Below, piece by piece: positions 1-64,000 of a stretch of 64,000 nucleotides of DNA (its first letter is position 1; each line of letters starts with the position of its first letter). This DNA is from Actinomycetota bacterium (lineage in GTDB: Bacteria; Actinomycetota; Thermoleophilia; Gaiellales; Gaiellaceae). The stretch is from NCBI GenBank assembly GCA_005884575.1, contig VAWW01000058.1:12896-76895 (forward strand). The letters are read 5' to 3'. The notes beneath the pieces are model-generated. The model did no database searches. It saw nothing but the letters and a program-made list of their open reading frames with translations, and was not told where the DNA came from. The position numbers and the translations under genes were made by a program.

Positions 1-453
1 CTGCGGCTGAAACAGGCAGCGTCGACGCTGACCGAGCTCGACTCCGGCAAGTTCCACCCGGTGCTGCCGGAGCCCGTCGTCGACGCGGAGCGCGTGACGC
101 GCCTCGTCCTCGTCTCCGGGAAGGTCTACTACGACATCGCCGGGCACGAGGAGGGCGCGGCGGCGGAGCACGTCGCGGTCGTCCGGATCGAGCAGCTGTA
201 TCCGTTCCCGGTCGAGGCGGCGCGCGAGGCGATCGCCGCGTATCCGAACCTGAAGCAGATCGTCTGGGCGCAGGAGGAGCCGCAGAACATGGGCGCGTGG
301 CGCGCGATCCGCCACCGCCTCGAGGAGGCGAAGCCCGACGACGTGCCGCTCCTCTACGTCGGCCGGCCGTGGCGGGCTAGCCCCTCCGAGGGCTACCCGA
401 CGGCGCACCTGCGCGAGCAGGACAGGATCGCGCGGTCCGCGCTCGGCGTTTGA
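1..453 (+). CDS. kgd: 2-oxoglutarate dehydrogenase E1 (Kgd/SucA), C-terminal 150 residues
   Basis: This is the 3' end of a gene that begins before the window; the first base is in frame and there is no start here. The visible residues form the C-terminal transketolase-like domain of the thiamine-diphosphate-dependent E1 that decarboxylates 2-oxoglutarate in the TCA cycle. The run LVSGKVYYD, then VVRIEQLYPFP, then VWAQEEPQNMGAW, ending PSEGYPTAHLREQ, is the typical order for SucA and actinobacterial Kgd. Whether an N-terminal E2-like domain is present, as in actinobacterial Kgd, cannot be seen, so the kgd rather than sucA symbol is an inference from the host lineage. Confidence 0.9.
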   Translation: MRLKQAASTLTELDSGKFHPVLPEPVVDAERVTRLVLVSGKVYYDIAGHEEGAAAEHVAVVRIEQLYPFPVEAAREAIAAYPNLKQIVWAQEEPQNMGAWRAIRHRLEEAKPDDVPLLYVGRPWRASPSEGYPTAHLREQDRIARSALGV

Positions 454-484
454 ATCTCCTGCCGCAGAAGCGGATCATCGACGG

Positions 485-2500
485 ATGAGCACGGTCGTCT
501 CGCGACTCGAGGAGTCGGTCTCCGGCTCCGACCGGCGCGCGTGGCTCGCCCGCCGCGCCGTCGGCATCGTCCTCGTCGCCGCCGCGTACTACCTGACGGG
601 GAAAGCCGGCCTGCACCTCAGGTACTTCCATGACACCGTCACGGCGCTGTGGCCGCCCGTCGGCGTCGGGATCGCCGCGCTGCTGATCTGGGGACCCGGG
701 CTCTGGCCGGGGATCGTGATCGCCGACCTGGCCGTCGGCGACTACTCGACACCACTCGGAACGGTACTCGGGCAGACGACCGGGAACACGCTCGAGGTGC
801 TCGTCGCGGCCCTCCTCCTGCGGCGCCTGACGAAGGGGCGCCTCGGGCTCGAGCGCGTCGGCGACGTCCTCTCGCTCGTCGTCGCCGCCACGGCCGGCAC
901 CGTGATCAGCGCGACCTTCGGCACTGTCTCGCTCCGCCTGGGAAACGTGATCCCCGGGCACGAGACGTGGGAGGTCTGGCACACGTGGTGGCTCGCGGAT
1001 CTGTCGGGAGCGCTCGTCGTCGCGCCCGCCATCCTCGTCTGGGCGACCGCCCGCGCGCGCTTCGACCGCCGGTCCGCTGCCGAGGGGATCCTGCTGCTCG
1101 CGACGCTGGTCGCACTCGTGGAGCTTCCGACGCAACGCGACGTGCCCTACGTCGTCTTTCCCGCTCTGATCTGGGCGGCGCTGCGATTCGGCACCCGCGG
1201 CGCTGCGACGGCCGTGCTCCTGACCTCGTCGCTCATCGTCTGGAACACGGCTCACAACGACGGGCCGTTCGTGCGCGACTCGACCACCGCGAGCCTTCTC
1301 TCGACCCAGTTGTTCGTCGCCGTCGCGGCGGTGACGTCGCTCGTGCTCGCCGCAATCACGGCGGAGCGGCTCCTCGCAGTCGGCGCCGAGCGCGAGCTCG
1401 CGCACGAGCAGGCAGCGCTGCGGCGGATCGCCACGCTCGTCGCCGCCGAAGTCGATCCGGCCGAGCTCTTCGCCCGTGTAACCGAGGAGGTGAGCGGCGT
1501 CCTCGCGGCGCCGAGCGCTGCCGTACTGCGCTTCGAGGACGACGGCCATGCAACGCTCCTCGGCGTCACGCGCACGAACCTCCTCGGGCTTCCTGTCGGC
1601 TCGGAGCTTCCGCTCGCCGAGAGCAACGTCCTCGCGCGCGTCCACGGCACGGGCGAGGCACAGCGCCTCGACGACTACGAGGGCGAGACCGGCGGGCTCG
1701 TCGAGCGGCTGCGCGCCGCCGGTGCCCGTTCCTCCGTCGCCGCCCCGGTTCACGTCGGCGGCCGGCTCTGGGGTGCGTTGGTGGCGACGTCACTCGATGC
1801 GCCGCTCGAGTCGAGTGCCGAGCGCCGGCTGACGGACTTCGCCGACCTCGTCGCGCAGGCGCTCGCGAATGCCGACGCCTACGAGAAGCTCGCCGCGTCG
1901 CGTGCGCGCATCGTCGAGGCCGGCGACACCGAGCGCCGTCGCCTCGAGCGGAACCTTCACGACGGGGCGCAGCAGCGGCTCGTCTCGCTCGCGCTGCAGC
2001 TGCGGATCGTAGGCGCCAAGCTCGACGCCGATCCGCAGGCGGCGCGAGAGCTCGTCGTGGCCGCGCAGAGCGAGCTCGAGCAGGCGCTCTCGGAGCTCCG
2101 CGAGCTCGCACGCGGCATCCATCCGGCCGTCCTCTCGGAGCGCGGACTCGGGCCGGCGCTCGCGGCGCTCGTCGACCGGGCGCCCGTCGAGGTGGCGCTG
2201 CACGAGCCGCCGGCGGAGCGGCTTCCCGAGCCGGTCGAGGCGGCGGCTTACTACCTCGTCGCCGAGGCACTGACGAACGTCGCGAAGTACGCGGGCGCGT
2301 CCCACGTCGACGTCAGCGTGACCCGCGACGGGCAGCGGGCGGTCGTCGTCGTCTCGGACGACGGCGTCGGCGGCGCGGACGCCTCGTACGGGTCCGGCCT
2401 GCGCGGTCTCGCGGACCGCATCGAAGCGCTCGGCGGCCGGTTGCGCGTCGAGAGCCCGTCAGGCGGCGGGACGCGCATCGCGGCCGAGATTCCGGTCTAG
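485..2500 (+). CDS. MASE1-GAF sensor histidine kinase (NarL/DegS type)
   Basis: A 671-residue membrane histidine kinase. Residues about 20-300 are hydrophobic helices of the MASE1 sensory domain, residues about 310-460 form a GAF domain, and the rest is a HisKA_3 dimerisation region followed by an HATPase_c domain. The phospho-acceptor is His492 in [12 protein letters not shown], and the ATP-binding signs are [13 protein letters not shown] and [16 protein letters not shown]. Kinases of this type normally pair with LuxR-type response regulators, but none lies beside it, so the partner must be elsewhere. The gene follows the dehydrogenase after 31 nt. Its stop overlaps the stop of the convergent small gene by three bases. 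Confidence 0.9.
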
Positions 2501-2679
2501 CGACGGCGCGTGCGGCCGTAGGCCTTCAGCGCCGACGAGGCGACCTTCGGGCCGTGCTTCCGGGCGAGGTCGAGCACCTGCTTGCGCTGCCTCGGCGGCA
2601 GGCGTCGGTAGATGTCGTACGCCGTCAGCGCGAGCCCGAGCGGGCCGGCGCGACGGGTCAGGAACTTGAGCGGCGCCAC
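2497..2679 (-). CDS. small basic protein, 60 aa, unknown function
   Basis: A 60-residue basic protein starting at GTG (VAPLKFLTRR). It reads as one or two short amphipathic helices with the segment AYDIYRRLPPRQRKQVLDLARKHGPKVA. There is no signal peptide and no cysteine. Small proteins of this shape occur in actinobacteria, but I do not recognise a named family. It is convergent with the upstream histidine kinase (overlapping stops) and lies just downstream of the secreted Pro/Ala-rich gene on the same strand, so the two may share a transcript. The start could be further upstream, but longer versions turn into low-complexity Arg-rich sequence that looks non-coding. Confidence 0.55.
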   Translation of the reverse strand: MAPLKFLTRRAGPLGLALTAYDIYRRLPPRQRKQVLDLARKHGPKVASSALKAYGRTRRR

Positions 2680-2708
2680 CGGGTCATCGTAGCCGCAGGC
2701 CCCGGCGC

Positions 2709-3383
2709 CTAGCCGCCGTGACCGCCGCCGCCGTGGCCGTTGCCGTCGTGGCCGTTGCCGTGGTCGTCGCCGTCGTGGTGGTTGCCGTGGTCGTCGCCGT
2801 GATCCTTGTCGTCGCCCGAGGGCGCCGGCGGCACCGGCGGAGGCGCGGGCTCGACGGGCGCGGGCTCGACGGGGGCGGGCGCGGCGGGCGCGGGTTGCTC
2901 GACCTGGACGGCGAGGACGCGCACCGAGGACTCCGGCTGCGGCGCGGGAGCAGGGGCAGGTGCGGGAGCCGGCGCCGGAGCGGGGGCAGGGGCAGGGGCG
3001 GGGGCCGGAGCAGGGGCGGGCGCCGGCGCCGGGGCGGGCGGGGGAGCGACCGGGCGCGGCCGGGTGAGGCGCGCGTGCGGCGCCTGCGGCTTCGCGGCGG
3101 GTCGCGGCGCCGCGTGGACGATCACGCGAGAGGCGAGCTGCGGCGACGGCGCGAGCCTGACGGGCTGCCGCCGGGCCGGGAGGGCAACGTGGACGCGCTG
3201 GGCCCGCTTCGGGACGGCGCGCGGGAAGATGGGGGCCCTGACGACCGTTCTGGTGGACGATGGCGGCGCCGCGACCTCGATCAGCGTCCCATGCGGGCCC
3301 TCGAGGGTACGCGGGATGGAGATTGCGACGGCGACTGCGCCGACGGCGGCAACTGCGGGAAGCACGCGGCGGATACCCCTCAT
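2709..3383 (-). CDS. secreted Pro/Ala-repeat protein with His/Asp/Gly-rich tail
   Basis: A 224-residue protein beginning MRGIRRVLPAVAAVGAVAVA, a signal peptide or single membrane anchor, preceded by a good AAAGAGGAG ribosome-binding site. A basic, Ala/Pro/Arg-rich region follows, then a long run of alternating Pro-Ala (about residues 115-150) typical of stiff cell-wall-spanning linkers, as in TonB-like or wall-anchored proteins. The last 30 residues are almost only His, Asp, Gly and Asn (motifs such as DDHGNHHDGDDHG), which suggests divalent-metal binding by composition. No catalytic domain is present. The GC-rich repeat makes the opposite strand look open as well, but the signal peptide and ribosome-binding site favour this strand. 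Confidence 0.65.
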   Translation of the reverse strand: MRGIRRVLPAVAAVGAVAVAISIPRTLEGPHGTLIEVAAPPSSTRTVVRAPIFPRAVPKRAQRVHVALPARRQPVRLAPSPQLASRVIVHAAPRPAAKPQAPHARLTRPRPVAPPPAPAPAPAPAPAPAPAPAPAPAPAPAPAPAPAPQPESSVRVLAVQVEQPAPAAPAPVEPAPVEPAPPPVPPAPSGDDKDHGDDHGNHHDGDDHGNGHDGNGHGGGGHGG

Positions 3384-3467
3384 GGTCGGCTCCTCTTTTG
3401 CCGAAGACATCACTCGATCGAGGTATCGGCACGGAGCCTTCGGGCCTGAAGACTGAAGAGACACACC

Positions 3468-5243
3468 ATGGCTAGTTTCAAGGTCAAGCTCGTCCTGTAC
3501 TTCCTCCTGCTCTCGCTGCTGCCGGTGGCCGCTGCGTTCTGGGGGTTTTCGACGGTCGCCTCGCACGGCGAGACGCGTCGCGTCGACGCCCGCCTCCAGG
3601 CGGGACTGCGGGCCGGGCTCGCCGCCTACCAGCAGAAGCTCGACGCGGCCCAGGCCGTCGCTTCCGGGCTCGCGCAGAGGCGCGCCTTCCAGCGGAGCCT
3701 CGAGCACGAGGACAAGCGCGCGGTCGCGCGGATGCTGCACGGCCGCCGGAACGTCGAGGTCGTGAGCCCGTACGGGTTGCGGGTCGGGCCGTCGCCGCCG
3801 CTGCTCTCCGCGCGACGCACGGCCGACGTCTTCACGAGCGAGGGTCTCGCCGGATCGGTGATCGTCTTCGTGCCCTTCGACACGCGGCTCGCCGTCCAGC
3901 TCCGCAAGTCGTCCGGTCTCAATCCGGACGACGCGCTCATCATCGTCGACGGCACGCGCGTCGTCGCCTCGTCGCCGCCCGTCTTCGGCTTCGCCAGCCT
4001 CAAGCCGGGTACGGCCCGGGTCGTCACGATCGGCGGCGCGCGGTATCGCGCGCTCGGCGCCGGCTCGCTGGACGAGTTCCGCGCGACGCGACTCGCCGTC
4101 ATCAGTCCTCAGCGCGCGATCGACGCGGCGGCCGCGAAAACGCGCGAGCGGCTGCTCGTGTTCATGCTCGCCGTGCTCGTCCTCGTGGCGATCGTGGCGT
4201 ACTTCGAGGGACGTTCGATCGTCCGGAATCTCGCCGGCCTCGTCGAGGCGGCTCGCGGGATCGCACGCGGGCGCCTGAACGAGCGCGTGCCTGTCCGTGG
4301 GCGCGACGAGTTCGCGCAGCTCGGCCGCGCGTTCAACGAGATGGCCGACCAGCTGCAGGAACGCCTCGCAGAGCTCGAGTCCGAGCGCCAGCGCCTGCGC
4401 GAGGCGTTCGCCCGCTTCGCGGACGCGCTCGGCGCGACGCACGATCCGGATCAGCTTCTGCGCGTCGTCCTCGACACGGCCGTCCAGGCGACAAGCGCCG
4501 CGGGAGCCGCGATCGTCGGCGACACACGGGCCGAGCTCCTGCACGTCGGCGAGATCGAAGGAGGCGGGGACAGGCTCGAGCTACCGCTCAATGCGGGCCG
4601 CTCGAGCTTCGGCACGCTCGTCATCGTCGGCGACTCGTTCGACGAGGAGGCTCGCCTGACGGCGACCTCGCTCGCGGCGCAGGCCGTGGTCGCGCTCGAG
4701 AACGCGCGGCTGCACGGGATCGTCGAACGGCAGGCGCTCGCGGACGACCTCACCGACCTCGCCAACCGGCGGCGCTGCGAGGACGCGCTCTCCGCCGAGC
4801 TCGCGCGCGCCGAGCGCTTCGGCACCTCGCTGACAGTCGTCTTTGCGGACCTCGACGAGTTCAAGGCCGTCAACGACCGCCACGGCCATCCGTGCGGCGA
4901 CCTGGTCCTGCGCGAGTTCGCGGCCGTTCTCCGCGCGACGGTCCGCGAGGCCGACGTGGCCGGCCGCTGGGGCGGCGAGGAGTTCCTCCTGCTCCTGCCG
5001 GGCACCGACGCCGCCGGCGGCGCCCAGCTCGCCGAGCGAATCCGGACGGAGCTCGAGAGCCGCGTCGTCCTGGCCCCGGACGGCACCCCGATCGGCGTCA
5101 CGTGCAGCTTCGGCCTGGCCTCGTATCCCGCGCTGGAGGGCGCCGGCGCGCTGCTGGCGGCCGCAGACGAGGCCCTCTACCGGGCCAAGCGGAACGGCAA
5201 GAACCGGGTCGAGGTCGCCGACGCGCTCGTGCGGCGTCCGTAG
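3468..5243 (+). CDS. diguanylate cyclase with extracellular sensor, HAMP and GGDEF domains
   Basis: A 591-residue membrane protein that should make cyclic di-GMP from two GTP. Helix 1 (residues about 5-28) and helix 2 (about 222-245) bracket a periplasmic-type sensor region. A HAMP domain (about 247-300), a GAF-like segment (about 310-425) and a GGDEF domain (about 430-585) follow. The active-site motif is GGEEF at residues 502-506. An RxxD inhibitory site (READ) sits exactly five residues before it, so product inhibition is expected. LTDLANRR at the domain start is canonical. It starts at ATG about 85 nt from the divergent Pro/Ala-rich gene. Confidence 0.93.
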   Translation: MASFKVKLVLYFLLLSLLPVAAAFWGFSTVASHGETRRVDARLQAGLRAGLAAYQQKLDAAQAVASGLAQRRAFQRSLEHEDKRAVARMLHGRRNVEVVSPYGLRVGPSPPLLSARRTADVFTSEGLAGSVIVFVPFDTRLAVQLRKSSGLNPDDALIIVDGTRVVASSPPVFGFASLKPGTARVVTIGGARYRALGAGSLDEFRATRLAVISPQRAIDAAAAKTRERLLVFMLAVLVLVAIVAYFEGRSIVRNLAGLVEAARGIARGRLNERVPVRGRDEFAQLGRAFNEMADQLQERLAELESERQRLREAFARFADALGATHDPDQLLRVVLDTAVQATSAAGAAIVGDTRAELLHVGEIEGGGDRLELPLNAGRSSFGTLVIVGDSFDEEARLTATSLAAQAVVALENARLHGIVERQALADDLTDLANRRRCEDALSAELARAERFGTSLTVVFADLDEFKAVNDRHGHPCGDLVLREFAAVLRATVREADVAGRWGGEEFLLLLPGTDAAGGAQLAERIRTELESRVVLAPDGTPIGVTCSFGLASYPALEGAGALLAAADEALYRAKRNGKNRVEVADALVRRP

Positions 5244-5328
5244 CTTTTCCTAACCTCCCCTCAACAATCCTTCCTGAAAACTGGGTACACTCCCCCGGTT
5301 CCGCCCCCAAGCAGGAGGAAAGGCCCTT

Positions 5329-5649
5329 ATGTCGGTTGAGACTCCGTCCCTCTTCGCGCAGGTCATCCAGGATCACCTCGAGCTGAAGCAGCGCAATCAG
5401 GAGCTCGAGCCTGCGATGCCGCTCGACCAGTACAAGGTCGAGGACCCGTTCGACAACCACCCGCTTTTCAAGACCGAGGAGCAGGCTCGCATCGAGGAGA
5501 CCATGGACGGCGTCGAGCCGGACATCGTCACCCACACGGCGGAGCCCGTCCTCGCGTGGCCCGGCGAGGACACCGCCGAGCACAGCGGACCGGAGCTCGA
5601 GGACACCGGGCTCTGGAGCCGCTCGCGCGACTTCGACTGGGGCGACTAG
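5329..5649 (+). CDS. acidic hypothetical protein, 106 aa
   Basis: A 106-residue, very acidic soluble protein without signal peptide or cysteine. It is preceded by a very strong ribosome-binding site (AGGAGGAAAG, 8 nt before ATG), so it is probably well expressed. The N-terminus (SLFAQVIQDHLELKQRN) is predicted helical; the rest has several Pro and Trp residues and ends RSRDFDWGD. A possible -10 element (TACACT) lies at about 5286-5291, with no convincing -35. I do not recognise the family. It follows the diguanylate cyclase after 85 nt but is probably its own unit. Confidence 0.7.
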   Translation: MSVETPSLFAQVIQDHLELKQRNQELEPAMPLDQYKVEDPFDNHPLFKTEEQARIEETMDGVEPDIVTHTAEPVLAWPGEDTAEHSGPELEDTGLWSRSRDFDWGD

Positions 5650-5685
5650 CCCCGGCGCGCGGTCTGTCGTGGCCCGAGCGGCCGC

Positions 5686-5755
5686 GGCGGGCCGGTAGGC
5701 GCCCGCCGGAGTTTGTGGCTCTGAGCCACTAGTGCGCTCGCTGCGCTACAGCACT
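5686..5755. repeat. cluster of three short inverted repeats
   Basis: Three consecutive inverted repeats lie between the acidic small gene and udgX. They are GGCGGGC/GCCCGCC (5686-5692 with 5701-5707, 8-nt loop), GTGGCT/AGCCAC (5715-5720 with 5724-5729, loop CTG) and AGTGC/GCACT (5731-5735 with 5751-5755). The last one covers the stop codon of udgX. The two genes converge here, so the hairpins may act as a two-way terminator, but no T-run follows. The pattern resembles the hairpin clusters at 10624, 32178, 40641 and 54336. Confidence 0.6.
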
Positions 5756-6357
5756 CCCGCGACGATCCGCAGGTCATCGACGAACGCGGCGAGCTCCCGG
5801 CGGCGGCTCTCGTCGTCCCGCTGCCGCAGGATCGCCGAGGGATGGATCGTCGCCGTGACGTGCTCGGCGAGTTCGGACTCCACCCACTCGCCGCGATGCT
5901 GCGTCACCCGGAACTGCTTGCCGAGGAGCGACTGCGCGGCCGTCGCGCCGAGGCAGACGAGGACGCGAGGCGACACGACCGCGAGCTCGGCGTCGAGCCA
6001 GGGGCGACAGGCGGCGAGCTCCGTCCAGTTCGGCTTCGCGTGGATCCGCCGCTTCCCCCGTGCCTCCCACTTGAAGTGCTTCACCGCGTTCGTCACGTAT
6101 GCGAGCGACCGGTCGATTCCCGCCTCCTCGAGCGCGCGGTCGAGCAGCTTCCCGGCCGGGCCGACGAACGGCCGCCCTTCCTGGTCCTCCTGGTCGCCCG
6201 GTTGCTCGCCGACGAACATCACCTGCGCATCCGAGGATCCCTCGCCGAAGACTGTCTGCGTACCGAGCTCCCACAGGTGGCAGGCACGGCACGCGGCCGC
6301 CGCCTCTCGCAGCTTCTCCAGCGTCGGCCCGTCGGGGATGTACTCCGCCGCGCTCAC
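5746..6357 (-). CDS. udgX: UdgX-type uracil-DNA-binding glycosylase (family 4-like, Fe-S)
   Basis: A 203-residue member of the uracil-DNA glycosylase superfamily. The signature GEQPGDQED (residues 50-58) and the loop KRRIH (102-106) match UdgX of mycobacteria. In that family the loop histidine (here His106) forms a covalent bond with the sugar after uracil is removed, leaving the protein locked on the DNA. Four cysteines (Cys23, Cys26, Cys117, Cys135) are placed to hold a 4Fe-4S cluster, and HPS (172-174) is the second active-site motif. The start is GTG (SAAEYIPDG). The gene stands alone, convergent with the acidic gene and divergent from the broken GGDEF/HD-GYP gene. Confidence 0.93.
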   Translation of the reverse strand: MSAAEYIPDGPTLEKLREAAAACRACHLWELGTQTVFGEGSSDAQVMFVGEQPGDQEDQEGRPFVGPAGKLLDRALEEAGIDRSLAYVTNAVKHFKWEARGKRRIHAKPNWTELAACRPWLDAELAVVSPRVLVCLGATAAQSLLGKQFRVTQHRGEWVESELAEHVTATIHPSAILRQRDDESRRRELAAFVDDLRIVAGVL

Positions 6358-6495
6358 CCTTCCGGCATACCCGTTCGGGGCCCATTTCCCTCCGGTGGGG
6401 GATGCCAGCGCCCGGCCTCGCTGGCGATGCTGAGACCCGTCAGTCCCACAAGGAGCACTTCTGCGGCCCGTTAATTCACTCCCCCGGCGCGCGCG

Positions 6496-9150
6496 GTGAC
6501 GCAGCGCGCATCCACCTTGCGGCTCGTTCCCACGGACCCGGCCGAGTACCGCCGGCTCGCCGACGTGTTCCACGACGTCCTCGCCGAGGAGAGCCTCGAC
6601 GCCGTCCTCGACCGGATCGCCGGGGCGCTCTCGGAGCTGATCCCGTACGACGCGCTGACGATCTATCAGGCCGACGAGGCGCACCACGACCTCGTGCCTG
6701 TGCTCGCGCGGGACAAGTGGGCTCGCGAGATCATGTAGACGAGGGTCGGCTTCGACGAGGGGATCACTGGCTGGGCCGCGTCGCGCCGCGAGCCGGTGCT
6801 CGCGAACCAGGCACACCTCGATCCGCGCGTCGGGGTCATCCCCGGCACGCCGCCCGACGAGCCCGAGGCGCTGGTCTCCGTCCCGCTCGTCGCGCGCTCG
6901 GCGATCAAGGGCGTCCTCAACGTGTACAGGCTCGGCCAGCACGCCGCGTTCGACGAGCGCGAGTTCGAGCTCGCGAAGCGATTCGGCGACGCCGCCGCAC
7001 TCGCGCTCGACAACGCGCAGACGCGCGCGCGGCTCGAGCACCAGGCGCAGACCGACTCGCTCACCGGCCTCTTCAACCACAGCGTCTTCCACGAGCGGCT
7101 GCGCACGACGCTGCAGCACGCGAGTCGGACGCACGCGCCGGTCGCCGTCCTGATGCTCGACCTCGACGACTTCAAGTGCATCAACGACGTGCACGGGCAC
7201 GGAGTCGGCGACGAGCTCCTGCGCCTGCTCGCCGATGCCCTGCGCGGGGCCGTCCGGAACGGCGACGTCGTCTGCCGGCTCGGCGGGGAGGAGTTCGGCG
7301 TGATCATGGAGCAGGCAAGCCGCGAGCGCGCAATGCGTCTCGCCGAGCGGCTCGTCGACCGGGTCGCGTCCGTCGACTATCCGTCCGTCGGGCGGGTGAC
7401 GGTCTCGGTCGGGCTCGCGATCGGCCCCGAGCACGCGATGAACCCGCGCGAGCTCGCGGCCTGCGCCGAGGCGGCGATGATGGCGGCGAAGGCGCGCGGG
7501 AAGAACGGGATCGTCTTCTACGACAACCAGACCTCCGAGCGCCCGCAGCCGGACGAGTCGCTGCACGCTCGCGACGTCCGCTCGATCGCGCACCTGAAGA
7601 TGCTGCAGAGCCTCGGCGGCAAGCTCAACCGGCTGAACGACGTACGCGAGCTGGGAACGGTGATCGCGAACGAGCTGCGGTCGCTGATCGACTACCACAA
7701 CTGCCGAGTGTTCGTCGTCGAGGGAGACGATGTGCTGCCGATCGCATTCCGCGGCGACTTCAGCGAGACGAGCGTCGTGCTGCCGCTCGAGCTGCTGCGC
7801 TGCAAGGTCGGACAGGGAATCACCGGCCGCGCGGCCGAGACCGGCGAGTCGCTCGTCATCGGCGACGCCGCGGCCTGCGAGTTCGGCGCCCGAATTCCGG
7901 GAACGCGGGACATCGAGGAGTCGCTCCTCGCAGTGCCGCTCCGCCACGGCGCGCGCGTCAACGGCGTGATCGTGATCTCGAAGCTCGGCCTCGACCAGTT
8001 CGACGAGGACGACATGCGGTTGCTCGAAGTCCTCGCCGGACACGCAGCCGTCGCGCTGGAGAACGCGCGGCTCTTCGAGTCCGCGCGCCGCGAAGCCGAG
8101 AGCGCGACGGCGCTGCTCGCCTTCAGCCGCGAGCTTGCGGGGGCACACGATCTCGACGAGACGCTTGCGAAGGTCGTCGAGCTGTCGGCCGTGATCCTCG
8201 GCTCGTCGGGAACGTCGGTCTGGCTCCAGGACGCGTCCGGCGAGCTCGTCGTGCGCGCACACTCCGGCTACGAAGGCGCGCGGAGGGACGCGATCGAGCG
8301 CCTCCGCTTCAGGTCAGAGGAGGTGGAAGGAGCGCTGCAGCGACGCGAGCCGTTCGTGATCTCGCCTGCCGACTACGCCGAGGTTCGCCGGCCTCCGATC
8401 TTCTCCGACTCGACGTTCGCGGTCGCTCCGCTCGCGCTCGACGGTCGCAGCGGCTGCATCGTCGCCGCGATTCCCGCGATGCTCGAGGAGCACTTCGGCG
8501 ACCGCGAGCTGCGCCTGCTCGGAGGCCTCGCGCACCAGGCGAAGCTCGCGATCGCCAACGCAGGCAACTTCGAGAACCTCGAGGAGACATTCCTCTCAAC
8601 CGTCGAGGCGCTCGCGAACGCGCTCGAGGCGAACGACGAGTACACCTCGTCGCACGCACGCTGGATCACGGATCTCTCGCTCAAGGTCGGGAAGGAGCTC
8701 GGTCTCGACGCGCGCTCGCTGAAAAGGCTCGAGCTCGGCGCGCTCTTCCACGATATCGGGAAGATCGGGATCCCCGCCAACATTCTCTCCAAGCCGGGGC
8801 GCCTGACCGCTGCCGAGCGTGCGGTGATCGAGCGGCACCCGGAGCTCGGCGAACGGATCATCGCGCCGATCGACCGGCTGCAGGACGTGCGGCCGATCGT
8901 GCGCCACTGCCATGAGCGCTGGGACGGTGCCGGCTACCCGGACCGGATCGCCGGCGAGGAGATCCCGCTCGAGTCGCGGATCATCTTCGTCTGCGACGCG
9001 TTCCACGCGATGACGACCGACCGCCCGTACCGGAAGCGGCTCTCGGCCGCCGAGGCGCGCCGGCGGCTCGAGCAGGCCGCAGGCTCGCAGTTCGACGCGG
9101 AAGTCGTCGACGCGTGCCTGCGCGTCCTCGTCGACGGCGCGCGGAATTAG
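6496..9150 (+). pseudogene. GAF-GGDEF-GAF-GAF-HD-GYP cyclic-di-GMP enzyme interrupted by in-frame TAG
   Basis: One reading frame runs from GTG 6496 to 9150 except for a TAG at 6736-6738 (codon 81). Before the stop is the first part of a GAF domain (ELIPYDALTIYQADEA). After it the same GAF domain continues in the same frame (VGFDEGITGWAASRREPV). Then follow a GGDEF domain (GGEEF with RxxD site RNGD five residues before), two more GAF domains, and an HD-GYP phosphodiesterase domain (LFHDIGKIGIP, HHERW-type motif HCHERWDGAGYP). The intact form would be 884 residues with both cyclic-di-GMP synthase and hydrolase modules. A GTG at 6796 could restart translation without the first GAF half. Mutation and sequencing error cannot be told apart from this window alone. 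Confidence 0.85.
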
Positions 9151-10568
9151 GCGCTACGCCGCGGCGGCGTCGCCCGCCGCACGCGGGTCGACGCGAAGGC
9201 CGCGAGTCCCTCGTTGAAGCCGACCGGCGTGAGCGGCGGCGCGAACGCACGGCGCGCCTCCTCCGCCTCCTGCCGCCGCAGCTCGCGCTCGCGGGTGAGC
9301 AGCGCGTTGCGCTCGGCGTCCAAGCCCTGCCGGATGAGGGCCAGCTCGCGCTCGCGCGTCTCGATCTTCGCGGCCCGGGCGGTGAGAGCGCGCTCGCGCT
9401 GGTCGTCGGCCGCCGCTGCAGCAGCGACGCGTTTCTTGCGCGCTGCGGCGAGCGCCTGCTCGCGCCGCTCGACGTCCGTCAGCCGCTGCGCCAGCGCCTG
9501 CTCGCGCTCCGCGAGATCGCTCGTGCGGGCCGCGAGCTCGCGTGCGCGCTCCTCGGCCTCGCCTGCGGTCGCCTCGCGTGCCGCTTTCAGCTCCTCCAGC
9601 TCGCGCTCGCGCCGCTCGACCTTTGCGCGTGCAGCATCGAGCGTCTTGCGGTCGCGCGCGAGCTCCTTCGCGCGTGCGTCGAGCTCGTGGCCGCGCGCCT
9701 CGAGCTCCTGCTCGCGCGCGGCGAGTGTCCCCTCGCGGTCGTCGGCCGCCGCGCCTCGGTCCGCGAGCATGCGGTCGCGCTCGCGGAGCGCGTTCTCCTG
9801 CTTCTCCAGCTGCCGCTCGCGCGCGGCGAGTGCCGACTCCCGCTCGTCCGCCGCCGCCGCGCGCGCGTCGAGCTGCGCCGGGCGCGGATCGCGGTCGAGC
9901 TCGCGCTCCCGATGCTCGACGCTCGTCTGCCGCGCGTCGAGCTCGGCGGCACGCGCATCGAGCTCGCGGACGCGGGCCGCGGCCTCCTCGTCGACCTGCT
10001 CGTGCCGGCGCCCGAAGCGGGGGCGGGTTGGCGCGTCGCCGAGCTTCCGCTCGCGGACGTCGAGCTCCCGCTCGCGCGCCGCGATCGCGGCGGCACGCTC
10101 CGCGAGCTCGTGCGCGCGCGTGTCCGCCACCGCAGGACGCTCGTCGTGCTCGCGGCGCGGTCCGTCGTCGCGGCCCCGGTGCTCGAGCTCGCGCTCACGC
10201 TCAGCCAGCTCCCGCTCGTGCGCGCCGATCGCCGCCGCACGCTCCGCGAGCTCGCGCGCCTGCACGTCGACCGTCTGCTCGTCGTGCTCGCGCCGCCGCG
10301 AGAAGCGCTGCCGCGGCGCGTCGCCGCGCTCGCGCGCGTCGAGCTCGTGCTCGCGAATGGCCAGCTCGCGCTCGCGCACCGCGATGAGCTCCGCGCGCTC
10401 GCGCAGCGCCTGCTTCAGCTGCTCGATCTCGGCACGGGCCTCGGCACGCTCCGCCTGCCGCCGCTCGGCGAGCTCCCGCGCGAGCCGCAGCAGCTGCTCG
10501 CGGTCGACTTCCGCGAGCGCGTCCTCGCCGCTCCACGTGTCGAAGCTCTCCTCCCAGCTGTCGGGCAC
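9147..10568 (-). CDS. long coiled-coil protein, 473 aa, unknown function
   Basis: A 473-residue protein starting at GTG after a strong GGAAGGAG ribosome-binding site. Apart from a short N-terminal head (MPDSWEESFDTWSGEDALAE) and a C-terminal tail, it is one heptad-rich coiled coil dominated by Glu, Arg, Ala and Leu. Repeating units of the type REREL and LDARAAELDAR recur. There is no signal peptide or membrane segment, so it is likely a cytoplasmic scaffold or filament. A protein with the same style is encoded at 21439-22560. The opposite strand is also open over nearly the whole length because of the codon pattern; the ribosome-binding site and coiled-coil regularity favour this strand. Confidence 0.8.
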   Translation of the reverse strand: MPDSWEESFDTWSGEDALAEVDREQLLRLARELAERRQAERAEARAEIEQLKQALRERAELIAVRERELAIREHELDARERGDAPRQRFSRRREHDEQTVDVQARELAERAAAIGAHERELAERERELEHRGRDDGPRREHDERPAVADTRAHELAERAAAIAARERELDVRERKLGDAPTRPRFGRRHEQVDEEAAARVRELDARAAELDARQTSVEHRERELDRDPRPAQLDARAAAADERESALAARERQLEKQENALRERDRMLADRGAAADDREGTLAAREQELEARGHELDARAKELARDRKTLDAARAKVERRERELEELKAAREATAGEAEERARELAARTSDLAEREQALAQRLTDVERREQALAAARKKRVAAAAAADDQRERALTARAAKIETRERELALIRQGLDAERNALLTRERELRRQEAEEARRAFAPPLTPVGFNEGLAAFASTRVRRATPPRRSA

Positions 10569-10623
10569 TAGTGCTCCTTCCGGTGATGGAGCCCAGTTTC
10601 TCGGTCGCTAGCACCAAGGCAGA

Positions 10624-10661
10624 GGCCGCACTCGGCCGCCGCGCAGGCTCGCAGCCTGCGC
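10624..10661. repeat. two adjacent perfect hairpins in a divergent intergenic gap
   Basis: GGCCG/CGGCC (10624-10628 with 10633-10637, 4-nt loop) is followed by GCGCAGGCT/AGCCTGCGC (10641-10649 with 10653-10661, loop CGC, 9-bp stem). They lie in the 206-nt gap between the divergent coiled-coil gene and the M14 peptidase gene. They are too far from either start to act as attenuators. No T-run follows either hairpin. The rest of the gap (10662-10774) shows nothing I can name. Confidence 0.6.
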
Positions 10662-10774
10662 ATGGTCGAGGGTGGACTCTGCCGCCGCGTGATAGCGGGC
10701 GAGAAGCGGGGCTTCATTGCCGGGAGGGGCACTAGACAGAGCGTAGCGTCCCCGTCGATCCTTAATCTCGTCCC

Positions 10775-11455
10775 GTGAGGAAGCTCGCCGCCGCCCTCGC
10801 GACCGCGGGGGCGCTGCTCGCTGCAGGACCGGCCGTCGCCGCCCACGTCGAGCTGCTCGGCCGCTCGGTCGACGGTCGGCCGATCCGCGCGATCGAGGTC
10901 GGCGACCCGTCCGGCACACGTCTCCTCGTCGTCGGCTGCATCCACGGCAACGAGCCCGCGGGGATCGCCGTCACGCAGCGCCTCGCCGGGATGTCCCCGC
11001 GCGGGATCGACCTCTGGATCGTCCCCGTCCTCAACCCGGACGGCCGCGCGGCGAACACGCGCGCCAACGCGCACGGCGTCGACCTCAACCGCAACTTCCC
11101 GATCCGCTGGCGCCGGATGGGCGGCGTCTACGAGTCGGGCCCGCACCCACTCTCGGAGCCCGAGGCCCGGATCGCGCACCGGCTGATCCTGCGGCTGCAG
11201 CCGCACGTCACGATCTGGTTCCACCAGCATCTCGACCTGATTTGGGCCTCCGGCGGCGACCGGCGGCTCGAGCGGCGCTTCGCGTCGATCTCCGGGCTGC
11301 CGTACCACCCGCTCCCGGAGCTCCCCGGGAGCGCGATCACCTGGCAGAACAACGCGCTGCCGGGGACGACCGCGTTCGCCGCGGAGCTTCCTGCAGGCTG
11401 GCCCGACGCGGCGCACATCGCGCGCTACGTCCGCGCCGTGCTGGCGATGGGCTAG
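10775..11455 (+). CDS. secreted M14-family zinc carboxypeptidase / murein peptide amidase-like
   Basis: A 226-residue secreted protein with a clear signal peptide (residues 1-23, ending PAVAAH). The zinc-binding motif HGNE (His57, Glu60), the substrate motif NRNF (105-108), the third zinc histidine near His150-His152 (FHQH) and the catalytic Glu204 (AAELPAGW) are all present, so the enzyme should be active. The size and motifs are closest to MpaA-like D,L-amidases that trim cell-wall peptides, rather than to full-length carboxypeptidases. The substrate is an inference. Start is GTG. It converges with the LolA/ABC operon, with stops 1 nt apart. Confidence 0.82.
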   Translation: MRKLAAALATAGALLAAGPAVAAHVELLGRSVDGRPIRAIEVGDPSGTRLLVVGCIHGNEPAGIAVTQRLAGMSPRGIDLWIVPVLNPDGRAANTRANAHGVDLNRNFPIRWRRMGGVYESGPHPLSEPEARIAHRLILRLQPHVTIWFHQHLDLIWASGGDRRLERRFASISGLPYHPLPELPGSAITWQNNALPGTTAFAAELPAGWPDAAHIARYVRAVLAMG

Positions 11456-11456
11456 C

Positions 11457-12275
11457 TCACTCGCCGGCGACGTCGCGCCGCAGGAACACGAGGTACGCGG
11501 CGATGAGCGGGATCACGATGTAGAGCGAGCAGACCCACAGGGCGCGCACGACCGGCGCCCAGTCGGCGGGTGTGCGCAGGAAGCCGTGCCACGCCTCGAA
11601 CTGCGTGCCGAGCAGGTACGCGCGGAAGCTCTCCGTCCCGGGCAGCACGCCGATCAGCTGCATCAGGAGCGCCCACATCAACGTCCCGACGACCGAGGCC
11701 GCGCTGTTGCGCGTGATCGTGGAGAGCATGAGGCCGAATGCGGCGATGCCGGCGAGCGGGAGCACGTAGACCGCGAGGCTGGCGGCGAGGAGGCCGATCG
11801 AGTGACCGACGGGGACCGTCGTTCCCGACAGCGACGTCAGCGGATGCAGGCCCCAGGCGATCGTCCCCGCGAGCGCGCCGACGAGTCCCATCGCGAACAC
11901 GAGCACCACCGTGTAGCTGAACGTCGCGAGCAGCTTCCCGGCAAAGATCTCGCCGCGCTCGCGCGAGCGTGTGAGGATCGTCTTCAGCGTCCCGTTGTGG
12001 CTCTCCGACGCGACGATGTCCCCTGCGACGAGCGCCGTGATTAGCGGCAACCCCCAGATCGACATGAAGAAGAGGACGACGAACGGCGTCGCGAGGCCGG
12101 TGTCGCGGAGATAGCGGCCGAGCGGAACGTCCGTCGGCCCGTTGCCCGACTGGATCACGAGCACGACGACGAAGATGATCGGCACGACCACCGCCGCGCC
12201 GAGTCCGAGGTAGGTGCGCTTCTGCGCCAGGAGCTTCGCGATCTCCCAGCGGTAGACCCGCGCGACCGCCGTCAA
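11457..12275 (-). CDS. ABC-2 type transporter permease
   Basis: A 272-residue integral membrane protein with about six hydrophobic helices (for example YLGLGAAVVVPIIFVVVLVI near the N-terminus) and the cytoplasmic ESHNGTLKTILTRS-type segment of ABC-2 permeases. The likely start is TTG at 12275, which overlaps the stop of the ATPase gene by 4 nt (TTGA), indicating translational coupling. It is the last gene of a five-gene operon that starts with a two-component system. ABC-2 exporters of this kind move lipids, polysaccharides or antibiotics outward; the substrate is unknown. Confidence 0.85.
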   Translation of the reverse strand: MTAVARVYRWEIAKLLAQKRTYLGLGAAVVVPIIFVVVLVIQSGNGPTDVPLGRYLRDTGLATPFVVLFFMSIWGLPLITALVAGDIVASESHNGTLKTILTRSRERGEIFAGKLLATFSYTVVLVFAMGLVGALAGTIAWGLHPLTSLSGTTVPVGHSIGLLAASLAVYVLPLAGIAAFGLMLSTITRNSAASVVGTLMWALLMQLIGVLPGTESFRAYLLGTQFEAWHGFLRTPADWAPVVRALWVCSLYIVIPLIAAYLVFLRRDVAGE

Positions 12276-13222
12276 GCGACGATCGCTTCTCGCGTCGCGC
12301 GCGCGGGCTCGTCGTCGTCGGACGTCAGGCCGAGGAAGAGATCCTCGAGGCTCGCGGTCTGGGGGACGAGCGCGGTGACGCCGATGCGTGCCTGGCCGAG
12401 GGCGATCGAGAGCGCCGCGACCGCGTCCTCGTCCGCTTGGAAGCACAGCTCGCCCTCGACGACGCGGACATCGTCGACGCCCGCCTGTGCGGAACAGAGC
12501 ATCCGCGCGCGCTCGAGCTCGGCCGTGCGGATCCGGTAGCCGCCGCCGGCGGTCGCGAGCAGCTCCTCGAGGCGGCCCTCGTAGACGATGCGGCCCCTGC
12601 GGATGATCGCGACACGATTGCAGAGCTCCTCGACCTCGGTCAGGAGGTGGCTCGAGAGCAGCACGGTGATTCCCTCCGCCGACAGGCGACGGACGAGGTC
12701 GCGCATGTCGCGCATGCCCGAGGGATCGAGTCCGGTCGTCGGCTCGTCGAGCAGCAGCAGCTGCGGGCTGCGGAGCAGCGAGGCGGCGATCCCGAGCCGC
12801 TGGCGCATCCCGTGCGAGTACGCGCCGACGTGGTCGTGCTGCCGCTCGCGCAGCTCGACGAGCTCGAGCACCTCGTCGATCTGTGCCCTCGCGTCGCCGC
12901 CGTCGTAGTCCGCGAGCAGGCGGAGGTTCTTGTGCGCGGAGAGGTACGGATAGAAGCGCGGTCCCTCGACGAAGCCGGCGACGCCGTCGAGCGCCTTCGC
13001 CCCGTCGACGACCGGGTCCCGGCCGAAGAGCTGCGCGGAACCCTCGGTCGGGCGGATCAGTCCGAGCAGCATCCGCAGCGATGTCGTCTTCCCGGCGCCG
13101 TTCGGTCCGAGGTAGCCGAAGACGTCGCCGCGCTCGACGGTCAGGTCGACGCGGTCGACCGCGACGATCTCGCCGTACCGCTTGACGAGCGCGCGCGCTG
13201 CGACGGGAGGTGCGTCGCTCAT
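12272..13222 (-). CDS. ABC transporter ATP-binding protein
   Basis: A 316-residue ATPase of the ABC-2/DrrA type. The Walker A motif is GPNGAGKTTS, the signature motif is YSHGMRQRLGIA, and Walker B is LLLLDEPTTGLDP. A C-terminal extension of about 90 residues follows the core, as in DrrA- and CcmA-like proteins. ATG start; the ATGA at 13222-13219 overlaps the stop of the LolA-like gene, and its own stop overlaps the permease start. It should drive the neighbouring permease. Confidence 0.9.
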   Translation of the reverse strand: MSDAPPVAARALVKRYGEIVAVDRVDLTVERGDVFGYLGPNGAGKTTSLRMLLGLIRPTEGSAQLFGRDPVVDGAKALDGVAGFVEGPRFYPYLSAHKNLRLLADYDGGDARAQIDEVLELVELRERQHDHVGAYSHGMRQRLGIAASLLRSPQLLLLDEPTTGLDPSGMRDMRDLVRRLSAEGITVLLSSHLLTEVEELCNRVAIIRRGRIVYEGRLEELLATAGGGYRIRTAELERARMLCSAQAGVDDVRVVEGELCFQADEDAVAALSIALGQARIGVTALVPQTASLEDLFLGLTSDDDEPARATREAIVA

Positions 13223-14379
13223 CCGAGGCTGCGCGCGGCGGCCTCGGCCGCGGCCGGTGGGAGGGATCCGGCGAGCACGAAGTCGACTCCGCCGCGCCGC
13301 CATTCGACGACGGTGCCGAGCTGCGTCGCGAGCTCGTGCGCGGTGACGCCGTCGAGCGCGACCGTCGGCAGGCCCGAGAGCATGCCGGTGTTGCCGTGCG
13401 CGGCCGTGTCCGAGGCCTTGCTCTCGACCAGCACGATCGCGCCGAGCCCCTGGCCGTAGACGGCGAGCACGGTCTTGCCGCCGACGAGCCGGACGTCCTT
13501 GCGCGGCAGGCCGACGAGCGTGTCCGGGGCCGTGACGGGGAAGTCGGTGGCCGCAGTCACCGCGTCGAGCCCGCTGACGGTGCTCGCGTCGTGGCCTGCA
13601 ACGCCGCCAGAGTGGTCGCCCAGATCGACGACCTTCGCACCGGCCGGCGGCGCGACGTTCACGTCTCCGTCCGCGATCGGGCCGTAGGAGATGTTCGTCG
13701 CCTTCAGCTCGAGCACCGGCGACGAGTTCCCCTGCGCGTAGACGGCGACGCGCAACGGGATTCCCTGCGCGGCGTCCCACGCGAGCTGCACCGAGCCGAG
13801 CAGGCCGCCGTCGTGCTTCGGCGAGACCTCGACCGTGTACGCGGGCTGCCCCGCGACGTTCGCCGGCTGCGCGCCCGAGACCGTCGCCTTCTCCGCGATC
13901 TTCGACAGGAAGTCCGAGATCTCCGCGACCGTCGGAGGGCCGGACGACGTGTCGGGCTTCTTCGCCGGCAGCGTGAAGCGGTACACGGTGTTCGACGAAG
14001 CGTCGTAGACGGTCGCCTTCTCCGTGTTCCAGACGACCTGGACGTCGCCGGCGCTCGACTGCAGCTCGAGCCGCCCGCGGCCGTCGTTCGTCGCCCAGAA
14101 GCGGCCTGTCGCGCCGGACATCAGCGCCGAGCCGGCCTGGCCGAGCAGGGCGCCGGACGGGAAGAGCTTGTTCGTGAAGACGATGTCGGCACTGATCCCC
14201 TGCGGTTTCGGCGCGGCGAGCGAGTCGTGGATCGCCTGGGGCAGCGGCTTTGCGGGCGGCGTGTCGCCGCCGCCGCCGGAAGCGGCGACGGCGAATCCCG
14301 CGGCGGCCGCTGCGAGCGCGGCGACCGAGACGAGGAGGACGATCAAACGGCTGGTCGGGAGGGTGCGGAAGAGCTTCAA
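13219..14379 (-). CDS. LolA-like exported lipoprotein-carrier fold protein
   Basis: A 386-residue exported protein. An N-terminal membrane anchor or signal (residues about 10-33) precedes a Gly/Pro spacer. A long beta-rich region follows that resembles the LolA/RseB fold: GRLELQSSAGDVQVVWNTEKATVYDASSNTVYRF-type strands and a second half PAYTVEVSPKHDG. Such proteins bind lipid or acyl chains or act as envelope sensors. The start is TTG at 14379, overlapping the histidine-kinase stop by 4 nt, with AAGGA just upstream. Its place between the kinase and the ABC exporter suggests it feeds or senses the exporter substrate; that is inference. Confidence 0.72.
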   Translation of the reverse strand: MKLFRTLPTSRLIVLLVSVAALAAAAAGFAVAASGGGGDTPPAKPLPQAIHDSLAAPKPQGISADIVFTNKLFPSGALLGQAGSALMSGATGRFWATNDGRGRLELQSSAGDVQVVWNTEKATVYDASSNTVYRFTLPAKKPDTSSGPPTVAEISDFLSKIAEKATVSGAQPANVAGQPAYTVEVSPKHDGGLLGSVQLAWDAAQGIPLRVAVYAQGNSSPVLELKATNISYGPIADGDVNVAPPAGAKVVDLGDHSGGVAGHDASTVSGLDAVTAATDFPVTAPDTLVGLPRKDVRLVGGKTVLAVYGQGLGAIVLVESKASDTAAHGNTGMLSGLPTVALDGVTAHELATQLGTVVEWRRGGVDFVLAGSLPPAAAEAAARSLG

Positions 14380-15752
14380 GGAAATCCTTTCTCGGGTTCG
14401 TCGCCGCTCGTTCTAACCGCGGAGCCTGAGAGATCTCTGAGAGCCGGCAGCTCGATCGTGAAGCGGGATCCCCGCACGTAGGCCCGGCCGCCATGCCGCT
14501 CGGCCGTGGCGCGGACGATCGCGAGGCCGAGCCCGGAGCCGCCCACGGCGCGGCCGCCGCGCCAGAAGCGCTGGAAGGCGAGCTCCGTCTCCTCGAGCCG
14601 CAGGCCCTCGCCCTCGTCGGCGACGGTGAGCCGGGCGACCCCGTCGATCTGCTCGGCGCTGACGGTGATCCGGCCGCCCTCGGGCCCGTGCCGGAGCGCG
14701 TTCTGAACGAGGTTCGCCAGCGCGCGCTCGAGCGCGGCCCGGTCGCCCCGGACGCGCACGGGCCCGCTCGCGACGGCGTCCACCCGGCCGCCCGCCGCCT
14801 CGAGGGCGAGCTCGTCGAGGCTGACGATCTCCTGCGGCGTCCCGGCCGCCTCTTCGCGGGACAGTGCGAGCAGGTCGTCCGCGAGCGTGGCGAGCCGCTC
14901 GGCGTCCTGCTCCAGGTCGGCGAGCACCTCCGGTGTTGCGCCGTGCCGCGCGAGATAGTAGACGTTGCCGCGCAGCGCGGTGAGCGGCGTGCGCAGCTCG
15001 TGGGACGCATCGGCGAGGAAGCGGCGCTCCGCGTCGCGCGCCCGTTCGAGGCTCGCGAGCATCGCGTTCAGCGTCGTTCCGAGCCGGCCGACCTCGTCGC
15101 CGGTCTCGGTCGCCGGCAGCCGCCGCCGCGGATCGCCGGTGCGCTCGATCTCCGTCGCGGCGGCGGCGAGCCGCGTCAGCGGCCGGAGCGCGCGGCGCAT
15201 CAGCACGGCGACGGCGATCGCTCCGAGCCCGGCGGCGACGAGACCGGCCAGGAGAACGTAGTCCTGGACGCTGGCGATCGTGTCGTCGATGTCGCGCCTC
15301 GACGCCGAGACGACGACCGCGCCGCCGGCGGCGGGCCCGCCGAAGTCCGCGAGCGGCGCTGCGTAGAGCCGCAGCCGATCCGCTCCGAGCGTGCCATCGG
15401 CGTAGCCGCCGCGTCCGTCCCGGATTGCGTGCGGCACGAGCTCACCGGCCGGCAGTCTGCGCCCGCCGAGCGAGAGCGAGCGCGCGACGATCCGGCCGTG
15501 CCGGTCGATCACCTCGACCGTCATCTGCGTCCCGCCGAGCGGCGAGTCGAGTGCGCCGGGCGTCGTCAGCAGCGCGGGTGCCGACGCGTTCAGCTGCGCG
15601 ACCTCGACCGCGCGTTCCCGCAGCGTCCGGTCGAGCGAGCGGTGGAGATGCCGCGACGCGAGCACGTCGACCGTTCCGCCGACGACGACGAGCGCGAGCA
15701 GGATCGAGATCGCGGCCGCGACGACCGACCGCAGCTGGACCGAGCGCATCAT
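14376..15752 (-). CDS. sensor histidine kinase, HAMP type (MprB/EnvZ-like)
   Basis: A 458-residue membrane kinase. Two membrane helices (residues about 8-28 and about 150-175) flank an extracellular sensor. A HAMP domain follows (RRALRPLTRLAAAATEIERTGD), then a HisKA domain with phospho-acceptor His251 in FLADASHELRTPL, then an HATPase_c domain with NLVQNALRHGPEGG and GGSGLGLAIV. The start ATGATG overlaps the response-regulator stop by 4 nt. Cognate partner is therefore the regulator just upstream. It likely controls its own operon, including the exporter. Confidence 0.93.
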   Translation of the reverse strand: MMRSVQLRSVVAAAISILLALVVVGGTVDVLASRHLHRSLDRTLRERAVEVAQLNASAPALLTTPGALDSPLGGTQMTVEVIDRHGRIVARSLSLGGRRLPAGELVPHAIRDGRGGYADGTLGADRLRLYAAPLADFGGPAAGGAVVVSASRRDIDDTIASVQDYVLLAGLVAAGLGAIAVAVLMRRALRPLTRLAAAATEIERTGDPRRRLPATETGDEVGRLGTTLNAMLASLERARDAERRFLADASHELRTPLTALRGNVYYLARHGATPEVLADLEQDAERLATLADDLLALSREEAAGTPQEIVSLDELALEAAGGRVDAVASGPVRVRGDRAALERALANLVQNALRHGPEGGRITVSAEQIDGVARLTVADEGEGLRLEETELAFQRFWRGGRAVGGSGLGLAIVRATAERHGGRAYVRGSRFTIELPALRDLSGSAVRTSGDEPEKGFP

Positions 15753-16414
15753 CGGCCGAGGACGAAGCCTGCGCCGCGCACCGTTTCGATCAGCGGCGGG
15801 TCGCCGAGCTTGCGCCGCAGGTAGGATACGTAGCGGTCGACCGCGTTGAAGCTTGCGGCGCCCGGGCTGCCCCAGACGCGTTCGAGCGCGACTTCGCGCC
15901 GGACGACCTGCCGCGCGTTGAGCAGGAGCAGCTCGAGCAGGTCCGCCTCGCGCGCGCTCAACCCGAGGTCGCGTCCGCCGCGCCGTGCGGTCCGCGTGCG
16001 CACGTCGAAGAGGACGTCGCCGAATGCGAGCAGCTCCTCCGGCTCGCGCCCGCGGCGCAGGAGCGCGCGCACGCGCGCGAGTAGCTCCTCCGCCGCGAAC
16101 GGCTTGACGAGATAGTCGTCCGCGCCGGCGTCCAGACCTGCAACGCGATCCGCGACGGCATCCCGCGCGGTCAGCATGAGGATCGGCACCGCGAGTCCCT
16201 TCCCGCGAAGCCGCCGCGAGAGCGCGAGGCCGTCGACGCCCGGCATCGTCACGTCGACGACGACCAGGTCGGGAACGGAGCGCTCGACAGCCGCGAGCGC
16301 GGCACCGCCGTCGGCAGCCGCCTCGACGGCGTGGCCCTCGGCCTCGAGCGTCCGCGTGAGCATGCGCCGGATCGGCGCGTCGTCGTCGACGATCAGGATC
16401 GCGGCGGGGGCCAC
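15749..16414 (-). CDS. OmpR-family response regulator (MprA-like)
   Basis: A 221-residue regulator with a receiver domain (residues 1-118) and a winged-helix DNA-binding domain (about 130-221). The acidic pocket is DDD at 10-12, the phosphorylation site is Asp54 (VVVDVTMPG), and KPF follows. The C-terminal domain ends with VDRYVSYLRRKLGDPPLIETVRGAGFVL, the standard OmpR pattern. Start is GTG. First gene of the five-gene operon; no obvious direct-repeat binding site could be made out in the 30 nt before the cupin gene. Confidence 0.95.
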   Translation of the reverse strand: MAPAAILIVDDDAPIRRMLTRTLEAEGHAVEAAADGGAALAAVERSVPDLVVVDVTMPGVDGLALSRRLRGKGLAVPILMLTARDAVADRVAGLDAGADDYLVKPFAAEELLARVRALLRRGREPEELLAFGDVLFDVRTRTARRGGRDLGLSAREADLLELLLLNARQVVRREVALERVWGSPGAASFNAVDRYVSYLRRKLGDPPLIETVRGAGFVLGR

Positions 16415-16443
16415 GCCCCGCAGGGTACGCCGCGCGCGCTAGC

Positions 16444-16833
16444 TCAGTCCGTCCACCAGTCCTGCTCGATCTCGGCGTCGCCGGGGCCGGTGCTGGGCGC
16501 GCCGATCGCGAGCAGCTCGAGACCGTCGGGCCCGGCCTCGAAGGCGCGCGTCGTGTCCTTCGGCACGCGCACGGCATCCCACTGGCGCAGCTCGACGACC
16601 TCGTCCTCGAGCTTGATCCGGCCGCTCCCCGAGACGATGACGTAGACCTCCTCCTGCGTCTTGTGCCGGTGCCCGAAGCCGCGGAAGTCGGGAGCGAGTC
16701 GCTGGTAGCTGATCCCCATGTTCTCGAGCTCGAGCGGCTCGCGTGCGAAGCGCGCCTCGAGGTCCGGCGACAGCCCGAACGCCGGCGCGGCGTCGTCGAC
16801 GTCCTTCAGGTTCTTGAGCGTGTAGTCGGCCAT
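16444..16833 (-). CDS. cupin-domain protein, 129 aa
   Basis: A 129-residue single-domain cupin. The first cupin motif is seen as GFGHRHKTQEEVYVIVSGSG, with His, His and Glu as metal ligands. The second motif (VRVPKDTTRAFEAG) lacks the usual histidine (Thr/Arg at its place), so metal binding may be weak. No function can be assigned; small cupins of this type are often sugar-related or regulatory. The gene is upstream of the two-component operon on the same strand with a 29-nt gap, so it may be its first gene. A strong hairpin lies just upstream of its start (16853-16880). Confidence 0.8.
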   Translation of the reverse strand: MADYTLKNLKDVDDAAPAFGLSPDLEARFAREPLELENMGISYQRLAPDFRGFGHRHKTQEEVYVIVSGSGRIKLEDEVVELRQWDAVRVPKDTTRAFEAGPDGLELLAIGAPSTGPGDAEIEQDWWTD

Positions 16834-16852
16834 GGCGCGGAGCTTAAACGAG

Positions 16853-16880
16853 GAGAACCCCGCGTGGCGGCGGGGTTCTC
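16853..16880 (-). promoter_or_regulatory. strong hairpin in the cupin 5' leader
   Basis: An 11-bp perfect stem GAGAACCCCGC/GCGGGGTTCTC with a 6-nt loop lies 20 nt upstream of the cupin ATG, in the 175-nt gap between the divergent cupin and alcohol dehydrogenase genes. Read on the minus strand, the stem is followed by CTCGTTTAAG, a weak T-tract, then the start region. It could be an attenuator or a terminator of upstream minus-strand transcription. The sequence further upstream (16881-17000) has no riboswitch consensus that I recognise. Confidence 0.45.
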
Positions 16881-17008
16881 GACCGGAATCATTGGCGGTT
16901 GTTCCGGGTGCTTCAGGGGACTTAGGGCACGTCCTTACCTGGATAGACATCAGCCTCGGGCAAAACTTGCGGCGACTTTTCCTCGTGCGTTGCGGCACGA
17001 TGTAGGCG

Positions 17009-17989
17009 ATGCGGGCGATGGTCCTGGACGCTCCGGGAACGGCGCTGCGCGCGGCCGATCTGCCGCGGCCGGCGCTGCGGTCCGGCCAGGTGCGGATCCG
17101 CGTCGACGCCTGCGGGGTCTGCCGGACCGACCTCCACATCCGGGACGGCGAGCTCACGGAGCCGAAGCTCCCGCTCGTCCTGGGGCATCAGATCGTCGGA
17201 CGAGTCGTCGAGGGCGAGGCGCTGCCGGCGGGCACGCGGGTGGGCGTGCCGTGGCTCGGCTGGACGGACGGCGAGTGCCGGTACTGCAGGAGCGGCCGCG
17301 AGAATCTCTGTGATCGCGGGCTGTTCACGGGCTACACCCTCGACGGCGGCTACGCGGAGGAAGCGGTCGCCGACGCTCGCTTCTGCATCGAGCTGCCGTC
17401 GGGCCCGGGGGACGTCGAGATCGCGCCGCTCCTGTGTGCCGGGTTGATCGGCTATCGCTCGCTACGCGCAGCGGGCGACGGCGAGCGGCTCGGTCTCTAC
17501 GGCTTCGGCGCGTCGGCGCACATCGTCGTGCAGATCGCCGAACGGGAGGGGCGGCGTGTGTTCGCGTTCACGCGGGCCGGTGACGACGCCGCGCAGTCGT
17601 TCGCGCGCGAGCTGGGAGCCGAGTGGGCAGGCGCCGTGGGCGAGCGGCCGGAGGAGCTCGACGCGGCGATCATCTTCGCACCCGCCGGCGAGCTCGTGCC
17701 GGAGGCGCTCGGGTTGCTCGCGAAGGGCGGCACGGTCGTCTGCGCCGGGATCCATATGACCCCGATCTCCTCGTTTCCGTACGAGCTCCTGTGGGGCGAA
17801 CGGGTCATCCGCTCGGTGGCGAACCTGACGCGCCGCGACGGCGAGGAGCTCTTCCGGCTCGTCCGGGAGGAGCCGATCCGCACGACCGTCGAGGCCTTTC
17901 CGCTGGCCGGGGCCGAGCAGGCGCTCGACCGGCTCCGACGCGGCGACGTGCGTGGCGCAGCCGTCCTGTCGGTGACGAACGGCACGTAA
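17009..17989 (+). CDS. zinc-dependent alcohol dehydrogenase
   Basis: A 326-residue medium-chain dehydrogenase. The catalytic-zinc loop is CGVCRTDLH (Cys38) and His60 in LGHQIVG, with a groES-like fold. A Rossmann domain then holds LYGFGASAH (NAD(P) binding, about residue 167). The structural-zinc loop has three cysteines (Cys90, Cys93, Cys101); the first expected cysteine is Asp87 (WLGWTDGEC). The sequence FTGYTLDGGYAE is typical of AdhP/AdhA-like enzymes that oxidise short alcohols or reduce aldehydes. ATG start; divergent from the cupin gene. Confidence 0.9.
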   Translation: MRAMVLDAPGTALRAADLPRPALRSGQVRIRVDACGVCRTDLHIRDGELTEPKLPLVLGHQIVGRVVEGEALPAGTRVGVPWLGWTDGECRYCRSGRENLCDRGLFTGYTLDGGYAEEAVADARFCIELPSGPGDVEIAPLLCAGLIGYRSLRAAGDGERLGLYGFGASAHIVVQIAEREGRRVFAFTRAGDDAAQSFARELGAEWAGAVGERPEELDAAIIFAPAGELVPEALGLLAKGGTVVCAGIHMTPISSFPYELLWGERVIRSVANLTRRDGEELFRLVREEPIRTTVEAFPLAGAEQALDRLRRGDVRGAAVLSVTNGT

Positions 17990-18059
17990 AGCGTTTGTAA
18001 AAAGGGCTTACCTGCCTTTAAACACGGGTATTTGACGTCGATACGAAGGGAGGTTCGGC

Positions 18060-18917
18060 ATGAAAAGGCGTCCATTCGCCGTCCTCGCCGTTGTGGCGGC
18101 CGTCTTCGCGGTTGCGGCGGCGACGGCCGGGGCCGCAACCGTCACCGTCTCACCCGCGAACATGGACGGCTGGGCGACCGTCCACGACACCTGCGGCGCC
18201 CCCTCGACCGGGTCGGTCGACTTCGTGAACGGTCCGGCCACCCCGCCGGCCGGCGTTGGCAGCGTCAAGTTCACGCTCGGCACGAACGGCGACTCGTACG
18301 AGACGCTGCGGACCGCGACGTACGACGGCGCCAAGCTGAGCGACCTGACGGCGTTCGACTACTGGACGTACGTCAGCCACTCCGGCTCCGGCGGACAGGC
18401 GGCGTACATCGACCTCTACATCGATAACAACCACGACGGCGTGAAGGACGATACCCTCACGTTCGAGCCCGTCTACCAGACGAGCCAGGGCACCGTCGCG
18501 CTGAACGTGTGGCAGCACTGGGATGCGCTGAGCGGCCTCTGGTGGGCGGAGAGCACGGGCGGCCCGCCGCCGCTGTTCACGCTCTCGAGCTACATCGCAT
18601 CGCACCCGGACGCGAGAATCCTCAACGGCGGCGGCCGGAACGTCATCCTCGCCACCGGCTGCGGCGGCGCTGCCTGGACGGGCTTCATCGGGAACGCCGA
18701 CAAGCTGACGATCGGCGTCAAGGGCGACAACACGACCTACGACTTCGAGCCCGCAACCGCCGCGACGGGTAAGAGGCAGTGCAAGAACGGCGGCTGGCGG
18801 CGGTCCACGAACCCGACCTTCAAGAACCAGGGTCAGTGCGTCGCGTACGCCAACCACCACAACGGCAAGGGCAAGGACGATCAACGCGCCGGCAAGAAGA
18901 AGCACGGCAAGCCGTAA
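18060..18917 (+). CDS. secreted protein with C-terminal CKNGGW...FKNQGQC motif
   Basis: A 285-residue exported protein with a signal peptide (about residues 1-27, ATAGAATV) and a GAAGGGAGG ribosome-binding site. The middle is beta-rich with an acidic loop DNNHDGVKDD that looks like a calcium-binding loop. Near the end is CKNGGWRRSTNPTFKNQGQC, a two-cysteine motif often found at the end of secreted actinobacterial proteins of unknown role. The final 20 residues are very basic (Lys/Gly/His). No enzymatic domain is recognised. A perfect palindromic terminator follows. Confidence 0.78.
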   Translation: MKRRPFAVLAVVAAVFAVAAATAGAATVTVSPANMDGWATVHDTCGAPSTGSVDFVNGPATPPAGVGSVKFTLGTNGDSYETLRTATYDGAKLSDLTAFDYWTYVSHSGSGGQAAYIDLYIDNNHDGVKDDTLTFEPVYQTSQGTVALNVWQHWDALSGLWWAESTGGPPPLFTLSSYIASHPDARILNGGGRNVILATGCGGAAWTGFIGNADKLTIGVKGDNTTYDFEPATAATGKRQCKNGGWRRSTNPTFKNQGQCVAYANHHNGKGKDDQRAGKKKHGKP

Positions 18918-18938
18918 CGGAAACGACCAGGACGGAAC

Positions 18939-18966
18939 CGGAGGCCCCGCTCGAGCGGGGCCTCCG
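18939..18966 (+). terminator. 28-nt perfect palindrome after secreted protein gene
   Basis: The stem CGGAGGCCCCGCTC pairs perfectly with GAGCGGGGCCTCCG. It begins 21 nt after the stop of the 18060-18917 gene. No T-run follows, as is common in GC-rich actinobacteria, where such stems still end transcription. Confidence 0.7.
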
Positions 18967-19068
18967 CATGCTTCGGGCTCCATCGGCTCGTAGCATCCGG
19001 TTGTCTTTGCTCCGCACGCATGCGAGGCTCGCGTCGCTGTCTGCGGCGGACGATCGAAAGGAGCCGAG

Positions 19069-19371
19069 ATGACGACGCGCACGCTTGCGGCCCTCGCCGC
19101 AGCGATTCTTCTCGCCGCGGTAGCGGTTCCGGCTGCCGCGGCCGACCCACCGCCGGGGAGCGCCGACTGCGTCGCCCAGTTCGTAACGGACTTCCAGAAT
19201 CTTTTCCCCGGCTTCACGATCGGCGATGTGCAGGGACACCTTGGTCTGCCGATCCCCGGCTACCTGTTCCCGACCGGCGGGCAGGCGCACTTCCTGCAGC
19301 CGTTCGGCGAGCTCCTGAAAGGACAGGCGACCGCGGCGCACAATGCGTGTCCGTTCGACCTGACGCCGTAG
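19069..19371 (+). CDS. small secreted protein, 100 aa
   Basis: A 100-residue protein with a clear signal peptide (residues 1-25, VPAAAAD) preceded by GAAAGGAG. The mature part is about 75 residues with two cysteines (SADCVAQF and HNACPFD) that may form a disulfide. It includes the hydrophobic stretch NLFPGFTIGDVQGHLGLPIPGY. I do not recognise a family. It follows the terminator of the previous secreted protein, so it is its own unit. Confidence 0.7.
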   Translation: MTTRTLAALAAAILLAAVAVPAAAADPPPGSADCVAQFVTDFQNLFPGFTIGDVQGHLGLPIPGYLFPTGGQAHFLQPFGELLKGQATAAHNACPFDLTP

Positions 19372-19378
19372 ACGGGAG

Positions 19379-19498
19379 CTAGGCCGGGCTAGGTCGCGCC
19401 GGGCGGGTCGCCCAGGCGAGGCCGTCGAACGTCCACCGGATGGTGGCGAGGGTGATCGCGCCGAGGACGAGAGCGGTGATGAGCATGCGCTTCTTCAT
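19379..19498 (-). CDS. possible 39-aa single-membrane-helix peptide
   Basis: A short open frame starts ATG at 19498: MKKRMLITALVLGAITLATI, then RWTFDGLAWATRPARPSPA and TAG. The KKR start plus hydrophobic core is what a small membrane peptide or signal peptide would look like. The stop lies 8 nt from the stop of the convergent secreted-protein gene. A ribosome-binding site is weak. It could be chance in GC-rich DNA; confidence is low. Confidence 0.35.
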   Translation of the reverse strand: MKKRMLITALVLGAITLATIRWTFDGLAWATRPARPSPA

Positions 19499-19645
19499 GC
19501 GATGAAGCCTGCCGGTGCGAGGCGCTCGTGCCATTGGTGTCTGCCTCCGTGTCGGGGTGTTGCTAACCGGCCGTTCTCGACAAGCTGTGCTTGTCGTCCT
19601 ACCTTCGACTGGTACAGCGCGCGATTCTCATCGGCCCGGCCGGTA

Positions 19646-20011
19646 CTACCCGCGCGGCGCCTCGACGTCGAGCTCGTCGACGCACGTCTCCGGATACTGG
19701 TGCTCCGTGCCGGTATGCCAGGGACCGTCTCGGATGACGACGTCCTCGAGCCCGTCGACGGGGATGCAGCGCCACTCTCCTCCAGGAGGGAGCGAGGAGG
19801 AGCTGCCGCCGCCGAACTGGAAGAAGAGCGCCTGCCGACGTCCCTCCTTCGTGCCGAGCACGTGCGGGCAGAGCTCGCGGCGGTGGCCCTTGTAGGTCGC
19901 GACGACCTGCCGCCTCGCGAGCGTCGCCGCGCGGATCAGCTCGTAGACGTCTGTCAACAGACGCCATTCTGCCAACCGGGTGTGCGATGGGCGGAACTTG
20001 TCAGTGCGCAA
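19646..20011 (-). CDS. conserved hypothetical protein with GHRRELCPHVLG motif
   Basis: Up to 121 residues, no signal peptide. The conserved-looking core is ATYKGHRRELCPHVLGTK, then ALFFQFGGGSSSSLPPGGEW and RCIPVDGLEDVVIRDGPWHTG, ending with TCVDELDVE. The mix of aromatic, Gly and Cys/His residues resembles small WYL-like or nucleic-acid-binding folds, but I cannot name the family. The 5' end is uncertain: the longest frame begins with TTG at 20011, and a downstream TTG (LTDVYEL) is also possible. It is divergent from the flavin monooxygenase. Confidence 0.62.
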   Translation of the reverse strand: MRTDKFRPSHTRLAEWRLLTDVYELIRAATLARRQVVATYKGHRRELCPHVLGTKEGRRQALFFQFGGGSSSSLPPGGEWRCIPVDGLEDVVIRDGPWHTGTEHQYPETCVDELDVEAPRG

Positions 20012-20148
20012 ACCAGGTCGTCCTAGGTGAGCTGCTCAACCTCGTGTGACGGGTGTCTAGTTGCTCTAGCGCGAGAGCGTTCGCGCAAGAGATAGATCAG
20101 GGCGAGTCTTGCGCTCACTTCGCGGGCGGCCGACGTAGGCTGAGCGCC

Positions 20149-21264
20149 GTGCGTGCGGTTGTTGTCGGTGCGGGGATCGGCGGGCTCGCGACGGCGATCG
20201 CGCTCGAGCGGACGGGCGTCGAGCCGATCGTGATCGAGCGCGCGCCGGAGCTCCGTGAAGCGGGATTCGGGCTCGTCGTCTCCGCGAACGCCGTCACCGC
20301 ACTGCGCTCGCTCGGGCTCAGCGACGCCGTCGCCGCGCGCGGGAGCAGGGTGCGGCGGGCCGAGATTCGCAATCCGCGCGGCGATTTCCTGACGCAGATC
20401 GACTACGAGGCGCTCGGGTGGGAGACGTACGGGATCCTGCGTAGTGAGCTGCAGCAGGTGATGCTCGAGGCGGTTCCGGTCGAGCGTCTGCGTCTTGGGA
20501 CGACCTGCGTCGGCGCGACCGAGGACGGTCGGGCCCTTCTCGACGATGCGGACCTGGTTGTCGGAGACATTGTCGTTGGTGCCGACGGCATCCGTTCGAC
20601 GGTGCGGAGGTCGCTCTTCGGCGAGGAGCCGCTGCGCTACGGCGGACATCGCGCCTGGCGAGCTGGGACTCGCTTCGACGACGAGCGCGTCCATGACCGC
20701 TTCGTCGAGGTGTGGGGCGTCGGCGGCGGCTTCGGGTTCGGCCCCGCCGGGACCGGCCGCGTGTACTGGTACTGCTTCGAGACAGTGCCTGAAGGCGCGC
20801 CCGCGCCCGAGCGACCACGAGACGAGTTCCTCCGCCGGTACGGCGCTTGGTTCGATCCCATTCCGGCGCTGATCGAGTCGACGGAACACGACGCCATCGA
20901 GCCGACGTTCACGTACGACTGCCCGCCTCGCCGCGCCTGGGGCCGGGGACGTGTGACGCTACTCGGCGACGCCGCGCACCCAATGAAGCCGAACATCGGC
21001 CAGGGAGCGGCGCAGGCGCTCGAGGACGCCGTCGTGCTCGGCTCCTGCATCCCGGGAAGGGCCGACCCCGAGGACGCCCTTCGCGCCTACGAGCGCCGGC
21101 GCGTGCGGCATGCGAGTACCGTAGTCCGCGCGTCTCGCCAGGCCGGACGTGTCGCAGAGGTCCGCTCTCCGATCGTCGCACGCATGCGCGATGCGGTCAT
21201 GAAGGCAATGCCCGACCGCCTTACGATTGCGCAGCAGCGGCGGATCGTTGAGTCTCGGCAGTAG
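20149..21264 (+). CDS. FAD-dependent monooxygenase (UbiH / salicylate hydroxylase-like)
   Basis: A 371-residue class A flavoprotein monooxygenase that would hydroxylate an aromatic or similar substrate with NAD(P)H and O2. The dinucleotide motif is GAGIGGLATAIALE at the N-terminus, the DG motif is GADGIRSTVRR near residue 144, and the GD motif is LLGDAAHPMKPNIGQGAAQALEDA near residue 275. Start is GTG (VRAVVVGAG); longer versions add only unrelated sequence. Substrate unknown; no catabolic genes are near. Confidence 0.9.
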   Translation: MRAVVVGAGIGGLATAIALERTGVEPIVIERAPELREAGFGLVVSANAVTALRSLGLSDAVAARGSRVRRAEIRNPRGDFLTQIDYEALGWETYGILRSELQQVMLEAVPVERLRLGTTCVGATEDGRALLDDADLVVGDIVVGADGIRSTVRRSLFGEEPLRYGGHRAWRAGTRFDDERVHDRFVEVWGVGGGFGFGPAGTGRVYWYCFETVPEGAPAPERPRDEFLRRYGAWFDPIPALIESTEHDAIEPTFTYDCPPRRAWGRGRVTLLGDAAHPMKPNIGQGAAQALEDAVVLGSCIPGRADPEDALRAYERRRVRHASTVVRASRQAGRVAEVRSPIVARMRDAVMKAMPDRLTIAQQRRIVESRQ

Positions 21265-21343
21265 CTCTCCGTGGGACCCGACAAAACACGAGCCTGTTCC
21301 GGTCAGCGTCGCCGCGCCGAGGTCCGCGCACCGCCGAGTTCAG

Positions 21344-21416
21344 TGGAGCGTACCGGGATCGAACCGGTGACCTCCGGCTTGCAAAGCCGGCGCTCTCCCA
21401 GCTGAGCTAACGCCCC
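21344..21416 (-). tRNA. tRNA-Ala (anticodon TGC)
   Basis: A 73-nt cloverleaf on the minus strand. The acceptor arm GGGGCGT pairs with ACGCTCC, the D-arm is GCTC/GAGC, the anticodon arm CCGGC-TTTGCAA-GCCGG gives anticodon TGC, and the T-arm ACCGG-TTCGATC-CCGGT is intact. The CCA end is not encoded. It lies between the monooxygenase gene and the second coiled-coil gene. Confidence 0.97.
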
Positions 21417-21438
21417 GTGCGGGCGCATCGTAGCCGGG

Positions 21439-22560
21439 TCAGGCGGCTTCGAGCGGGTGGCCGAGCATCTTCTGCCACCAGTCGCCGTCGTCCCACTTCG
21501 TCGCGGCGACGTGCCGCTCGCTCGGTGACGCGAGGACGGGTTGCTTCGCGGCGACCTGCTCCGCCGGAGAGACCGGCGGCGCCGGCCGCGCGGACAGCGG
21601 CTCTACCAGGTCGCCTCCGCGTGCCGCCAGCGCCGCCGCTTGTGCCGCAAGCTCGCTCGTCACACGCCCCAGCTCTTCGCGCTCGAGCTCGAGCTCGCGT
21701 ACCACTGCCTCCACCCTGGACGAGGAGGGGTCTTCGAACGTCGCCTCGCGTGCCACCAGCGCCGCCTCCCGTGCCTCGAGCTCGGCTGCGCGGCGCGCCA
21801 CCTCTTCGCCTTCGCGCTCGAGCTCGATCTTTCGCGCCTCCAGCTCGGCGCGCGCCTGCCCACGATCGCGCGCCCGCTCACGGCGAGTCTCGTCGTCCTG
21901 TGCGCGCTGCGCGGATGCTGCCTTCGCGACCGCCGCCTCGCGCTCGGCCAATGCGGCCTCGCGTGCTTCGAGCTCGGTCGTCCGGCGCACCATCTCTTCG
22001 CGCTCGCCTTCGAGCTGCAGCTTCCGCGTCTCGAGTTCGGCCGCGCGCTTCTCCTCGCGATCGCGCGCCTGGTGGTCGCGAACGCCATCCTCCTTCGCGC
22101 GCCGCGCCGTCGCCGCCTCTTCGACGGCCTTCTCGCGGGTGGCCAGCGCCGTCTCCCGCGCCTCGAGCTCGGCGGCGCGCCGTGCGATCTGCTCCCGCTC
22201 CCGCTCGAGCTCGGCCACCGCGGGCGCCGCTGCGATCTCCGTCTCCCGTGCCGCCAACGCCGCCTCCCGCGCCTCGAGCTCCTCGCTGCGGCGCGCGACG
22301 TCCCCGCGCGCCTGCTCGACCTCGCCCGTACGCTCGGCGAGGGCCTGGCGGCGCTCCTCGTACTCCTCGCGAACCTCCACCAGCCGCTGCCGCTGGGCCT
22401 CGACCGCCTCGACGCCCTGGTCCAGCGCCCGCTGGCGCCCCGACAGCTGCTCTTCGCGCTTCGCGATCTCCTCCGCCCGGCGGAGGAGCGCACCGTCCCG
22501 CTGCGCGATCGCGACCTCGCGCTCGAGCTCGGAGCGGATGTCGGCGGTGAGGTTCGGCAC
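21439..22560 (-). CDS. long coiled-coil protein, 373 aa, related in style to 9147-10568
   Basis: A 373-residue protein starting GTG (VPNLTADIRSELEREVAIAQ). Residues about 10-310 are coiled coil with clear near-repeats of the unit ELEAREAALAARE (for example SEELEAREAALAARETE, AAELEARETALATREKA, TTELEAREAALAEREAA, AAELEAREAALVAREAT). The C-terminus leaves the coil and ends WDDGDWWQKMLGHPLEA, a short Trp-rich tail that may be a docking peptide. No signal peptide. The near-identical repeats suggest growth by internal duplication. Probably a cytoplasmic scaffold; function unknown. Confidence 0.8.
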   Translation of the reverse strand: MPNLTADIRSELEREVAIAQRDGALLRRAEEIAKREEQLSGRQRALDQGVEAVEAQRQRLVEVREEYEERRQALAERTGEVEQARGDVARRSEELEAREAALAARETEIAAAPAVAELEREREQIARRAAELEARETALATREKAVEEAATARRAKEDGVRDHQARDREEKRAAELETRKLQLEGEREEMVRRTTELEAREAALAEREAAVAKAASAQRAQDDETRRERARDRGQARAELEARKIELEREGEEVARRAAELEAREAALVAREATFEDPSSSRVEAVVRELELEREELGRVTSELAAQAAALAARGGDLVEPLSARPAPPVSPAEQVAAKQPVLASPSERHVAATKWDDGDWWQKMLGHPLEAA

Positions 22561-22614
22561 GGCGGCGGTCTCCTAGGGTCGAACGATCGCCGCAGGCGCC
22601 GCAGAGCAACCAGA

Positions 22615-22645
22615 GGATCGACCCGGCGGGCGCCGGCGTCGATCC
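22615..22645 (-). terminator. long hairpin downstream of the 82-aa gene
   Basis: GGATCGAC pairs with GTCGATCC, and inside it CCGGCG pairs with CGCCGG, giving a 14-bp stem with one bulged C and a 2-nt loop. It lies 47 nt past the stop of the 22692-22940 gene and upstream of the coiled-coil gene. The stretch between them also holds a CCCCC/GGGGG inverted pair (about 22644-22667). Confidence 0.6.
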
Positions 22646-22691
22646 CCCGGGTGGGGGTTATCCCCCGTCAATCCGGCACCGCAAGCGGAGC

Positions 22692-22940
22692 CTAGGCCGC
22701 CCGCTCGAGGCGCTCTTCGACGCGCGCCCGGGCGACGATCTTGTCGCGATCGCCGAACCGCATGCGCGCGCGGAGCGCGCGGTGCTCGTCCCAGAGGCTG
22801 TCGAGCTCCGCGTTGAGGCGCCTCAGCTCGGCCTGCAGCGCAGGGTCGTGACCCTCGGAGAGGCGGTGCCAGATCTCAGCGCGTTGCTCGCTGGCCCGCT
22901 CGATCTCCTCGTGGATCTCGTTCAGGACGGTGTTGTTCAT
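22692..22940 (-). CDS. DUF2630-like small helical protein, 82 aa
   Basis: An 82-residue helical protein. The pattern EIHEEIERASEQRAEI, then DPALQAELRRLNAELDSLWDEHRALRAR, resembles the DUF2630 family (HxxVxEEH...LxELDxCWDLLRQRRAxR), though several consensus residues differ (for example Ser instead of Gln-Cys before Trp). It ends with a charged helix VARARVEERLERA. Role unknown. It is 35 nt from the metalloprotease gene on the same strand. Confidence 0.6.
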   Translation of the reverse strand: MNNTVLNEIHEEIERASEQRAEIWHRLSEGHDPALQAELRRLNAELDSLWDEHRALRARMRFGDRDKIVARARVEERLERAA

Positions 22941-22975
22941 GCTCGTTAAAACGCCGTCCCGGAGGCCTTATTCCA

Positions 22976-23275
22976 TCACTCGTACCCGAGCTCCGTCAGC
23001 CGGTCCTCGTCGATACCGAAGTAGTGCGCGACCTCGTGGAGGACGGTGATCCGGATCTCCCGCTCGAGCTCCTCGGGGTCGGGAAACGACTCCACAAGCG
23101 GTAGCCGGTAGATCGTGATCGTGGCCGGGAGGTACTCCTGCTCCTCGAAGAGGCCGAACAGATCGGGCTCCTCGGGGTTCTCGTCCTCGACGAGGATCGC
23201 GAGATTCTCGAGGGTGCGGGCCAGGTCGGGCGGGAGCGTGGCGAGCGCGCGCTCGACGTGCCGCTCGAAGGTCAC
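22976..23275 (-). CDS. minimal zincin-like metallopeptidase (UPF/DUF1025 type)
   Basis: A 99-residue protein of the one-domain metallopeptidase family found across actinobacteria. The zinc motif is LHEVAHYFGIDEDRLTELGY near the C-terminus (HExxH, with the following Asp as third ligand), preceded by ITIYRLPL and a Pro/Asp/Glu-rich loop. The GTG start at 23275 overlaps the stop of the rhomboid gene (GTGA), so translation is coupled. Substrate unknown. Confidence 0.85.
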   Translation of the reverse strand: MTFERHVERALATLPPDLARTLENLAILVEDENPEEPDLFGLFEEQEYLPATITIYRLPLVESFPDPEELEREIRITVLHEVAHYFGIDEDRLTELGYE

Positions 23276-23979
23276 GAGTATGCGGGCGCGGCCGGCGGCG
23301 GAGGTCGCCGCCTGACGAGGAGGGGAGTCGTCGCTACTCCGAAGACGAAGCCGCCGATATGGGCGAAGAACGCGGTGCCCCCCGCCGCGTGCGGGGCGAC
23401 CAGCGAGAGACCGCCGGACCAGGCCTGCAGCAAGATCCAGATGCCGAGGAACCAGACCGCGGGGATCTCCCAGAAGAAGATGATCCCGAAGAAGACCGCG
23501 GTGAGCACGCGCGCCCGCGGCAGCAGCAGGAAGTACGCGCCGAGGACGCCGGCGATCGCGCCGCTCGCACCGATGTTAGGAACCTCCTTCTCGATCGGGC
23601 TGCCGAACGCGAGCGTGACGGCCGTCTGCGCCGCCGTCGCGGCAAGCCCGGCCGCGAGGTACCAGAGCAGGAAGCGGACGTGGCCGAGCGCGTCCTCCAC
23701 GTTGTTCCCGAAGATCCAGAGGAACAGCATGTTGCCGAGGATGTGCTCCCAGCTCGCGTGCATGAACATCGACGTGAAGGCGCCCTCGTACCAGGGCAGA
23801 TGCGGGCCGACGTGGCACGGCGGGGCGATCGCGCACGGGTAGTAGCCGTCGCGGGCGACGTGGACGTTCACGCCGGGCTTCGTCAGCTCCCAGAACCAGA
23901 CGATGGAGTTCGCGACGATCAGCCCGACCGTCACGTACGGGAAGGTCTTCGTCGGGACGTTGTCGCGGAGCGGGAGGAT
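23272..23979 (-). CDS. rhomboid-family intramembrane serine protease
   Basis: A six-helix membrane protease of about 235 residues. The catalytic serine is in NIGASGAIAGVLGAYF and the catalytic histidine in FFAHIGGFVFG; the loop-1 region and MHASWEHILGNMLFLWIFG fit rhomboids. Homologues begin with the pattern xPLRDNxPT. Here that sequence is preceded by codon ATC at 23979-23977 (reads ILPLRDNVPTKTFPYVTV), with AGGA placed correctly upstream. A GTG at 23934 is the nearest standard start but lacks a ribosome-binding site and cuts the conserved N-terminus. The coordinates given assume the ATC start. The gene follows argF by 10 nt. Confidence 0.82.
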   Translation of the reverse strand: MLPLRDNVPTKTFPYVTVGLIVANSIVWFWELTKPGVNVHVARDGYYPCAIAPPCHVGPHLPWYEGAFTSMFMHASWEHILGNMLFLWIFGNNVEDALGHVRFLLWYLAAGLAATAAQTAVTLAFGSPIEKEVPNIGASGAIAGVLGAYFLLLPRARVLTAVFFGIIFFWEIPAVWFLGIWILLQAWSGGLSLVAPHAAGGTAFFAHIGGFVFGVATTPLLVRRRPPPPAAPAYS

Positions 23980-23989
23980 TCGGCTTCCT

Positions 23990-24907
23990 TTACCGCATCA
24001 CAAGCGCCATAACCGCCTTCTGCGCATGCAGGCGGTTCTCGGCCTGATCCCAGACGGCCGATTGCGGCCCGTGCAGGATCTCCTCGGTGATCTCCTCGCC
24101 GTAATGCGCAGGGAGATCGTGCATGACGATCGCGTCGGGAGCGGCGAGCGCGACGAGCTCGTCGCGAATCCCATAGCCGTCGAAATCCCGCAGCCGCTGC
24201 TTTCGCTCGGCCTCGTGGCCCATGCTCGTCCAGACGTCGGTGTAGAGGACGTTCGCGCCGGCCGCGGCCTCGCGCGGGTCGTTCGTCACGTTCGCCCCGG
24301 CGGCGGCGACCGCGGCGTCCGGCGGCTCGTAGCCAGGCGGCGTCGCGACGGCGAGCGACGCGCCGAGCTTCGCCGACGCGAGCATCAGCGACGTGCAGAC
24401 GTTGTTGCCGTCGCCGACGTAGGCGACGCGGACGCCGTCGAGGCCGCCGAACCGCTCGCGGATCGTCAGCACGTCGGCGAGCGCCTGGCACGGATGCTCC
24501 TCGTCCGTCAGCCCGTTGATCACGGGAACCGCGGCGTAGTCGGCGAGCTCGTCGACCGTCGCCTGCGAGGACGTGCGGATCATGATCCCGTCGGCGTAGC
24601 GGGAGAGGACGGCGGCCGCGTCGCGGACGGTCTCGCGCTCGCCGAGCATGATCTCGTCGCGGTCGAGCTGGACGGTCAGGCCGCCGAGCTGGACGATCCC
24701 GGCGCCGAAGCTGACCCGCGTTCGCATCGAGGGCTTGTCGAAGATCATCACGAGCGTCCGGTCGAGCAGCAGGCGGTGGCTCTCCCGGATCTGCTGGGCC
24801 CGTTTCAGCTCGTCGGCCAGGTCGAGGACGAGGGCTACCTCGTCGGCGCTCCAGTCCGCGATCCGGGTCAGATGGCGGCCCTTGAGCGTCTCCGGAACCT
24901 CGTACAC
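23990..24907 (-). CDS. argF: ornithine carbamoyltransferase (altered HCLP loop)
   Basis: A 305-residue transcarbamylase that should make citrulline from ornithine and carbamoyl phosphate. The carbamoyl-phosphate loop is SMRTRVSF, HPCQALAD is the second site, and the ornithine motif DVWTSMG is intact, which separates it from aspartate transcarbamylase. The C-terminal loop, normally HCLP, reads HDLPAHYGEE near residue 263: the ornithine-contacting cysteine is Asp, and the following Arg is Tyr. No other arginine genes are near. It is the first gene of an argF-rhomboid-metallopeptidase run. Confidence 0.88.
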   Translation of the reverse strand: MYEVPETLKGRHLTRIADWSADEVALVLDLADELKRAQQIRESHRLLLDRTLVMIFDKPSMRTRVSFGAGIVQLGGLTVQLDRDEIMLGERETVRDAAAVLSRYADGIMIRTSSQATVDELADYAAVPVINGLTDEEHPCQALADVLTIRERFGGLDGVRVAYVGDGNNVCTSLMLASAKLGASLAVATPPGYEPPDAAVAAAGANVTNDPREAAAGANVLYTDVWTSMGHEAERKQRLRDFDGYGIRDELVALAAPDAIVMHDLPAHYGEEITEEILHGPQSAVWDQAENRLHAQKAVMALVMR

Positions 24908-24934
24908 GAGGCGCCGATCCTAACCCGGCGCAGA

Positions 24935-24964
24935 CTTGACAGTCTTGAACTAAGGTTTTATCCT
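24935..24964 (+). promoter_or_regulatory. hsp20 promoter with possible HAIR-like operator
   Basis: TTGACA at 24936-24941 and TATCCT at 24959-24964 are 17 bp apart, an excellent vegetative promoter placed 34 nt before the Hsp20 start. The region CTTGACA-N7-ACTAAG (24935-24954) resembles the HspR operator HAIR (CTTGAGT-N7-ACTCAAG) with several mismatches. If real, HspR from 49140 would block the -35 box. The promoter is seen; the operator is a weak inference. Confidence 0.6.
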
Positions 24965-24997
24965 GGCCTTGCGATTAAGTCCGTGAAAGGAGGAGAG

Positions 24998-25471
24998 ATG
25001 GCCACACTGGTTCGCTGGGAGCCCTTCCGCGAGGTGGCGGCATTCCAGAACGAGATGAGCCGTTTCATGAACGGCCTCCTCGAGGGCAACGGCCAGACGA
25101 CGCAGAGCTGGGTCCCGACGCTCGACGCGTGGGAGACCGACGACGAGATCGTCTACGCGTTCGATCTCCCCGGAATCCCGGAGGACCAGATCAGCGTCGA
25201 GCTCGACGACGGCGCCCTGACCGTGACGGCCGAGCGCGACCGCAGCGACACGCAGAAGTCGGACGACTTCTATCGCTTCGAGCGGCGCTTCGGCACCTTC
25301 ACCCGCAGCGTCGGCGTGCCCCAGGGCACGACCGAGGGCGACATCAGCGCGTCGTACGAGAACGGCGTGCTCGAGGTGCACGTGAAGAAGCCCGAGCAGC
25401 CGAAGCCGCGCAAGATCGAGATCGGCGGCAAGCAGCCGAAGACGATCGAAGGCACCGCCCAGGAGGCCTAG
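24998..25471 (+). CDS. Hsp20 / alpha-crystallin small heat-shock protein
   Basis: A 157-residue ATP-independent holdase that keeps unfolding proteins soluble. The N-terminus (MATLVRWEPFREVAAFQNEMSR) matches the actinobacterial Hsp18 type, the alpha-crystallin domain spans about residues 45-135 (VPTLDAWETDDEIVYAFDLPG; ENGVLEVHVKKPE), and the C-terminal tail is basic then flexible. AAAGGAGGAGAG ribosome-binding site. A vegetative-type promoter lies upstream and a perfect hairpin terminator downstream, so it is monocistronic. Confidence 0.95.
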   Translation: MATLVRWEPFREVAAFQNEMSRFMNGLLEGNGQTTQSWVPTLDAWETDDEIVYAFDLPGIPEDQISVELDDGALTVTAERDRSDTQKSDDFYRFERRFGTFTRSVGVPQGTTEGDISASYENGVLEVHVKKPEQPKPRKIEIGGKQPKTIEGTAQEA

Positions 25472-25482
25472 ACCTAGACCTA

Positions 25483-25510
25483 GAGAGAGGGCCCGCGCGG
25501 GCCCTCTCTC
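25483..25510 (+). terminator. 28-nt perfect palindromic terminator after hsp20
   Basis: GAGAGAGGGCCCGC pairs perfectly with GCGGGCCCTCTCTC, followed by TTCCTCCTC. It starts 12 nt after the hsp20 stop. It also sits in the tail of the convergent gene at 25525, so it may work both ways. Confidence 0.85.
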
Positions 25511-25524
25511 TTCCTCCTCGCCCC

Positions 25525-27693
25525 CTAGCGGCAGAGCTGGTTCGCGGGCGTGACGCCGTCCCAGGCGAATCCGTAGGCGGTCACGCTCTTCAGCGTCGTG
25601 CGGTAGCAGCCGGACGGCACCTTCGACGACGTCGTCACCGTCAGGCTTCCGTCCGGGCCGGTCGTCCCCGAACCGGACGCGTACAGCCACGAGCTCCGGT
25701 AGATCGCGAGCGACACGGCGGCGCCGCCGACGGGCGCCCCGGTCGCCGCGTTCACGACCGACGTCGTGACGGCGAGCCGGCCGTCGGTCAGGCGGTAGGC
25801 GATAGACGCGACGCGGAGCGGTGCGACCTTGACCGTGATCGAGGCCGTCGCCGTCGCGCTGCCCGCGGTGGCGGTCACGGTCGCGGTCCCAGCGGTCGAG
25901 CCTGCCGTGAAGGTCACCGACGACCCCGTCGTCGCCGAGAGCGTTCCAGGCGCGCCCGCGCTGAGCGACCACGTCGCGCTCGGCGTGACGGGATTCCCGA
26001 ACGCGTCGTAACCGGTTGCAGTAAGCGTTTGCGTGCCGCCGAAGCCGACCGTGGCGGCAGCGGGCGAGACGCTGACGCTCGCGACCGTCGAAGCCGAGAC
26101 CGTCGCCGACTGCGTGCCGCTCTGCCGGCCGGAAGCGGTTGCAGTAAGCGTTACCGCTCCCGCCTTCGTGTCGCGGTAGTAAACGGCGTCGCCGGTCGTC
26201 GAGCCGACCGGGATCGTCACGTCGATCGTGCTCGTCCAGGGACCGCTCGCGCTCGCCGAGAACCCGCCCTGCGGCGAGCTCGTGGCAAGGGTGACGGTAA
26301 CCGGATTCGCGTCCGGATCGGCGATGCCCTCCGTCTGCAGCTGCACCGTGATCGGCGCCGATGCGTCGCCGGCGTTGACGGTCACCGGCGCGCTCGAGAA
26401 GCCGAGCGCCGGCGGCGACCACGTCGCGAATGTCTTCCAGAGCTCCGTGAACGCGGCGCCGTCGACGGCAGCGGAGCACCAGAGATTCTGGCCGGCGGGA
26501 CCGCAGGCGAGGTCGGGCGACTCGCCGGAGTCGCGGATTGCCGCGGCCAGCCGGTCGATCACCTGACCGCTCTCGCTCGTGTACTGGGTCGTCCACGCGG
26601 TGCCGTCGGTGTTGCGCGGCGCCCACGCGAAGCCGATCCGATCCTCCGCGAGGCCGAGCGGCGCGTCCAGCGAGCGCAGTGCATAGACCTGCGCGGAGAC
26701 GTAGTCCTGCATCTGTGCGACCGGCACGGACGTGTAGCCGAAGCCACTCGTCCAGATCCACGCCGCGTTCGCGAGCGGCGTCGACGCCGTCGCGATGAAC
26801 GACTTCGCAGCGGCGTCGAACTCGGGTGCGGCCGTCGCCAGCGCGAGCTGATGGCCGAGGTAGTCGTTCGCGTGGTCGGCGCGATCCTGCGCCGATGCGC
26901 CGGCGACGCCGTATTCGCGCACGTCGCCGTACAGCTCCTGCGACCAGTCCGAGACGTACGCGCTCATGTCCTGCCAGTACGCCGTGTCGCCGTACCAGTC
27001 CTGGAGGCTGACCTTGTACGGCGCGAGATTGCCGGTCGACTGGGCGATGCCGATGTTGAAAGCGACGCCCTTGACCGACGGCACGGTGCCGTCGCCGGTG
27101 TAGAGGCCGCGGAGCAGCTCGCGCGCGTTCTGCCGCGCAACGCCGATGCCGCGCCGCACCGCAGAAGACAGCTCGTTCATCGCCCACGTGTCGCCGCTGG
27201 GCACGTCGAAGCCGTTGGCGGCCATGCGCCGCCGCGCTTCGAGCCCGGCCTCGTAGTAGGTCGAGCTGTTCGCCGTCACCCACTGGCTCCAGCCGGTGAA
27301 GTTGATCTCCGCGAGCACGTGGAACTGCGGCCCAAGCGCGCGGATCCGCCATGGCTGGTCGTAGCGGAACTTCGTCTTGTCGGCCGCGAGCGGCGGAATC
27401 GAGATGTAGTACTGCGCGCACGGCGACGGATTCGCCGCGAGCTTCGTCGCGAGCCGGAGCCAGTCGCTCTCCGTGTAGAAGACGACGCGGACGGGGCGGC
27501 AGCCGGCCACGGCTGTCGCACTGAACGTCCGCGGATGACTCACGAGCTGCTTCCACAGCTTCTGCGTCGCCTTCGGCGTGAGCGATGGCACCGGCTCCTG
27601 CTGCTTCGGCGCGGCGAGTGCCGTCGGCACGAAGGCGAGACCAACGGCGACGACGACGAGCATGCGCAGGCTGCGCACCCAGCTGACGATCAT
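25525..27693 (-). CDS. large secreted protein with C-terminal Ig-like domains
   Basis: A 722-residue secreted protein. A signal peptide occupies about residues 1-28 (MLVVVAVGLAFVPTALAAP). Residues about 40-400 form a large domain rich in Trp/Tyr, with GYTSVPVAQMQDYVSAQVYALRS and DRIGFAWAPRNTDG; it looks like an all-alpha/beta hydrolase-like domain but no motif is decisive. From about 410 on there are two or three Ig-like beta domains, including the invasin/Big-type SVSVSPAAATVGFGGTQTLTATGYDAFGNPVTPSATWSL. The end carries a final beta domain with two Cys (CYRTTLK and QLCR). Start chosen at ATG 27693. Likely a surface or extracellular protein; role unknown. Confidence 0.72.
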   Translation of the reverse strand: MIVSWVRSLRMLVVVAVGLAFVPTALAAPKQQEPVPSLTPKATQKLWKQLVSHPRTFSATAVAGCRPVRVVFYTESDWLRLATKLAANPSPCAQYYISIPPLAADKTKFRYDQPWRIRALGPQFHVLAEINFTGWSQWVTANSSTYYEAGLEARRRMAANGFDVPSGDTWAMNELSSAVRRGIGVARQNARELLRGLYTGDGTVPSVKGVAFNIGIAQSTGNLAPYKVSLQDWYGDTAYWQDMSAYVSDWSQELYGDVREYGVAGASAQDRADHANDYLGHQLALATAAPEFDAAAKSFIATASTPLANAAWIWTSGFGYTSVPVAQMQDYVSAQVYALRSLDAPLGLAEDRIGFAWAPRNTDGTAWTTQYTSESGQVIDRLAAAIRDSGESPDLACGPAGQNLWCSAAVDGAAFTELWKTFATWSPPALGFSSAPVTVNAGDASAPITVQLQTEGIADPDANPVTVTLATSSPQGGFSASASGPWTSTIDVTIPVGSTTGDAVYYRDTKAGAVTLTATASGRQSGTQSATVSASTVASVSVSPAAATVGFGGTQTLTATGYDAFGNPVTPSATWSLSAGAPGTLSATTGSSVTFTAGSTAGTATVTATAGSATATASITVKVAPLRVASIAYRLTDGRLAVTTSVVNAATGAPVGGAAVSLAIYRSSWLYASGSGTTGPDGSLTVTTSSKVPSGCYRTTLKSVTAYGFAWDGVTPANQLCR

Positions 27694-27771
27694 CTGACCC
27701 CCCACGAGTCCTCGGTTCGCGCGGCCCCTGCCGCAGAGCGGCGGCATCCTAGCCGGGATTTTCGGGAGCCG

Positions 27772-29268
27772 CTAGGCCGCCGCGAGCGCCTCGCGGACGC
27801 GGTCCGCGACGGCCTCGAGCTCGATCGTCTGGCCCGAGACCGCCTTCAGCAGCTCGTCGGCGTTGTGCTTCTGCCCTTCCGCCCAGAGCTCGCGAAGGAG
27901 CGAGCCGGCGTCGCGGCGCGTGAACCACGTGTTCCCGAACGTCTCGCGGAGGTAGGCGCGCAGCTGCGCCTCGAAGGCCCAGGCCCGTAGGTACTCGGAG
28001 GCGTAGAACCCGGAGTCCATGTCGGAGAGGTAGTCCGTGTCGGTGTACTCGACCTTGAGCGCGTCCGAGAGCAGCTCCTTGTAGCGCGACCTCATCGACG
28101 TGATGTCGGACGACGTGTGGAACTCGAGCTCGTAGATCAGCTTCGCGCAGTAGCGGCGGACGAGCCAGAGCAGCTGCATCGCGCCCTCGGCTGCGAACTC
28201 GTTCGGGCGGGGGAAGTCGAGACGTCGCGTCAGCCAGGCCGGATCGATCGTCAGGTGCTCGAGCAGCATCGCCCAGCCCTCGGTGACCGCGTTGTCGCCC
28301 AGCCGGCGCTCCTCCACCGAGAGCGACGGCGACGTGTGCGCGAAGTGCTCCGTATGGCCGGCCTCGTGGAAGAGCGCGCGCCAGTCGTCCGGACCGCCCT
28401 GCGGCTTGATCACGAGGACGACGCGCTCCGGCACCTCGATCGGCACGCAGAACGCGCGCGGGCTCTTGTTCGGCCGGTCCTCGAGGTCGAGCTCGACGTT
28501 GCGCTGCGAGCGGAGATCGACGCCGAGGTCGCCGAGCGTCGCCTCGAGCGCGGGGACCATGCGGTCGCCAGGGAACGCAGGATCCCAGTCGACCCCGCGA
28601 AAGACGCGGATGACGTCCCAGCGTTGCGCCTCGCCGAGTCCGACGCCGACGCGTGCACGGAAGAGCTTGTCGCCGACGTCCTCCCAGAGCGTCTCGGTCG
28701 TGTCGAGGAATCCGCGGCACTGCTCGGCGAGCTCGTCGAGCCGGTAGCCGAACTTGCGGTAGAGCTCGGCGTAGTTCGGCGCGCCGAGCCGTGGCGACTC
28801 GCTGTGCACGACCTCCGTCGTCTCGAGGTGGAGAGGATTCAGGTGCTCCTCGGTGAGGGCGTTCCGCGCCTCCTCGAGGCGCTGTCGCTTGGCGCGGTCC
28901 TCGGTGTTCGCCATCACCGGCCGGATCATCCGGTACGGAATCTCCTCGCCGTCGACGTTCGCCTTGATCGCTGCCTCGAGCTCGGCGAGCCGCTCCGTCG
29001 CGTCCCGCGTCAGGTTGCCCAGGTAGCCCTCGCACGCGAAGCGCCACAGCTCGCGGACGCGGCTACCGCCGTTGACCGCCATTCCGATCCACTGCGCCTT
29101 CTCGAGCTCGGTGAGATCGGCGTACTTCTCGTAGATCGGGACGAGCTCGTACGTGTCCTTGTGGCCGGCGAAGTGGAGATAGGTCTCCTCGTCCAGCTCG
29201 GCGATGAAGCGGTCGGCCTTCGCGCGATACGCGTCCAGCTCGCGGTCACTCGGCGGCGCGCTCGGCAC
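27772..29268 (-). CDS. M3-like zinc metallopeptidase, 498 aa
   Basis: A 498-residue cytoplasmic peptidase with the gluzincin signature. HEAGHTEHFAH (near residue 305) gives the HExxH zinc ligands, and TEGWAMLLEH some 30 residues later supplies the third ligand. The overall helical architecture (YLGNLTRDATERL, then GFYASEYLRAWAFEAQLRAYL) fits the M3/M32-like oligopeptidases. It has no signal peptide. Start is GTG at 29268, divergent from yjbQ. Substrate probably peptides; not assigned. Confidence 0.8.
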   Translation of the reverse strand: MPSAPPSDRELDAYRAKADRFIAELDEETYLHFAGHKDTYELVPIYEKYADLTELEKAQWIGMAVNGGSRVRELWRFACEGYLGNLTRDATERLAELEAAIKANVDGEEIPYRMIRPVMANTEDRAKRQRLEEARNALTEEHLNPLHLETTEVVHSESPRLGAPNYAELYRKFGYRLDELAEQCRGFLDTTETLWEDVGDKLFRARVGVGLGEAQRWDVIRVFRGVDWDPAFPGDRMVPALEATLGDLGVDLRSQRNVELDLEDRPNKSPRAFCVPIEVPERVVLVIKPQGGPDDWRALFHEAGHTEHFAHTSPSLSVEERRLGDNAVTEGWAMLLEHLTIDPAWLTRRLDFPRPNEFAAEGAMQLLWLVRRYCAKLIYELEFHTSSDITSMRSRYKELLSDALKVEYTDTDYLSDMDSGFYASEYLRAWAFEAQLRAYLRETFGNTWFTRRDAGSLLRELWAEGQKHNADELLKAVSGQTIELEAVADRVREALAAA

Positions 29269-29289
29269 GGTCGCTTAGGATAGCGGCCG

Positions 29290-29691
29290 ATGCAGGAGAT
29301 CTCGGTCAAGACCGATCGGCGGACGCAGCTGATCGACATCACGCAGCAGGTCAAGGACGCGCTCGGCGCTGCGAACGGCGCGGCTGCGGCCCTCGTCTAC
29401 GTCCCCCACACGACGGCCGGCGTGACGATCAACGAGGGCGCGGACCCGCTGGTGGCCGAGGATCTCGCGAACGCGCTGGAGAAGGTCGTCGACGACAGCT
29501 GGGAGTGGAAGCACGTCGAGGATCCGGACGGGCCGAATGCCCCGTCGCACGTTCGCTCGTCGCTGATCAACCCGCAGATCCTCGTCCCGCTTCGGGACGG
29601 CGAGCTCGCGCTCGGCACGTGGCAGGGGATCTTCTTCTGCGAGTTCGACGGCCCGCGCGAGCGCAAGGTCTACGTCACCGCGCTGAGCTAG
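29290..29691 (+). CDS. YjbQ / UPF0047 family protein
   Basis: A 133-residue member of the YjbQ family. The family motif is VPHTTAGVTINEGAD, followed by WEWKHVEDPDGPNAPSHVRSSL and GTWQGIFFCEFDGPRERKV. Members have weak thiamine-phosphate synthase activity in the literature, but the true role is unclear. Divergent from the M3-like peptidase. Confidence 0.92.
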   Translation: MQEISVKTDRRTQLIDITQQVKDALGAANGAAAALVYVPHTTAGVTINEGADPLVAEDLANALEKVVDDSWEWKHVEDPDGPNAPSHVRSSLINPQILVPLRDGELALGTWQGIFFCEFDGPRERKVYVTALS

Positions 29692-29807
29692 AAGTCGCAC
29701 TTCCGGCACGAAGCCGGCACAGACGTGTGACGAGTTTCTCCGTAGGCTTTCGGCTGGGCGGGAGTGGTGGGTCCCGGCTAGTCGCGTCTCTCTATTACGC
29801 TGGCTCG

Positions 29808-31175
29808 ATGGCCGCACCGGTCGCCAAGGATGACGAGCTCGAGCTGACGATCGAGTCGCTCGCGTACGGCGGCAACGGCGTCGCGCGCCTCAACGGCTTC
29901 GTCGTCTTCGTTCGCCGCGGGCTTCCCGGCGACACGGTTCGCGCACGCGTCACGAAGGTGAAGCGCAACCACGCTGAGGCGCTGGCGACCGAGATCGTCC
30001 GGCCGGGCCCGCATCGTGTCGAAGCGCCCTGCAGCCACTACCCGGCGTGCGGGGGCTGCCGCTTCCAGGACCTCGCCTACGATGTGCAGCTCGAGCAGAA
30101 GCAGGCTCAGGTGCTCGACGCGCTCCGCCGGCTCGGCGGGCTCCCGGACCCGCCGCTCGAGCGGATCCTCCCGTGCGAGCCGGAGATCTTCCACTACCGC
30201 AACAAGCTCGAGTACTCGTTCACGCGCACGCCGTCGGGCCCGGCGCTCGGGTTCCACAAGGCCGGCCGATGGGACGAGGTGCTCGACATCCGCAAGTGCT
30301 GGCTCACGACGGAGCTCGGCAACGGGATCCGCGAGGCCGTGCGCGAGTGGGCGCGCGAAGAGGGGCTCGAGGCGTTCGACCAGGCCGACGGCACCGGCTA
30401 CCTCCGCCACCTCGTCGTGCGCGAGGGGCGCAACACGGGACAGGCGCTCGTCCAGCTCGTCACGGCGCCGGGCGAGAAGTTCGAGCGCGGCTACCTCGTC
30501 GAGGTGCTGCGCCGCTTCCCCGAGGTGCGGTCGATCCACTGGGCCGTCAACGACACGCCTGCCGAGGTGACGAATTTGCCGACGAAGCTGCTCTGGGGCG
30601 ACGAGGCGATCGAGGAGCAACTCTGCGGCCTGCGCTTCCGCGTCCGGCCGAACGCGTTCCTGCAGACGAACACCGCGATGGCTGAGCGGCTATACGGGCT
30701 CGCGGGCGACTTCGCGGGGCTGAGCGGACGCGACACGCTGTACGACCTCTACTGCGGGATCGGGACAATCGGCCTCTCGCTCGCCTCGCGCGCGCTCACC
30801 GTCTGGGGGATCGAGGTCTCCGAGGAGTCGGTCGCGTGCGCGCTCGAAAACGCGGAGCTGAACGGGATCACGAACGCCGCGTTCTTCGCCGGCAACGTCG
30901 GCCAGGTGCTCGAGGAGCTCCGCGACCGTGCGGGCGACCCCGACGTCGTCGTAGTCGATCCGCCGCGGGCCGGGCTCGCGGGCAAGGCTCTACGCCGTGT
31001 CGGCGAGCTCGCTGCGCCACGTGTCGTCTACGTGTCGTGCAACCCGACGACACTCGCCTCGGACCTCAAGGTGCTGCAGAACGACTACGACTACCGGCTC
31101 GAGCGCGTGCGGCCGCTCGACATGTTCCCGCACACGCCGCACGTCGAGTCGGTATCGCTGCTCGTCCGCGCTTAG
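29808..31175 (+). CDS. 23S rRNA (uracil-5)-methyltransferase, RlmD/RumA family
   Basis: A 455-residue SAM-dependent methyltransferase that makes 5-methyluridine in rRNA or tRNA. It has an N-terminal TRAM domain (about 8-60), a Fe-S motif CSHYPACGGC with a distal cysteine, a Rossmann domain with DLYCGIGTIGLSLA (about residue 315), and the catalytic cysteine in YVSCNPTTLASDL near the end. Whether the target is rRNA or tRNA position 54 cannot be told from sequence. ATG at 29808; no other start gives a cleaner N-terminus. The stop overlaps the convergent CSD gene. Confidence 0.92.
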   Translation: MAAPVAKDDELELTIESLAYGGNGVARLNGFVVFVRRGLPGDTVRARVTKVKRNHAEALATEIVRPGPHRVEAPCSHYPACGGCRFQDLAYDVQLEQKQAQVLDALRRLGGLPDPPLERILPCEPEIFHYRNKLEYSFTRTPSGPALGFHKAGRWDEVLDIRKCWLTTELGNGIREAVREWAREEGLEAFDQADGTGYLRHLVVREGRNTGQALVQLVTAPGEKFERGYLVEVLRRFPEVRSIHWAVNDTPAEVTNLPTKLLWGDEAIEEQLCGLRFRVRPNAFLQTNTAMAERLYGLAGDFAGLSGRDTLYDLYCGIGTIGLSLASRALTVWGIEVSEESVACALENAELNGITNAAFFAGNVGQVLEELRDRAGDPDVVVVDPPRAGLAGKALRRVGELAAPRVVYVSCNPTTLASDLKVLQNDYDYRLERVRPLDMFPHTPHVESVSLLVRA

Positions 31176-31426
31176 TGCATCTGGCGGCGGCGCCGGGCGC
31201 GGCCGCCGGCCGTCTGCTCGTCGGAGAGTGAGACGTGGACGGCGCGATAGCCGCCCTCGACGTCCGCAGCTTCCCGCAGGAACGACACCGGCTTCTCGGC
31301 GCACCGGCCGACCGGAGGCCCGTCGGGCTCGAAGCCGGTCCGGTCGACGTACAACCGCTCACCGTCGTCGGTGCGGATGAAGCCGAACCCCTTCTCCTCG
31401 TTGAACCAGATCATCCTGCCGCGCAT
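31172..31426 (-). CDS. cold-shock-domain-like small protein
   Basis: An 84-residue protein with one CSD-like OB fold: MIWFNEEKGFGFIRTDDGERLYVDRTGF. The RNP-1 motif KGFGFI is intact, while RNP-2 (usually VFVH) is changed to LYVDR. The C-terminal 15 residues are Arg-rich (GGRARRRRQ), adding nucleic-acid contact. Probably binds single-stranded RNA or DNA. Start at ATG 31426; an ATG 12 nt further down is also possible. Stops overlap with the convergent methyltransferase. Confidence 0.78.
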   Translation of the reverse strand: MRGRMIWFNEEKGFGFIRTDDGERLYVDRTGFEPDGPPVGRCAEKPVSFLREAADVEGGYRAVHVSLSDEQTAGGRARRRRQMH

Positions 31427-31449
31427 CAAGAGGACCACATTAGCATCGC

Positions 31450-32304
31450 TCAGCGGAGTGCCCACGCGCGGCGGCGCCATAGCAGGTCGCCGTTCGCGAG
31501 CAGAAACGCGACCGAGAGGAGCGGCAGCGCCGGCAGTCCGTCGACGCCCGCGCCGTTTGCGATCACGACGGTCGCACCGAACGACAACGCGGTGAGGACG
31601 AACGTCGTCCCCACGCGCAGGCCCCAGCGGTCGGCCGCGCCGAGGAAGACCGCGAAGAAGAGGACGTCAGGAAGGCCGAGCCGTGCCGCGCCGCTCGAAG
31701 GGACGGGGAAGACGATCGAGAGCGACGTGAAGATCTCCTGGCGCTGCGTGACGATGTGATGCGTCGGTCCCTTCCACACCGAGTACGCGTCGACGAAGGG
31801 GATGATCAACGCGACGAGCACGACCCACGACAGGCTCTCGAAGTAGCGGAGGAACCACCAGCCGAAGAACGCCGGCGCGAAGAGCTTCGCGAAGTTCGCC
31901 GGGATGCCCCAACCCGCGCGGTCGAACGCGAACGCGAGCAGCGCGAGCGCGACCGCCGCCCCGAGCAGCCACCAGCCCTCCACACGGCGCAAAGGCAGGA
32001 CGAGGTAGATCAGCGCGAGGGATGCCGGGATGATCGGACAGACGAGCAATGCGATGTCCCACCAGCGCGAGACGTCCGGCAGGCTCGTGTACCAGACGTC
32101 ATACGCGGCGACCGCGGCGAAGAGCGCGACGAACGCCGCCGCCCGCCGCGCGTCGAGTGGCCCGACTGGCCGCGCACGCCGGCGCCCGCCGGCTGCAAAC
32201 CGGCGCGCTGCGGCGTCTTCAGTCGCGCCCGTGCGTTCACGCACGAGCGCTCTGCCGAGCAAAGCTCGGCCCTTTGCATCGCTTGGTTCTCGCTCGGTGG
32301 GCAT
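31450..32304 (-). CDS. integral membrane protein, unknown function
   Basis: A membrane protein with seven or eight hydrophobic helices: LFAAVAAYDVWY, LLVCPIIPASLALIYLVLPL, WWLLGAAVALALLAFAFDR, LSWVVLVALIIPFVDAYSV and further helices to the C-terminus. No family is recognised. If it starts at ATG 32304 the first 50 residues are a charged low-complexity segment encoded by the hairpin array at 32178-32270. A GTG inside the array (about 32237) is an alternative. The true start is uncertain. It follows the UDG-like gene by 24 nt. Confidence 0.62.
   Translation of the reverse strand: MPTEREPSDAKGRALLGRALVRERTGATEDAAARRFAAGGRRRARPVGPLDARRAAAFVALFAAVAAYDVWYTSLPDVSRWWDIALLVCPIIPASLALIYLVLPLRRVEGWWLLGAAVALALLAFAFDRAGWGIPANFAKLFAPAFFGWWFLRYFESLSWVVLVALIIPFVDAYSVWKGPTHHIVTQRQEIFTSLSIVFPVPSSGAARLGLPDVLFFAVFLGAADRWGLRVGTTFVLTALSFGATVVIANGAGVDGLPALPLLSVAFLLANGDLLWRRRAWALR
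32178..32270. repeat. array of four short hairpins at a gene start
   Basis: Four inverted repeats occur in 93 nt: GCCGGCG/CGCCGGC (32178-32193, 2-nt loop), CGCCGG/CCGGCG (32187-32205), CGTGCG/CGCACG (32230-32245, loop TTCA) and GCCGAGC/GCTCGGC (32254-32270, loop AAA). The first two share an arm, so only one can form at a time. The array falls inside the 5' end of the membrane-protein frame, which is unusual for coding DNA. Confidence 0.65.
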
Positions 32305-32328
32305 CCGGCAGCGCAACCGGCCGGCCCA

Positions 32329-32913
32329 CTAGTACGGCGGAAGCTCGGCCCACCATTGGCCGAGCGGCTTGAAAGCGTTCCAAAACGCCGTCTTCGCAGG
32401 CTGCTCGTCGAGGGACTCGTCGATGTCGGGAGCGTAGAGCGCATCGATCGTCGGCGTGAACTTCTGCAACTCGCCGGTCGTCGGCTCGAGCGGCCGCGAG
32501 AGCGGGAACTCGAGCGCGTTGAGGAACGCGAGCGCGTCCTCGCCCATCACGACGACGAGCTTCGGCTGGACGATGTGCAGCTCGCGGATCAGCCAGTCGC
32601 GCGACTCCTCCTCGTCGCCGTCGGCGAACTTCACGCAGTTCGTGCCGTAGATCGACATCGGGTCGACCCGTAGTCGCTGCAGCGACTTCAGCACCGCCTG
32701 GCCCGCGCGGCCGTAGAACGCGACGCCCTCCTGCACCTCCGCCGGGCGCGGCCTGTGCTTGAGCAGGAAGACGTCGGCCAGTGGATGGCCCGAGCCGATC
32801 ACGGGAACCCGCGTGCCGCCGCCTGCATGCGCGATCTCGTCGCCCAGAGCGTTGATCTCGGTGATTGCCTTTTGCAGGTACTTCTCGTAGATCTCGTCGG
32901 TGGGCACGGTCAT
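32329..32913 (-). CDS. uracil-DNA glycosylase superfamily protein without Fe-S cysteines
   Basis: A 194-residue protein with the UDG-superfamily layout: GSGHPLADVFLLKHRPRP in place of the GExPGxxE motif, YGRAGQAV matching the PFVGRAG motif, then IYGTNCVKF and VVVMGEDAL. Only one cysteine is present, so the 4Fe-4S cluster of families 4 and 5 is absent. Changes in the water-activating motif make catalysis uncertain. ATG at 32913. It precedes the membrane-protein gene and may be co-transcribed with it and with the glycosyltransferase-PHP gene 26 nt upstream. Confidence 0.75.
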   Translation of the reverse strand: MTVPTDEIYEKYLQKAITEINALGDEIAHAGGGTRVPVIGSGHPLADVFLLKHRPRPAEVQEGVAFYGRAGQAVLKSLQRLRVDPMSIYGTNCVKFADGDEEESRDWLIRELHIVQPKLVVVMGEDALAFLNALEFPLSRPLEPTTGELQKFTPTIDALYAPDIDESLDEQPAKTAFWNAFKPLGQWWAELPPY

Positions 32914-32939
32914 CACGGCGGCACTTGCGGAGTTCTGCC

Positions 32940-34673
32940 TCAGCGGACCCGTTCCTTGGCCTGCGCGACCCACTTCAGACCCTGCAGGTAGACGAGCGAT
33001 TTCGGCCGGCGCAGGATCTCGGCGCTCCGCAGCGAGATCAGGAAGTCCTCCGGCCCGTCGAAACGGCGCATCCGGACGGCGCCCGTTCCGACGCCCTGGA
33101 GCACGTGCGCGTCGGAGCCGGCGCCCATCGTCAGGTTGTACTTGCGCGCGAAGCGCAGGGCCTCGTCGTTGTAGGCCTCGAACAGGAGTCTTGCGTTGTA
33201 GACCTCAAAGACGTCGATCTCTCCGAGGTGCCGGTGCAGGGTCGCCGGATCCGGGATCGCGTGCAGCCGGTCGAACGGGTGGGGGAGATAGACGAGTCCG
33301 CCCTGCTCCTTGATCGCGGCGATCGTGTCGGTGAACGAGAGGCGTGGCGGAATCTCGCGCTCGAGGAAGAGGCCGATCACCTCGCCCTGACGGTCGGTCT
33401 TGATCTCCTCACCGGAGATGACGGTCAGGGCGCGGCCGCGCGCGAGCTCGGCGGCCTCCTGCGCCCCGCCGAACACGTTGTGGTCCGTGACGGCGATCGC
33501 GCCGAGACCCTCGGCCTCCGCGCGGTCGAGCAGATCGTCGACCTCGACGGCACAGTCGTGTGACCGGCTCGTGTGCATGTGCAGGTCGCAGACGATCCAG
33601 TCGCGATTCGCGAGCGGATCGTCCTGGCGCCGTCGAGAGCGGCGCCGTGTCGAGAGCGAGCGATAGAGCTCGTCGAGCTCCGCGGCCACCGCCGCGAAGC
33701 TCTGGCTCTCGGCCCCCGCGCGCGCGTCGGCCGCGCGCCGCTCGCGGAACGAGTCGTCCTCGGCGAGCCGTGCCGCCTCGGCGGCGGCGAGCTCCGGCTG
33801 CTCGCGCATTCCGGGCGGCGCGGCAAGCGCGCAACCCGAGGCGGCGGCCTCCAGCACGACGCGCTGCAGGCCCTCGAGCGCAGGGACGAAGATCGCAGCC
33901 CGGCGGAAGAGGTCGGCGCGCGCCCGCCCGTCGCGGGCCGTGCGGACGGAGAACCGGCCGCGGAGCGCCCGCGCGACCGGGGGGCGGCCCGCCAGCGGCT
34001 TCGTCCGGAGCACGACGAGCTCCCAGTCGGCGAGGTCTGCGAGCTCGCCGACGACCGCGCGGAGCAACGGTCGCTCGCCGGGCCGCCACTCGAGCACGAT
34101 CGTGTCCTGCTTGGCACCGGGCGCGAAGAGTTGCGTGTCGACGCCCGCCGAGATCACGCGGTAGTGCCCGGGGAAGCGCAACGCCGCGGCGTCGGCAGTC
34201 TCGGGGCTCGTCGCGACCAGGGCGTCGATCCGTCCGAGCAGCCGCTCACGCTGTGCCCGACCGGGCGGGTATCCGAGCCGCTCGGGCGAGACGAAGGTTG
34301 CGACCGAGAGCGCCTTGGCGTCCCGCAGCGCCAGGTAGGAGAGGCTCGGCAGCCCCGGCTCGAAGCCGTGGACGACGTCGAAGCGGCCGGCGGCGAGGGC
34401 GAGCGCGAGGTTGGCGCGGACGCCGACCGGGACGCCCATGTGACTTCGGCGGGAGATCGGCACCGCGGGTCCGACGGCGACGACCTCGGCATCGAGCCCG
34501 TTCTGCAGCGCTCGGCGTCCTTCGGCGAGGTCGCGGGCCCGGCTCGAGGGGGCGAGCACCGTGACGGAATGACCGAGCTCGCGGAGCCCGTGCGCGACGC
34601 CTGCGACGTGCTCGTTCACGTCGTGCGGCTGCGACCAGGCGAACGGAGTGACGAGGCAGGCACGCAGTCCCAT
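32940..34673 (-). CDS. glycosyltransferase family 4 - PHP phosphoesterase fusion
   Basis: A 577-residue two-domain protein. Residues 1 to about 335 are a GT-B glycosyltransferase (MGLRACLVTPFAWSQPHDVNEHV; DVVHGFEPGLPSLS; FVPALEGLQRVVLEAAASGCALAA, the family-4 EALACG-like motif with Glu retained). After a basic linker (RRRSRRRQDD), residues about 358-577 form a PHP domain with CDLHMHTSRSHD (near 362), VTDHNVFGG, YLPHPFDR and GAGSDAH, the metal-binding set of histidinol-phosphatase-like enzymes. PHP metal ligands appear complete. The fusion suggests transfer of a sugar phosphate followed or preceded by phosphate removal; this is inference. Confidence 0.87.
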   Translation of the reverse strand: MGLRACLVTPFAWSQPHDVNEHVAGVAHGLRELGHSVTVLAPSSRARDLAEGRRALQNGLDAEVVAVGPAVPISRRSHMGVPVGVRANLALALAAGRFDVVHGFEPGLPSLSYLALRDAKALSVATFVSPERLGYPPGRAQRERLLGRIDALVATSPETADAAALRFPGHYRVISAGVDTQLFAPGAKQDTIVLEWRPGERPLLRAVVGELADLADWELVVLRTKPLAGRPPVARALRGRFSVRTARDGRARADLFRRAAIFVPALEGLQRVVLEAAASGCALAAPPGMREQPELAAAEAARLAEDDSFRERRAADARAGAESQSFAAVAAELDELYRSLSTRRRSRRRQDDPLANRDWIVCDLHMHTSRSHDCAVEVDDLLDRAEAEGLGAIAVTDHNVFGGAQEAAELARGRALTVISGEEIKTDRQGEVIGLFLEREIPPRLSFTDTIAAIKEQGGLVYLPHPFDRLHAIPDPATLHRHLGEIDVFEVYNARLLFEAYNDEALRFARKYNLTMGAGSDAHVLQGVGTGAVRMRRFDGPEDFLISLRSAEILRRPKSLVYLQGLKWVAQAKERVR

Positions 34674-34774
34674 CCCCGTCCGAGTGTAGTGCGCCCGGCC
34701 GGGAAGAGGCCTTCGGTCCCCGCCGTCCTGACGACAGAGCGTCAGCCGTCAACGTCGTGAAAGGGGCAAGGTCC

Positions 34775-35518
34775 ATGAGCGACCTCCAGCTCGAGAAGCC
34801 GCTGAGGAAGAGCATGAAGGGCGGGCAGGTGAAGCTGATCCAGGAGTGGGTCACGCTGCACGGCTGCGCCACGGGGATCGACAACGAGTACGGCCCGGCC
34901 ACGGTCGCCGCGGTCAAGCTGTTCCAGGCGAAGGTGAAGCTGCCGCAGACCGGCGTCGTCGACCAGGCGACGTTCGACAAGCTCGTCGCGCCGATGCGGC
35001 GCGCGCTGAAGCCGATCGCGCCGAACGGGCGCACGCTCGGGCAGCTCGGGCTCGCCTACGCGCAGCAGCACCTCAAGCAGGGCCCGCGCGAGGTCGGCAA
35101 GCCGAACTGCGGCCCGTGGGTGCGGCTGTACATGGACGGCAACGAGGGCGAGCAGTGGTTCTGGTGCGCGGGCTTTGCGACGTTCTGCCTCCGGCAGGCC
35201 TCGCACACGCTGGACCAGAAGATGCCGGTGCTGCGGTCGTTCGGCGTCCGCCAGATCGCCGACGCGGCGAAGGCGGCCCGCACGTTCCTGGGCCGGCCCA
35301 CCACCGTGGCGCAGCGGAAGCGGATCCACCCCGGAGCGCTCTTCCTCGAAGAGGGCGGCCGGACCGGCTATCTGCACACGGGGATGGTCGTGAACGTCGC
35401 CGGGTCGGTCTTCCATACGATCGAGGGCAACTCGAACCCGGGCGGCTCGAACAACGGCTTCGAGGTGATCGCGCGGACGCGGGCGTTCGGGCCCGCGTAC
35501 GACTTCGCGCTGGTCTGA
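34775..35518 (+). CDS. peptidoglycan-binding domain + CHAP-like amidase, no signal peptide
   Basis: A 247-residue protein. Residues about 10-75 form a peptidoglycan-binding domain (GGQVKLIQEWVTLHGCATGIDNEYGPATVAAVKLFQ). The rest resembles a CHAP amidase/endopeptidase: active-site cysteine near Cys112 in NCGPWVRLYM, WFWCAGFATFCLRQ, and a histidine in GYLHTGMVV followed by EGNSNPGG. No signal peptide or membrane helix is visible at the N-terminus, as in phage endolysins. Start at ATG 34775 after GAAAGGGGCAAGG. It is followed by a second enzyme of the same plan. Confidence 0.82.
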   Translation: MSDLQLEKPLRKSMKGGQVKLIQEWVTLHGCATGIDNEYGPATVAAVKLFQAKVKLPQTGVVDQATFDKLVAPMRRALKPIAPNGRTLGQLGLAYAQQHLKQGPREVGKPNCGPWVRLYMDGNEGEQWFWCAGFATFCLRQASHTLDQKMPVLRSFGVRQIADAAKAARTFLGRPTTVAQRKRIHPGALFLEEGGRTGYLHTGMVVNVAGSVFHTIEGNSNPGGSNNGFEVIARTRAFGPAYDFALV

Positions 35519-35604
35519 GGACATTGATCATGGTGCCTTGAAGCGGCGCGTGCGGCGCGCTAGCTTCGAGGCACCGCTGCGGTATGCGAAGAAAGGAGCC
35601 GGCC

Positions 35605-36372
35605 ATGTCGACCGCCCAGCCGTTGTCCGACGTCCAGCATGGACAGGCCACGACGGCCCGAACGTTGCACCTCACGAACCCGCTGATGACGGGACCCGAC
35701 GTCGTCCACCTCCAGACGCTTCTGGCGGCGTACCACCCCGGTGACGTCGACGGCGAGTACGGACCCGCAACGGCCGCCGCCGTCAAGCAGGCGAAGTGGT
35801 CGCTCGGCTATCCGGACGCGAAGTGCGACGAGTCGGCCGGACCACAGCTCGTCTCGTATCTCGAGGGCGAGGAGCTTCCTGCGGACTTCCAGGCGCGGCG
35901 CGCCGCTCGCCGGCACGACCAGGCGAAGTCGCTGACCGTCCGCGAGCACATCGTGACCGTCGCGCGCTGGGGAATCCAGCACGAGCCACAGGTGCATTAC
36001 CGGCAGTCGCGGCCGATCGACGGTTTGCACGAGGCGCGCAAGCTGCCGCTGCTCACGGACTGCTCGGGCTTCTCGACCCTCTGTTACGCGTGGTCGGGCG
36101 CGCCCGACCCGAACGGGCTGAACTACAGCGGCGCGGGCTACACCGGGACGCTGCTCCAGCACATGCGGCATATCCCGAAGAGCGCCATCCAGCCGGGCGA
36201 CCTCGTCGTCTGGGGCCCCTCGCCGGGCCACCACGTCGCGCTCGTGCTCGAAGCGGGCGACGACCCGCTCCTCGCCTCGCACGGCCAGGAGAAGGGCCCG
36301 ATCGCAATCCGCTTCTCGCTCGAGTCGAAGTACCAGCCGGCGCAGGTGACCTGGCTCAGCTGTCTCCCATAG
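35605..36372 (+). CDS. peptidoglycan-binding domain + NlpC/P60 peptidase, no signal peptide
   Basis: A 255-residue protein. A peptidoglycan-binding domain lies at about residues 28-75 (GPDVVHLQTLLAAYHPGDVDGEYGPATAAAVKQ), then an NlpC/P60 cysteine-peptidase domain with TDCSGFSTLCY (Cys153), PGDLVVWGPSPGHHVALVLE (catalytic His) and SHGQEKGP. No signal peptide is seen. AGAAAGGAG ribosome-binding site before ATG 35605. The first half parallels its upstream neighbour, and both lie 85 nt apart, so they may have arisen by duplication with exchange of the catalytic domain. Confidence 0.82.
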   Translation: MSTAQPLSDVQHGQATTARTLHLTNPLMTGPDVVHLQTLLAAYHPGDVDGEYGPATAAAVKQAKWSLGYPDAKCDESAGPQLVSYLEGEELPADFQARRAARRHDQAKSLTVREHIVTVARWGIQHEPQVHYRQSRPIDGLHEARKLPLLTDCSGFSTLCYAWSGAPDPNGLNYSGAGYTGTLLQHMRHIPKSAIQPGDLVVWGPSPGHHVALVLEAGDDPLLASHGQEKGPIAIRFSLESKYQPAQVTWLSCLP

Positions 36373-36397
36373 TCCGGTCAGGGACCGCTGCCTGGAC

Positions 36398-36551
36398 GGG
36401 ACAACGTCCCGGGACTTGGACCGGGGGAGGTCCCGGGACGTGGCTGTCGCGGACGTTGCCGCCGCCCGGCGCCGCCCTTCCCCGCCTCGATCGCGTGGTC
36501 GTCCGGGACACGTCCCCGGGACCTGGACCGGGGGAGGTCCCGGGACGTGGC
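36398..36551. repeat. two 47-bp direct repeats between convergent genes
   Basis: Copy A is 36398-36444 and copy B is 36505-36551. Their last 34 bases differ at only one position; the first 13 differ by a one-base shift. Each ends with GGTCCCGGGACGTGGC and contains the palindrome GTCCCGGGAC plus a second hairpin (GGACC...GGTCC). They lie 60 bp apart in the 208-bp gap between the NlpC/P60 gene and ino1, which converge, so they could work as transcription terminators or belong to a dispersed repeat family. Confidence 0.85.
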
Positions 36552-36580
36552 CGTTTTGGGCGGGAGCGGCGCGCGCGGCG

Positions 36581-37735
36581 TTAGGCCGCGGCGCCTTCCT
36601 TCGCTTCTGTTCGCGCGCGGGCGTTCTCGGCGATGAACTTCTCGGTCGCCTCGTAGGCCTCGTCGTCGACGATCTGCACCGGCGGCGACTTCATCAGGTA
36701 CGAGCTCGGGCCCTCGAGTGTGCCGGCGAGGCCGTTGTTCAGCGCCAGCTTCGCCATCCGCACCGCGTCGATCACGATGCCGGCCGAGTTCGGCGAGTCC
36801 CACACCTCGAGCTTCAGCTCGACGTTGAGCGGGACGTCGCCGAAGGACGAGCCCTCCATCCGGATGTACGCCCACTTGCGGTCCGTCAGCCACGGCACGT
36901 AGTCGGACGGGCCGACGTGCACGTTCCCGGCGCCGAGGTCGTAGTCGAGCATCGACGTGACCGCATTCGTCTTCGAGATCTTCTTCGACTCGAGGCGCTC
37001 GCGCTCCAGCATGTTCAGGAAGTCGGAGTTGCCGCCGACGTTCAGCTGCATCGTCTTGTCGAGGTGCACGCCGCGCTCGCGGAAGAGCGACGTGAGGACG
37101 CGGTGCGTGATCGTCGCGCCGACCTGTGACTTGATGTCGTCGCCGATGATCGGCAGGCCCTTGTCCTTGAACCGCCCCTGCCAGTAGTTCTCACGAGCGA
37201 TGAAGACCGGCATGCAGTTCACCATCGCGCAGCCCGCCTCGAGGATCTGCTCCGCGTACCACTTCGTCGCCATCTCCGAGCCGACCGGGAGGTAGTTGAC
37301 GACGACGTCGGTCTTCGTCGCCTTGAGGATCCCGACGACGTCGTCGGTCTGGCCGGGCGCCTTCGTGAGGATCTCCGACATGTACTTGCCGATCCCGTCG
37401 TGCGTCATCCCGCGCGAGACCGTGACGCCCGTGCGCGGGACCTCGGCGAACTTGATCGTGTCGTTCGGGTGCGCCCAGATCGCCTCGGACAGATCCTTGC
37501 CGACCTTGTCGACCGTGACGTCGAAGGCGGCGGTGAACTCGATGTCGCGGATGTGGTAGCCGCCGAGGTTGACGTGCATGAGGCCGGGCACGAACTGGTC
37601 GTCCGGCGCGTCCTTGTAGTACTCGACTCCCTGCAGGAGCGAGTTCGAGCAGTTGCCCACGCCGATGATCGCGACGCGGACCTTGCCGTCGTCGAGACGC
37701 GCGTTGCCGTTCGGACTACCGTTCGTCGATGCCAT
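36581..37735 (-). CDS. ino1: inositol-3-phosphate synthase (Ino1)
   Basis: A 384-residue NAD-dependent enzyme that converts glucose 6-phosphate to inositol 3-phosphate. The NAD-binding motif [16 protein letters not shown] is at the N-terminus. [18 protein letters not shown] and [16 protein letters not shown]-type active-site segments follow, as in actinobacterial Ino1. Its start lies 20 nt inside the PIP-synthase gene, so the two are translationally linked. It supplies inositol phosphate for the neighbouring synthase. Confidence 0.96.
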
Positions 37736-38384
37736 TCGGTCCTCCGGAGACGAGAAGTTGCTTGCGGACGAAGAGGATGCGCTGCACGACGGTGATCCAG
37801 GCCGTGAGCGTGAGCAGGTAAATGGCCCCTTCGAGCAGCCAGATGCTGAGCGGGGCGAGGACGAGGCCGGCGGTGATCACGACGACGCGCTCCGCACGCG
37901 AGCCGATGCCGACGTCGCCGCGCAGGCCGATCGACTCGGCCCGGGCGCGCGTATAGCTGACGAGGAACGAGCCTGCAATCGCGGCCATCGCGAATGCGAG
38001 GGCAATCGTGTCGTGGTGCCGCGCGAAGATCAGCCCGATCGCGCCGAGCATCGCTCCCTCGCCGACGCGGTCGGTGGTCGAATCGAGGAACGCGCCGAAC
38101 GGCGTCGTCTTGCCGCCCGCCCGTGCGAGGGCGCCGTCGAGGATGTCGAGCACTGAGCCGACGACGAACACCGCGGCCGCGAGCCAGTAGAAGAGGATCT
38201 CATTGCGGTTCTCGAACATCGCGAGCGCCGCGGCGGCGAGGCAGAGCGTGACCCCAGCGGTCGTGAGCACGTTCGGCGTCACGCGCGTGCGCGCGAGTCC
38301 AGTGACCGACCGGGACGCGAGCGTGCGCGCGCCCGCCGTGTAACCCTCCTTCACCCGCTGGAGGGTCAGCTCGCTGTATCGCAC
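37716..38384 (-). CDS. CDP-alcohol phosphatidyltransferase, likely phosphatidylinositol-phosphate synthase
   Basis: A 222-residue membrane enzyme with the complete CDP-alcohol transferase motif [26 protein letters not shown] (DxxDGxxARx8Gx3Dx3D). Six hydrophobic helices are visible. Its overlap with ino1 makes phosphatidylinositol-phosphate synthase (CDP-diacylglycerol plus inositol 3-phosphate) the best call, rather than PG or cardiolipin synthase. GTG start, 5 nt after the PAP2 gene. Product would feed PI, PI mannosides and related lipids in actinobacteria. Confidence 0.85.
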
Positions 38385-38389
38385 ATCTG

Positions 38390-39145
38390 CTATGCCGCGA
38401 CTATAGCAGGTTTGCGATGCCGACGGCCGACCAGCGAGACCACCGTCAGCGAGACGATCGCGACGAACACGCCGCCCACGATGTCGAGCCAGAAGTGGTT
38501 CGCCGTCGCCATGACGCAGAACCAGACCCAGACGGGCCAGAGCAGCCAGAGCACCTTGCCGACGCGGTTGCGGACGATGCTCGCGAGCACGAGCCCGACG
38601 ATCAGCGAGTCGGCGGCGTGCAGGCTGGGCATCGCCGCGTACGGATTCGCCATCGCGTCGATCAGGCCGCTGCCGTGGCTGATGCCGCTCATCGAGTCGA
38701 GCGCGTCCGCGAAGCCGAAACTCGGGAACATGCGCGGCGGCGCGGTCGGAAGCAGCGCGTAGCCGACAAGGCCGAGGACGTTCGCGAGCAGCACCGTGTT
38801 GCGGAGCCGCGCAAACGTGTCGTGTCGTCTGAGGTAGACCCAGAGCAGCGCGAGGCCGATGACTGTGAACTCGGAGTTCCAGTACGTCCATGCCGCGGCC
38901 GTCAGGAGAAGGTGCGACGAGTCGGCGACCCGCTGGGCGGTCAGTTCGAAGAGCGAGTGGGTCGTCCGCTGCTCGAAGTCGACGATCCACAGGCCGTTCG
39001 AGAACGCCTTCGACGGATTCCGGTCGGCGAGGCTGCGCACAGCGGCGTACGCGAAGTAGAACCCGAACCAGATCACGAGCTGCCGCAGCAAGTCGAGATA
39101 GCCGCGCGGGAGCACGCGACGGCCTGCGGCGATTGCCGCCGTCAT
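38390..39145 (-). CDS. PAP2-superfamily membrane phosphatase / AUR1-like
   Basis: A 251-residue membrane protein with about six helices. The PAP2 C2-like motif is PSLHAADSL and the C3-like motif is ANHFWLDIVGG, giving the two catalytic histidines; the C1 motif is degenerate, as in AUR1/inositol-phosphorylceramide synthases. It ends 5 nt before the PIP-synthase start on the same strand. A phosphatase acting on phosphatidylinositol phosphate, or an inositol-lipid transferase, fits the context; this is an inference. Confidence 0.8.
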   Translation of the reverse strand: MTAAIAAGRRVLPRGYLDLLRQLVIWFGFYFAYAAVRSLADRNPSKAFSNGLWIVDFEQRTTHSLFELTAQRVADSSHLLLTAAAWTYWNSEFTVIGLALLWVYLRRHDTFARLRNTVLLANVLGLVGYALLPTAPPRMFPSFGFADALDSMSGISHGSGLIDAMANPYAAMPSLHAADSLIVGLVLASIVRNRVGKVLWLLWPVWVWFCVMATANHFWLDIVGGVFVAIVSLTVVSLVGRRHRKPAIVAA

Positions 39146-39253
39146 CCGATCAGCTCCTGCGGCGTCATGTTCTGGACCAACGAAATTCCGCGTCCGCGAT
39201 TCCCGTCCGACTGGCTGATTCTACTGGGCCGTCGGACGGCGCGTCAGCTCGTT

Positions 39254-40246
39254 TCAGCCGCCGATTTGGGACATCGAGCGCGAGGCGCGGACGAATCCGC
39301 GCTCATTGATCCGGTGCTTGAGCTCCTTGTGGATAACTGCCTCCCGGATCGCCGCCGCCAGCTGCTCGTCCGAGGATCCGTCCCGGAGCCGGGTCTTGAG
39401 ATCCCATTCCCTGGTCGAGAAGAGGCACGTGCGGAGCTGGCCGTCGGCCGTGATGCGAATCCGGTCGCAGGCGGAGCAGAACGGCTCGGAGACGGGATTA
39501 ACGAACCCCACCTCGCCCTTGCCGTCGGCGAAGCCGTAGCGCTTGGCGGTCGAGGAGGCCTTCGCGGGCAGCTCGACGAGCGGCCCGTAGACGTCCTCGA
39601 TCAGCGCCCGGATCTCGTCACCCGTCAGAACCTGGTCGTCCCGCCAGACCTCGTCCGCGTCGAGCGGCATGAACTCGATGAAGCGGACGACGTACGGCTT
39701 CCGGCGCGCGAGCTCGGCGAGCGCCGGAACCTCCGGCTCGGTGAAGCCCTTGATCGCGACGCAGTTGACCTTGATCGGCCGCAGCTCCGGATAACGCTCG
39801 GCCTCCTCGAGGCCGGCGAGCACCTTGTCCAGCGCGTCGCGGCGCGCGAGCTCCGCGAAGCGGGTGTGGCTGAGCGAGTCGAGGGAGACGTTGATCCGCT
39901 TCAGACCGGCCTCGACGAGCGGCCCGGCGAGCCGGTCGAGCAGGACGCCGTTGGTCGTCAGCGAGAGATCCTCGACCCCGGGCGTCACCGCCAGCTGGCG
40001 CACGAGCTCCGGCAGGTCACGGCGGATCAGCGGCTCGCCGCCGGTCAGCCGCGTCTCGCTCACGCCCATCGCGGCGAGGATGCGCACGAGCCGCGCGATC
40101 TCCTCGAACGTGAGCACCTCCGCGCGCGGCAGCCATTGCAGGCCCTCCGCAGGCATGCAGTAGGTGCAGCGGAAATTGCACTTGTCGGTGACGGAGACGC
40201 GGACGCTCTCGATCCGGCGCCCCCACGAGTCGACGAGCGGCTCCAT
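39254..40246 (-). CDS. moaA: GTP 3',8-cyclase MoaA
   Basis: A 330-residue radical-SAM enzyme for the first step of molybdenum-cofactor synthesis. The SAM cluster motif is CNFRCTYC (residues 24-31), the second cluster motif is FCSACDRIRI...RTCLF, and the chain ends in the Gly-Gly tail needed for activity. RLTGGEPLIRRDL and NVSLDSL are standard. Other moa genes are not in this window. ATG start. Confidence 0.96.
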   Translation of the reverse strand: MEPLVDSWGRRIESVRVSVTDKCNFRCTYCMPAEGLQWLPRAEVLTFEEIARLVRILAAMGVSETRLTGGEPLIRRDLPELVRQLAVTPGVEDLSLTTNGVLLDRLAGPLVEAGLKRINVSLDSLSHTRFAELARRDALDKVLAGLEEAERYPELRPIKVNCVAIKGFTEPEVPALAELARRKPYVVRFIEFMPLDADEVWRDDQVLTGDEIRALIEDVYGPLVELPAKASSTAKRYGFADGKGEVGFVNPVSEPFCSACDRIRITADGQLRTCLFSTREWDLKTRLRDGSSDEQLAAAIREAVIHKELKHRINERGFVRASRSMSQIGG

Positions 40247-40415
40247 GGGAACAGCCTATCCCGCGGCGACCTCGATCGTCTGGCCAGGAGCCGCCGTGCT
40301 GTGCGGTTCGCGACGCGGCAGATTCCGGCGGCCGGACCGAGCTTCACGCCGGAGAGGCTGGCCACCCCTTCGTTTCCGATCGGCCCGGACTGGCAAAGCC
40401 CGCGGCGGGAGACGA

Positions 40416-40628
40416 GTGCCCGACGAATCTGCGGCGAACGACGCGCTGACGCGCGAGATCGAACAGCTCCGTGACGTCCTCGCGCACGCCCAAGGTCGAC
40501 TTGGCGCGCGAACGGGACGAGCAGGAGACGACGCTCGTTGACCTCCGTCCCTGAAGCACTCGCTGGGCGAGCTCGACGCGACGCAGCGCGAGCTCTTCGC
40601 CAGGCTCGGCGGCAACGACGCGGCTTAG
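40416..40628 (+). pseudogene. remnant of a small coiled-coil protein with two compensating frameshifts
   Basis: From GTG 40416 (after GGCGGGAG) one frame reads VPDESAANDALTREIEQLRD VLAHAQ. The helical sequence continues in another frame (VDLARERDEQETTLVDL), and then returns to the first frame as SLKHSLGELDATQRELFARL GGNDAA with a stop at 40628. In the original frame a TGA stands at 40539. The pieces join into one amphipathic helix protein of about 70 residues, so this is a decayed gene or carries two indel errors. It occupies the 466-nt gap between moaA and pepT. The part 40247-40415 shows nothing else. Confidence 0.55.
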
Positions 40629-40640
40629 TTGGGTTCGCCC

Positions 40641-40708
40641 GGCCGCGTAGCGGCCTGTCCGCGTACGCGGACCGGTGGAGGGGGGTTCGCGGGAACCGAG
40701 AGGTTCCC
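40641..40708. repeat. three consecutive perfect hairpins near the pepT stop
   Basis: GGCCGC/GCGGCC with loop GTA (40641-40655), the 16-nt palindrome GTCCGCGTACGCGGAC (40657-40672), and GGGAACC/GGTTCCC with loop GAGA (40691-40708) follow one another between the small pseudogene and the end of pepT. The last stem is 4 nt from the pepT stop and may terminate it. Confidence 0.7.
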
Positions 40709-40712
40709 CCGA

Positions 40713-41990
40713 CTACCCGGTGACCTGCTCGGCCCAAACTTTGGCAAGCTCGACGACCGTCGCCGCGGCCACGCCCATGTCCTCGACGCAGATCCACTCG
40801 CGCTCGCTGTGCGCCTGCTGGCCTCCGGTGAAGATGTTCGGCGTCGGCAGCCCCTTCTCCGTCAGGGCCGAGCCGTCGGTACCGCCGCGGATCGCCGTCT
40901 TGCGCGGCTCGAGCCCGGCCCGGCGGATCGCCTCCTCGAGCGCGCCGACGATCTCGGGACGCTGCTTCAGGGCGTCGCGCATGTTGCGGTAGGAGATCGA
41001 CGACTCGACCTCGATCGACGCGCGCGGGTCGAGACCGGCGACCTCGGCCGCGATGTCGCGGAGGAGCTGCACGTGCTGGTCGAGCAGGTCGTTCTCGAAG
41101 TCGCGGACGATGAAGCGGAGCTCGACCTCGGCATCCTCGCCGCTGATCCAGTTCGGGTGGACGTAGCCTTCCCGCCCTTCGGTCGTCTCCGGCGAGAGGG
41201 TGTCCTTCGGCAGGCGCGCGAGGATCTCGCCGGCGAGCTTGACGGCGTTGACCATCGCATCCTTCGCCCAGCCGGGATGGATGCTGCGGCCCTTGATCCT
41301 CATCTTCACCGCGGCGCCGGAGAATGTCTCCTCCTGGAGCTCGCCGGCCGTCGAACCGTCGAGCGTGTAGGCAGCGACGGCGCCGAAGCGCTCGATGTCG
41401 AAGTGCTTCGTGCCGGTGCCGATCTCCTCGTCGGGATTGAACGCGATGCGCAACGGACCGTGCGGGATCTCCGGATGGGCGACGAGGTAGGCGGCGGCCG
41501 CCATGATCTCCGCGACACCGGCCTTGTCGTCCGCGCCGAGGAGCGTCGTTCCGTCGGTCGTGATCAGCTCGTGCCCTGCGTGTGCGGCGAGCTCCGGCAC
41601 CTCGTCCGGGTCGAGAACCTGCGACGCGTCGGCCGGCAGCGCCAGCTTCCCGCCCTCGTAGCGGATGCGTTGCGGCTTCACGTTCGCGCCGCTGACGCTC
41701 GGGCTCGTGTCGACATGCGCGAGCACCCCGATCGTCGGCACATCGCCGTCGACGGTTGCTGGGACTGTGGCCGTCACGTAGCCGTGCTCGTCGAGCTCGG
41801 CGTCGGCGAGTCCGAGCTCTTTCAGCTCCCCGGCGAGCAGTCGCAGGAGGTCGAGCTGCTTGGCGGTGCTCGGATACGTCTCGCTGCCCTCCGCGGACTG
41901 GGTGTCGATACGGACGTAGCGCAGGAAGCGCTCGGCGGCATCCTCTGCGAGCCGGCAGACGAGCTCCTGTTGCGTCGTCTCCGTTGCCAT
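40713..41990 (-). CDS. pepT: peptidase T (tripeptide aminopeptidase)
   Basis: A 425-residue M20-family zinc aminopeptidase that removes the N-terminal residue of tripeptides. GVLAHVDTSP (zinc His and Asp), LLGADDKAGVAEI (bridging Asp and neighbouring residues), IAFNPDEEIGTGTKHFD (catalytic Glu) and KGRSIHPGWAKDAMVNA match PepT closely, and the length is normal. ATG at 41990. Divergent from the 42002 gene, with only 11 nt between the starts. Confidence 0.94.
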   Translation of the reverse strand: MATETTQQELVCRLAEDAAERFLRYVRIDTQSAEGSETYPSTAKQLDLLRLLAGELKELGLADAELDEHGYVTATVPATVDGDVPTIGVLAHVDTSPSVSGANVKPQRIRYEGGKLALPADASQVLDPDEVPELAAHAGHELITTDGTTLLGADDKAGVAEIMAAAAYLVAHPEIPHGPLRIAFNPDEEIGTGTKHFDIERFGAVAAYTLDGSTAGELQEETFSGAAVKMRIKGRSIHPGWAKDAMVNAVKLAGEILARLPKDTLSPETTEGREGYVHPNWISGEDAEVELRFIVRDFENDLLDQHVQLLRDIAAEVAGLDPRASIEVESSISYRNMRDALKQRPEIVGALEEAIRRAGLEPRKTAIRGGTDGSALTEKGLPTPNIFTGGQQAHSEREWICVEDMGVAAATVVELAKVWAEQVTG

Positions 41991-42001
41991 TCCGCCAGTG
42001 T

Positions 42002-42496
42002 ATGAGGATGGCGCCTCTCGACCGGTGGCTTCCCGAGTTCGACGTGCACGAGCTGCACGAGATCCACGTCGCCGCGACCGCGGAGACGGCGTTCGCCGCC
42101 GCGCTCGGAATCCCCGTCGCGCCCGATGCGCTCGTGCGGACGCTGTTCCGGCTCCGCGGCCTTCCGACCGGGGGCTCGCTCGAGGGAGCGATGCGGGCGA
42201 TCGGCTTCGTGGAACTCGAGCGGAGCCCGACGTCCCTCGTCCTGGGCGGGGCCGGACGGCCCTGGAGTCCGCTCGCCGGCCTGGTCGCCTGGGAGAAGGC
42301 CGGCGAAGGCCAGGTGCGGATGGCCTTTGCGCTGTGGGCGGAAGCGGAGGGCGACGGCGCCCGCCTCGCGACCGAGACGCGGGTGCTCGCACTCGGGGAA
42401 AGCGCCCGCAAGCGATTCCGCCGCTACTGGCTCGCAGTCGGCCCGTTCTCGGCGCTGATCCGCCGTCGCTGGCTGAAGGCCGCCGCGTCCATCTGA
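42002..42496 (+). CDS. hypothetical protein, DUF2867/START-like
   Basis: A 164-residue soluble protein. The C-terminal half (LATETRVLALGESARKRFRRYWLAVGPFSALIRRRWL) looks like the end of a START/SRPBCC-type lipid-binding fold seen in many actinobacterial hypothetical proteins. The N-terminal half is hydrophobic-amphipathic (HELHEIHVAATAETAFAAAL). Ligand unknown. It overlaps the start of the first EamA transporter by 1 nt, so it may act with it. ATG at 42002, or 42008. Confidence 0.65.
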   Translation: MRMAPLDRWLPEFDVHELHEIHVAATAETAFAAALGIPVAPDALVRTLFRLRGLPTGGSLEGAMRAIGFVELERSPTSLVLGGAGRPWSPLAGLVAWEKAGEGQVRMAFALWAEAEGDGARLATETRVLALGESARKRFRRYWLAVGPFSALIRRRWLKAAASI

Positions 42497-43371
42497 TGCC
42501 CGTCCTCGCGCTCGTTCTGGTCACCGCGGTGTGGGGGGTGACCTTCGTCCAGGTCAAGGACGCCGTCGCGCTCTATCCACTCTTCGCGTTCCTCGCGCTC
42601 CGCTTCGCGATCGCGTCGCTCGCCTTGCTGCCGCCGGCGTGGCCGCGGCTGCGTTCGCTGGGCACGCGCGGAACGCTGCAGGCGGCCGGGCTGGGGTTGC
42701 TGCTCGCGGCCGGCTACGCGCTGCAGACGGCGGGACTCCAGCGGACGACCGTCTCGGGCACTGGGTTCATCACCGGGATGTACGTCGTGCTCACGCCGTT
42801 GATCGCGCTCGTGCTCTTCCGCGCGCGGATCCCCTGGTCGGCATGGGGCGGCGTGGCCGTTGCGACGGTCGGCCTCGCGATGCTGTCGGGAATTCACGCG
42901 GGATCGCTGCTGGGCGACATGCTCGTCCTCGCAGGCTCAGCGGTGTACTCGCTGCAGATCGTGCTGCTCGAGCGGTACGCGCCGCTCTACGAGCCGCTCG
43001 CGCTGACGTTCGTCGAGATGGCCGCGGCGCTCGTCGGGTTCGCGATCGTCGCCGCCGCGGCGGGACAGTTCGACCGCGCGCCGACGGGCTGGACGGTCTG
43101 GGGCGCGCTCGTCGTCACGGGCGTGTTCGCCAGCGCGCTCGCCTACCTCGTCCAGAGCTGGGCGCAGCGGCGCACGACCGCGACGCAGACGGCGTTGATC
43201 TTCACGCTCGAGCCGGTCTTCACCGGCATCTTCGGGTTCTCGCTCGCCGGCGACCGGCTCGGCGCCGTCGGCTGGGGCGGCTGCGCCGTCATCCTGGCCG
43301 GGATCGCGCTCGCGGAGCCCACGGCCGCAACCGTCCTCGCGCGGCTCGTGCGAAGGCCCGCGCGCTCGTGA
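42496..43371 (+). CDS. EamA/DMT-family transporter
   Basis: A 291-residue membrane protein with ten predicted helices in two EamA repeats (VTAVWGVTFVQVKDAV at the first; FTGIFGFSLAGDRLGAVGWGGCAVILAGIALAE at the second). Drug/metabolite exporters of this type move amino acids, nucleobases or other small molecules. Start ATG overlaps the stop of the DUF2867-like gene (TGATG), and its stop overlaps the next transporter start (GTGA). Confidence 0.9.
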   Translation: MPVLALVLVTAVWGVTFVQVKDAVALYPLFAFLALRFAIASLALLPPAWPRLRSLGTRGTLQAAGLGLLLAAGYALQTAGLQRTTVSGTGFITGMYVVLTPLIALVLFRARIPWSAWGGVAVATVGLAMLSGIHAGSLLGDMLVLAGSAVYSLQIVLLERYAPLYEPLALTFVEMAAALVGFAIVAAAAGQFDRAPTGWTVWGALVVTGVFASALAYLVQSWAQRRTTATQTALIFTLEPVFTGIFGFSLAGDRLGAVGWGGCAVILAGIALAEPTAATVLARLVRRPARS

Positions 43372-44225
43372 GCGCGGTCTTGCTCGCGTGCCTGTCCGCG
43401 CTGCTCTTCGGCGCGATGAGCGTCGGCCTGCGCATCGGGCTGCAGCGGCGGCCGGACGTCCCGACGGCCACGGTCGCGACCGTGGTGTCCGCGTTCGTGG
43501 TCGCACTCGTCTTGGCCGCGGCCGAGGCGCCTTTCCGCAACGTGCATCTTCGTCATGCGTGGCCGTTCGCGCTCGCCGGAATGCTGTCGCCGGGTCTGGC
43601 GCAGATCTTCGTCACGCTCGCGGTCCGCGACGTCGGCGCGTCGCGCAGCTCGGTCGTGCTCGGCTCGGCGCCGCTCGTCGCGGTCACGATCGCGTTGATC
43701 TTTCTCGGCGAGCCGGCGAGCGCGCCGCTGCTCATCGGCGCGGTGCTGATCGTCGCGGGCGGCGTCGAGCTCGCGCGGGAGCGGGACCGGCCCGAGCACC
43801 TGCTCTCGGTCGGCCTGCTGTTCGCGTTCGTCGCAGTCGTGCTCTTCTCGATCCGCGACAACGTGCTGCGGTGGCTCGCCGTCGGCTCGAACGTGCCGCC
43901 GGGCGTCGCAGCCGCGGCCGCGCTCGGCGGCGGCGCAGCGGTGAGCGTCGCCGTGATGGGGCCGCGCCTCCGCGGACGAGGGCTATGGGATGCGCTGCCC
44001 TACGTGCCGGTCGGGTTCTTCTTCGGCACGTCCTACGTGGCGCTGTTCGAGGCGTACTACCGCGGCCGGGTCACCGTCGTCTCGCCGCTGATCGCGACGG
44101 AGTCGCTGTGGGGCGTCGTCCTCTCGGTGCTGCTGCTGCGGGAGAGCGAGGTCGTCGGCCGCCGCCTCGTCGTGGGCGCAGCGCTGATCGTCGCCGGCGG
44201 CGCGCTGATCGGCGCGTACCGCTAG
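43368..44225 (+). CDS. EamA/DMT-family transporter (second copy)
   Basis: A 285-residue membrane protein of the same superfamily as its upstream neighbour but clearly different in sequence (SALLFGAMSVGLRIGLQRRPD; SSVVLGSAPLVAVTIALIFLGEPASAPLLIGAVLIVAGG; TESLWGVVLSVLLLRESEVVG). GTG start in a 4-nt overlap. Together they may form a two-subunit pump or two separate exporters. It ends 79 nt before the insertion sequence. Confidence 0.88.
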   Translation: MSAVLLACLSALLFGAMSVGLRIGLQRRPDVPTATVATVVSAFVVALVLAAAEAPFRNVHLRHAWPFALAGMLSPGLAQIFVTLAVRDVGASRSSVVLGSAPLVAVTIALIFLGEPASAPLLIGAVLIVAGGVELARERDRPEHLLSVGLLFAFVAVVLFSIRDNVLRWLAVGSNVPPGVAAAAALGGGAAVSVAVMGPRLRGRGLWDALPYVPVGFFFGTSYVALFEAYYRGRVTVVSPLIATESLWGVVLSVLLLRESEVVGRRLVVGAALIVAGGALIGAYR

Positions 44226-44304
44226 ACCGGCTTCGACGTGGGTACCAGGTACCGACGCAAAAGTGTGACGGTTTGTCCACAGGGTGCCCCGGGTTTGGGG
44301 CTAG

Positions 44305-45272
44305 ACGATTGATTCCTAAGTCGTAGGGACCGGCTGGGTGGCGCCGAAGTCGGCGGTGTCTGTTCACCGTCGACCCGAAGGAGGCCGATTGTGTCTGCCG
44401 ACCTCGACGCCTTGTTGACCTGCCTTTACGTGCTGGTCGATGATCTCCTGCCGGGCAGGCGACGATTTGGCCGGCCGCCGCGGATCTCCGACGGCGAGCT
44501 GATCTGCCTGGCGGTCGCCCAGGTGCTGCTCGACTGCGCCGACGAGACGCGCTTCCTGCGGCTCGCCAAGCAACGGCTTTCGCATCTGTTCCCGTACATC
44601 CCCGGCCAGTCCGGCTTCAACAAGCGGCTGCGCTGCTTGGCGCCCCAGCTTGCGCAGGCGGTCACGCTGCTCGCGCAGCTGTCGCCGTCGTTTTGCGATC
44701 GGCTGCGGCTGCTCGACTCGACGCCGGTGCCGTGCGCGGCCTCACGCGAGACCGTCCGCCGCTCCCAGCTGGCCGGGCTCGGCGGCTACGGCTACTGCCG
44801 CTCACACAGCCGCTGGTTCTGGGGCTTCCGGCTCTACCTGCTCTGCAGCCCCGACGGGCTGCCGATCGGCTTCGAACTCGCACCGGCAAACGCGCCCGAA
44901 CGTGCTGTGGCCGCCGAGCTGCTCGAGCGTGTACTCGAGCCCGGCCAGATCGTGATCGGCGACAAAGGCTTCGCTGGCAGCGAATTCGAACAGCTCGTCG
45001 CCTCGCTCGGCGGCACGCTGCTGCGCCCCGACCGCAAAAACGAACAACCGCGCTTCGGCTCCCTCGGCGGCATCCGCCAATGGATCGAATCGACCTTCGA
45101 CACGCTCAAGGACCAGCTCTCGCTCGAACGCCACGGCGGCCGCACCCTCACCGGCCTCGTCAGCCGCATCGCCCGACGACTCCTCGCCCTCACCGCCGTC
45201 CTACTCCACAACTGGCAGCTCGGCACACCCGGCCGCCACCTCACCGCCTACGACCACTAAGGAATCAATCGT
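44305..45272 (+). mobile_element. IS982-family-like insertion sequence, 968 bp
   Basis: Terminal inverted repeats begin ACGATTGATTCCT on the left and mirror it on the right (left: ACGATTGATTCCTAAG-TCGTAG; right, reverse strand: ACGATTGATTCCTTAGTGGTCGTAG, so 13 bases match exactly before small differences). Both sides are flanked by CTAG, a possible 4-bp target duplication, though CTAG is itself a palindrome and could be part of the repeats. The element carries one intact transposase. The right flank CTAG holds the TAG stop of the neighbouring gene, which stays complete. Confidence 0.85.
44391..45260 (+). CDS. IS982-type DDE transposase
   Basis: A 289-residue transposase. LLDSTPVPC holds the first Asp, IVIGDKGFAG the second, and RQWIESTFDTLKDQLSLERHGGRT the Glu; these fit the DDE triad of IS982-like elements. 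The N-terminus LDALLTCLYVLVDDLLP is typical. GTG start with GAAGGAGG ribosome-binding site. The frame is full length, so the element may still move. Confidence 0.93.
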   Translation: MSADLDALLTCLYVLVDDLLPGRRRFGRPPRISDGELICLAVAQVLLDCADETRFLRLAKQRLSHLFPYIPGQSGFNKRLRCLAPQLAQAVTLLAQLSPSFCDRLRLLDSTPVPCAASRETVRRSQLAGLGGYGYCRSHSRWFWGFRLYLLCSPDGLPIGFELAPANAPERAVAAELLERVLEPGQIVIGDKGFAGSEFEQLVASLGGTLLRPDRKNEQPRFGSLGGIRQWIESTFDTLKDQLSLERHGGRTLTGLVSRIARRLLALTAVLLHNWQLGTPGRHLTAYDH

Positions 45273-45596
45273 CTAGCGGCGGAACGCGTATGCGACGTTG
45301 ATGACGGCGATCGCGATCCAGGCGATCACGGCCAGCCACGGGTCGCCGTGGGAGGTCGAGATCGCCGTCACCGGGATGCCGAGCGCGATCGACCCGAGGG
45401 CCAACGGCGTGATCGAGCGGTGCTCGATGTCCCGCCGGGCGGGCGGGCCGGCGGGCCGCCGCTCCCGCGCGTCCAGGCGGCGCTCGATCCGCTCGACGAG
45501 GTTGTCGACGATCTCCGGCTCGTACTCCCGGCCCAGCTCGTGGCGCGCGGCCAGGGCGGATTCGACCTCCTCGCGCCGCACTACCGGGTCGCTCAT
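45273..45596 (-). CDS. small two-helix membrane protein, 107 aa
   Basis: A 107-residue protein with a cytoplasmic N-terminal helix (RREEVESALAARHELGREYEPEIVDNLVERIERRLDARE) and two hydrophobic helices (PLALGSIALGIPVTAI and WLAVIAWIAIAVINVAYAF). Actinobacteria have many such short helical-plus-2TM proteins of unknown role. The insertion sequence abuts its stop codon without changing the reading frame. Divergent from dnaK. Confidence 0.68.
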   Translation of the reverse strand: MSDPVVRREEVESALAARHELGREYEPEIVDNLVERIERRLDARERRPAGPPARRDIEHRSITPLALGSIALGIPVTAISTSHGDPWLAVIAWIAIAVINVAYAFRR

Positions 45597-45682
45597 GGGG
45601 CCCAGCGTACTCCCTGAGACCGCCTAGAATCTGCTATAAAAGGGCTTAGATTTTCTCAGCAAGAAGGGAGACATACCGGACA

Positions 45683-47566
45683 ATGGCTAAGACAATCGGC
45701 ATCGACCTGGGCACGACGAACTCGTGCATGGCCGTGCTCGAGGGCGGCGAGCCCACCGTCATTCCGAACGCCGAGGGCGGCCGCACCACGCCGTCCGTGG
45801 TGGCGTTCACGAAGGACGGCCAGCGACTCGTCGGCGCCCCCGCGCGACGGCAGCAGGTCACGAACCCGACCAACACGATCTTCTCGATCAAGCGGTTCAT
45901 GGGCCGCAAGTTCGACGAGGTCTCGGAGGAGATGACCATCGTCCCGTACGAGGTCGTCCAGGGCCCGAGCGGCGACGTTCGCGTCAAGGCGGAGGGCAAG
46001 GACTACGCCCCGCCGGAGATCAGCGCGATGATCCTCCAGAAGCTCAAGCGGGACGCCGAGGCGTACCTCGGCGAGCAGGTCACGGACGCGGTCATCACCG
46101 TCCCGGCCTACTTCAACAACGCGCAGCGCGAGGCGACGAAGGACGCCGGCAAGATCGCCGGCCTCAACGTCCTGCGCATCATCAACGAGCCGACCGCGGC
46201 CTCGCTCGCGTACGGGCTCGACAAGGAGCACGACCAGACGATCCTCGTCTTCGACCTCGGCGGCGGCACGTTCGACGTGTCGGTGCTCGAGCTCGGCGAG
46301 GGCGTCTTCGAGGTCAAGTCGACCGCGGGTGACAACCACCTCGGCGGCGACAACTTCGACAAGGCGATCGTCGACTGGATGGTCGCGGAGTTCAAGAAGG
46401 ACCAGGGCATCGACCTCGCCGCCGACAAGATGGCGCTCCAGCGTCTCTACGAGGCGGCGGAGAAGGCGAAGATCGAGCTCTCCTCGACGATGACGACGCA
46501 GATCAACCTGCCGTTCGTCACCGCGACGCAGGAGGGTCCGAAGCATCTCGACCTCCAGCTCACCCGGGCGAAGCTCGAGGAGATCACCGCCGACCTGATC
46601 GAGCGGACCGTCGGTCCGACGAAGCAGGCGCTGAAGGACGCGGGCCTCGACGCCTCCGGCATCGAGCACGTCGTCCTCGTCGGCGGCATGACCCGCATGC
46701 CCGCCGTGCAGGCGAAGGTGAAGGAAATCGTCGGCAAGGATCCGCACAAGGGCGTCAATCCGGACGAGGTCGTCGCCGTCGGCGCCGCGCTGCAGGCCGG
46801 CGTGCTGAAGGGCGAGGTCAAGGACATCCTGCTCCTCGACGTCACGCCGCTGAGCCTGGGCATCGAGACCAAGGGCGGCGTCTTCACGCAGCTGATCGAG
46901 CGCAACACGACGATTCCGACGAAGAAGTCGGAGACGTTCTCGACCGCTGAGGACAACCAGCCGTCGGTCGAGATCCACGTGCTCCAGGGCGAGTCGGAAA
47001 TGGCCGCCTATAACAAGACGCTCGGCAAGTTCCAGCTCGTGGGCATCCCGCCGGCGCCGCGGGGCATGCCGATGATCGAGGTGATCATCAACGTCTCGGC
47101 GAAGGACCTCGGCACGGGCAACGTGCAGCAGATCCAGATCACCGGCGGCTCGGGCCTGAAGGAGGAAGAGGTCCAGCAGATGATCCGGGACGCGGAGTCG
47201 CACGCCGACGAGGCGCGCAAGCTCCGCGAGACGGTCGACGCGAAGAACCTCGCCGAGACGCTCGCGTATCAGACCGAGCGCACGCTCAAGGACCACCGCG
47301 ACAAGCTCGACGAGTCCGAGGCCTCGACGATCGAGGGCCGGATCATGGAGCTGCGCCAGGCGCTCGAGACCGATGACGTCGCAGACATCCGCGCCAAGAC
47401 GGATGCGCTGCAGGAGGCCTCGCACAAGCTCGCCGAGGCGGTCTACGCCCAGGCGACGCAGCAGGCCCAGGCGTCGGCGCCCGGCGACGGCGCCCCGTCC
47501 GCGGAGGATGAGGTCGTCGAAGAGGGCGACTACGAGGTGATCGACGAAGAGGCGAAGACGTCGTAA
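45683..47566 (+). CDS. dnaK: chaperone DnaK (Hsp70)
   Basis: A 627-residue Hsp70. [17 protein letters not shown] at the N-terminus, [15 protein letters not shown], and [18 protein letters not shown] are the ATPase signatures. The substrate-binding domain ([21 protein letters not shown]) and acidic C-terminal tail are complete. A -10 like element TATAAA stands at 45635-45640, 43 nt before the start; I see no clear -35. First gene of dnaK-grpE-dnaJ-hspR-clpB; HspR likely represses it, but no perfect HAIR operator could be found in the 86-nt gap. Confidence 0.98.
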
Positions 47567-48052
47567 TGACGGACGAGCCTCGCATCGAAGAGCAGAGCGA
47601 GCAGGTTCCCGACGAGGGCGGCGAGGACGAGCGCCTCGCCGCCCTCGAGGACCAGCTGAAGCGAGTCGCGGCGGACTTCGACAACTTCCGCAAGCGCGCC
47701 GTGCGCGAGCGCGCAGACACGGTCGCGTTCGCGAACGAGCGGCTCGTGAAGGAGCTGCTGCCGATCCTCGACGACCTCGAGCGCGCGCTCGTGGCCGCGC
47801 ACGACCACGAGGAGGCCAAGCTGATCGAAGGCGTGCAGCTGGTGCACCGCTCACTCGAGACGCTGCTGCGGCGCGAGGGCCTGAAGGAGATCGAGACCGA
47901 GGGACGGTTCGACCCGCATGTGCACGAGGCGCTGCTCTCGCAGCCGTCCGAGCAGGACGAGGGCGCCGTGATCGACGTGCTCCAGAAGGGCTACAAGCTC
48001 GGCGACCGTGTGCTGCGGCCCGCGCGCGTCGTCGTCGCCGGACCGAGGAGCG

Positions 48053-48060
<8 letters not shown>
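47566..48060 (+). CDS. grpE: nucleotide exchange factor GrpE
   Basis: A 164-residue protein that releases ADP from Dna[28 protein letters not shown] forms the long coiled coil, [12 protein letters not shown] is the signature helix, and [10 protein letters not shown] and [16 protein letters not shown] complete the beta domain. The ATG shares one base with the dnaK stop, so the two are coupled. Confidence 0.97.
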
Positions 48061-49139
<1,079 letters not shown>

Positions 49140-49147
<8 letters not shown>

Positions 49148-49508
49148 TCGCCCGCGCTACATGATCAGCGTCGCCGCCGACATCGTCGGCATGCATCCGC
49201 AGACGCTCCGAATTTACGAGAACAAGGGTCTCGTCCGTCCGAAGCGCACGCCCGGCGGCACGCGGCTCTACTCGGAGCGCGACCTCGAGCGGCTGCGCGC
49301 GATCCAGCACCTGACGACCGAGCTCGGGCTCAACCTGGCCGGCGTGGAGCACGTCCTGCGGCTGCAGGACGAGGTGCAGCGGATGCGCGAGCGGCTCGCC
49401 CGCATGGAGCGGGAGATGCGCCGCGCCGTCGACGAGGTGCACAAGACCTACAGGCGGGAGCTGGTGCTCTACCGGCCCCCGACGGAACTCGTACCGAAAA
49501 GGAACTGA
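49140..49508 (+). CDS. hspR: HspR, MerR-family heat-shock repressor
   Basis: A 122-residue MerR-type regulator: [49 protein letters not shown], then a dimerisation coiled coil. HspR represses the dnaK operon and clpB in actinobacteria by binding HAIR operators, with DnaK as co-repressor. ATG overlaps the dnaJ end by 8 nt, and clpB follows after 5 nt. Confidence 0.96.
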
Positions 49509-49513
49509 ACTGC

Positions 49514-51985
<2,472 letters not shown>

Positions 51986-52100
51986 CGAGGGACTCAGTCT
52001 GGGGCCGCGTTCGCCGATAAAAGGCGGATGCGGCCCCTCCTCATCTGCGCGACGGCGCTCCTGCGCCAGCTGCTCGTCTCGCGCCTCCCGTAGGCGAAAC

Positions 52101-52529
52101 GTGCAAAAGAAGCTTCTCGCGGCCCTCGCTCTCGGAGCGATCGCGGCGCTGGCTGTCGCGGCGCTCGCTCTCGGGGGTGTGGCCAACTCGCGCAAGGTCT
52201 CCGCGAAGCTGACCGCGCGACGCGGAGCAGAGGGCGGGTTCGCCGGCATCTACCTCAGCAATGCGAACGGCGTCACGCTCCTGTGGACGCTGAGCTTCTC
52301 CGGCCTCAGCGGCGCCGCGACAGCCGCGGAGATCCACAAGGCCACGGGCGCCGTCGTGGTGCCGCTCTGCAGGCCGTGCACGAGCGGGCAGGCGGGGAGC
52401 GCGATCCTGTCGGAGGCTGTGATCTCGGCTCTCGGCTCCGGCGGCGCGTACGTCACCGTCCGCACGGCGAAGAACGCCGGCGGCGAGATTCGCGGCGGCG
52501 TGAACGTCTCGCGCCCAGGAAGCGAGTAG
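52101..52529 (+). CDS. secreted CHRD-domain protein
   Basis: A 142-residue exported protein with a signal peptide (KKLLAALALGAIAALAVAALALGG). The rest is a CHRD-type beta domain (GVTLLWTLSFSGLSGAATAAEIHKA; AGGEIRGGVNV). Two cysteines sit in CRPCTSGQAG. CHRD proteins of actinobacteria are secreted or surface proteins of unknown role. Start chosen at GTG 52101; an upstream open stretch is out of place with the signal peptide. Confidence 0.82.
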   Translation: MQKKLLAALALGAIAALAVAALALGGVANSRKVSAKLTARRGAEGGFAGIYLSNANGVTLLWTLSFSGLSGAATAAEIHKATGAVVVPLCRPCTSGQAGSAILSEAVISALGSGGAYVTVRTAKNAGGEIRGGVNVSRPGSE

Positions 52530-52539
52530 CGTCCCGGCC

Positions 52540-53079
52540 GTGCTGCTCGTCGTCGCCGCCACCGAGCCGGAGCTGAGCGGCGCGCGGGACGTTCCGACGC
52601 TCGCGTGCGGGATCGGACCGGTCGACTCGGCCGCGGCGACGGCGCGCGCGCTCGCCGGGCGGCGGCCCGAAGCGGTCCTGCACGTCGGCGTCGCAGGCTG
52701 CCGCCGCGGCTGCGGACTCGATCCGGGCCGGATCGTGATCGGCTCCGAGTCGATCTACTGCGACACCGACTCACGGCTCGTCGTCGGCCGGGTCGAGCCG
52801 GATCCGCGCCTGCTCGCCGCGGCGCGCGCGGCCCTGCCGGGGGCGGCCCTGCTGCCGATCGGGACGAGTGCGCGGGTCGGCGGCACGAGCGGCTGCGACG
52901 TCGAGGCGATGGAGGGCTTCGGCGTCCTGCGCGCCGCCGCCGCAGCCGGGGTGCCGGCGCTCGAGGTGCGCGCGATCGCGAACGAGATCGAGGAGGCCGA
53001 CCGGGGGCTCTGGCGGCTCGACGACGCGCAGGCCGCGCTCGCGGCGACCGTGCCGGCGCTCGTCCGCGCATTTGGGTGA
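52540..53079 (+). CDS. nucleoside phosphorylase-fold protein, futalosine-hydrolase-like
   Basis: A 179-residue protein of the purine-nucleoside phosphorylase/MTAN fold. HVGVAGCRRGCGLDPGRIVIGS, then SGCDVEAMEGFGVLRAAAAAGVPALEVRAIANEIEEADRG is the active-site pattern with the catalytic Asp in place of the usual second glutamate region. The layout is closest to futalosine hydrolase (MqnB, menaquinone route); other mqn genes are not in the window, so the substrate is not certain. GTG start. Confidence 0.68.
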   Translation: MLLVVAATEPELSGARDVPTLACGIGPVDSAAATARALAGRRPEAVLHVGVAGCRRGCGLDPGRIVIGSESIYCDTDSRLVVGRVEPDPRLLAAARAALPGAALLPIGTSARVGGTSGCDVEAMEGFGVLRAAAAAGVPALEVRAIANEIEEADRGLWRLDDAQAALAATVPALVRAFG

Positions 53080-53091
53080 TTCGACGCGGTC

Positions 53092-53583
53092 GTGCTGTTG
53101 GCCGATACTTCCGGCGTGGCGAGCGGCGGCGAACAACGCGGCGTCGTCGGGTTGCTGACGTCGCTCTGCCGGGAGCTGGTCGCGTCGCCCGGCGGCGACG
53201 GATGTCTCGCGTCGCGGGTGATCGGCGACGTGCTGATCGGCGTCGCCGACTACGCGCCCGACGGCCGGACGCTCCAGCTCGGCCACGGCTATCTCGTGTC
53301 GGACTACCCGGAGACGAAGCTCGTGCTCGAGTCGCGGCAGCCGCGCTGCCTCTCGCTGGCCGACGACGACGTCGATCCCGGCGAGGCGGCGATCCTGGAG
53401 GCGCTCGGCTTCGAGGCGCTCGCGATGCTGCCGCTCGAAGCGGGGGCCAGCGTCTGGGCGCTGATCGAGATCTACCGTGCCGGCACGGCGTTCACCGACG
53501 AGGACCTGGAGGTCGCGTCGGCCACGATCGCGCGCTTCGCGCGCCTGCTCGAAGAGCTCCTCGCCGGCCCGGCGAGTCGTTGA
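53092..53583 (+). CDS. GAF-domain protein
   Basis: A 163-residue protein that is essentially one GAF domain (LASRVIGDVLIGVADYAPDG; HGYLVSDYPETKLVLESRQPRCLSLADDD; AMLPLEAGASVWALIEIYRAGTAFTDEDLEVAS). It may bind a small ligand or act as a stand-alone sensor. GTG start. It lies 12 nt after the nucleoside-phosphorylase gene. Confidence 0.8.
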   Translation: MLLADTSGVASGGEQRGVVGLLTSLCRELVASPGGDGCLASRVIGDVLIGVADYAPDGRTLQLGHGYLVSDYPETKLVLESRQPRCLSLADDDVDPGEAAILEALGFEALAMLPLEAGASVWALIEIYRAGTAFTDEDLEVASATIARFARLLEELLAGPASR

Positions 53584-53645
53584 TGAGCGGCGCCACGAGA
53601 TCGCCCGCGAGATCGGGGCATCGATCATCTAGCCTGACGGTCGCG

Positions 53646-54329
53646 ATGGCGCGTCTCACGTACCCGCGGGCGGGAGAGCCGCTGCCGGCGCCGCTGCCGC
53701 CGGAGACGCGGACCGTCGGCCAGCTCGTCGCGGAATCGATCCGCCTCTACGGCCGGCGGTTCTGGCCGTCGCTGGCGCTCGGCGTCGGCCCCGCCGCCCT
53801 CGGCGCCGCGGCGACCGGGCTGCACGGGCTCGCGCGCGTCGTCGTCGTGATCGCGCTCGGCGCGCCGGTGGCGAGCGCCTCCTACGTCGGCGCGACGATG
53901 ATCGCCGGAGAGACGCGCGGCCGCGTGCCGGCCGCCTTCGTCGCCGGCATCGTCGCGTTCCTGCCGCTCGCCGTGGCGCGCGTCGTGATCTTCCCGGGCA
54001 TCTACATCGTCGTGCTCGCGTGGTTCGCGCTCGTCGGACTCTCCGTGCCCGCCGTGCTCGTCGAGGGCCTGCCGCTGCGACGCGCGTTCCGGCGCGGAGC
54101 CGCACTGGGCCGCGCCGATTTCGTCCACGCGCTCGGCTCGCTCGCAACGCTCGTGATCACGATCGTCCTGACCGGACTCGTGCTCTTCTTCCTGATCCAG
54201 AGCTTCGGCGACCAGGCACTGCACGTTGCCGCGTTCCTCGCCTTCCTCGTGCTCACGCCGCTCTTCTTCCTCGGTGCGGCCCTTCTCTATGTAGATCAAG
54301 CGGCCCGCGCGCCTCGGGCCGTTCCGTAA
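53646..54329 (+). CDS. integral membrane protein, 227 aa
   Basis: A 227-residue membrane protein with five or six helices (WPSLALGVGPAALGAAATG, VVVVIALGAPVASASYVG, AAFVAGIVAFLPLAVARVVI, YIVVLAWFALVGLSVPAVL, SLATLVITIVLTGLVLFFLI, ALHVAAFLAFLVLTPLFFLGAALLYVD). The N-terminus is cytoplasmic. The pattern PGIYIVVLAWFALVGLSVPAVLVEGLPLRRAFRRG resembles the glycerophosphodiester/DUF975-like membrane domain but is not decisive. Function unknown. Confidence 0.7.
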   Translation: MARLTYPRAGEPLPAPLPPETRTVGQLVAESIRLYGRRFWPSLALGVGPAALGAAATGLHGLARVVVVIALGAPVASASYVGATMIAGETRGRVPAAFVAGIVAFLPLAVARVVIFPGIYIVVLAWFALVGLSVPAVLVEGLPLRRAFRRGAALGRADFVHALGSLATLVITIVLTGLVLFFLIQSFGDQALHVAAFLAFLVLTPLFFLGAALLYVDQAARAPRAVP

Positions 54330-54335
54330 TCAGTT

Positions 54336-54414
54336 CGGTCGGTTCGACCGGTCATTTCAGACGGACGCGCGGGCAGAGCCCGCACGTCCTGGTGGCGGCA
54401 TCGCAAGCGATGCC
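54336..54414. repeat. three hairpins between membrane protein and GYD gene
   Basis: CGGTC/GACCG (54336-54350, 5-nt loop) is followed by an outer GGACG/CGTCC that encloses GCGGGC/GCCCGC with loop AGA (54363-54389; one mismatched pair between the two stems). Then GGCATCGC/GCGATGCC with loop AA (54397-54414) follows. All occur within the 99-nt gap between the two genes. Confidence 0.68.
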
Positions 54415-54428
54415 TTAGGGTCGGCTCT

Positions 54429-54713
54429 ATGCCGACGTACATCCTGCTCTCGACGCTCAGCTCGCAGGGCGTCCAGACCCTGAAGTCGAATCCCGACCGG
54501 CTGCGCGAGGTGAACAGCGACGTGGAGGAGCTCGGTGCGAAGGTGCTGCACCAGTGGGCGTGCCTCGGGCCGTTCGACTTCGTCAACGTCGTCGAGGCAC
54601 CGGACATCGAGACGATCTCGCGCGTGTCGGTCGCGCTCGCCGCGCGCGGGAGCACGAAGGTGCAGACGCTGCCGGCGCTGACGATCGACGAGTTCCTCGC
54701 GACGTTGAGCTAG
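54429..54713 (+). CDS. GYD-domain protein, 94 aa
   Basis: A 94-residue ferredoxin-like beta-alpha protein of the GYD family: PTYILLSTLSSQGVQTLKSN, then VLHQWACLGPFDFVNVVEAPD and TISRVSVALAARGSTKVQTL. The family is widespread and unstudied. The stop overlaps the convergent 81-aa gene by two bases. Confidence 0.88.
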   Translation: MPTYILLSTLSSQGVQTLKSNPDRLREVNSDVEELGAKVLHQWACLGPFDFVNVVEAPDIETISRVSVALAARGSTKVQTLPALTIDEFLATLS

Positions 54714-54955
54714 ACGTCCGCCTGCCGGCGGACGGCGATGCCCCACGCGGCGCCGCTCTCGAACAGCTCGTCGGCGTCGACCTCGTCGGCCCAGCCGAGG
54801 AAGTGCGGCTCGGGGTCGTCCTGCGTGGAGCCGTAGACGGCCGCCCGTTCCGCGGGCGCCTCCGGCTCGGGGCCGCGCGCGAGCTCTTCGGCGCGCCGCT
54901 CCGCCTCCTCGGCGGCCGGACCTTCCATGTAGCCGCGCGGCATGCTGTCCAGCAT
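54710..54955 (-). CDS. hypothetical protein, 81 aa
   Basis: An 81-residue acidic protein (MLDSMPRGYMEGPAAEEAERRAEELARGPEPEAPAERAAVYG) with a Gly/Trp-containing C-terminal half (DDPEPHFLGWADEVDADELFESGAAWGIAV). No family is recognised and there is no signal peptide. It lies between the GYD gene (convergent) and the ABC pair (divergent). An ATG at 54955 is the likely start; MPRGYM could be another. Confidence 0.55.
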   Translation of the reverse strand: MLDSMPRGYMEGPAAEEAERRAEELARGPEPEAPAERAAVYGSTQDDPEPHFLGWADEVDADELFESGAAWGIAVRRQADV

Positions 54956-54966
54956 AGACTCGGCGC

Positions 54967-55809
54967 GTGCCCGCCGCGCTCGCCGTTAGCGGACTCGTCA
55001 AGCGGTACGGCGCGGTCGAGGCGCTCGGCGGGGTCGACCTCGAGGTTCGCGAGGGCGAGCTCGTCGGCCTGCTCGGCCCGAACGGCGCAGGGAAGTCGAC
55101 GCTCGTGAAGATCGCCGTCGGCCTCGTGCGGCCGACGGCTGGCCAAGCGGCGCTCGCAGGCGCAGTGGCCGGGTCGCTCGCGGCGCGGCGCGCGCTCGGC
55201 TACCTCGCGGAGCTCTTCCGCTTCCCGGGCTGGTACACCGCGGACGAGGTGCTGCTGCTGCACCAGCGGCTCGCCGGCTCCGACGGCGGCGCCGAGGAGC
55301 GGCGGCGGCTGCTCGAGCTCGTCGCCCTCGCGGACGCGCGCGACCGGCGGGTGGAGGCGATGTCGAAGGGCATGCAGCAGCGGCTCGGGATCGCGCAGGC
55401 GCTCGTCGGCGAGCCGCGCGTGCTGCTGCTCGACGAGCCGACGAGCGCGCTCGATCCGGTCGGCCGGCGCACCGTGCGTCTGCTGCTCGAGGAGCTGCGC
55501 GGCCGCGGCGTCGCCGTCCTCCTCAACTCGCATCTGCTCTCCGAGGTCGAGCTCGTCTGCGACCGCGTCGCGATCCTGCTCGACGGCAAGGTCGTCGCGG
55601 CGGGGACGCCCGCCGAGCTCGCGCGGCCGCGCGGCGTCGAGATCGAGACGGACGCGGGCCTCGAGACGATCGCGGGCGCCGGCCGGGAGGACGCACCGCG
55701 ACTAGTCGCCGAGCGCGTCGCAGCCGGGCGCCAGGTGTACGGCGTGCGCGTTCTGACGTCGACGCTTGAGGAGGTCTACCTGGAGAAGGTCGGAGGCGCG
55801 ACCTCGTGA
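54967..55809 (+). CDS. ABC transporter ATP-binding protein
   Basis: A 280-residue ATPase of the ABC-2 type. Walker A GPNGAGKSTLVK, signature MSKGMQQRLGIA, Walker B VLLLDEPTSALDP, and a short C-terminal domain (TSTLEEVYLEKVGG) are visible. GTG start. It overlaps the permease start by 4 nt and should energise it. This is a second ABC-2 pair, unlinked to the one at 12272. Confidence 0.9.
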   Translation: MPAALAVSGLVKRYGAVEALGGVDLEVREGELVGLLGPNGAGKSTLVKIAVGLVRPTAGQAALAGAVAGSLAARRALGYLAELFRFPGWYTADEVLLLHQRLAGSDGGAEERRRLLELVALADARDRRVEAMSKGMQQRLGIAQALVGEPRVLLLDEPTSALDPVGRRTVRLLLEELRGRGVAVLLNSHLLSEVELVCDRVAILLDGKVVAAGTPAELARPRGVEIETDAGLETIAGAGREDAPRLVAERVAAGRQVYGVRVLTSTLEEVYLEKVGGATS

Positions 55810-56654
55810 TCACGATCATCAGGTACGGGATGCAGGAAGCGCTGCGGCGGAAGGTCTTCCTCGTCGTCCTGTCGCTGACGATCGTCTTCCTCGGGCTCTT
55901 CTGGGTCATCAACCACTTCGTGTTCCGCGACGTCGCGCACATCACGCCGCCGGAGGACGTCCACGTCGACTCGCGGACGTTCGCGGGCGCGTTCATGTTC
56001 GGGCTCGGGATGTTCGCTACGCTCTTCCTCGGCGTCGTCCTCGCCGTGTTTCTGACGCTCGGCGTCGTTTCCGGCGACGCGGAGCGCGGGCTGCTGCAGC
56101 CGCTCGTCGTCCGGCCGATCGGCCGCGCGGCGCTGCTCGGCGCGCGGTTCCTCGGCGCGGCGGCCGTCTGCGCCGCGTACGTCCTCGCCGTCTATTTCGG
56201 CGCGATGCTGATCGTCGGCGGGACCGGCCACTGGTGGCCCGACCGGATCGTGACGCCGGGCATCGAGCTCGTGGCCGCGGTCGTCATCGTGACGGCTCTC
56301 TCGCTGCTCGGCTCGGTCGTGCTCTCGGCGACGGCGAACGGGATCGCCGTCTTCATGCTCTTCGGCGCGGGCCTCGTCGCGGGGCTCCTCGGTTCGATCG
56401 GCCACGCGTTGGATTCGCACGCCGTGAAGACGTCGGCGGCTGTGGCCGCGTGGGTCCTACCGTTCGAGGCGCTCTACCAGGATGCCCTGCGCCAGATCAC
56501 GGCGAGTACGTCCGGAGTGACCGGCTTCCTGCTCCAGCTCGGCCCGTTCGGCGGCGCGTACATCCACGGCTGGGGGATCCGGCTCTGGGCGGCGGCGTAC
56601 CTCGCGCTGGTCGCCTTCGGGGCCGCGCTGGTGTTCGCGCGCCGGGACCTCTAG
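55806..56654 (+). CDS. ABC-2 type transporter permease
   Basis: A 282-residue membrane protein with six helices: VFLVVLSLTIVFLGLFWVI, FMFGLGMFATLFLGVVLAVFLTLGVVSGDAERGLLQPLVVRPIGR, AVCAAYVLAVYFGAMLIVGG, VAAVVIVTALSLLGSVVLSATANGIAVFMLFGAGLVAGLL and more. The sequence RGLLQPLVVRPIGR matches ABC-2 permeases of the NatB/copper-related class. GTG start (GTGA overlap). Its stop overlaps the end of psuG by 4 nt, tail to tail. Confidence 0.86.
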   Translation: MITIIRYGMQEALRRKVFLVVLSLTIVFLGLFWVINHFVFRDVAHITPPEDVHVDSRTFAGAFMFGLGMFATLFLGVVLAVFLTLGVVSGDAERGLLQPLVVRPIGRAALLGARFLGAAAVCAAYVLAVYFGAMLIVGGTGHWWPDRIVTPGIELVAAVVIVTALSLLGSVVLSATANGIAVFMLFGAGLVAGLLGSIGHALDSHAVKTSAAVAAWVLPFEALYQDALRQITASTSGVTGFLLQLGPFGGAYIHGWGIRLWAAAYLALVAFGAALVFARRDL

Positions 56655-57550
56655 GAACGGCCGTCCGTGCTCGCCCGCCCGTAGGCCTTCGCGACCTCGC
56701 CGGCTAGACCCGCGTTCGCCGCGACGAGGTCGCGGTTCGCGCGCAGCGTGCGACCGCCGCTCTCGCGATGGAGGAAGGAGAGGACGTACGGCGTCACGGC
56801 CTGGCCCGCGACGCCTTCGGCGTGCGCCTGGCGGAGCGCCTGCTCGATCAGCGGCTCGACGTCGTCGAGCGAGTCGTCCGGCGGGCGGCCGAGGAGGAGG
56901 CCGGCGCCTCCGAGCTGCCAGTGCGCGTACGCGATCCGTGCGGCCTCGTCCGGCGACTCGACGCGCGCAGAGGTGCGCGGGCCGCCGCGAGCGGCGTAGA
57001 AGAGCGGCAGCTCGTCCGTCTGGAAGCCGAGCACGGGGACGCCGAGCGTCTCGAGCACCTCGGCGGTCGCCGGCACGTCCAGCAGGGACTTCACCCCGGC
57101 GCTGACCACGAGCACCTGCGTGCGGGCGAGCTCGGAGAGGTCGGCCGAGACGTCGGGGGGATCGGGGAAGCCGCGGTGAACCCCGCCGAGACCGCCGGTG
57201 CCCATGAAGCGGATGCCCGCCGCCCGTGCCACGACGAGCGTGCCGCCGACGGTCGTCGCGCCGACCGCCTGCTGCACGGCGGCCGCGGCGAGGTCGCGCG
57301 GCCCGACCTTCCGCGCATCTGCGTCGAAGCGGGCGAGCTCGTCCTGCGTCAGCCCGACGCGGATCTCCCCGTCGAGTACGCCGACCGTCGCAGGCACGGC
57401 GCCTGCGTCGCGAACGCACCGTTCGGACTCGAGCCCGACCTCGACTCCTTCGCCGGGCGGAAACCCGTGCGCGACGAGCGTCGTCTCGAGCGCGACGACC
57501 GGCCCGCCGCGCGCAAGCGCGTCGCGCACCTCGTCGGCCACGACGATCAT
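56651..57550 (-). CDS. psuG: pseudouridine-5'-phosphate glycosidase
   Basis: A 299-residue enzyme that splits pseudouridine 5'-phosphate into uracil and ribose 5-phosphate. VALETTLVAHGFPPGEG, VGLTQDELARF, TTVGGTLVVARAAGI and SFLHRESGGRTLRANRDLV are typical of PsuG. The ATG overlaps the stop of the kinase gene, so both are coupled. Together they form a salvage route for pseudouridine. Confidence 0.95.
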   Translation of the reverse strand: MIVVADEVRDALARGGPVVALETTLVAHGFPPGEGVEVGLESERCVRDAGAVPATVGVLDGEIRVGLTQDELARFDADARKVGPRDLAAAAVQQAVGATTVGGTLVVARAAGIRFMGTGGLGGVHRGFPDPPDVSADLSELARTQVLVVSAGVKSLLDVPATAEVLETLGVPVLGFQTDELPLFYAARGGPRTSARVESPDEAARIAYAHWQLGGAGLLLGRPPDDSLDDVEPLIEQALRQAHAEGVAGQAVTPYVLSFLHRESGGRTLRANRDLVAANAGLAGEVAKAYGRASTDGRS

Positions 57551-58383
57551 GGCATCGCCCCGAGCTGTGCGACACAACGCGCCGCCGCTTCGAGCCCGCG
57601 GCGGCCTGCTTCCTCGAGCGAGCCGCCGAGCAGGAAGCCGGCCGCAAGCGCGTCGCCTGCGCCGGTCGCGTCGACGACCTCGACCGGCAGCGGCGCGAGG
57701 TCGATCCGCGCGTCCGGCGAGACGATCGTGGAGCCGCGCGCGCCGCGCTTCAGGACGGCCACCGGCGCCGTCATGTACGCCCCGCCGAGGATCTCCCATT
57801 CGGCCTCCGTCGCGAAGATCACGTCGGGCGCGAGCGTATCCAGCAGCTCGCGGAACCGGACCGGGCCGTACGCGCGGATCTCGGTCCACGCGGACACGTC
57901 CACGCTGATGCGGGCGCCGGCCGCGCGTGCGAGGGACGCGGCCAGGAGCGCCGCGTCCTGGATCGGCGTGCGCAGCAGCGCGTAGCCCGAGAGATGGAGG
58001 ACGTCGCAGCCGTCGAGCCATTCATGCTCGAGATCCTCCGGAGCGAGCTGCGGCGCGACGCCGCGGTCGGACGCCATCGAGCGCTCCCCGTCCGGTCCGA
58101 CGACCGAGACGACGAGGCCGGTGGCACCTGTATACACAGGCCCATGCACATGTGTACCCCGGCCCAGCAGCTCGTTCCGGACGAGCCCCGCGGCGGCATC
58201 GTCCCCGAGCGCCGCGACCACCCGAGCATCCGCCCCGAGCGACGCGGCCCAGGCGGCAACGTTCGCCGCCTGCCCGCCGGCGCCCGTTCGCGTCGCCGCC
58301 CGCACGTCCGATCCCGCGGCCAGCGGTTCGTCCAGACGGACGATCACGTCCAACAGGGCGTCTCCGAGGGTCACGACGAGCAT
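57547..58383 (-). CDS. psuK: PfkB-family sugar kinase, likely pseudouridine kinase
   Basis: A 278-residue ribokinase-family kinase: VTLGDALLDVIVRLDEPL near the N-terminus, RTGAGGQAANVAAWAA, and the ATP/anion-hole signature VVDATGAGDALAAGFLLGG near the end. Pairing with psuG makes pseudouridine kinase the best call. Start at ATG 58383; an earlier ATG at 58404 would overlap the divergent gene start at the CCATGG palindrome and is less likely. Confidence 0.87.
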   Translation of the reverse strand: MLVVTLGDALLDVIVRLDEPLAAGSDVRAATRTGAGGQAANVAAWAASLGADARVVAALGDDAAAGLVRNELLGRGTHVHGPVYTGATGLVVSVVGPDGERSMASDRGVAPQLAPEDLEHEWLDGCDVLHLSGYALLRTPIQDAALLAASLARAAGARISVDVSAWTEIRAYGPVRFRELLDTLAPDVIFATEAEWEILGGAYMTAPVAVLKRGARGSTIVSPDARIDLAPLPVEVVDATGAGDALAAGFLLGGSLEEAGRRGLEAAARCVAQLGAMP

Positions 58384-58402
58384 CGCCCTACAATCGTCTC
58401 CC

Positions 58403-58615
58403 ATGGACGGCGACGACCGGCGAGGAAGTGTCCGCTCGTTCGTGCTCGGCGGACTCGTCGGCGCGTCGGCCGCCGTCGCGACCGCCCGCCGCCGCCGTGA
58501 CCTGACGCGCCGCCGCCGCGCGCGCCTCGAGCATCCGCCCGGCCTGGCGGCCTTCGAGGACGCACCGTGCTACCGCGAGCTCGTCGCCGAGGACGAGCGC
58601 GCCGCCGAAGGGTAG
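58403..58615 (+). CDS. short membrane-associated hypothetical protein, 70 aa
   Basis: A 70-residue protein with one weak hydrophobic helix (SFVLGGLVGASAAVATARR) and a following Arg-rich stretch (RRRRDLTRRRRARLE), then a short acidic tail. Such small anchors flank many actinobacterial genes, but no function can be given. Divergent from psuK, and 33 nt before the FmdB-like gene. Confidence 0.58.
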   Translation: MDGDDRRGSVRSFVLGGLVGASAAVATARRRRDLTRRRRARLEHPPGLAAFEDAPCYRELVAEDERAAEG

Positions 58616-58647
58616 AAACCGGCGCCGCTGCTAGCTTTTCGCGCACT

Positions 58648-58938
58648 GTGCCGATCTACGAGTACCGCTGCCCGAACGGCCACGTCTTCGAGCTGTTCAA
58701 GCGGATGGACGATCCGCCGCCCGAAGAGTGCGAGATCTGCGGCGCCTCGCCGGTCGAGCTCGTCCTCTACCCGGTCGCGATCCACTACAAGGGTTCGGGC
58801 TTCTACTCGACGGAGTACGGCAAGGGCGGCAAGCGCAAGGCGGGAGCGACGGAGTCGGGCTCGTCGGACAGCGGCGGCGAGAAGAAGAGCGATAGCTCCC
58901 CCACGACGAGCGAGCCGAAGAAGGCCGCGGAGGCCTGA
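58648..58938 (+). CDS. FmdB/CxxC-type zinc-ribbon protein
   Basis: A 96-residue protein with the FmdB-like zinc-ribbon start VPIYEYRCPNGHVFELFKRMDDPP. The family has two CxxC knuckles; here the first is C-x3-H (CPNGH) and the second CEIC is intact. IHYKGSGFYSTEYG is the conserved second part; the C-terminal third is a disordered Ser/Lys/Glu-rich tail. Function unknown in the family. GTG start. Confidence 0.85.
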   Translation: MPIYEYRCPNGHVFELFKRMDDPPPEECEICGASPVELVLYPVAIHYKGSGFYSTEYGKGGKRKAGATESGSSDSGGEKKSDSSPTTSEPKKAAEA

Positions 58939-58946
58939 GCGGCTCG

Positions 58947-59225
58947 TCAGACGAACGGCCCGCGCCGGCCGCGCCGCCCGGCGAGCGCCTCGAGCACGAG
59001 CAGGAGCACGACGGAGCCGAAGACGGCGAGCAGGAACGGCTTCACGTCCCAGCCGAAGTGCACCTTGTGGCCGAGCACGACCTGGCCGATCAGCCCACCG
59101 ATCAGCGCGCCGACGATTCCGACCGCGATCGTCGAGAGACAGCCGATCCGGTGGCGTCCCGGCACGACGATCCGCGCGACGGCGCCGGCGAGCAGCCCGA
59201 ACGCGATCCACGAGAGCCAGCCCAC
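58947..59225 (-). CDS. GlsB/YeaQ/YmgE-family membrane protein
   Basis: A 92-residue membrane protein with three helices: WLSWIAFGLLAGAVARIVVPG, LSTIAVGIVGALIGGLIGQVVLGH and FLLAVFGSVVLLLVLEALAG. The pattern is that of the transglycosylase-associated/GlsB family, often linked with general stress. ATG start; ends 8 nt from the FmdB-like stop. Confidence 0.88.
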   Translation of the reverse strand: MGWLSWIAFGLLAGAVARIVVPGRHRIGCLSTIAVGIVGALIGGLIGQVVLGHKVHFGWDVKPFLLAVFGSVVLLLVLEALAGRRGRRGPFV

Positions 59226-59228
59226 GGG

Positions 59229-60407
59229 CTACTTGAACTGCTGCGGGCCGGTGACGCAACCCGCGCCGTACGGCCCGGAGCCTGGCTTCGGCGGCTGCGG
59301 CGCGGAGTTGCCCTGAACCATCTGGATGACGTTCAGGTTGTCCTCCGAGCTCGTCAGGTAGCCGCCGCCCTGGTCGGTCCCGCCAAGGCGGCAATGCAGC
59401 ACGCTGCCCGCGCGGAACTTGATCCAGCCGAGCTGGAGGAAGTCGTTCTCGGACAGGTCCGTCGTGATCGGCTTCAACAGGTCGCCGCCGACGAACGGGA
59501 GCCGGAAGAACATGCCCGGCCCGGACATCTTGCTGAGTAGTGCCTGCATCACCTGCTGCTGCCGCTCACCGCGGGTCACGTCCGATTCGGCCGGGTTGAG
59601 CCGGTTCTCGCGGATGCGCGAGTAGATCAGGGCGCGATGGCCGTTCATGTGCTGAACACCCTTCCGGAAGCGCCAGCCCTGCCACTGCTGGCAGCGCGAC
59701 GACGACGAGTACGGACAGTCGAACCGGTTCGAGAGGATCGGCTCCGGGACGTTGATGTCGATCCCGCCGACCTTGTCGATCAGCGACTCGAAGTCCCCGA
59801 AGTCGACGATGACGATGTGGTTGACGGGCAGGCCGGTGAAGTCCGCGATCGTCCTGATCGCGAGCGTGGGGCCGCCGAGCTGGAACGCCGCGTTGATCTT
59901 GTCGTCGCCGTGGCCGGGGATCGACACGCGCAGGTCGCGCGGGATCGAGAGGTACACGAGCCGGTGGCGTCCGGGGTCGGTGCGCAGCAGCATGATCGAG
60001 TCGGAGTGCTTGTCGGTGGCGCGCGCAGCGAGCGAGGAGTGGTCGGTGCCGAGCAGCAGGATCGTGCTCGAGTGGGAGAGCAGCAGCCCGTTCTGCTTGG
60101 TGAGCGCGCTCTGCGTCCCGGCCGGCAGCCGCTCGTGGGCACTCGAGACGCCGCTGCGCAGCGCGAGGTAGCCGGCGACGCCCCATACGACCAGCACGAA
60201 CAGCAGCACGATCAGCCCGACGCCGATCCTCCGCTTCCAGCTCCAGCGGCGTCGCTGCCGCCGATGGACGGACCGGCCGCCGTCCGGCGGGGCACCGTCG
60301 CGCCGGCCCGTGTCGCGGCGCGGCGCGTCGACGCGCCGCTGCAGCGGCACCTTGCCTTTGGTGCGGCCGCCGCGGTAGACGCGATACGGCTTTTCTCCCG
60401 CGGCCAT
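59229..60407 (-). CDS. LCP (LytR-CpsA-Psr) family wall-polymer ligase
   Basis: A 392-residue membrane protein. The N-terminus is cytoplasmic and basic, a membrane helix (GVGLIVLLFVLVVWGVAGYLAL) follows, then the LCP domain. LLLGTDHSS, SDSIMLLRTDPGRHRLVYLSIPRDLRVSIPGHGDDKINAAFQLGG holds the Asp/Arg/Lys residues that bind the lipid pyrophosphate, and HMNGHRALIYSRIRENRLNPAESDVTRGERQQQV is the second block. LCP proteins link wall polymers such as teichoic acid or arabinogalactan to peptidoglycan. The C-terminus is Gly/Pro-rich. ATG at 60407; 3 nt after the GlsB-like gene, same strand. Confidence 0.93.
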   Translation of the reverse strand: MAAGEKPYRVYRGGRTKGKVPLQRRVDAPRRDTGRRDGAPPDGGRSVHRRQRRRWSWKRRIGVGLIVLLFVLVVWGVAGYLALRSGVSSAHERLPAGTQSALTKQNGLLLSHSSTILLLGTDHSSLAARATDKHSDSIMLLRTDPGRHRLVYLSIPRDLRVSIPGHGDDKINAAFQLGGPTLAIRTIADFTGLPVNHIVIVDFGDFESLIDKVGGIDINVPEPILSNRFDCPYSSSSRCQQWQGWRFRKGVQHMNGHRALIYSRIRENRLNPAESDVTRGERQQQVMQALLSKMSGPGMFFRLPFVGGDLLKPITTDLSENDFLQLGWIKFRAGSVLHCRLGGTDQGGGYLTSSEDNLNVIQMVQGNSAPQPPKPGSGPYGAGCVTGPQQFK

Positions 60408-60430
60408 CGAGAGGGCTAGGGTACCCAGCC

Positions 60431-61351
60431 GTGGTGAAGGACAGTCATGCCATCGGCGTCGACGTCGGCGGCACGAAGATCCTGGCCGGAGTCGTGACGC
60501 GTGAGGGCGAGGTCCTGCGCCGCCACGAGCGTACGACGCCGACGGGCTCACAGGACGCGCTGCTCGGGGAGCTCGAGGCGGCGGTCCGCGAGCTGGTCGA
60601 CGCAAAGGTCACCACGGTCGGTTTCGGTCTCCCCTCGACGATCGACCAGCGTGCGGGCCGCGCCGTCGCGTCCGTGAACATCCCGCTCGCGAACCTGGCC
60701 TTCCGCGACCGCATGCACGATGCGCTCCGGCTGCCGGTCGGGATCGACAACGACGCGAACGCCGCGGGGATCGCCGAATGGAAGGTCGGCGCGGGGCGGC
60801 GGACGGCCGACATGATCATCCTCACCGTCGGCACGGGCCTCGGCGGCGGAGTGATCCTCAACGGCAAGCCGATGCGCGGCGGCAGCGGCGCGGGCGCCGA
60901 GCTCGGCCACACGGTGATCGTCCACGATGGGCGGCCGTGTCAGGGGACGTGCACGGGCCGGGGGCACTTGGAGCCGTATGTGACGGGAGTCGCGGCGACG
61001 AATGCCGCGCGAGAGGTGTTCGGCCCGGCCGCCGATGCGCACCGGCTCGTCCGGCTCGCGCGGGAGGGCGACGCGACGGCGATCGCGATCCTCGCCGAGA
61101 TCGGCCGCTACCTCGGCTCCGGGATGGGGTCGCTCGTCAACATTTTCGACCCGGAGCTGATCGTCGTCGGCGGCGGCTTCGGCGTCGCGGCGGGCGAGTT
61201 CCTGCTCGGACCGGCGCGCGAGATCCTGCACCGCGAGGCGCTGCCGCCGGGACGGGACAAGGTGCGGGTCGTGCAGGCGGAGCTCGGCACCGCTGCGGGG
61301 TTGATCGGCGCCGCGTTCGTCGCGTTCGAAGCGCTCGACGCAGCGTCCTGA
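60431..61351 (+). CDS. ROK-family glucokinase-like sugar kinase
   Basis: A 306-residue ROK protein. IGVDVGGTKILAGVV is the phosphate loop, VGIDNDANAAGIAEW the catalytic Asp region, and ELGHTVIVHDGRPCQGTCTGRGHLEPYVTG the zinc loop, where the last cysteine of the usual CxCGxxGCxE is His. Substrate may be glucose or N-acetyl sugars. There is no N-terminal helix-turn-helix, so it is a kinase, not a repressor. Divergent from the LCP gene; followed by rsmI after 3 nt. Confidence 0.88.
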   Translation: MVKDSHAIGVDVGGTKILAGVVTREGEVLRRHERTTPTGSQDALLGELEAAVRELVDAKVTTVGFGLPSTIDQRAGRAVASVNIPLANLAFRDRMHDALRLPVGIDNDANAAGIAEWKVGAGRRTADMIILTVGTGLGGGVILNGKPMRGGSGAGAELGHTVIVHDGRPCQGTCTGRGHLEPYVTGVAATNAAREVFGPAADAHRLVRLAREGDATAIAILAEIGRYLGSGMGSLVNIFDPELIVVGGGFGVAAGEFLLGPAREILHREALPPGRDKVRVVQAELGTAAGLIGAAFVAFEALDAAS

Positions 61352-61354
61352 GTC

Positions 61355-62155
61355 GTGCCGCTCGCGGTCTGCGCCACGCCGATCGGGAACCTCGAGGACG
61401 TGACGCTGCGCGTGCTCGACGAGCTGCGCGCGGCCGACGTCGTCCTCTGCGAGGACACGCGCCACACGCGCGGGCTGCTCGAGCGGCACGGGATCGATGC
61501 GCGGCTCGTCTCCTACCACGAGCACAACGAGGCGGCGCGGACGGCGGAGCTGCTGCCGCGGCTCGAGGCGGGTGACCGCGTCGCGCTCGTGTCCGATGCG
61601 GGCATGCCCGGGGTCAGCGACCCGGGCGCGCGGCTCGTTCGTGCGGCGCTCGACGCGGGCGTGCAGGTGACGGTGCTTCCCGGCCCGTCCGCGGTCGAGA
61701 CGGCGCTCGTCGCCAGCGGGCTCGTCGGCGACCGGTATCAATTCGTCGGGTTTCTGCCGCGCCGCGCAGGCGAGCTGGCGACGCTCTGGGAGGAGCTCGC
61801 ACGGTCGCCGTGGCCTGCGGTCGCGTTCGAGTCGCCGCAGCGGCTGCCGGCGTCGCTCACGTCTCTCGCGCGCGTGGACCCTGACCGGCCGGTTGCCGTG
61901 TGCCGAGAGCTGACGAAGCGTTTCGAGGAGGTCGTGCGCGGGACCGCGGCCGAGCTGGCGGCACGGTTCACATCGCCGCCGAAGGGCGAGATCGCGTTGG
62001 TGCTCGGGCCGCGCTCGGTCGAGCCGGACGAGGCCCCTGCGCTCGAGGCCGTCGCGGAACTCGTCGAGGCCGGCGTGCCGCGACGGCGTGCTGCGGAGCT
62101 TGTCTCGCGGCTCAGCGGCGTCGCGCGGAACCGCCTCTACCGCGGTTCTCTGTAG
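61355..62155 (+). CDS. rsmI: 16S rRNA 2'-O-methyltransferase RsmI
   Basis: A 266-residue SAM-dependent methyltransferase for cytidine 1402 of 16S rRNA. CATPIGNLEDVTLRVLDELRAADVVLCEDTRHT is the family start. VALVSDAGMPGVSDPGARLV, PGPSAVETALVASG, and AFESPQRLPASL follow in order. GTG start. In many bacteria rsmI neighbours metG, as here. Confidence 0.96.
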   Translation: MPLAVCATPIGNLEDVTLRVLDELRAADVVLCEDTRHTRGLLERHGIDARLVSYHEHNEAARTAELLPRLEAGDRVALVSDAGMPGVSDPGARLVRAALDAGVQVTVLPGPSAVETALVASGLVGDRYQFVGFLPRRAGELATLWEELARSPWPAVAFESPQRLPASLTSLARVDPDRPVAVCRELTKRFEEVVRGTAAELAARFTSPPKGEIALVLGPRSVEPDEAPALEAVAELVEAGVPRRRAAELVSRLSGVARNRLYRGSL

Positions 62156-62237
62156 TCTGATTTGACAACAGCCGGCGCCGCTGCTACGGTGGCCGCTTCC
62201 TCTGTTCTCCATTCTGACAACAAGGTGGTGATCCCCG

Positions 62238-64000
62238 GTGCGTCGCATCCCGCTCGTGCTCGCTCTCGCGCTGCTCATCGTGGTCCCCGGCGCGCGCGCC
62301 TGGACGTGGCCGGCGGACGGTCCTGTGCTGCGCGACTTCGCCTTCGACGCGGCGCATCCGTACGCGGGTGGGCAGCACCGCGGGATTGCGGTCGGCGCGG
62401 CTCCCGGCGCGCCCGTGCTCGCCGCGGCGGGCGGGACGGTGACCTTCGCCGGCTCCGTCCCAGGGAGCGGCGCTGTCGTCACGATTCGGACGGCGGACGG
62501 CTACTCGGTCACGCTCGTCCACCTGGGTTCGGCGGCCGTCTCGCGCGGCGGCGCCGTCGGGGAAGGCGATGTCGTCGGCTTCGTCGGCAGCGAGGGCTAC
62601 GTGCATCTCGGCGTGCGTGTCGCGTCCGATCCGAACGGGTACGTCGACCCGCTCGCGTTCCTGCCGCCGCGGCTCGTCGTGCCCGCGCCTGCCCTCGTGC
62701 CGGACGGCGCAGCGGTTGTCCCCGCGCCGGCAGCGGATCCCGCGCCCGCGACCGAGCCCGCTGTGACCACGCCGACTGCTGCGGAGGCTCCGGTTGCGGC
62801 CGCTCCGGCGGCGGCCGATGCCGTGCCGCCGGCGGCGGAGCCTGTGGCCGCGCCGCCGGCGGACGCGTCCGTCCCCGAGCAGGCGACGCCGGGCGTCGAT
62901 GCCGCTCCTGCGGCCCAGCCTGAACCTGACGCCTCGTCGGCGGAGGCTGCGCCCGCGGTGAGCGAGCCGGCGGAGAAGGCGCCTGCCGCGCCGGCGGAGG
63001 CTGCGCCCCCCGCGGCCGCGGAGCCGGCACCTCCCGTCGACGCTGCGCCGGTGCCGGTTGCGGCCGCGCCGCCGGCGGACGCGTCCGTCCCCGAGCAGGC
63101 GACGCCGGGCGTCGATGCCGCTCCTGCGGCCCAGCCTGAACCTGACGCCTCGTCGGCGGAGGCTGCGCCCGCGGTGAGCGAGCCGGCGGAGAAGGCGCCT
63201 GCCGCGCCGGCGGCGCCGGCACCGCCGGTCGACCCTACGCCGATGCCGGTTGCGGCAGCGGCTGCGCCGGCGCCCGTGCCCGTCGAGGACGCGGGGGATC
63301 CGACGGCTGTCGAGGAGGCGCCGGCGGACGACGTGGACCATCCGACCGCTGTCGACGAGTCACCGGCACCGGCGAAGCCCGTCGACCCGGCGCAGGACCT
63401 CGCCCCGGCCGCGATCGAGCCGCCGTCGTCACCGGACGTCGCGGCCGTCGACGAGGTGTTCGGCCGCTCCGTGGTCGCGCTCGTGTCCGGCTGGTCGGTG
63501 GCGGCGCCCGTACGCGCGATGCCCGGCCCGGCTCGTGTCGCCGCGCCGCCGCCTGCATCGAGTGCGGCCGCCCGACCCGTCGCGGCGCAGGCGCGGGTCG
63601 CGCGGACGGCCGCCGATCCGCGACGGGTCGCCGTCCAGCCGATCCGTCGCCGGCGAGTCGTCCGCGAATTGCCGTCGACGCCGATCGTCGTATCGCGCGC
63701 ATCCGCTGCGCGACCGTCGCGTCACGTCGACGTCGCCGCCCTGCTCGCGGTCGGGCTCGCTGCGGCACTGGGCACCGCGAAGGCGGCTCGTATGATTTCC
63801 ACCTCCCGCCCGCGCCGTCCCGAAGGAGCAGCAGCTGTCCTCGACCCCACAGAAGATCCTGGTCGCCGTGGCCTGGCCGTATGCGAGCGGACCGAGGCAC
63901 ATCGGGCACGTGGCGGGCTTCGGCGTCCCGTCCGACATCTTCGCGCGCTACCACAGGCTGAAGGGGAACGACGTGCTGATGGTGAGCGGGACGGACGAGC
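62238..64000 (+). CDS. secreted LytM-domain protein with degenerate zinc site and Ala/Pro-rich tail; no stop before window end
   Basis: Starts at GTG 62238 with signal peptide [17 protein letters not shown]. Residues about 30-140 form an M23/LytM fold. [14 protein letters not shown] has Ala51 where the zinc-binding Asp should be. The last motif YVHLGVRV keeps His123 but has Gly125 in place of the second His. So catalysis is unlikely. The rest is Ala/Pro/Glu-rich linker with a duplicated block, then a hydrophobic helix ([20 protein letters not shown]) near residue 505. The frame has no stop to the window end and would overrun metG by over 160 nt. In frame +1 a TGA at 63793-63795 would end it normally, so a frameshift near the 3' end is likely. 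Confidence 0.78.
62846..63213 (+). repeat. 152-bp perfect direct repeat inside the LytM gene
   Basis: Bases 62846-62997 are identical to 63062-63213, a shift of 216 bases (72 codons), so the reading frame is kept. The copies encode the same Ala/Pro/Glu-rich linker ([20 protein letters not shown] and onward). Perfect identity over 152 bp means a recent tandem duplication or gene conversion; silent differences would be expected otherwise. Confidence 0.92.
63835..64000 (+). CDS. metG: methionyl-tRNA synthetase, N-terminal part
   Basis: Reads [54 protein letters not shown] to the window edge. [18 protein letters not shown] contains the HIGH-type ATP motif, and MVSGTDE is diagnostic for MetRS. 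The most natural start is CTG at 63835: AAGGAG lies 6 nt before it, and no ATG, GTG or TTG is in a suitable place upstream in this frame. The rest of the gene lies beyond the window. It follows the LytM gene and overlaps its open frame. Confidence 0.92.

What the first reader, a model, noticed from the sequence alone, without database searches (positions are those of the whole stretch)
11457..16414. Five-gene, fully overlapping operon: two-component system, LolA-like lipoprotein, ABC exporter
All four junctions share 4-nt overlaps (ATGA or TTGA types). A LolA/RseB-like exported protein sits between sensor kinase and ABC-2 exporter. Family knowledge says LolA-like folds bind lipid; the arrangement suggests a system that senses and exports an envelope lipid or antibiotic. 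Not an arrangement I can name.
Basis: partly seen in the sequence, partly recalled or inferred. Interest (0 to 1): 0.6.

Follow-up and report, generated by a model that had tools for sequence, protein, structure and literature searches.

The report
Stress-switched exporter with RseB-like partner
A soil actinobacterium carries a five-gene unit in which a membrane sensor and its DNA-binding partner appear to switch on, through a newly spotted control site, an export pump paired with a lipid-binding-type protein; the pump-plus-partner core recurs across the phylum and I found no published study of it.

Summary
The five genes and all four 4-nt overlaps are real. The 386-aa protein is not a lipoprotein, because it has no cysteine. 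Its predicted structure matches both domains of RseB/MucB, so it is RseB-like rather than a plain LolA. It has no Pfam hit.

Relatives show what belongs together. The core is RseB-like gene, ABC ATPase, ABC-2 permease, in that order, in nearly all Thermoleophilia relatives and in most other actinobacterial relatives checked. The two-component system (TCS) is the optional part: upstream, downstream, divergent or absent.

A new element was found inside the 3' end of the kinase gene at 14410-14442. Two 11-bp-spaced direct repeats (TCTCAGAGATCTCTCAG) are followed by a -10-like TAGAAC, 30 nt before the RseB-like start codon. The full pattern occurs without mismatch once in the 4.16-Mb genome. It is present in 15 of 20 TCS-linked relatives and in none of 19 without TCS, and stays conserved where it is non-coding. 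Related repeats lie between divergent TCS and RseB-like genes in four distant actinobacteria.

Best reading: a TCS-controlled envelope-stress module. The response regulator drives an internal promoter for an exporter and its extracytoplasmic lipid-binding partner. Cargo, signal and binding remain inferred.

The parts
15749..16414 (-). OmpR-family response regulator, 221 aa (GTG start)
   Evidence: Pfam Response_reg 2.6e-32 and Trans_reg_C 5.5e-19; nearest solved chains are M. tuberculosis PhoP and PrrA
14376..15752 (-). Sensor histidine kinase, 458 aa, 2 TM segments, HAMP, HisKA, HATPase; extracytoplasmic domain resembles that of WalK/YycG
   Evidence: Pfam; TM segments 10-28 and 166-184; sensor model pLDDT 84; Foldseek best match a WalK model E 5.8e-7 and the WalK domain crystal 4ywz E 3.6e-4
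13219..14379 (-). RseB/MucB-like two-domain exported protein, 386 aa (TTG start), N-terminal hydrophobic anchor or signal, no cysteine
   Evidence: No Pfam/NCBIfam hit; AlphaFold2 pLDDT 76; Foldseek top 11 all RseB, E 5.2e-13, 356 columns of 386 aa; no Cys, TM 13-31
12272..13222 (-). ABC ATPase, 316 aa, DrrA/BcrA-like
   Evidence: ABC_tran 6.3e-27; TIGR01188 drrA 227 bits, below its 312 cutoff; Walker A, Walker B and H-loop motifs
11457..12275 (-). ABC-2 permease, 272 aa, six TM-like segments (TTG start)
   Evidence: ABC2_membrane_4 3.2e-12; six hydrophobic segments
14410..14442 (-). Candidate response-regulator operator plus promoter inside the 3' end of the kinase gene: TCTCAGAGATCTCTCAG (14426-14442), then -10-like TAGAAC (14410-14415)
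   Evidence: Only unmismatched match of the full pattern in the 4.16-Mb genome; 0.02 expected in the window; conserved in TCS-linked relatives, intergenic in some
14385..14392 (-). Ribosome-binding site AGAAAGGA of the RseB-like gene
   Evidence: Sequence upstream of TTG 14379; similar GAGAAAGGAT in relatives
16422..16427 (-). Candidate -10 element TACCCT, 7 nt before the response-regulator GTG: likely leaderless promoter of the TCS genes
   Evidence: TANNNT 6-8 nt before the RR start in the window and in L017, L019, L020, L021, L022, L031, L033, L092, L093

Best explanation
A dedicated envelope-stress module. A WalK-like membrane sensor kinase phosphorylates a PhoP-like response regulator. 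The regulator binds two 11-bp-spaced TCTCAG repeats inside the end of the kinase gene and switches on the RseB-like gene, the ABC ATPase and the ABC-2 permease. The exporter removes an amphipathic molecule (an envelope lipid or a membrane-active antibiotic) from the membrane. The RseB-like protein, held or released outside by its N-terminal hydrophobic segment, binds that molecule and works primarily with the transporter, as acceptor or as load sensor, and may report back to the kinase. Shown here: gene content, order, predicted fold, the conserved site and its co-occurrence with the TCS. Inferred: binding of the regulator to the site, activation rather than repression, the cargo, and any contact of the RseB-like protein with transporter or kinase.
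For: RseB-like fold over both domains. The RseB-like, ATPase, permease order is complete in 28 of 34 Thermoleophilia loci, with two more cut by a contig end inside the ATPase. The ATPase lies directly downstream in 20 of 23 non-Thermoleophilia loci. Genes outside the cassette differ between relatives. The TCS varies in place: 15 upstream, 3 downstream, 16 not detected. The element is present without mismatch once in the own genome. In the class, 40 places with at most 2 mismatches against 1 for the reversed control; of 15 examined hits with 0-1 mismatch, 14 lie at this module. Present in 15 of 20 TCS-linked loci and 0 of 19 without. Intergenic, hence conserved as DNA, in L017, L027, L028, L033. 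Repeats in 4 of 4 distant loci with divergent TCS and 0 of 19 without. Nearest solved relatives of the ATPase are lipid or drug transporters (ABCA family, Rv1218c).
Against: No experiment. Cargo is unknown; the permease has no significant solved relative. The loci are related, so the co-occurrence counts are not independent. The repeat pattern for the distant loci was framed after three of the four had been seen by eye. About half of the Thermoleophilia loci keep the trio without a nearby TCS, so the kinase is not essential to the core. L048, L064 and L065 keep TCS plus RseB-like protein without the ABC genes nearby. No consensus sigma-70 promoter was found in the region.
Confidence: 0.5

Rival explanations
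1. Lipid delivery for normal envelope building (LprG/Rv1410-like): the ABC-2 transporter moves a cell-envelope lipid out of the membrane and the RseB-like protein carries it outward. The TCS only tunes the amount.
For: The trio is kept without a nearby TCS in most of the 16 TCS-less Thermoleophilia loci and in most non-Thermoleophilia loci, so the RseB-like protein's constant partner is the transporter. LprG-Rv1410 is a published precedent for a lipid-pocket protein encoded with an exporter (PMC10576003).
Against: The distribution is patchy among same-family genomes (only G000, G003, G005, G009 and G014), unlike a housekeeping route. A dedicated operator and TCS fit an inducible response better.
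Confidence: 0.25
2. Kinase co-regulator: the RseB-like protein is mainly an accessory sensor of the kinase, as YycH/YycI are for WalK or RseB for RseA. The ABC genes are simply the output.
For: MucB is a regulator whose cavity senses lipids (PMC7400510). The kinase sensor resembles that of WalK, whose accessory proteins YycH and YycI modulate it (PMC7355866). The gene follows the kinase directly. L048, L064 and L065 keep TCS plus RseB-like gene without the ABC genes nearby.
Against: The RseB-like gene stays with the ABC genes far more often than with the kinase. The operator lies before the RseB-like gene, making it a likely TCS target.
Confidence: 0.15
3. NosDFY-like machine: the ABC-2 transporter moves no free substrate but drives conformational work on the extracytoplasmic RseB-like protein.
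For: The only solved relative listed for the permease is NosY, not significant (E 0.52); NosF is among the ATPase matches. NosDFY also pairs an ABC-2 transporter with an outside partner protein (own knowledge).
Against: NosD is a beta-helix protein in a copper pathway (own knowledge); nothing of that kind is seen here.
Confidence: 0.07
4. Ordinary stacking: an unrelated TCS happens to lie beside an uncharacterised ABC operon, and the repeats in the kinase tail are conserved as protein.
For: The TCS is missing or elsewhere in about half of the loci. The kinase tail reads LRDLS in several relatives.
Against: The element is kept in loci where it lies beyond the kinase stop codon (L017, L027, L028, L033), is placed 30 nt before the RseB-like start in most, and is absent when the TCS is absent.
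Confidence: 0.03

Closest known systems
RseB/MucB (sigma-E regulatory periplasmic lipid sensor)
   Same: Two-domain fold, matched over about 350 columns; extracytoplasmic
   Different: Encoded with an ABC-2 exporter and a TCS, not with a sigma factor and RseA/MucA; sequence identity only 12-17%; no Pfam RseB hit in the window protein
LolA with LolCDE
   Same: LolA-superfamily fold; partner is an ABC transporter
   Different: The permease here is ABC-2 type, not FtsX/LolCE type; an extra C-terminal domain; relatives are actinobacteria
LprG-Rv1410 (mycobacterial triacylglyceride export)
   Same: Lipid-pocket-type protein encoded next to an exporter (PMC10576003)
   Different: Rv1410 is an MFS transporter; LprG is a lipoprotein; no linked TCS (own knowledge)
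WalRK-YycHI
   Same: WalK-like sensor domain; exported accessory-type protein encoded after the kinase
   Different: YycH/YycI are kinase modulators without a linked ABC exporter (own knowledge); regulator and kinase fall below the NCBIfam YycF/WalK cutoffs
BcrAB / lantibiotic-immunity (LanFEG) and DrrAB exporters with TCS
   Same: Same ABC-2 exporter class; ATPase hits drrA and gallidermin models; such exporters are often TCS-controlled (own knowledge)
   Different: All hits are below the curated cutoffs; those systems lack an RseB-like partner (own knowledge)
NosDFY
   Same: ABC-2 pair plus an outside partner
   Different: NosD is a beta-helix protein; the NosY match is not significant

Membership tests
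RseB/MucB | LolA-like N-terminal domain plus small C-terminal domain | tested here: met
   Foldseek against PDB: RseB chains rank 1-11, 342-356 columns, E 5e-13 to 4e-11; TM-score about 0.45/0.57
RseB/MucB | Sequence match to Pfam MucB_RseB | tested here: not met
   No hit for the window protein; weak hits in some relatives, above cutoff only in L083 among those tested (25.8 vs 22.3 bits)
RseB/MucB | Linked sigma-E factor and RseA/MucA anti-sigma gene | tested here: not met
   Neighbours are TCS and ABC genes; no sigma/anti-sigma pair recognised beside the gene
RseB/MucB | Binds lipids and regulates a signalling protein | not testable with these tools
   Needs purified protein
LolA chaperone | LolA equivalog model | tested here: not met
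   No NCBIfam hit; best relative 29.9 bits against cutoff 112
Lipoprotein (LprG/LppX type) | Lipobox cysteine at the end of the signal peptide | tested here: not met
   No cysteine in the 386-aa protein
DrrAB / BcrAB / lantibiotic-immunity exporters | Curated score cutoff of drrA, gallidermin or MutG models | tested here: not met
   227 of 312, 204 of 310 and 19 of 117 bits
ABC-2 exporter (general class) | ABC ATPase plus six-TM ABC-2 permease | tested here: met
   Pfam above cutoff for both, six TM-like segments
OmpR/PhoB-type two-component system | Receiver plus winged-helix regulator; HAMP/HisKA/HATPase kinase with catalytic motifs | tested here: met
OmpR/PhoB-type two-component system | Binding to 11-bp-spaced direct repeats | tested here: inconclusive
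   Repeats present and co-occurring with the TCS; binding itself not testable here
WalRK | YycF/WalK equivalog cutoff | tested here: not met
   145.7 of 340 bits for RR, 122.9 of 725 for HK

The most novel reading that the evidence does not exclude
The RseB-like protein is a load sensor for an ABC exporter: it binds the exported lipid or antibiotic outside the cell and tells a WalK-like kinase how busy the pump is. This would be a phylum-wide actinobacterial stress circuit with its own conserved operator, combining RseB-type lipid sensing with ABC export and two-component signalling.
Probability: 0.25. Interest if true: 0.7.

Novelty: new variant of a known kind. Interest (0 to 1): 0.52.

Why it matters
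RseB is known as a proteobacterial sigma-factor regulator. Finding its two-domain fold as the near-constant partner of an ABC-2 exporter across actinobacteria, including genomes of Streptomyces type, points to an overlooked lipid- or drug-handling system in a phylum of antibiotic producers. The conserved operator gives an immediate testable handle (regulator binding, promoter mapping, inducer screen) in cultivable Solirubrobacter or Conexibacter.

Tried and rejected
Single-domain LolA: rejected in favour of RseB/MucB from the fold search. Lipoprotein: no cysteine. Sequence search of the 386-aa protein against solved structures: nothing alone, only weak hits with profiles. The cupin-like gene upstream (about 16444-16832, from its sequence) as part of the operon: not kept in relatives. 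MprA as the regulator type: the published C. glutamicum MprA motif TKTTAAGAAM does not resemble the repeats (PMC12113857). Palindrome as the conserved feature: the AGAGATCTCT palindrome of the window is lost in Solirubrobacter (TGTCAAAGAACTCTCAAAG) while the direct repeat stays. Anti-phage defence: no PADLOC match for the RseB-like protein or permease; generic ATPase matches only. Consensus promoter scan: none found. Mirror-tree correlations of 0.84-0.95 between genes are not used as evidence, because there was no species-tree control. Literature: no paper in the library joins LolA/RseB-like proteins, TCS and ABC genes in actinobacteria; searches for Streptomyces coelicolor SCO4584-4586, my recollection of the S. 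coelicolor trio, gave two papers, neither about the genes by title or abstract and neither read.
Full report
Observation. The five genes lie on the minus strand at the stated coordinates: response regulator 16414-15749, histidine kinase 15752-14376, 386-aa protein 14379-13219, ABC ATPase 13222-12272, ABC-2 permease 12275-11457. The junctions are ATGA, TTGA, ATGA and TTGA. Relatives repeat the -4 junctions, all four of them in L016 and L021, so the gene calls, including two TTG starts, are sound.

The 386-aa protein. Alone it has no Pfam or NCBIfam hit and no solved relative by sequence. A model built from 13 sequences (pLDDT 76) matches RseB in the first 11 places (E 5e-13, about 350 alignment columns, so both domains), then LolA and MucB. 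The TM-scores are moderate (0.45/0.57) with high rmsd, so the relative placing of the two domains is uncertain. More distant family members carry weak RseB, LolA, DUF2092 and DUF4367 matches. It has one N-terminal hydrophobic segment (13-31) and no cysteine, so it is exported or anchored but not a lipoprotein.

The partners. The kinase has two membrane segments, and its outside domain models (pLDDT 84) closest to that of WalK/YycG. The regulator is OmpR-family, nearest among solved chains to M. tuberculosis PhoP and PrrA, and meets no curated equivalog cutoff among those shown. The ATPase and permease form an ABC-2 exporter pair. The nearest solved ATPases are ABCA lipid transporters, the Rv1218c multidrug pump and NosF.

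What is conserved. The genome holds one copy. In 34 named loci (Gaiellaceae, Solirubrobacterales, other Thermoleophilia), the RseB-like, ATPase, permease order is complete in 28; two more (L019, L020) are cut by a contig end inside the ATPase, one (L023) ends just after the RseB-like gene, two (L043, L045) have a diverged ABC set, and one (L048) has none. The TCS is upstream in 15, downstream in 3 and not detected in 16, some of them cut short. Genes outside the cassette differ. Across the phylum, 53 of 396 sampled genomes have a relative. In 20 of 23 non-Thermoleophilia loci the same ABC ATPase family lies directly downstream, and wider stretches show the permease following. Four of the 23 (L064, L065, L067, L069) have a divergent TCS.

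The control site. Upstream of the RseB-like gene, TCS-linked loci share TSTCANNGANCTCTCA-N11-TANAAC: two direct repeats 11 bp apart, then a -10-like box. In the window it lies at 14410-14442, inside the end of the kinase gene, 30 nt before the RseB-like start. The full pattern occurs without mismatch once in the 4.16-Mb genome; the two other hits have three mismatches, near control level. The repeat part alone has one further match. In 399 class genomes there are 40 places with at most two mismatches against 1 for the reversed pattern. Of the 15 examined hits with 0-1 mismatch, 14 are at this module; 17 of all 30 examined lie just upstream of a RseB-like gene, 11 of them at exactly the window's spacing. 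It is present in 15 of 20 TCS-linked loci and 0 of 19 TCS-less loci (Fisher p 8e-7, not corrected for relatedness). The TCS-downstream loci L024, L030 and L032 carry a diverged version (TGTCARAGTAATTTCARG or similar). In L017, L027, L028 and L033 it lies after the kinase stop codon, so it is kept as DNA. In distant actinobacteria with divergent TCS, 4 of 4 have TCWCAG repeats at 11-bp spacing between the two genes, and 0 of 19 without TCS have any within two mismatches; three of those four were seen by eye before the pattern was fixed. TCS-less Solirubrobacterales share a different element (CCTTTAG ... GCTANCCT).

A second promoter. TANNNT sits 6-8 nt before the regulator's start codon in the window and in nine relatives, which suggests leaderless transcription of the TCS genes. 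The five genes are therefore probably served by two promoters: one for the whole set and one, presumably regulator-controlled, for the last three.

Mechanism. Because the RseB-like gene stays with the ABC pair even when the TCS is gone, its first partner is most likely the transporter. Because the site appears only when the TCS is present and sits before the trio, the trio is most likely the TCS's target. The favoured model is stress-induced export of an amphipathic molecule, with the RseB-like protein binding it outside. MucB lipid sensing (PMC7400510), LprG-Rv1410 lipid hand-over (PMC10576003) and YycHI modulation of WalK (PMC7355866) are the precedents for its alternative roles. GerS in C. 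difficile shows that a LolA-like protein in a Gram-positive bacterium can instead be an allosteric activator (PMC8496864).

Limits. No cargo, signal, binding or expression data. Co-occurrence counts come from related genomes. Absence from the literature is limited to the open-access library searched.

Noticed in passing
L014 (G046:C105:21413-24901): A compressed version of the cassette: RR residues 6-156, RseB-like 226-372, ATPase 4-42 and permease 151-271 follow one another within about 1.5 kb; a decayed operon with serial deletions, or an assembly artefact.
   Followed up: no
L045:5914-9525 and L043:923-4621: RseB-like paralogues followed by a different ABC set (ATPase 36-39% identical, then a second ATPase gene); L045 keeps one CTCTCAG half-site and TACCCT upstream.
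   Followed up: partly
L031 and L033, between RR and HK: About 2.17 kb separates regulator and kinase in two Conexibacter, while HK and the trio stay adjacent.
   Followed up: no
L034-L047 upstream of the RseB-like gene: Several TCS-less Solirubrobacterales loci share a different promoter-like element, CCTTTAG about 20 nt before GCTANCCT.
   Followed up: no
L100:1501-1533 (G682): An unmismatched copy of the element lies 56 nt before an ABC ATPase that is followed by a MacB/FtsX-looking permease, with no RseB-like gene: possible second target, or chance.
   Followed up: partly
L098:1501-1517 (G000:C88:29612-29628): The only other full match of the repeat part in the window's genome, beside a cydA-like gene, without the -10 box.
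   Followed up: partly
L048 (Patulibacter medicamentivorans): TCS, repeats and RseB-like gene kept, but the ABC pair is replaced by an unrelated 952-aa gene that looks like a LuxR-type NTPase regulator.
   Followed up: no
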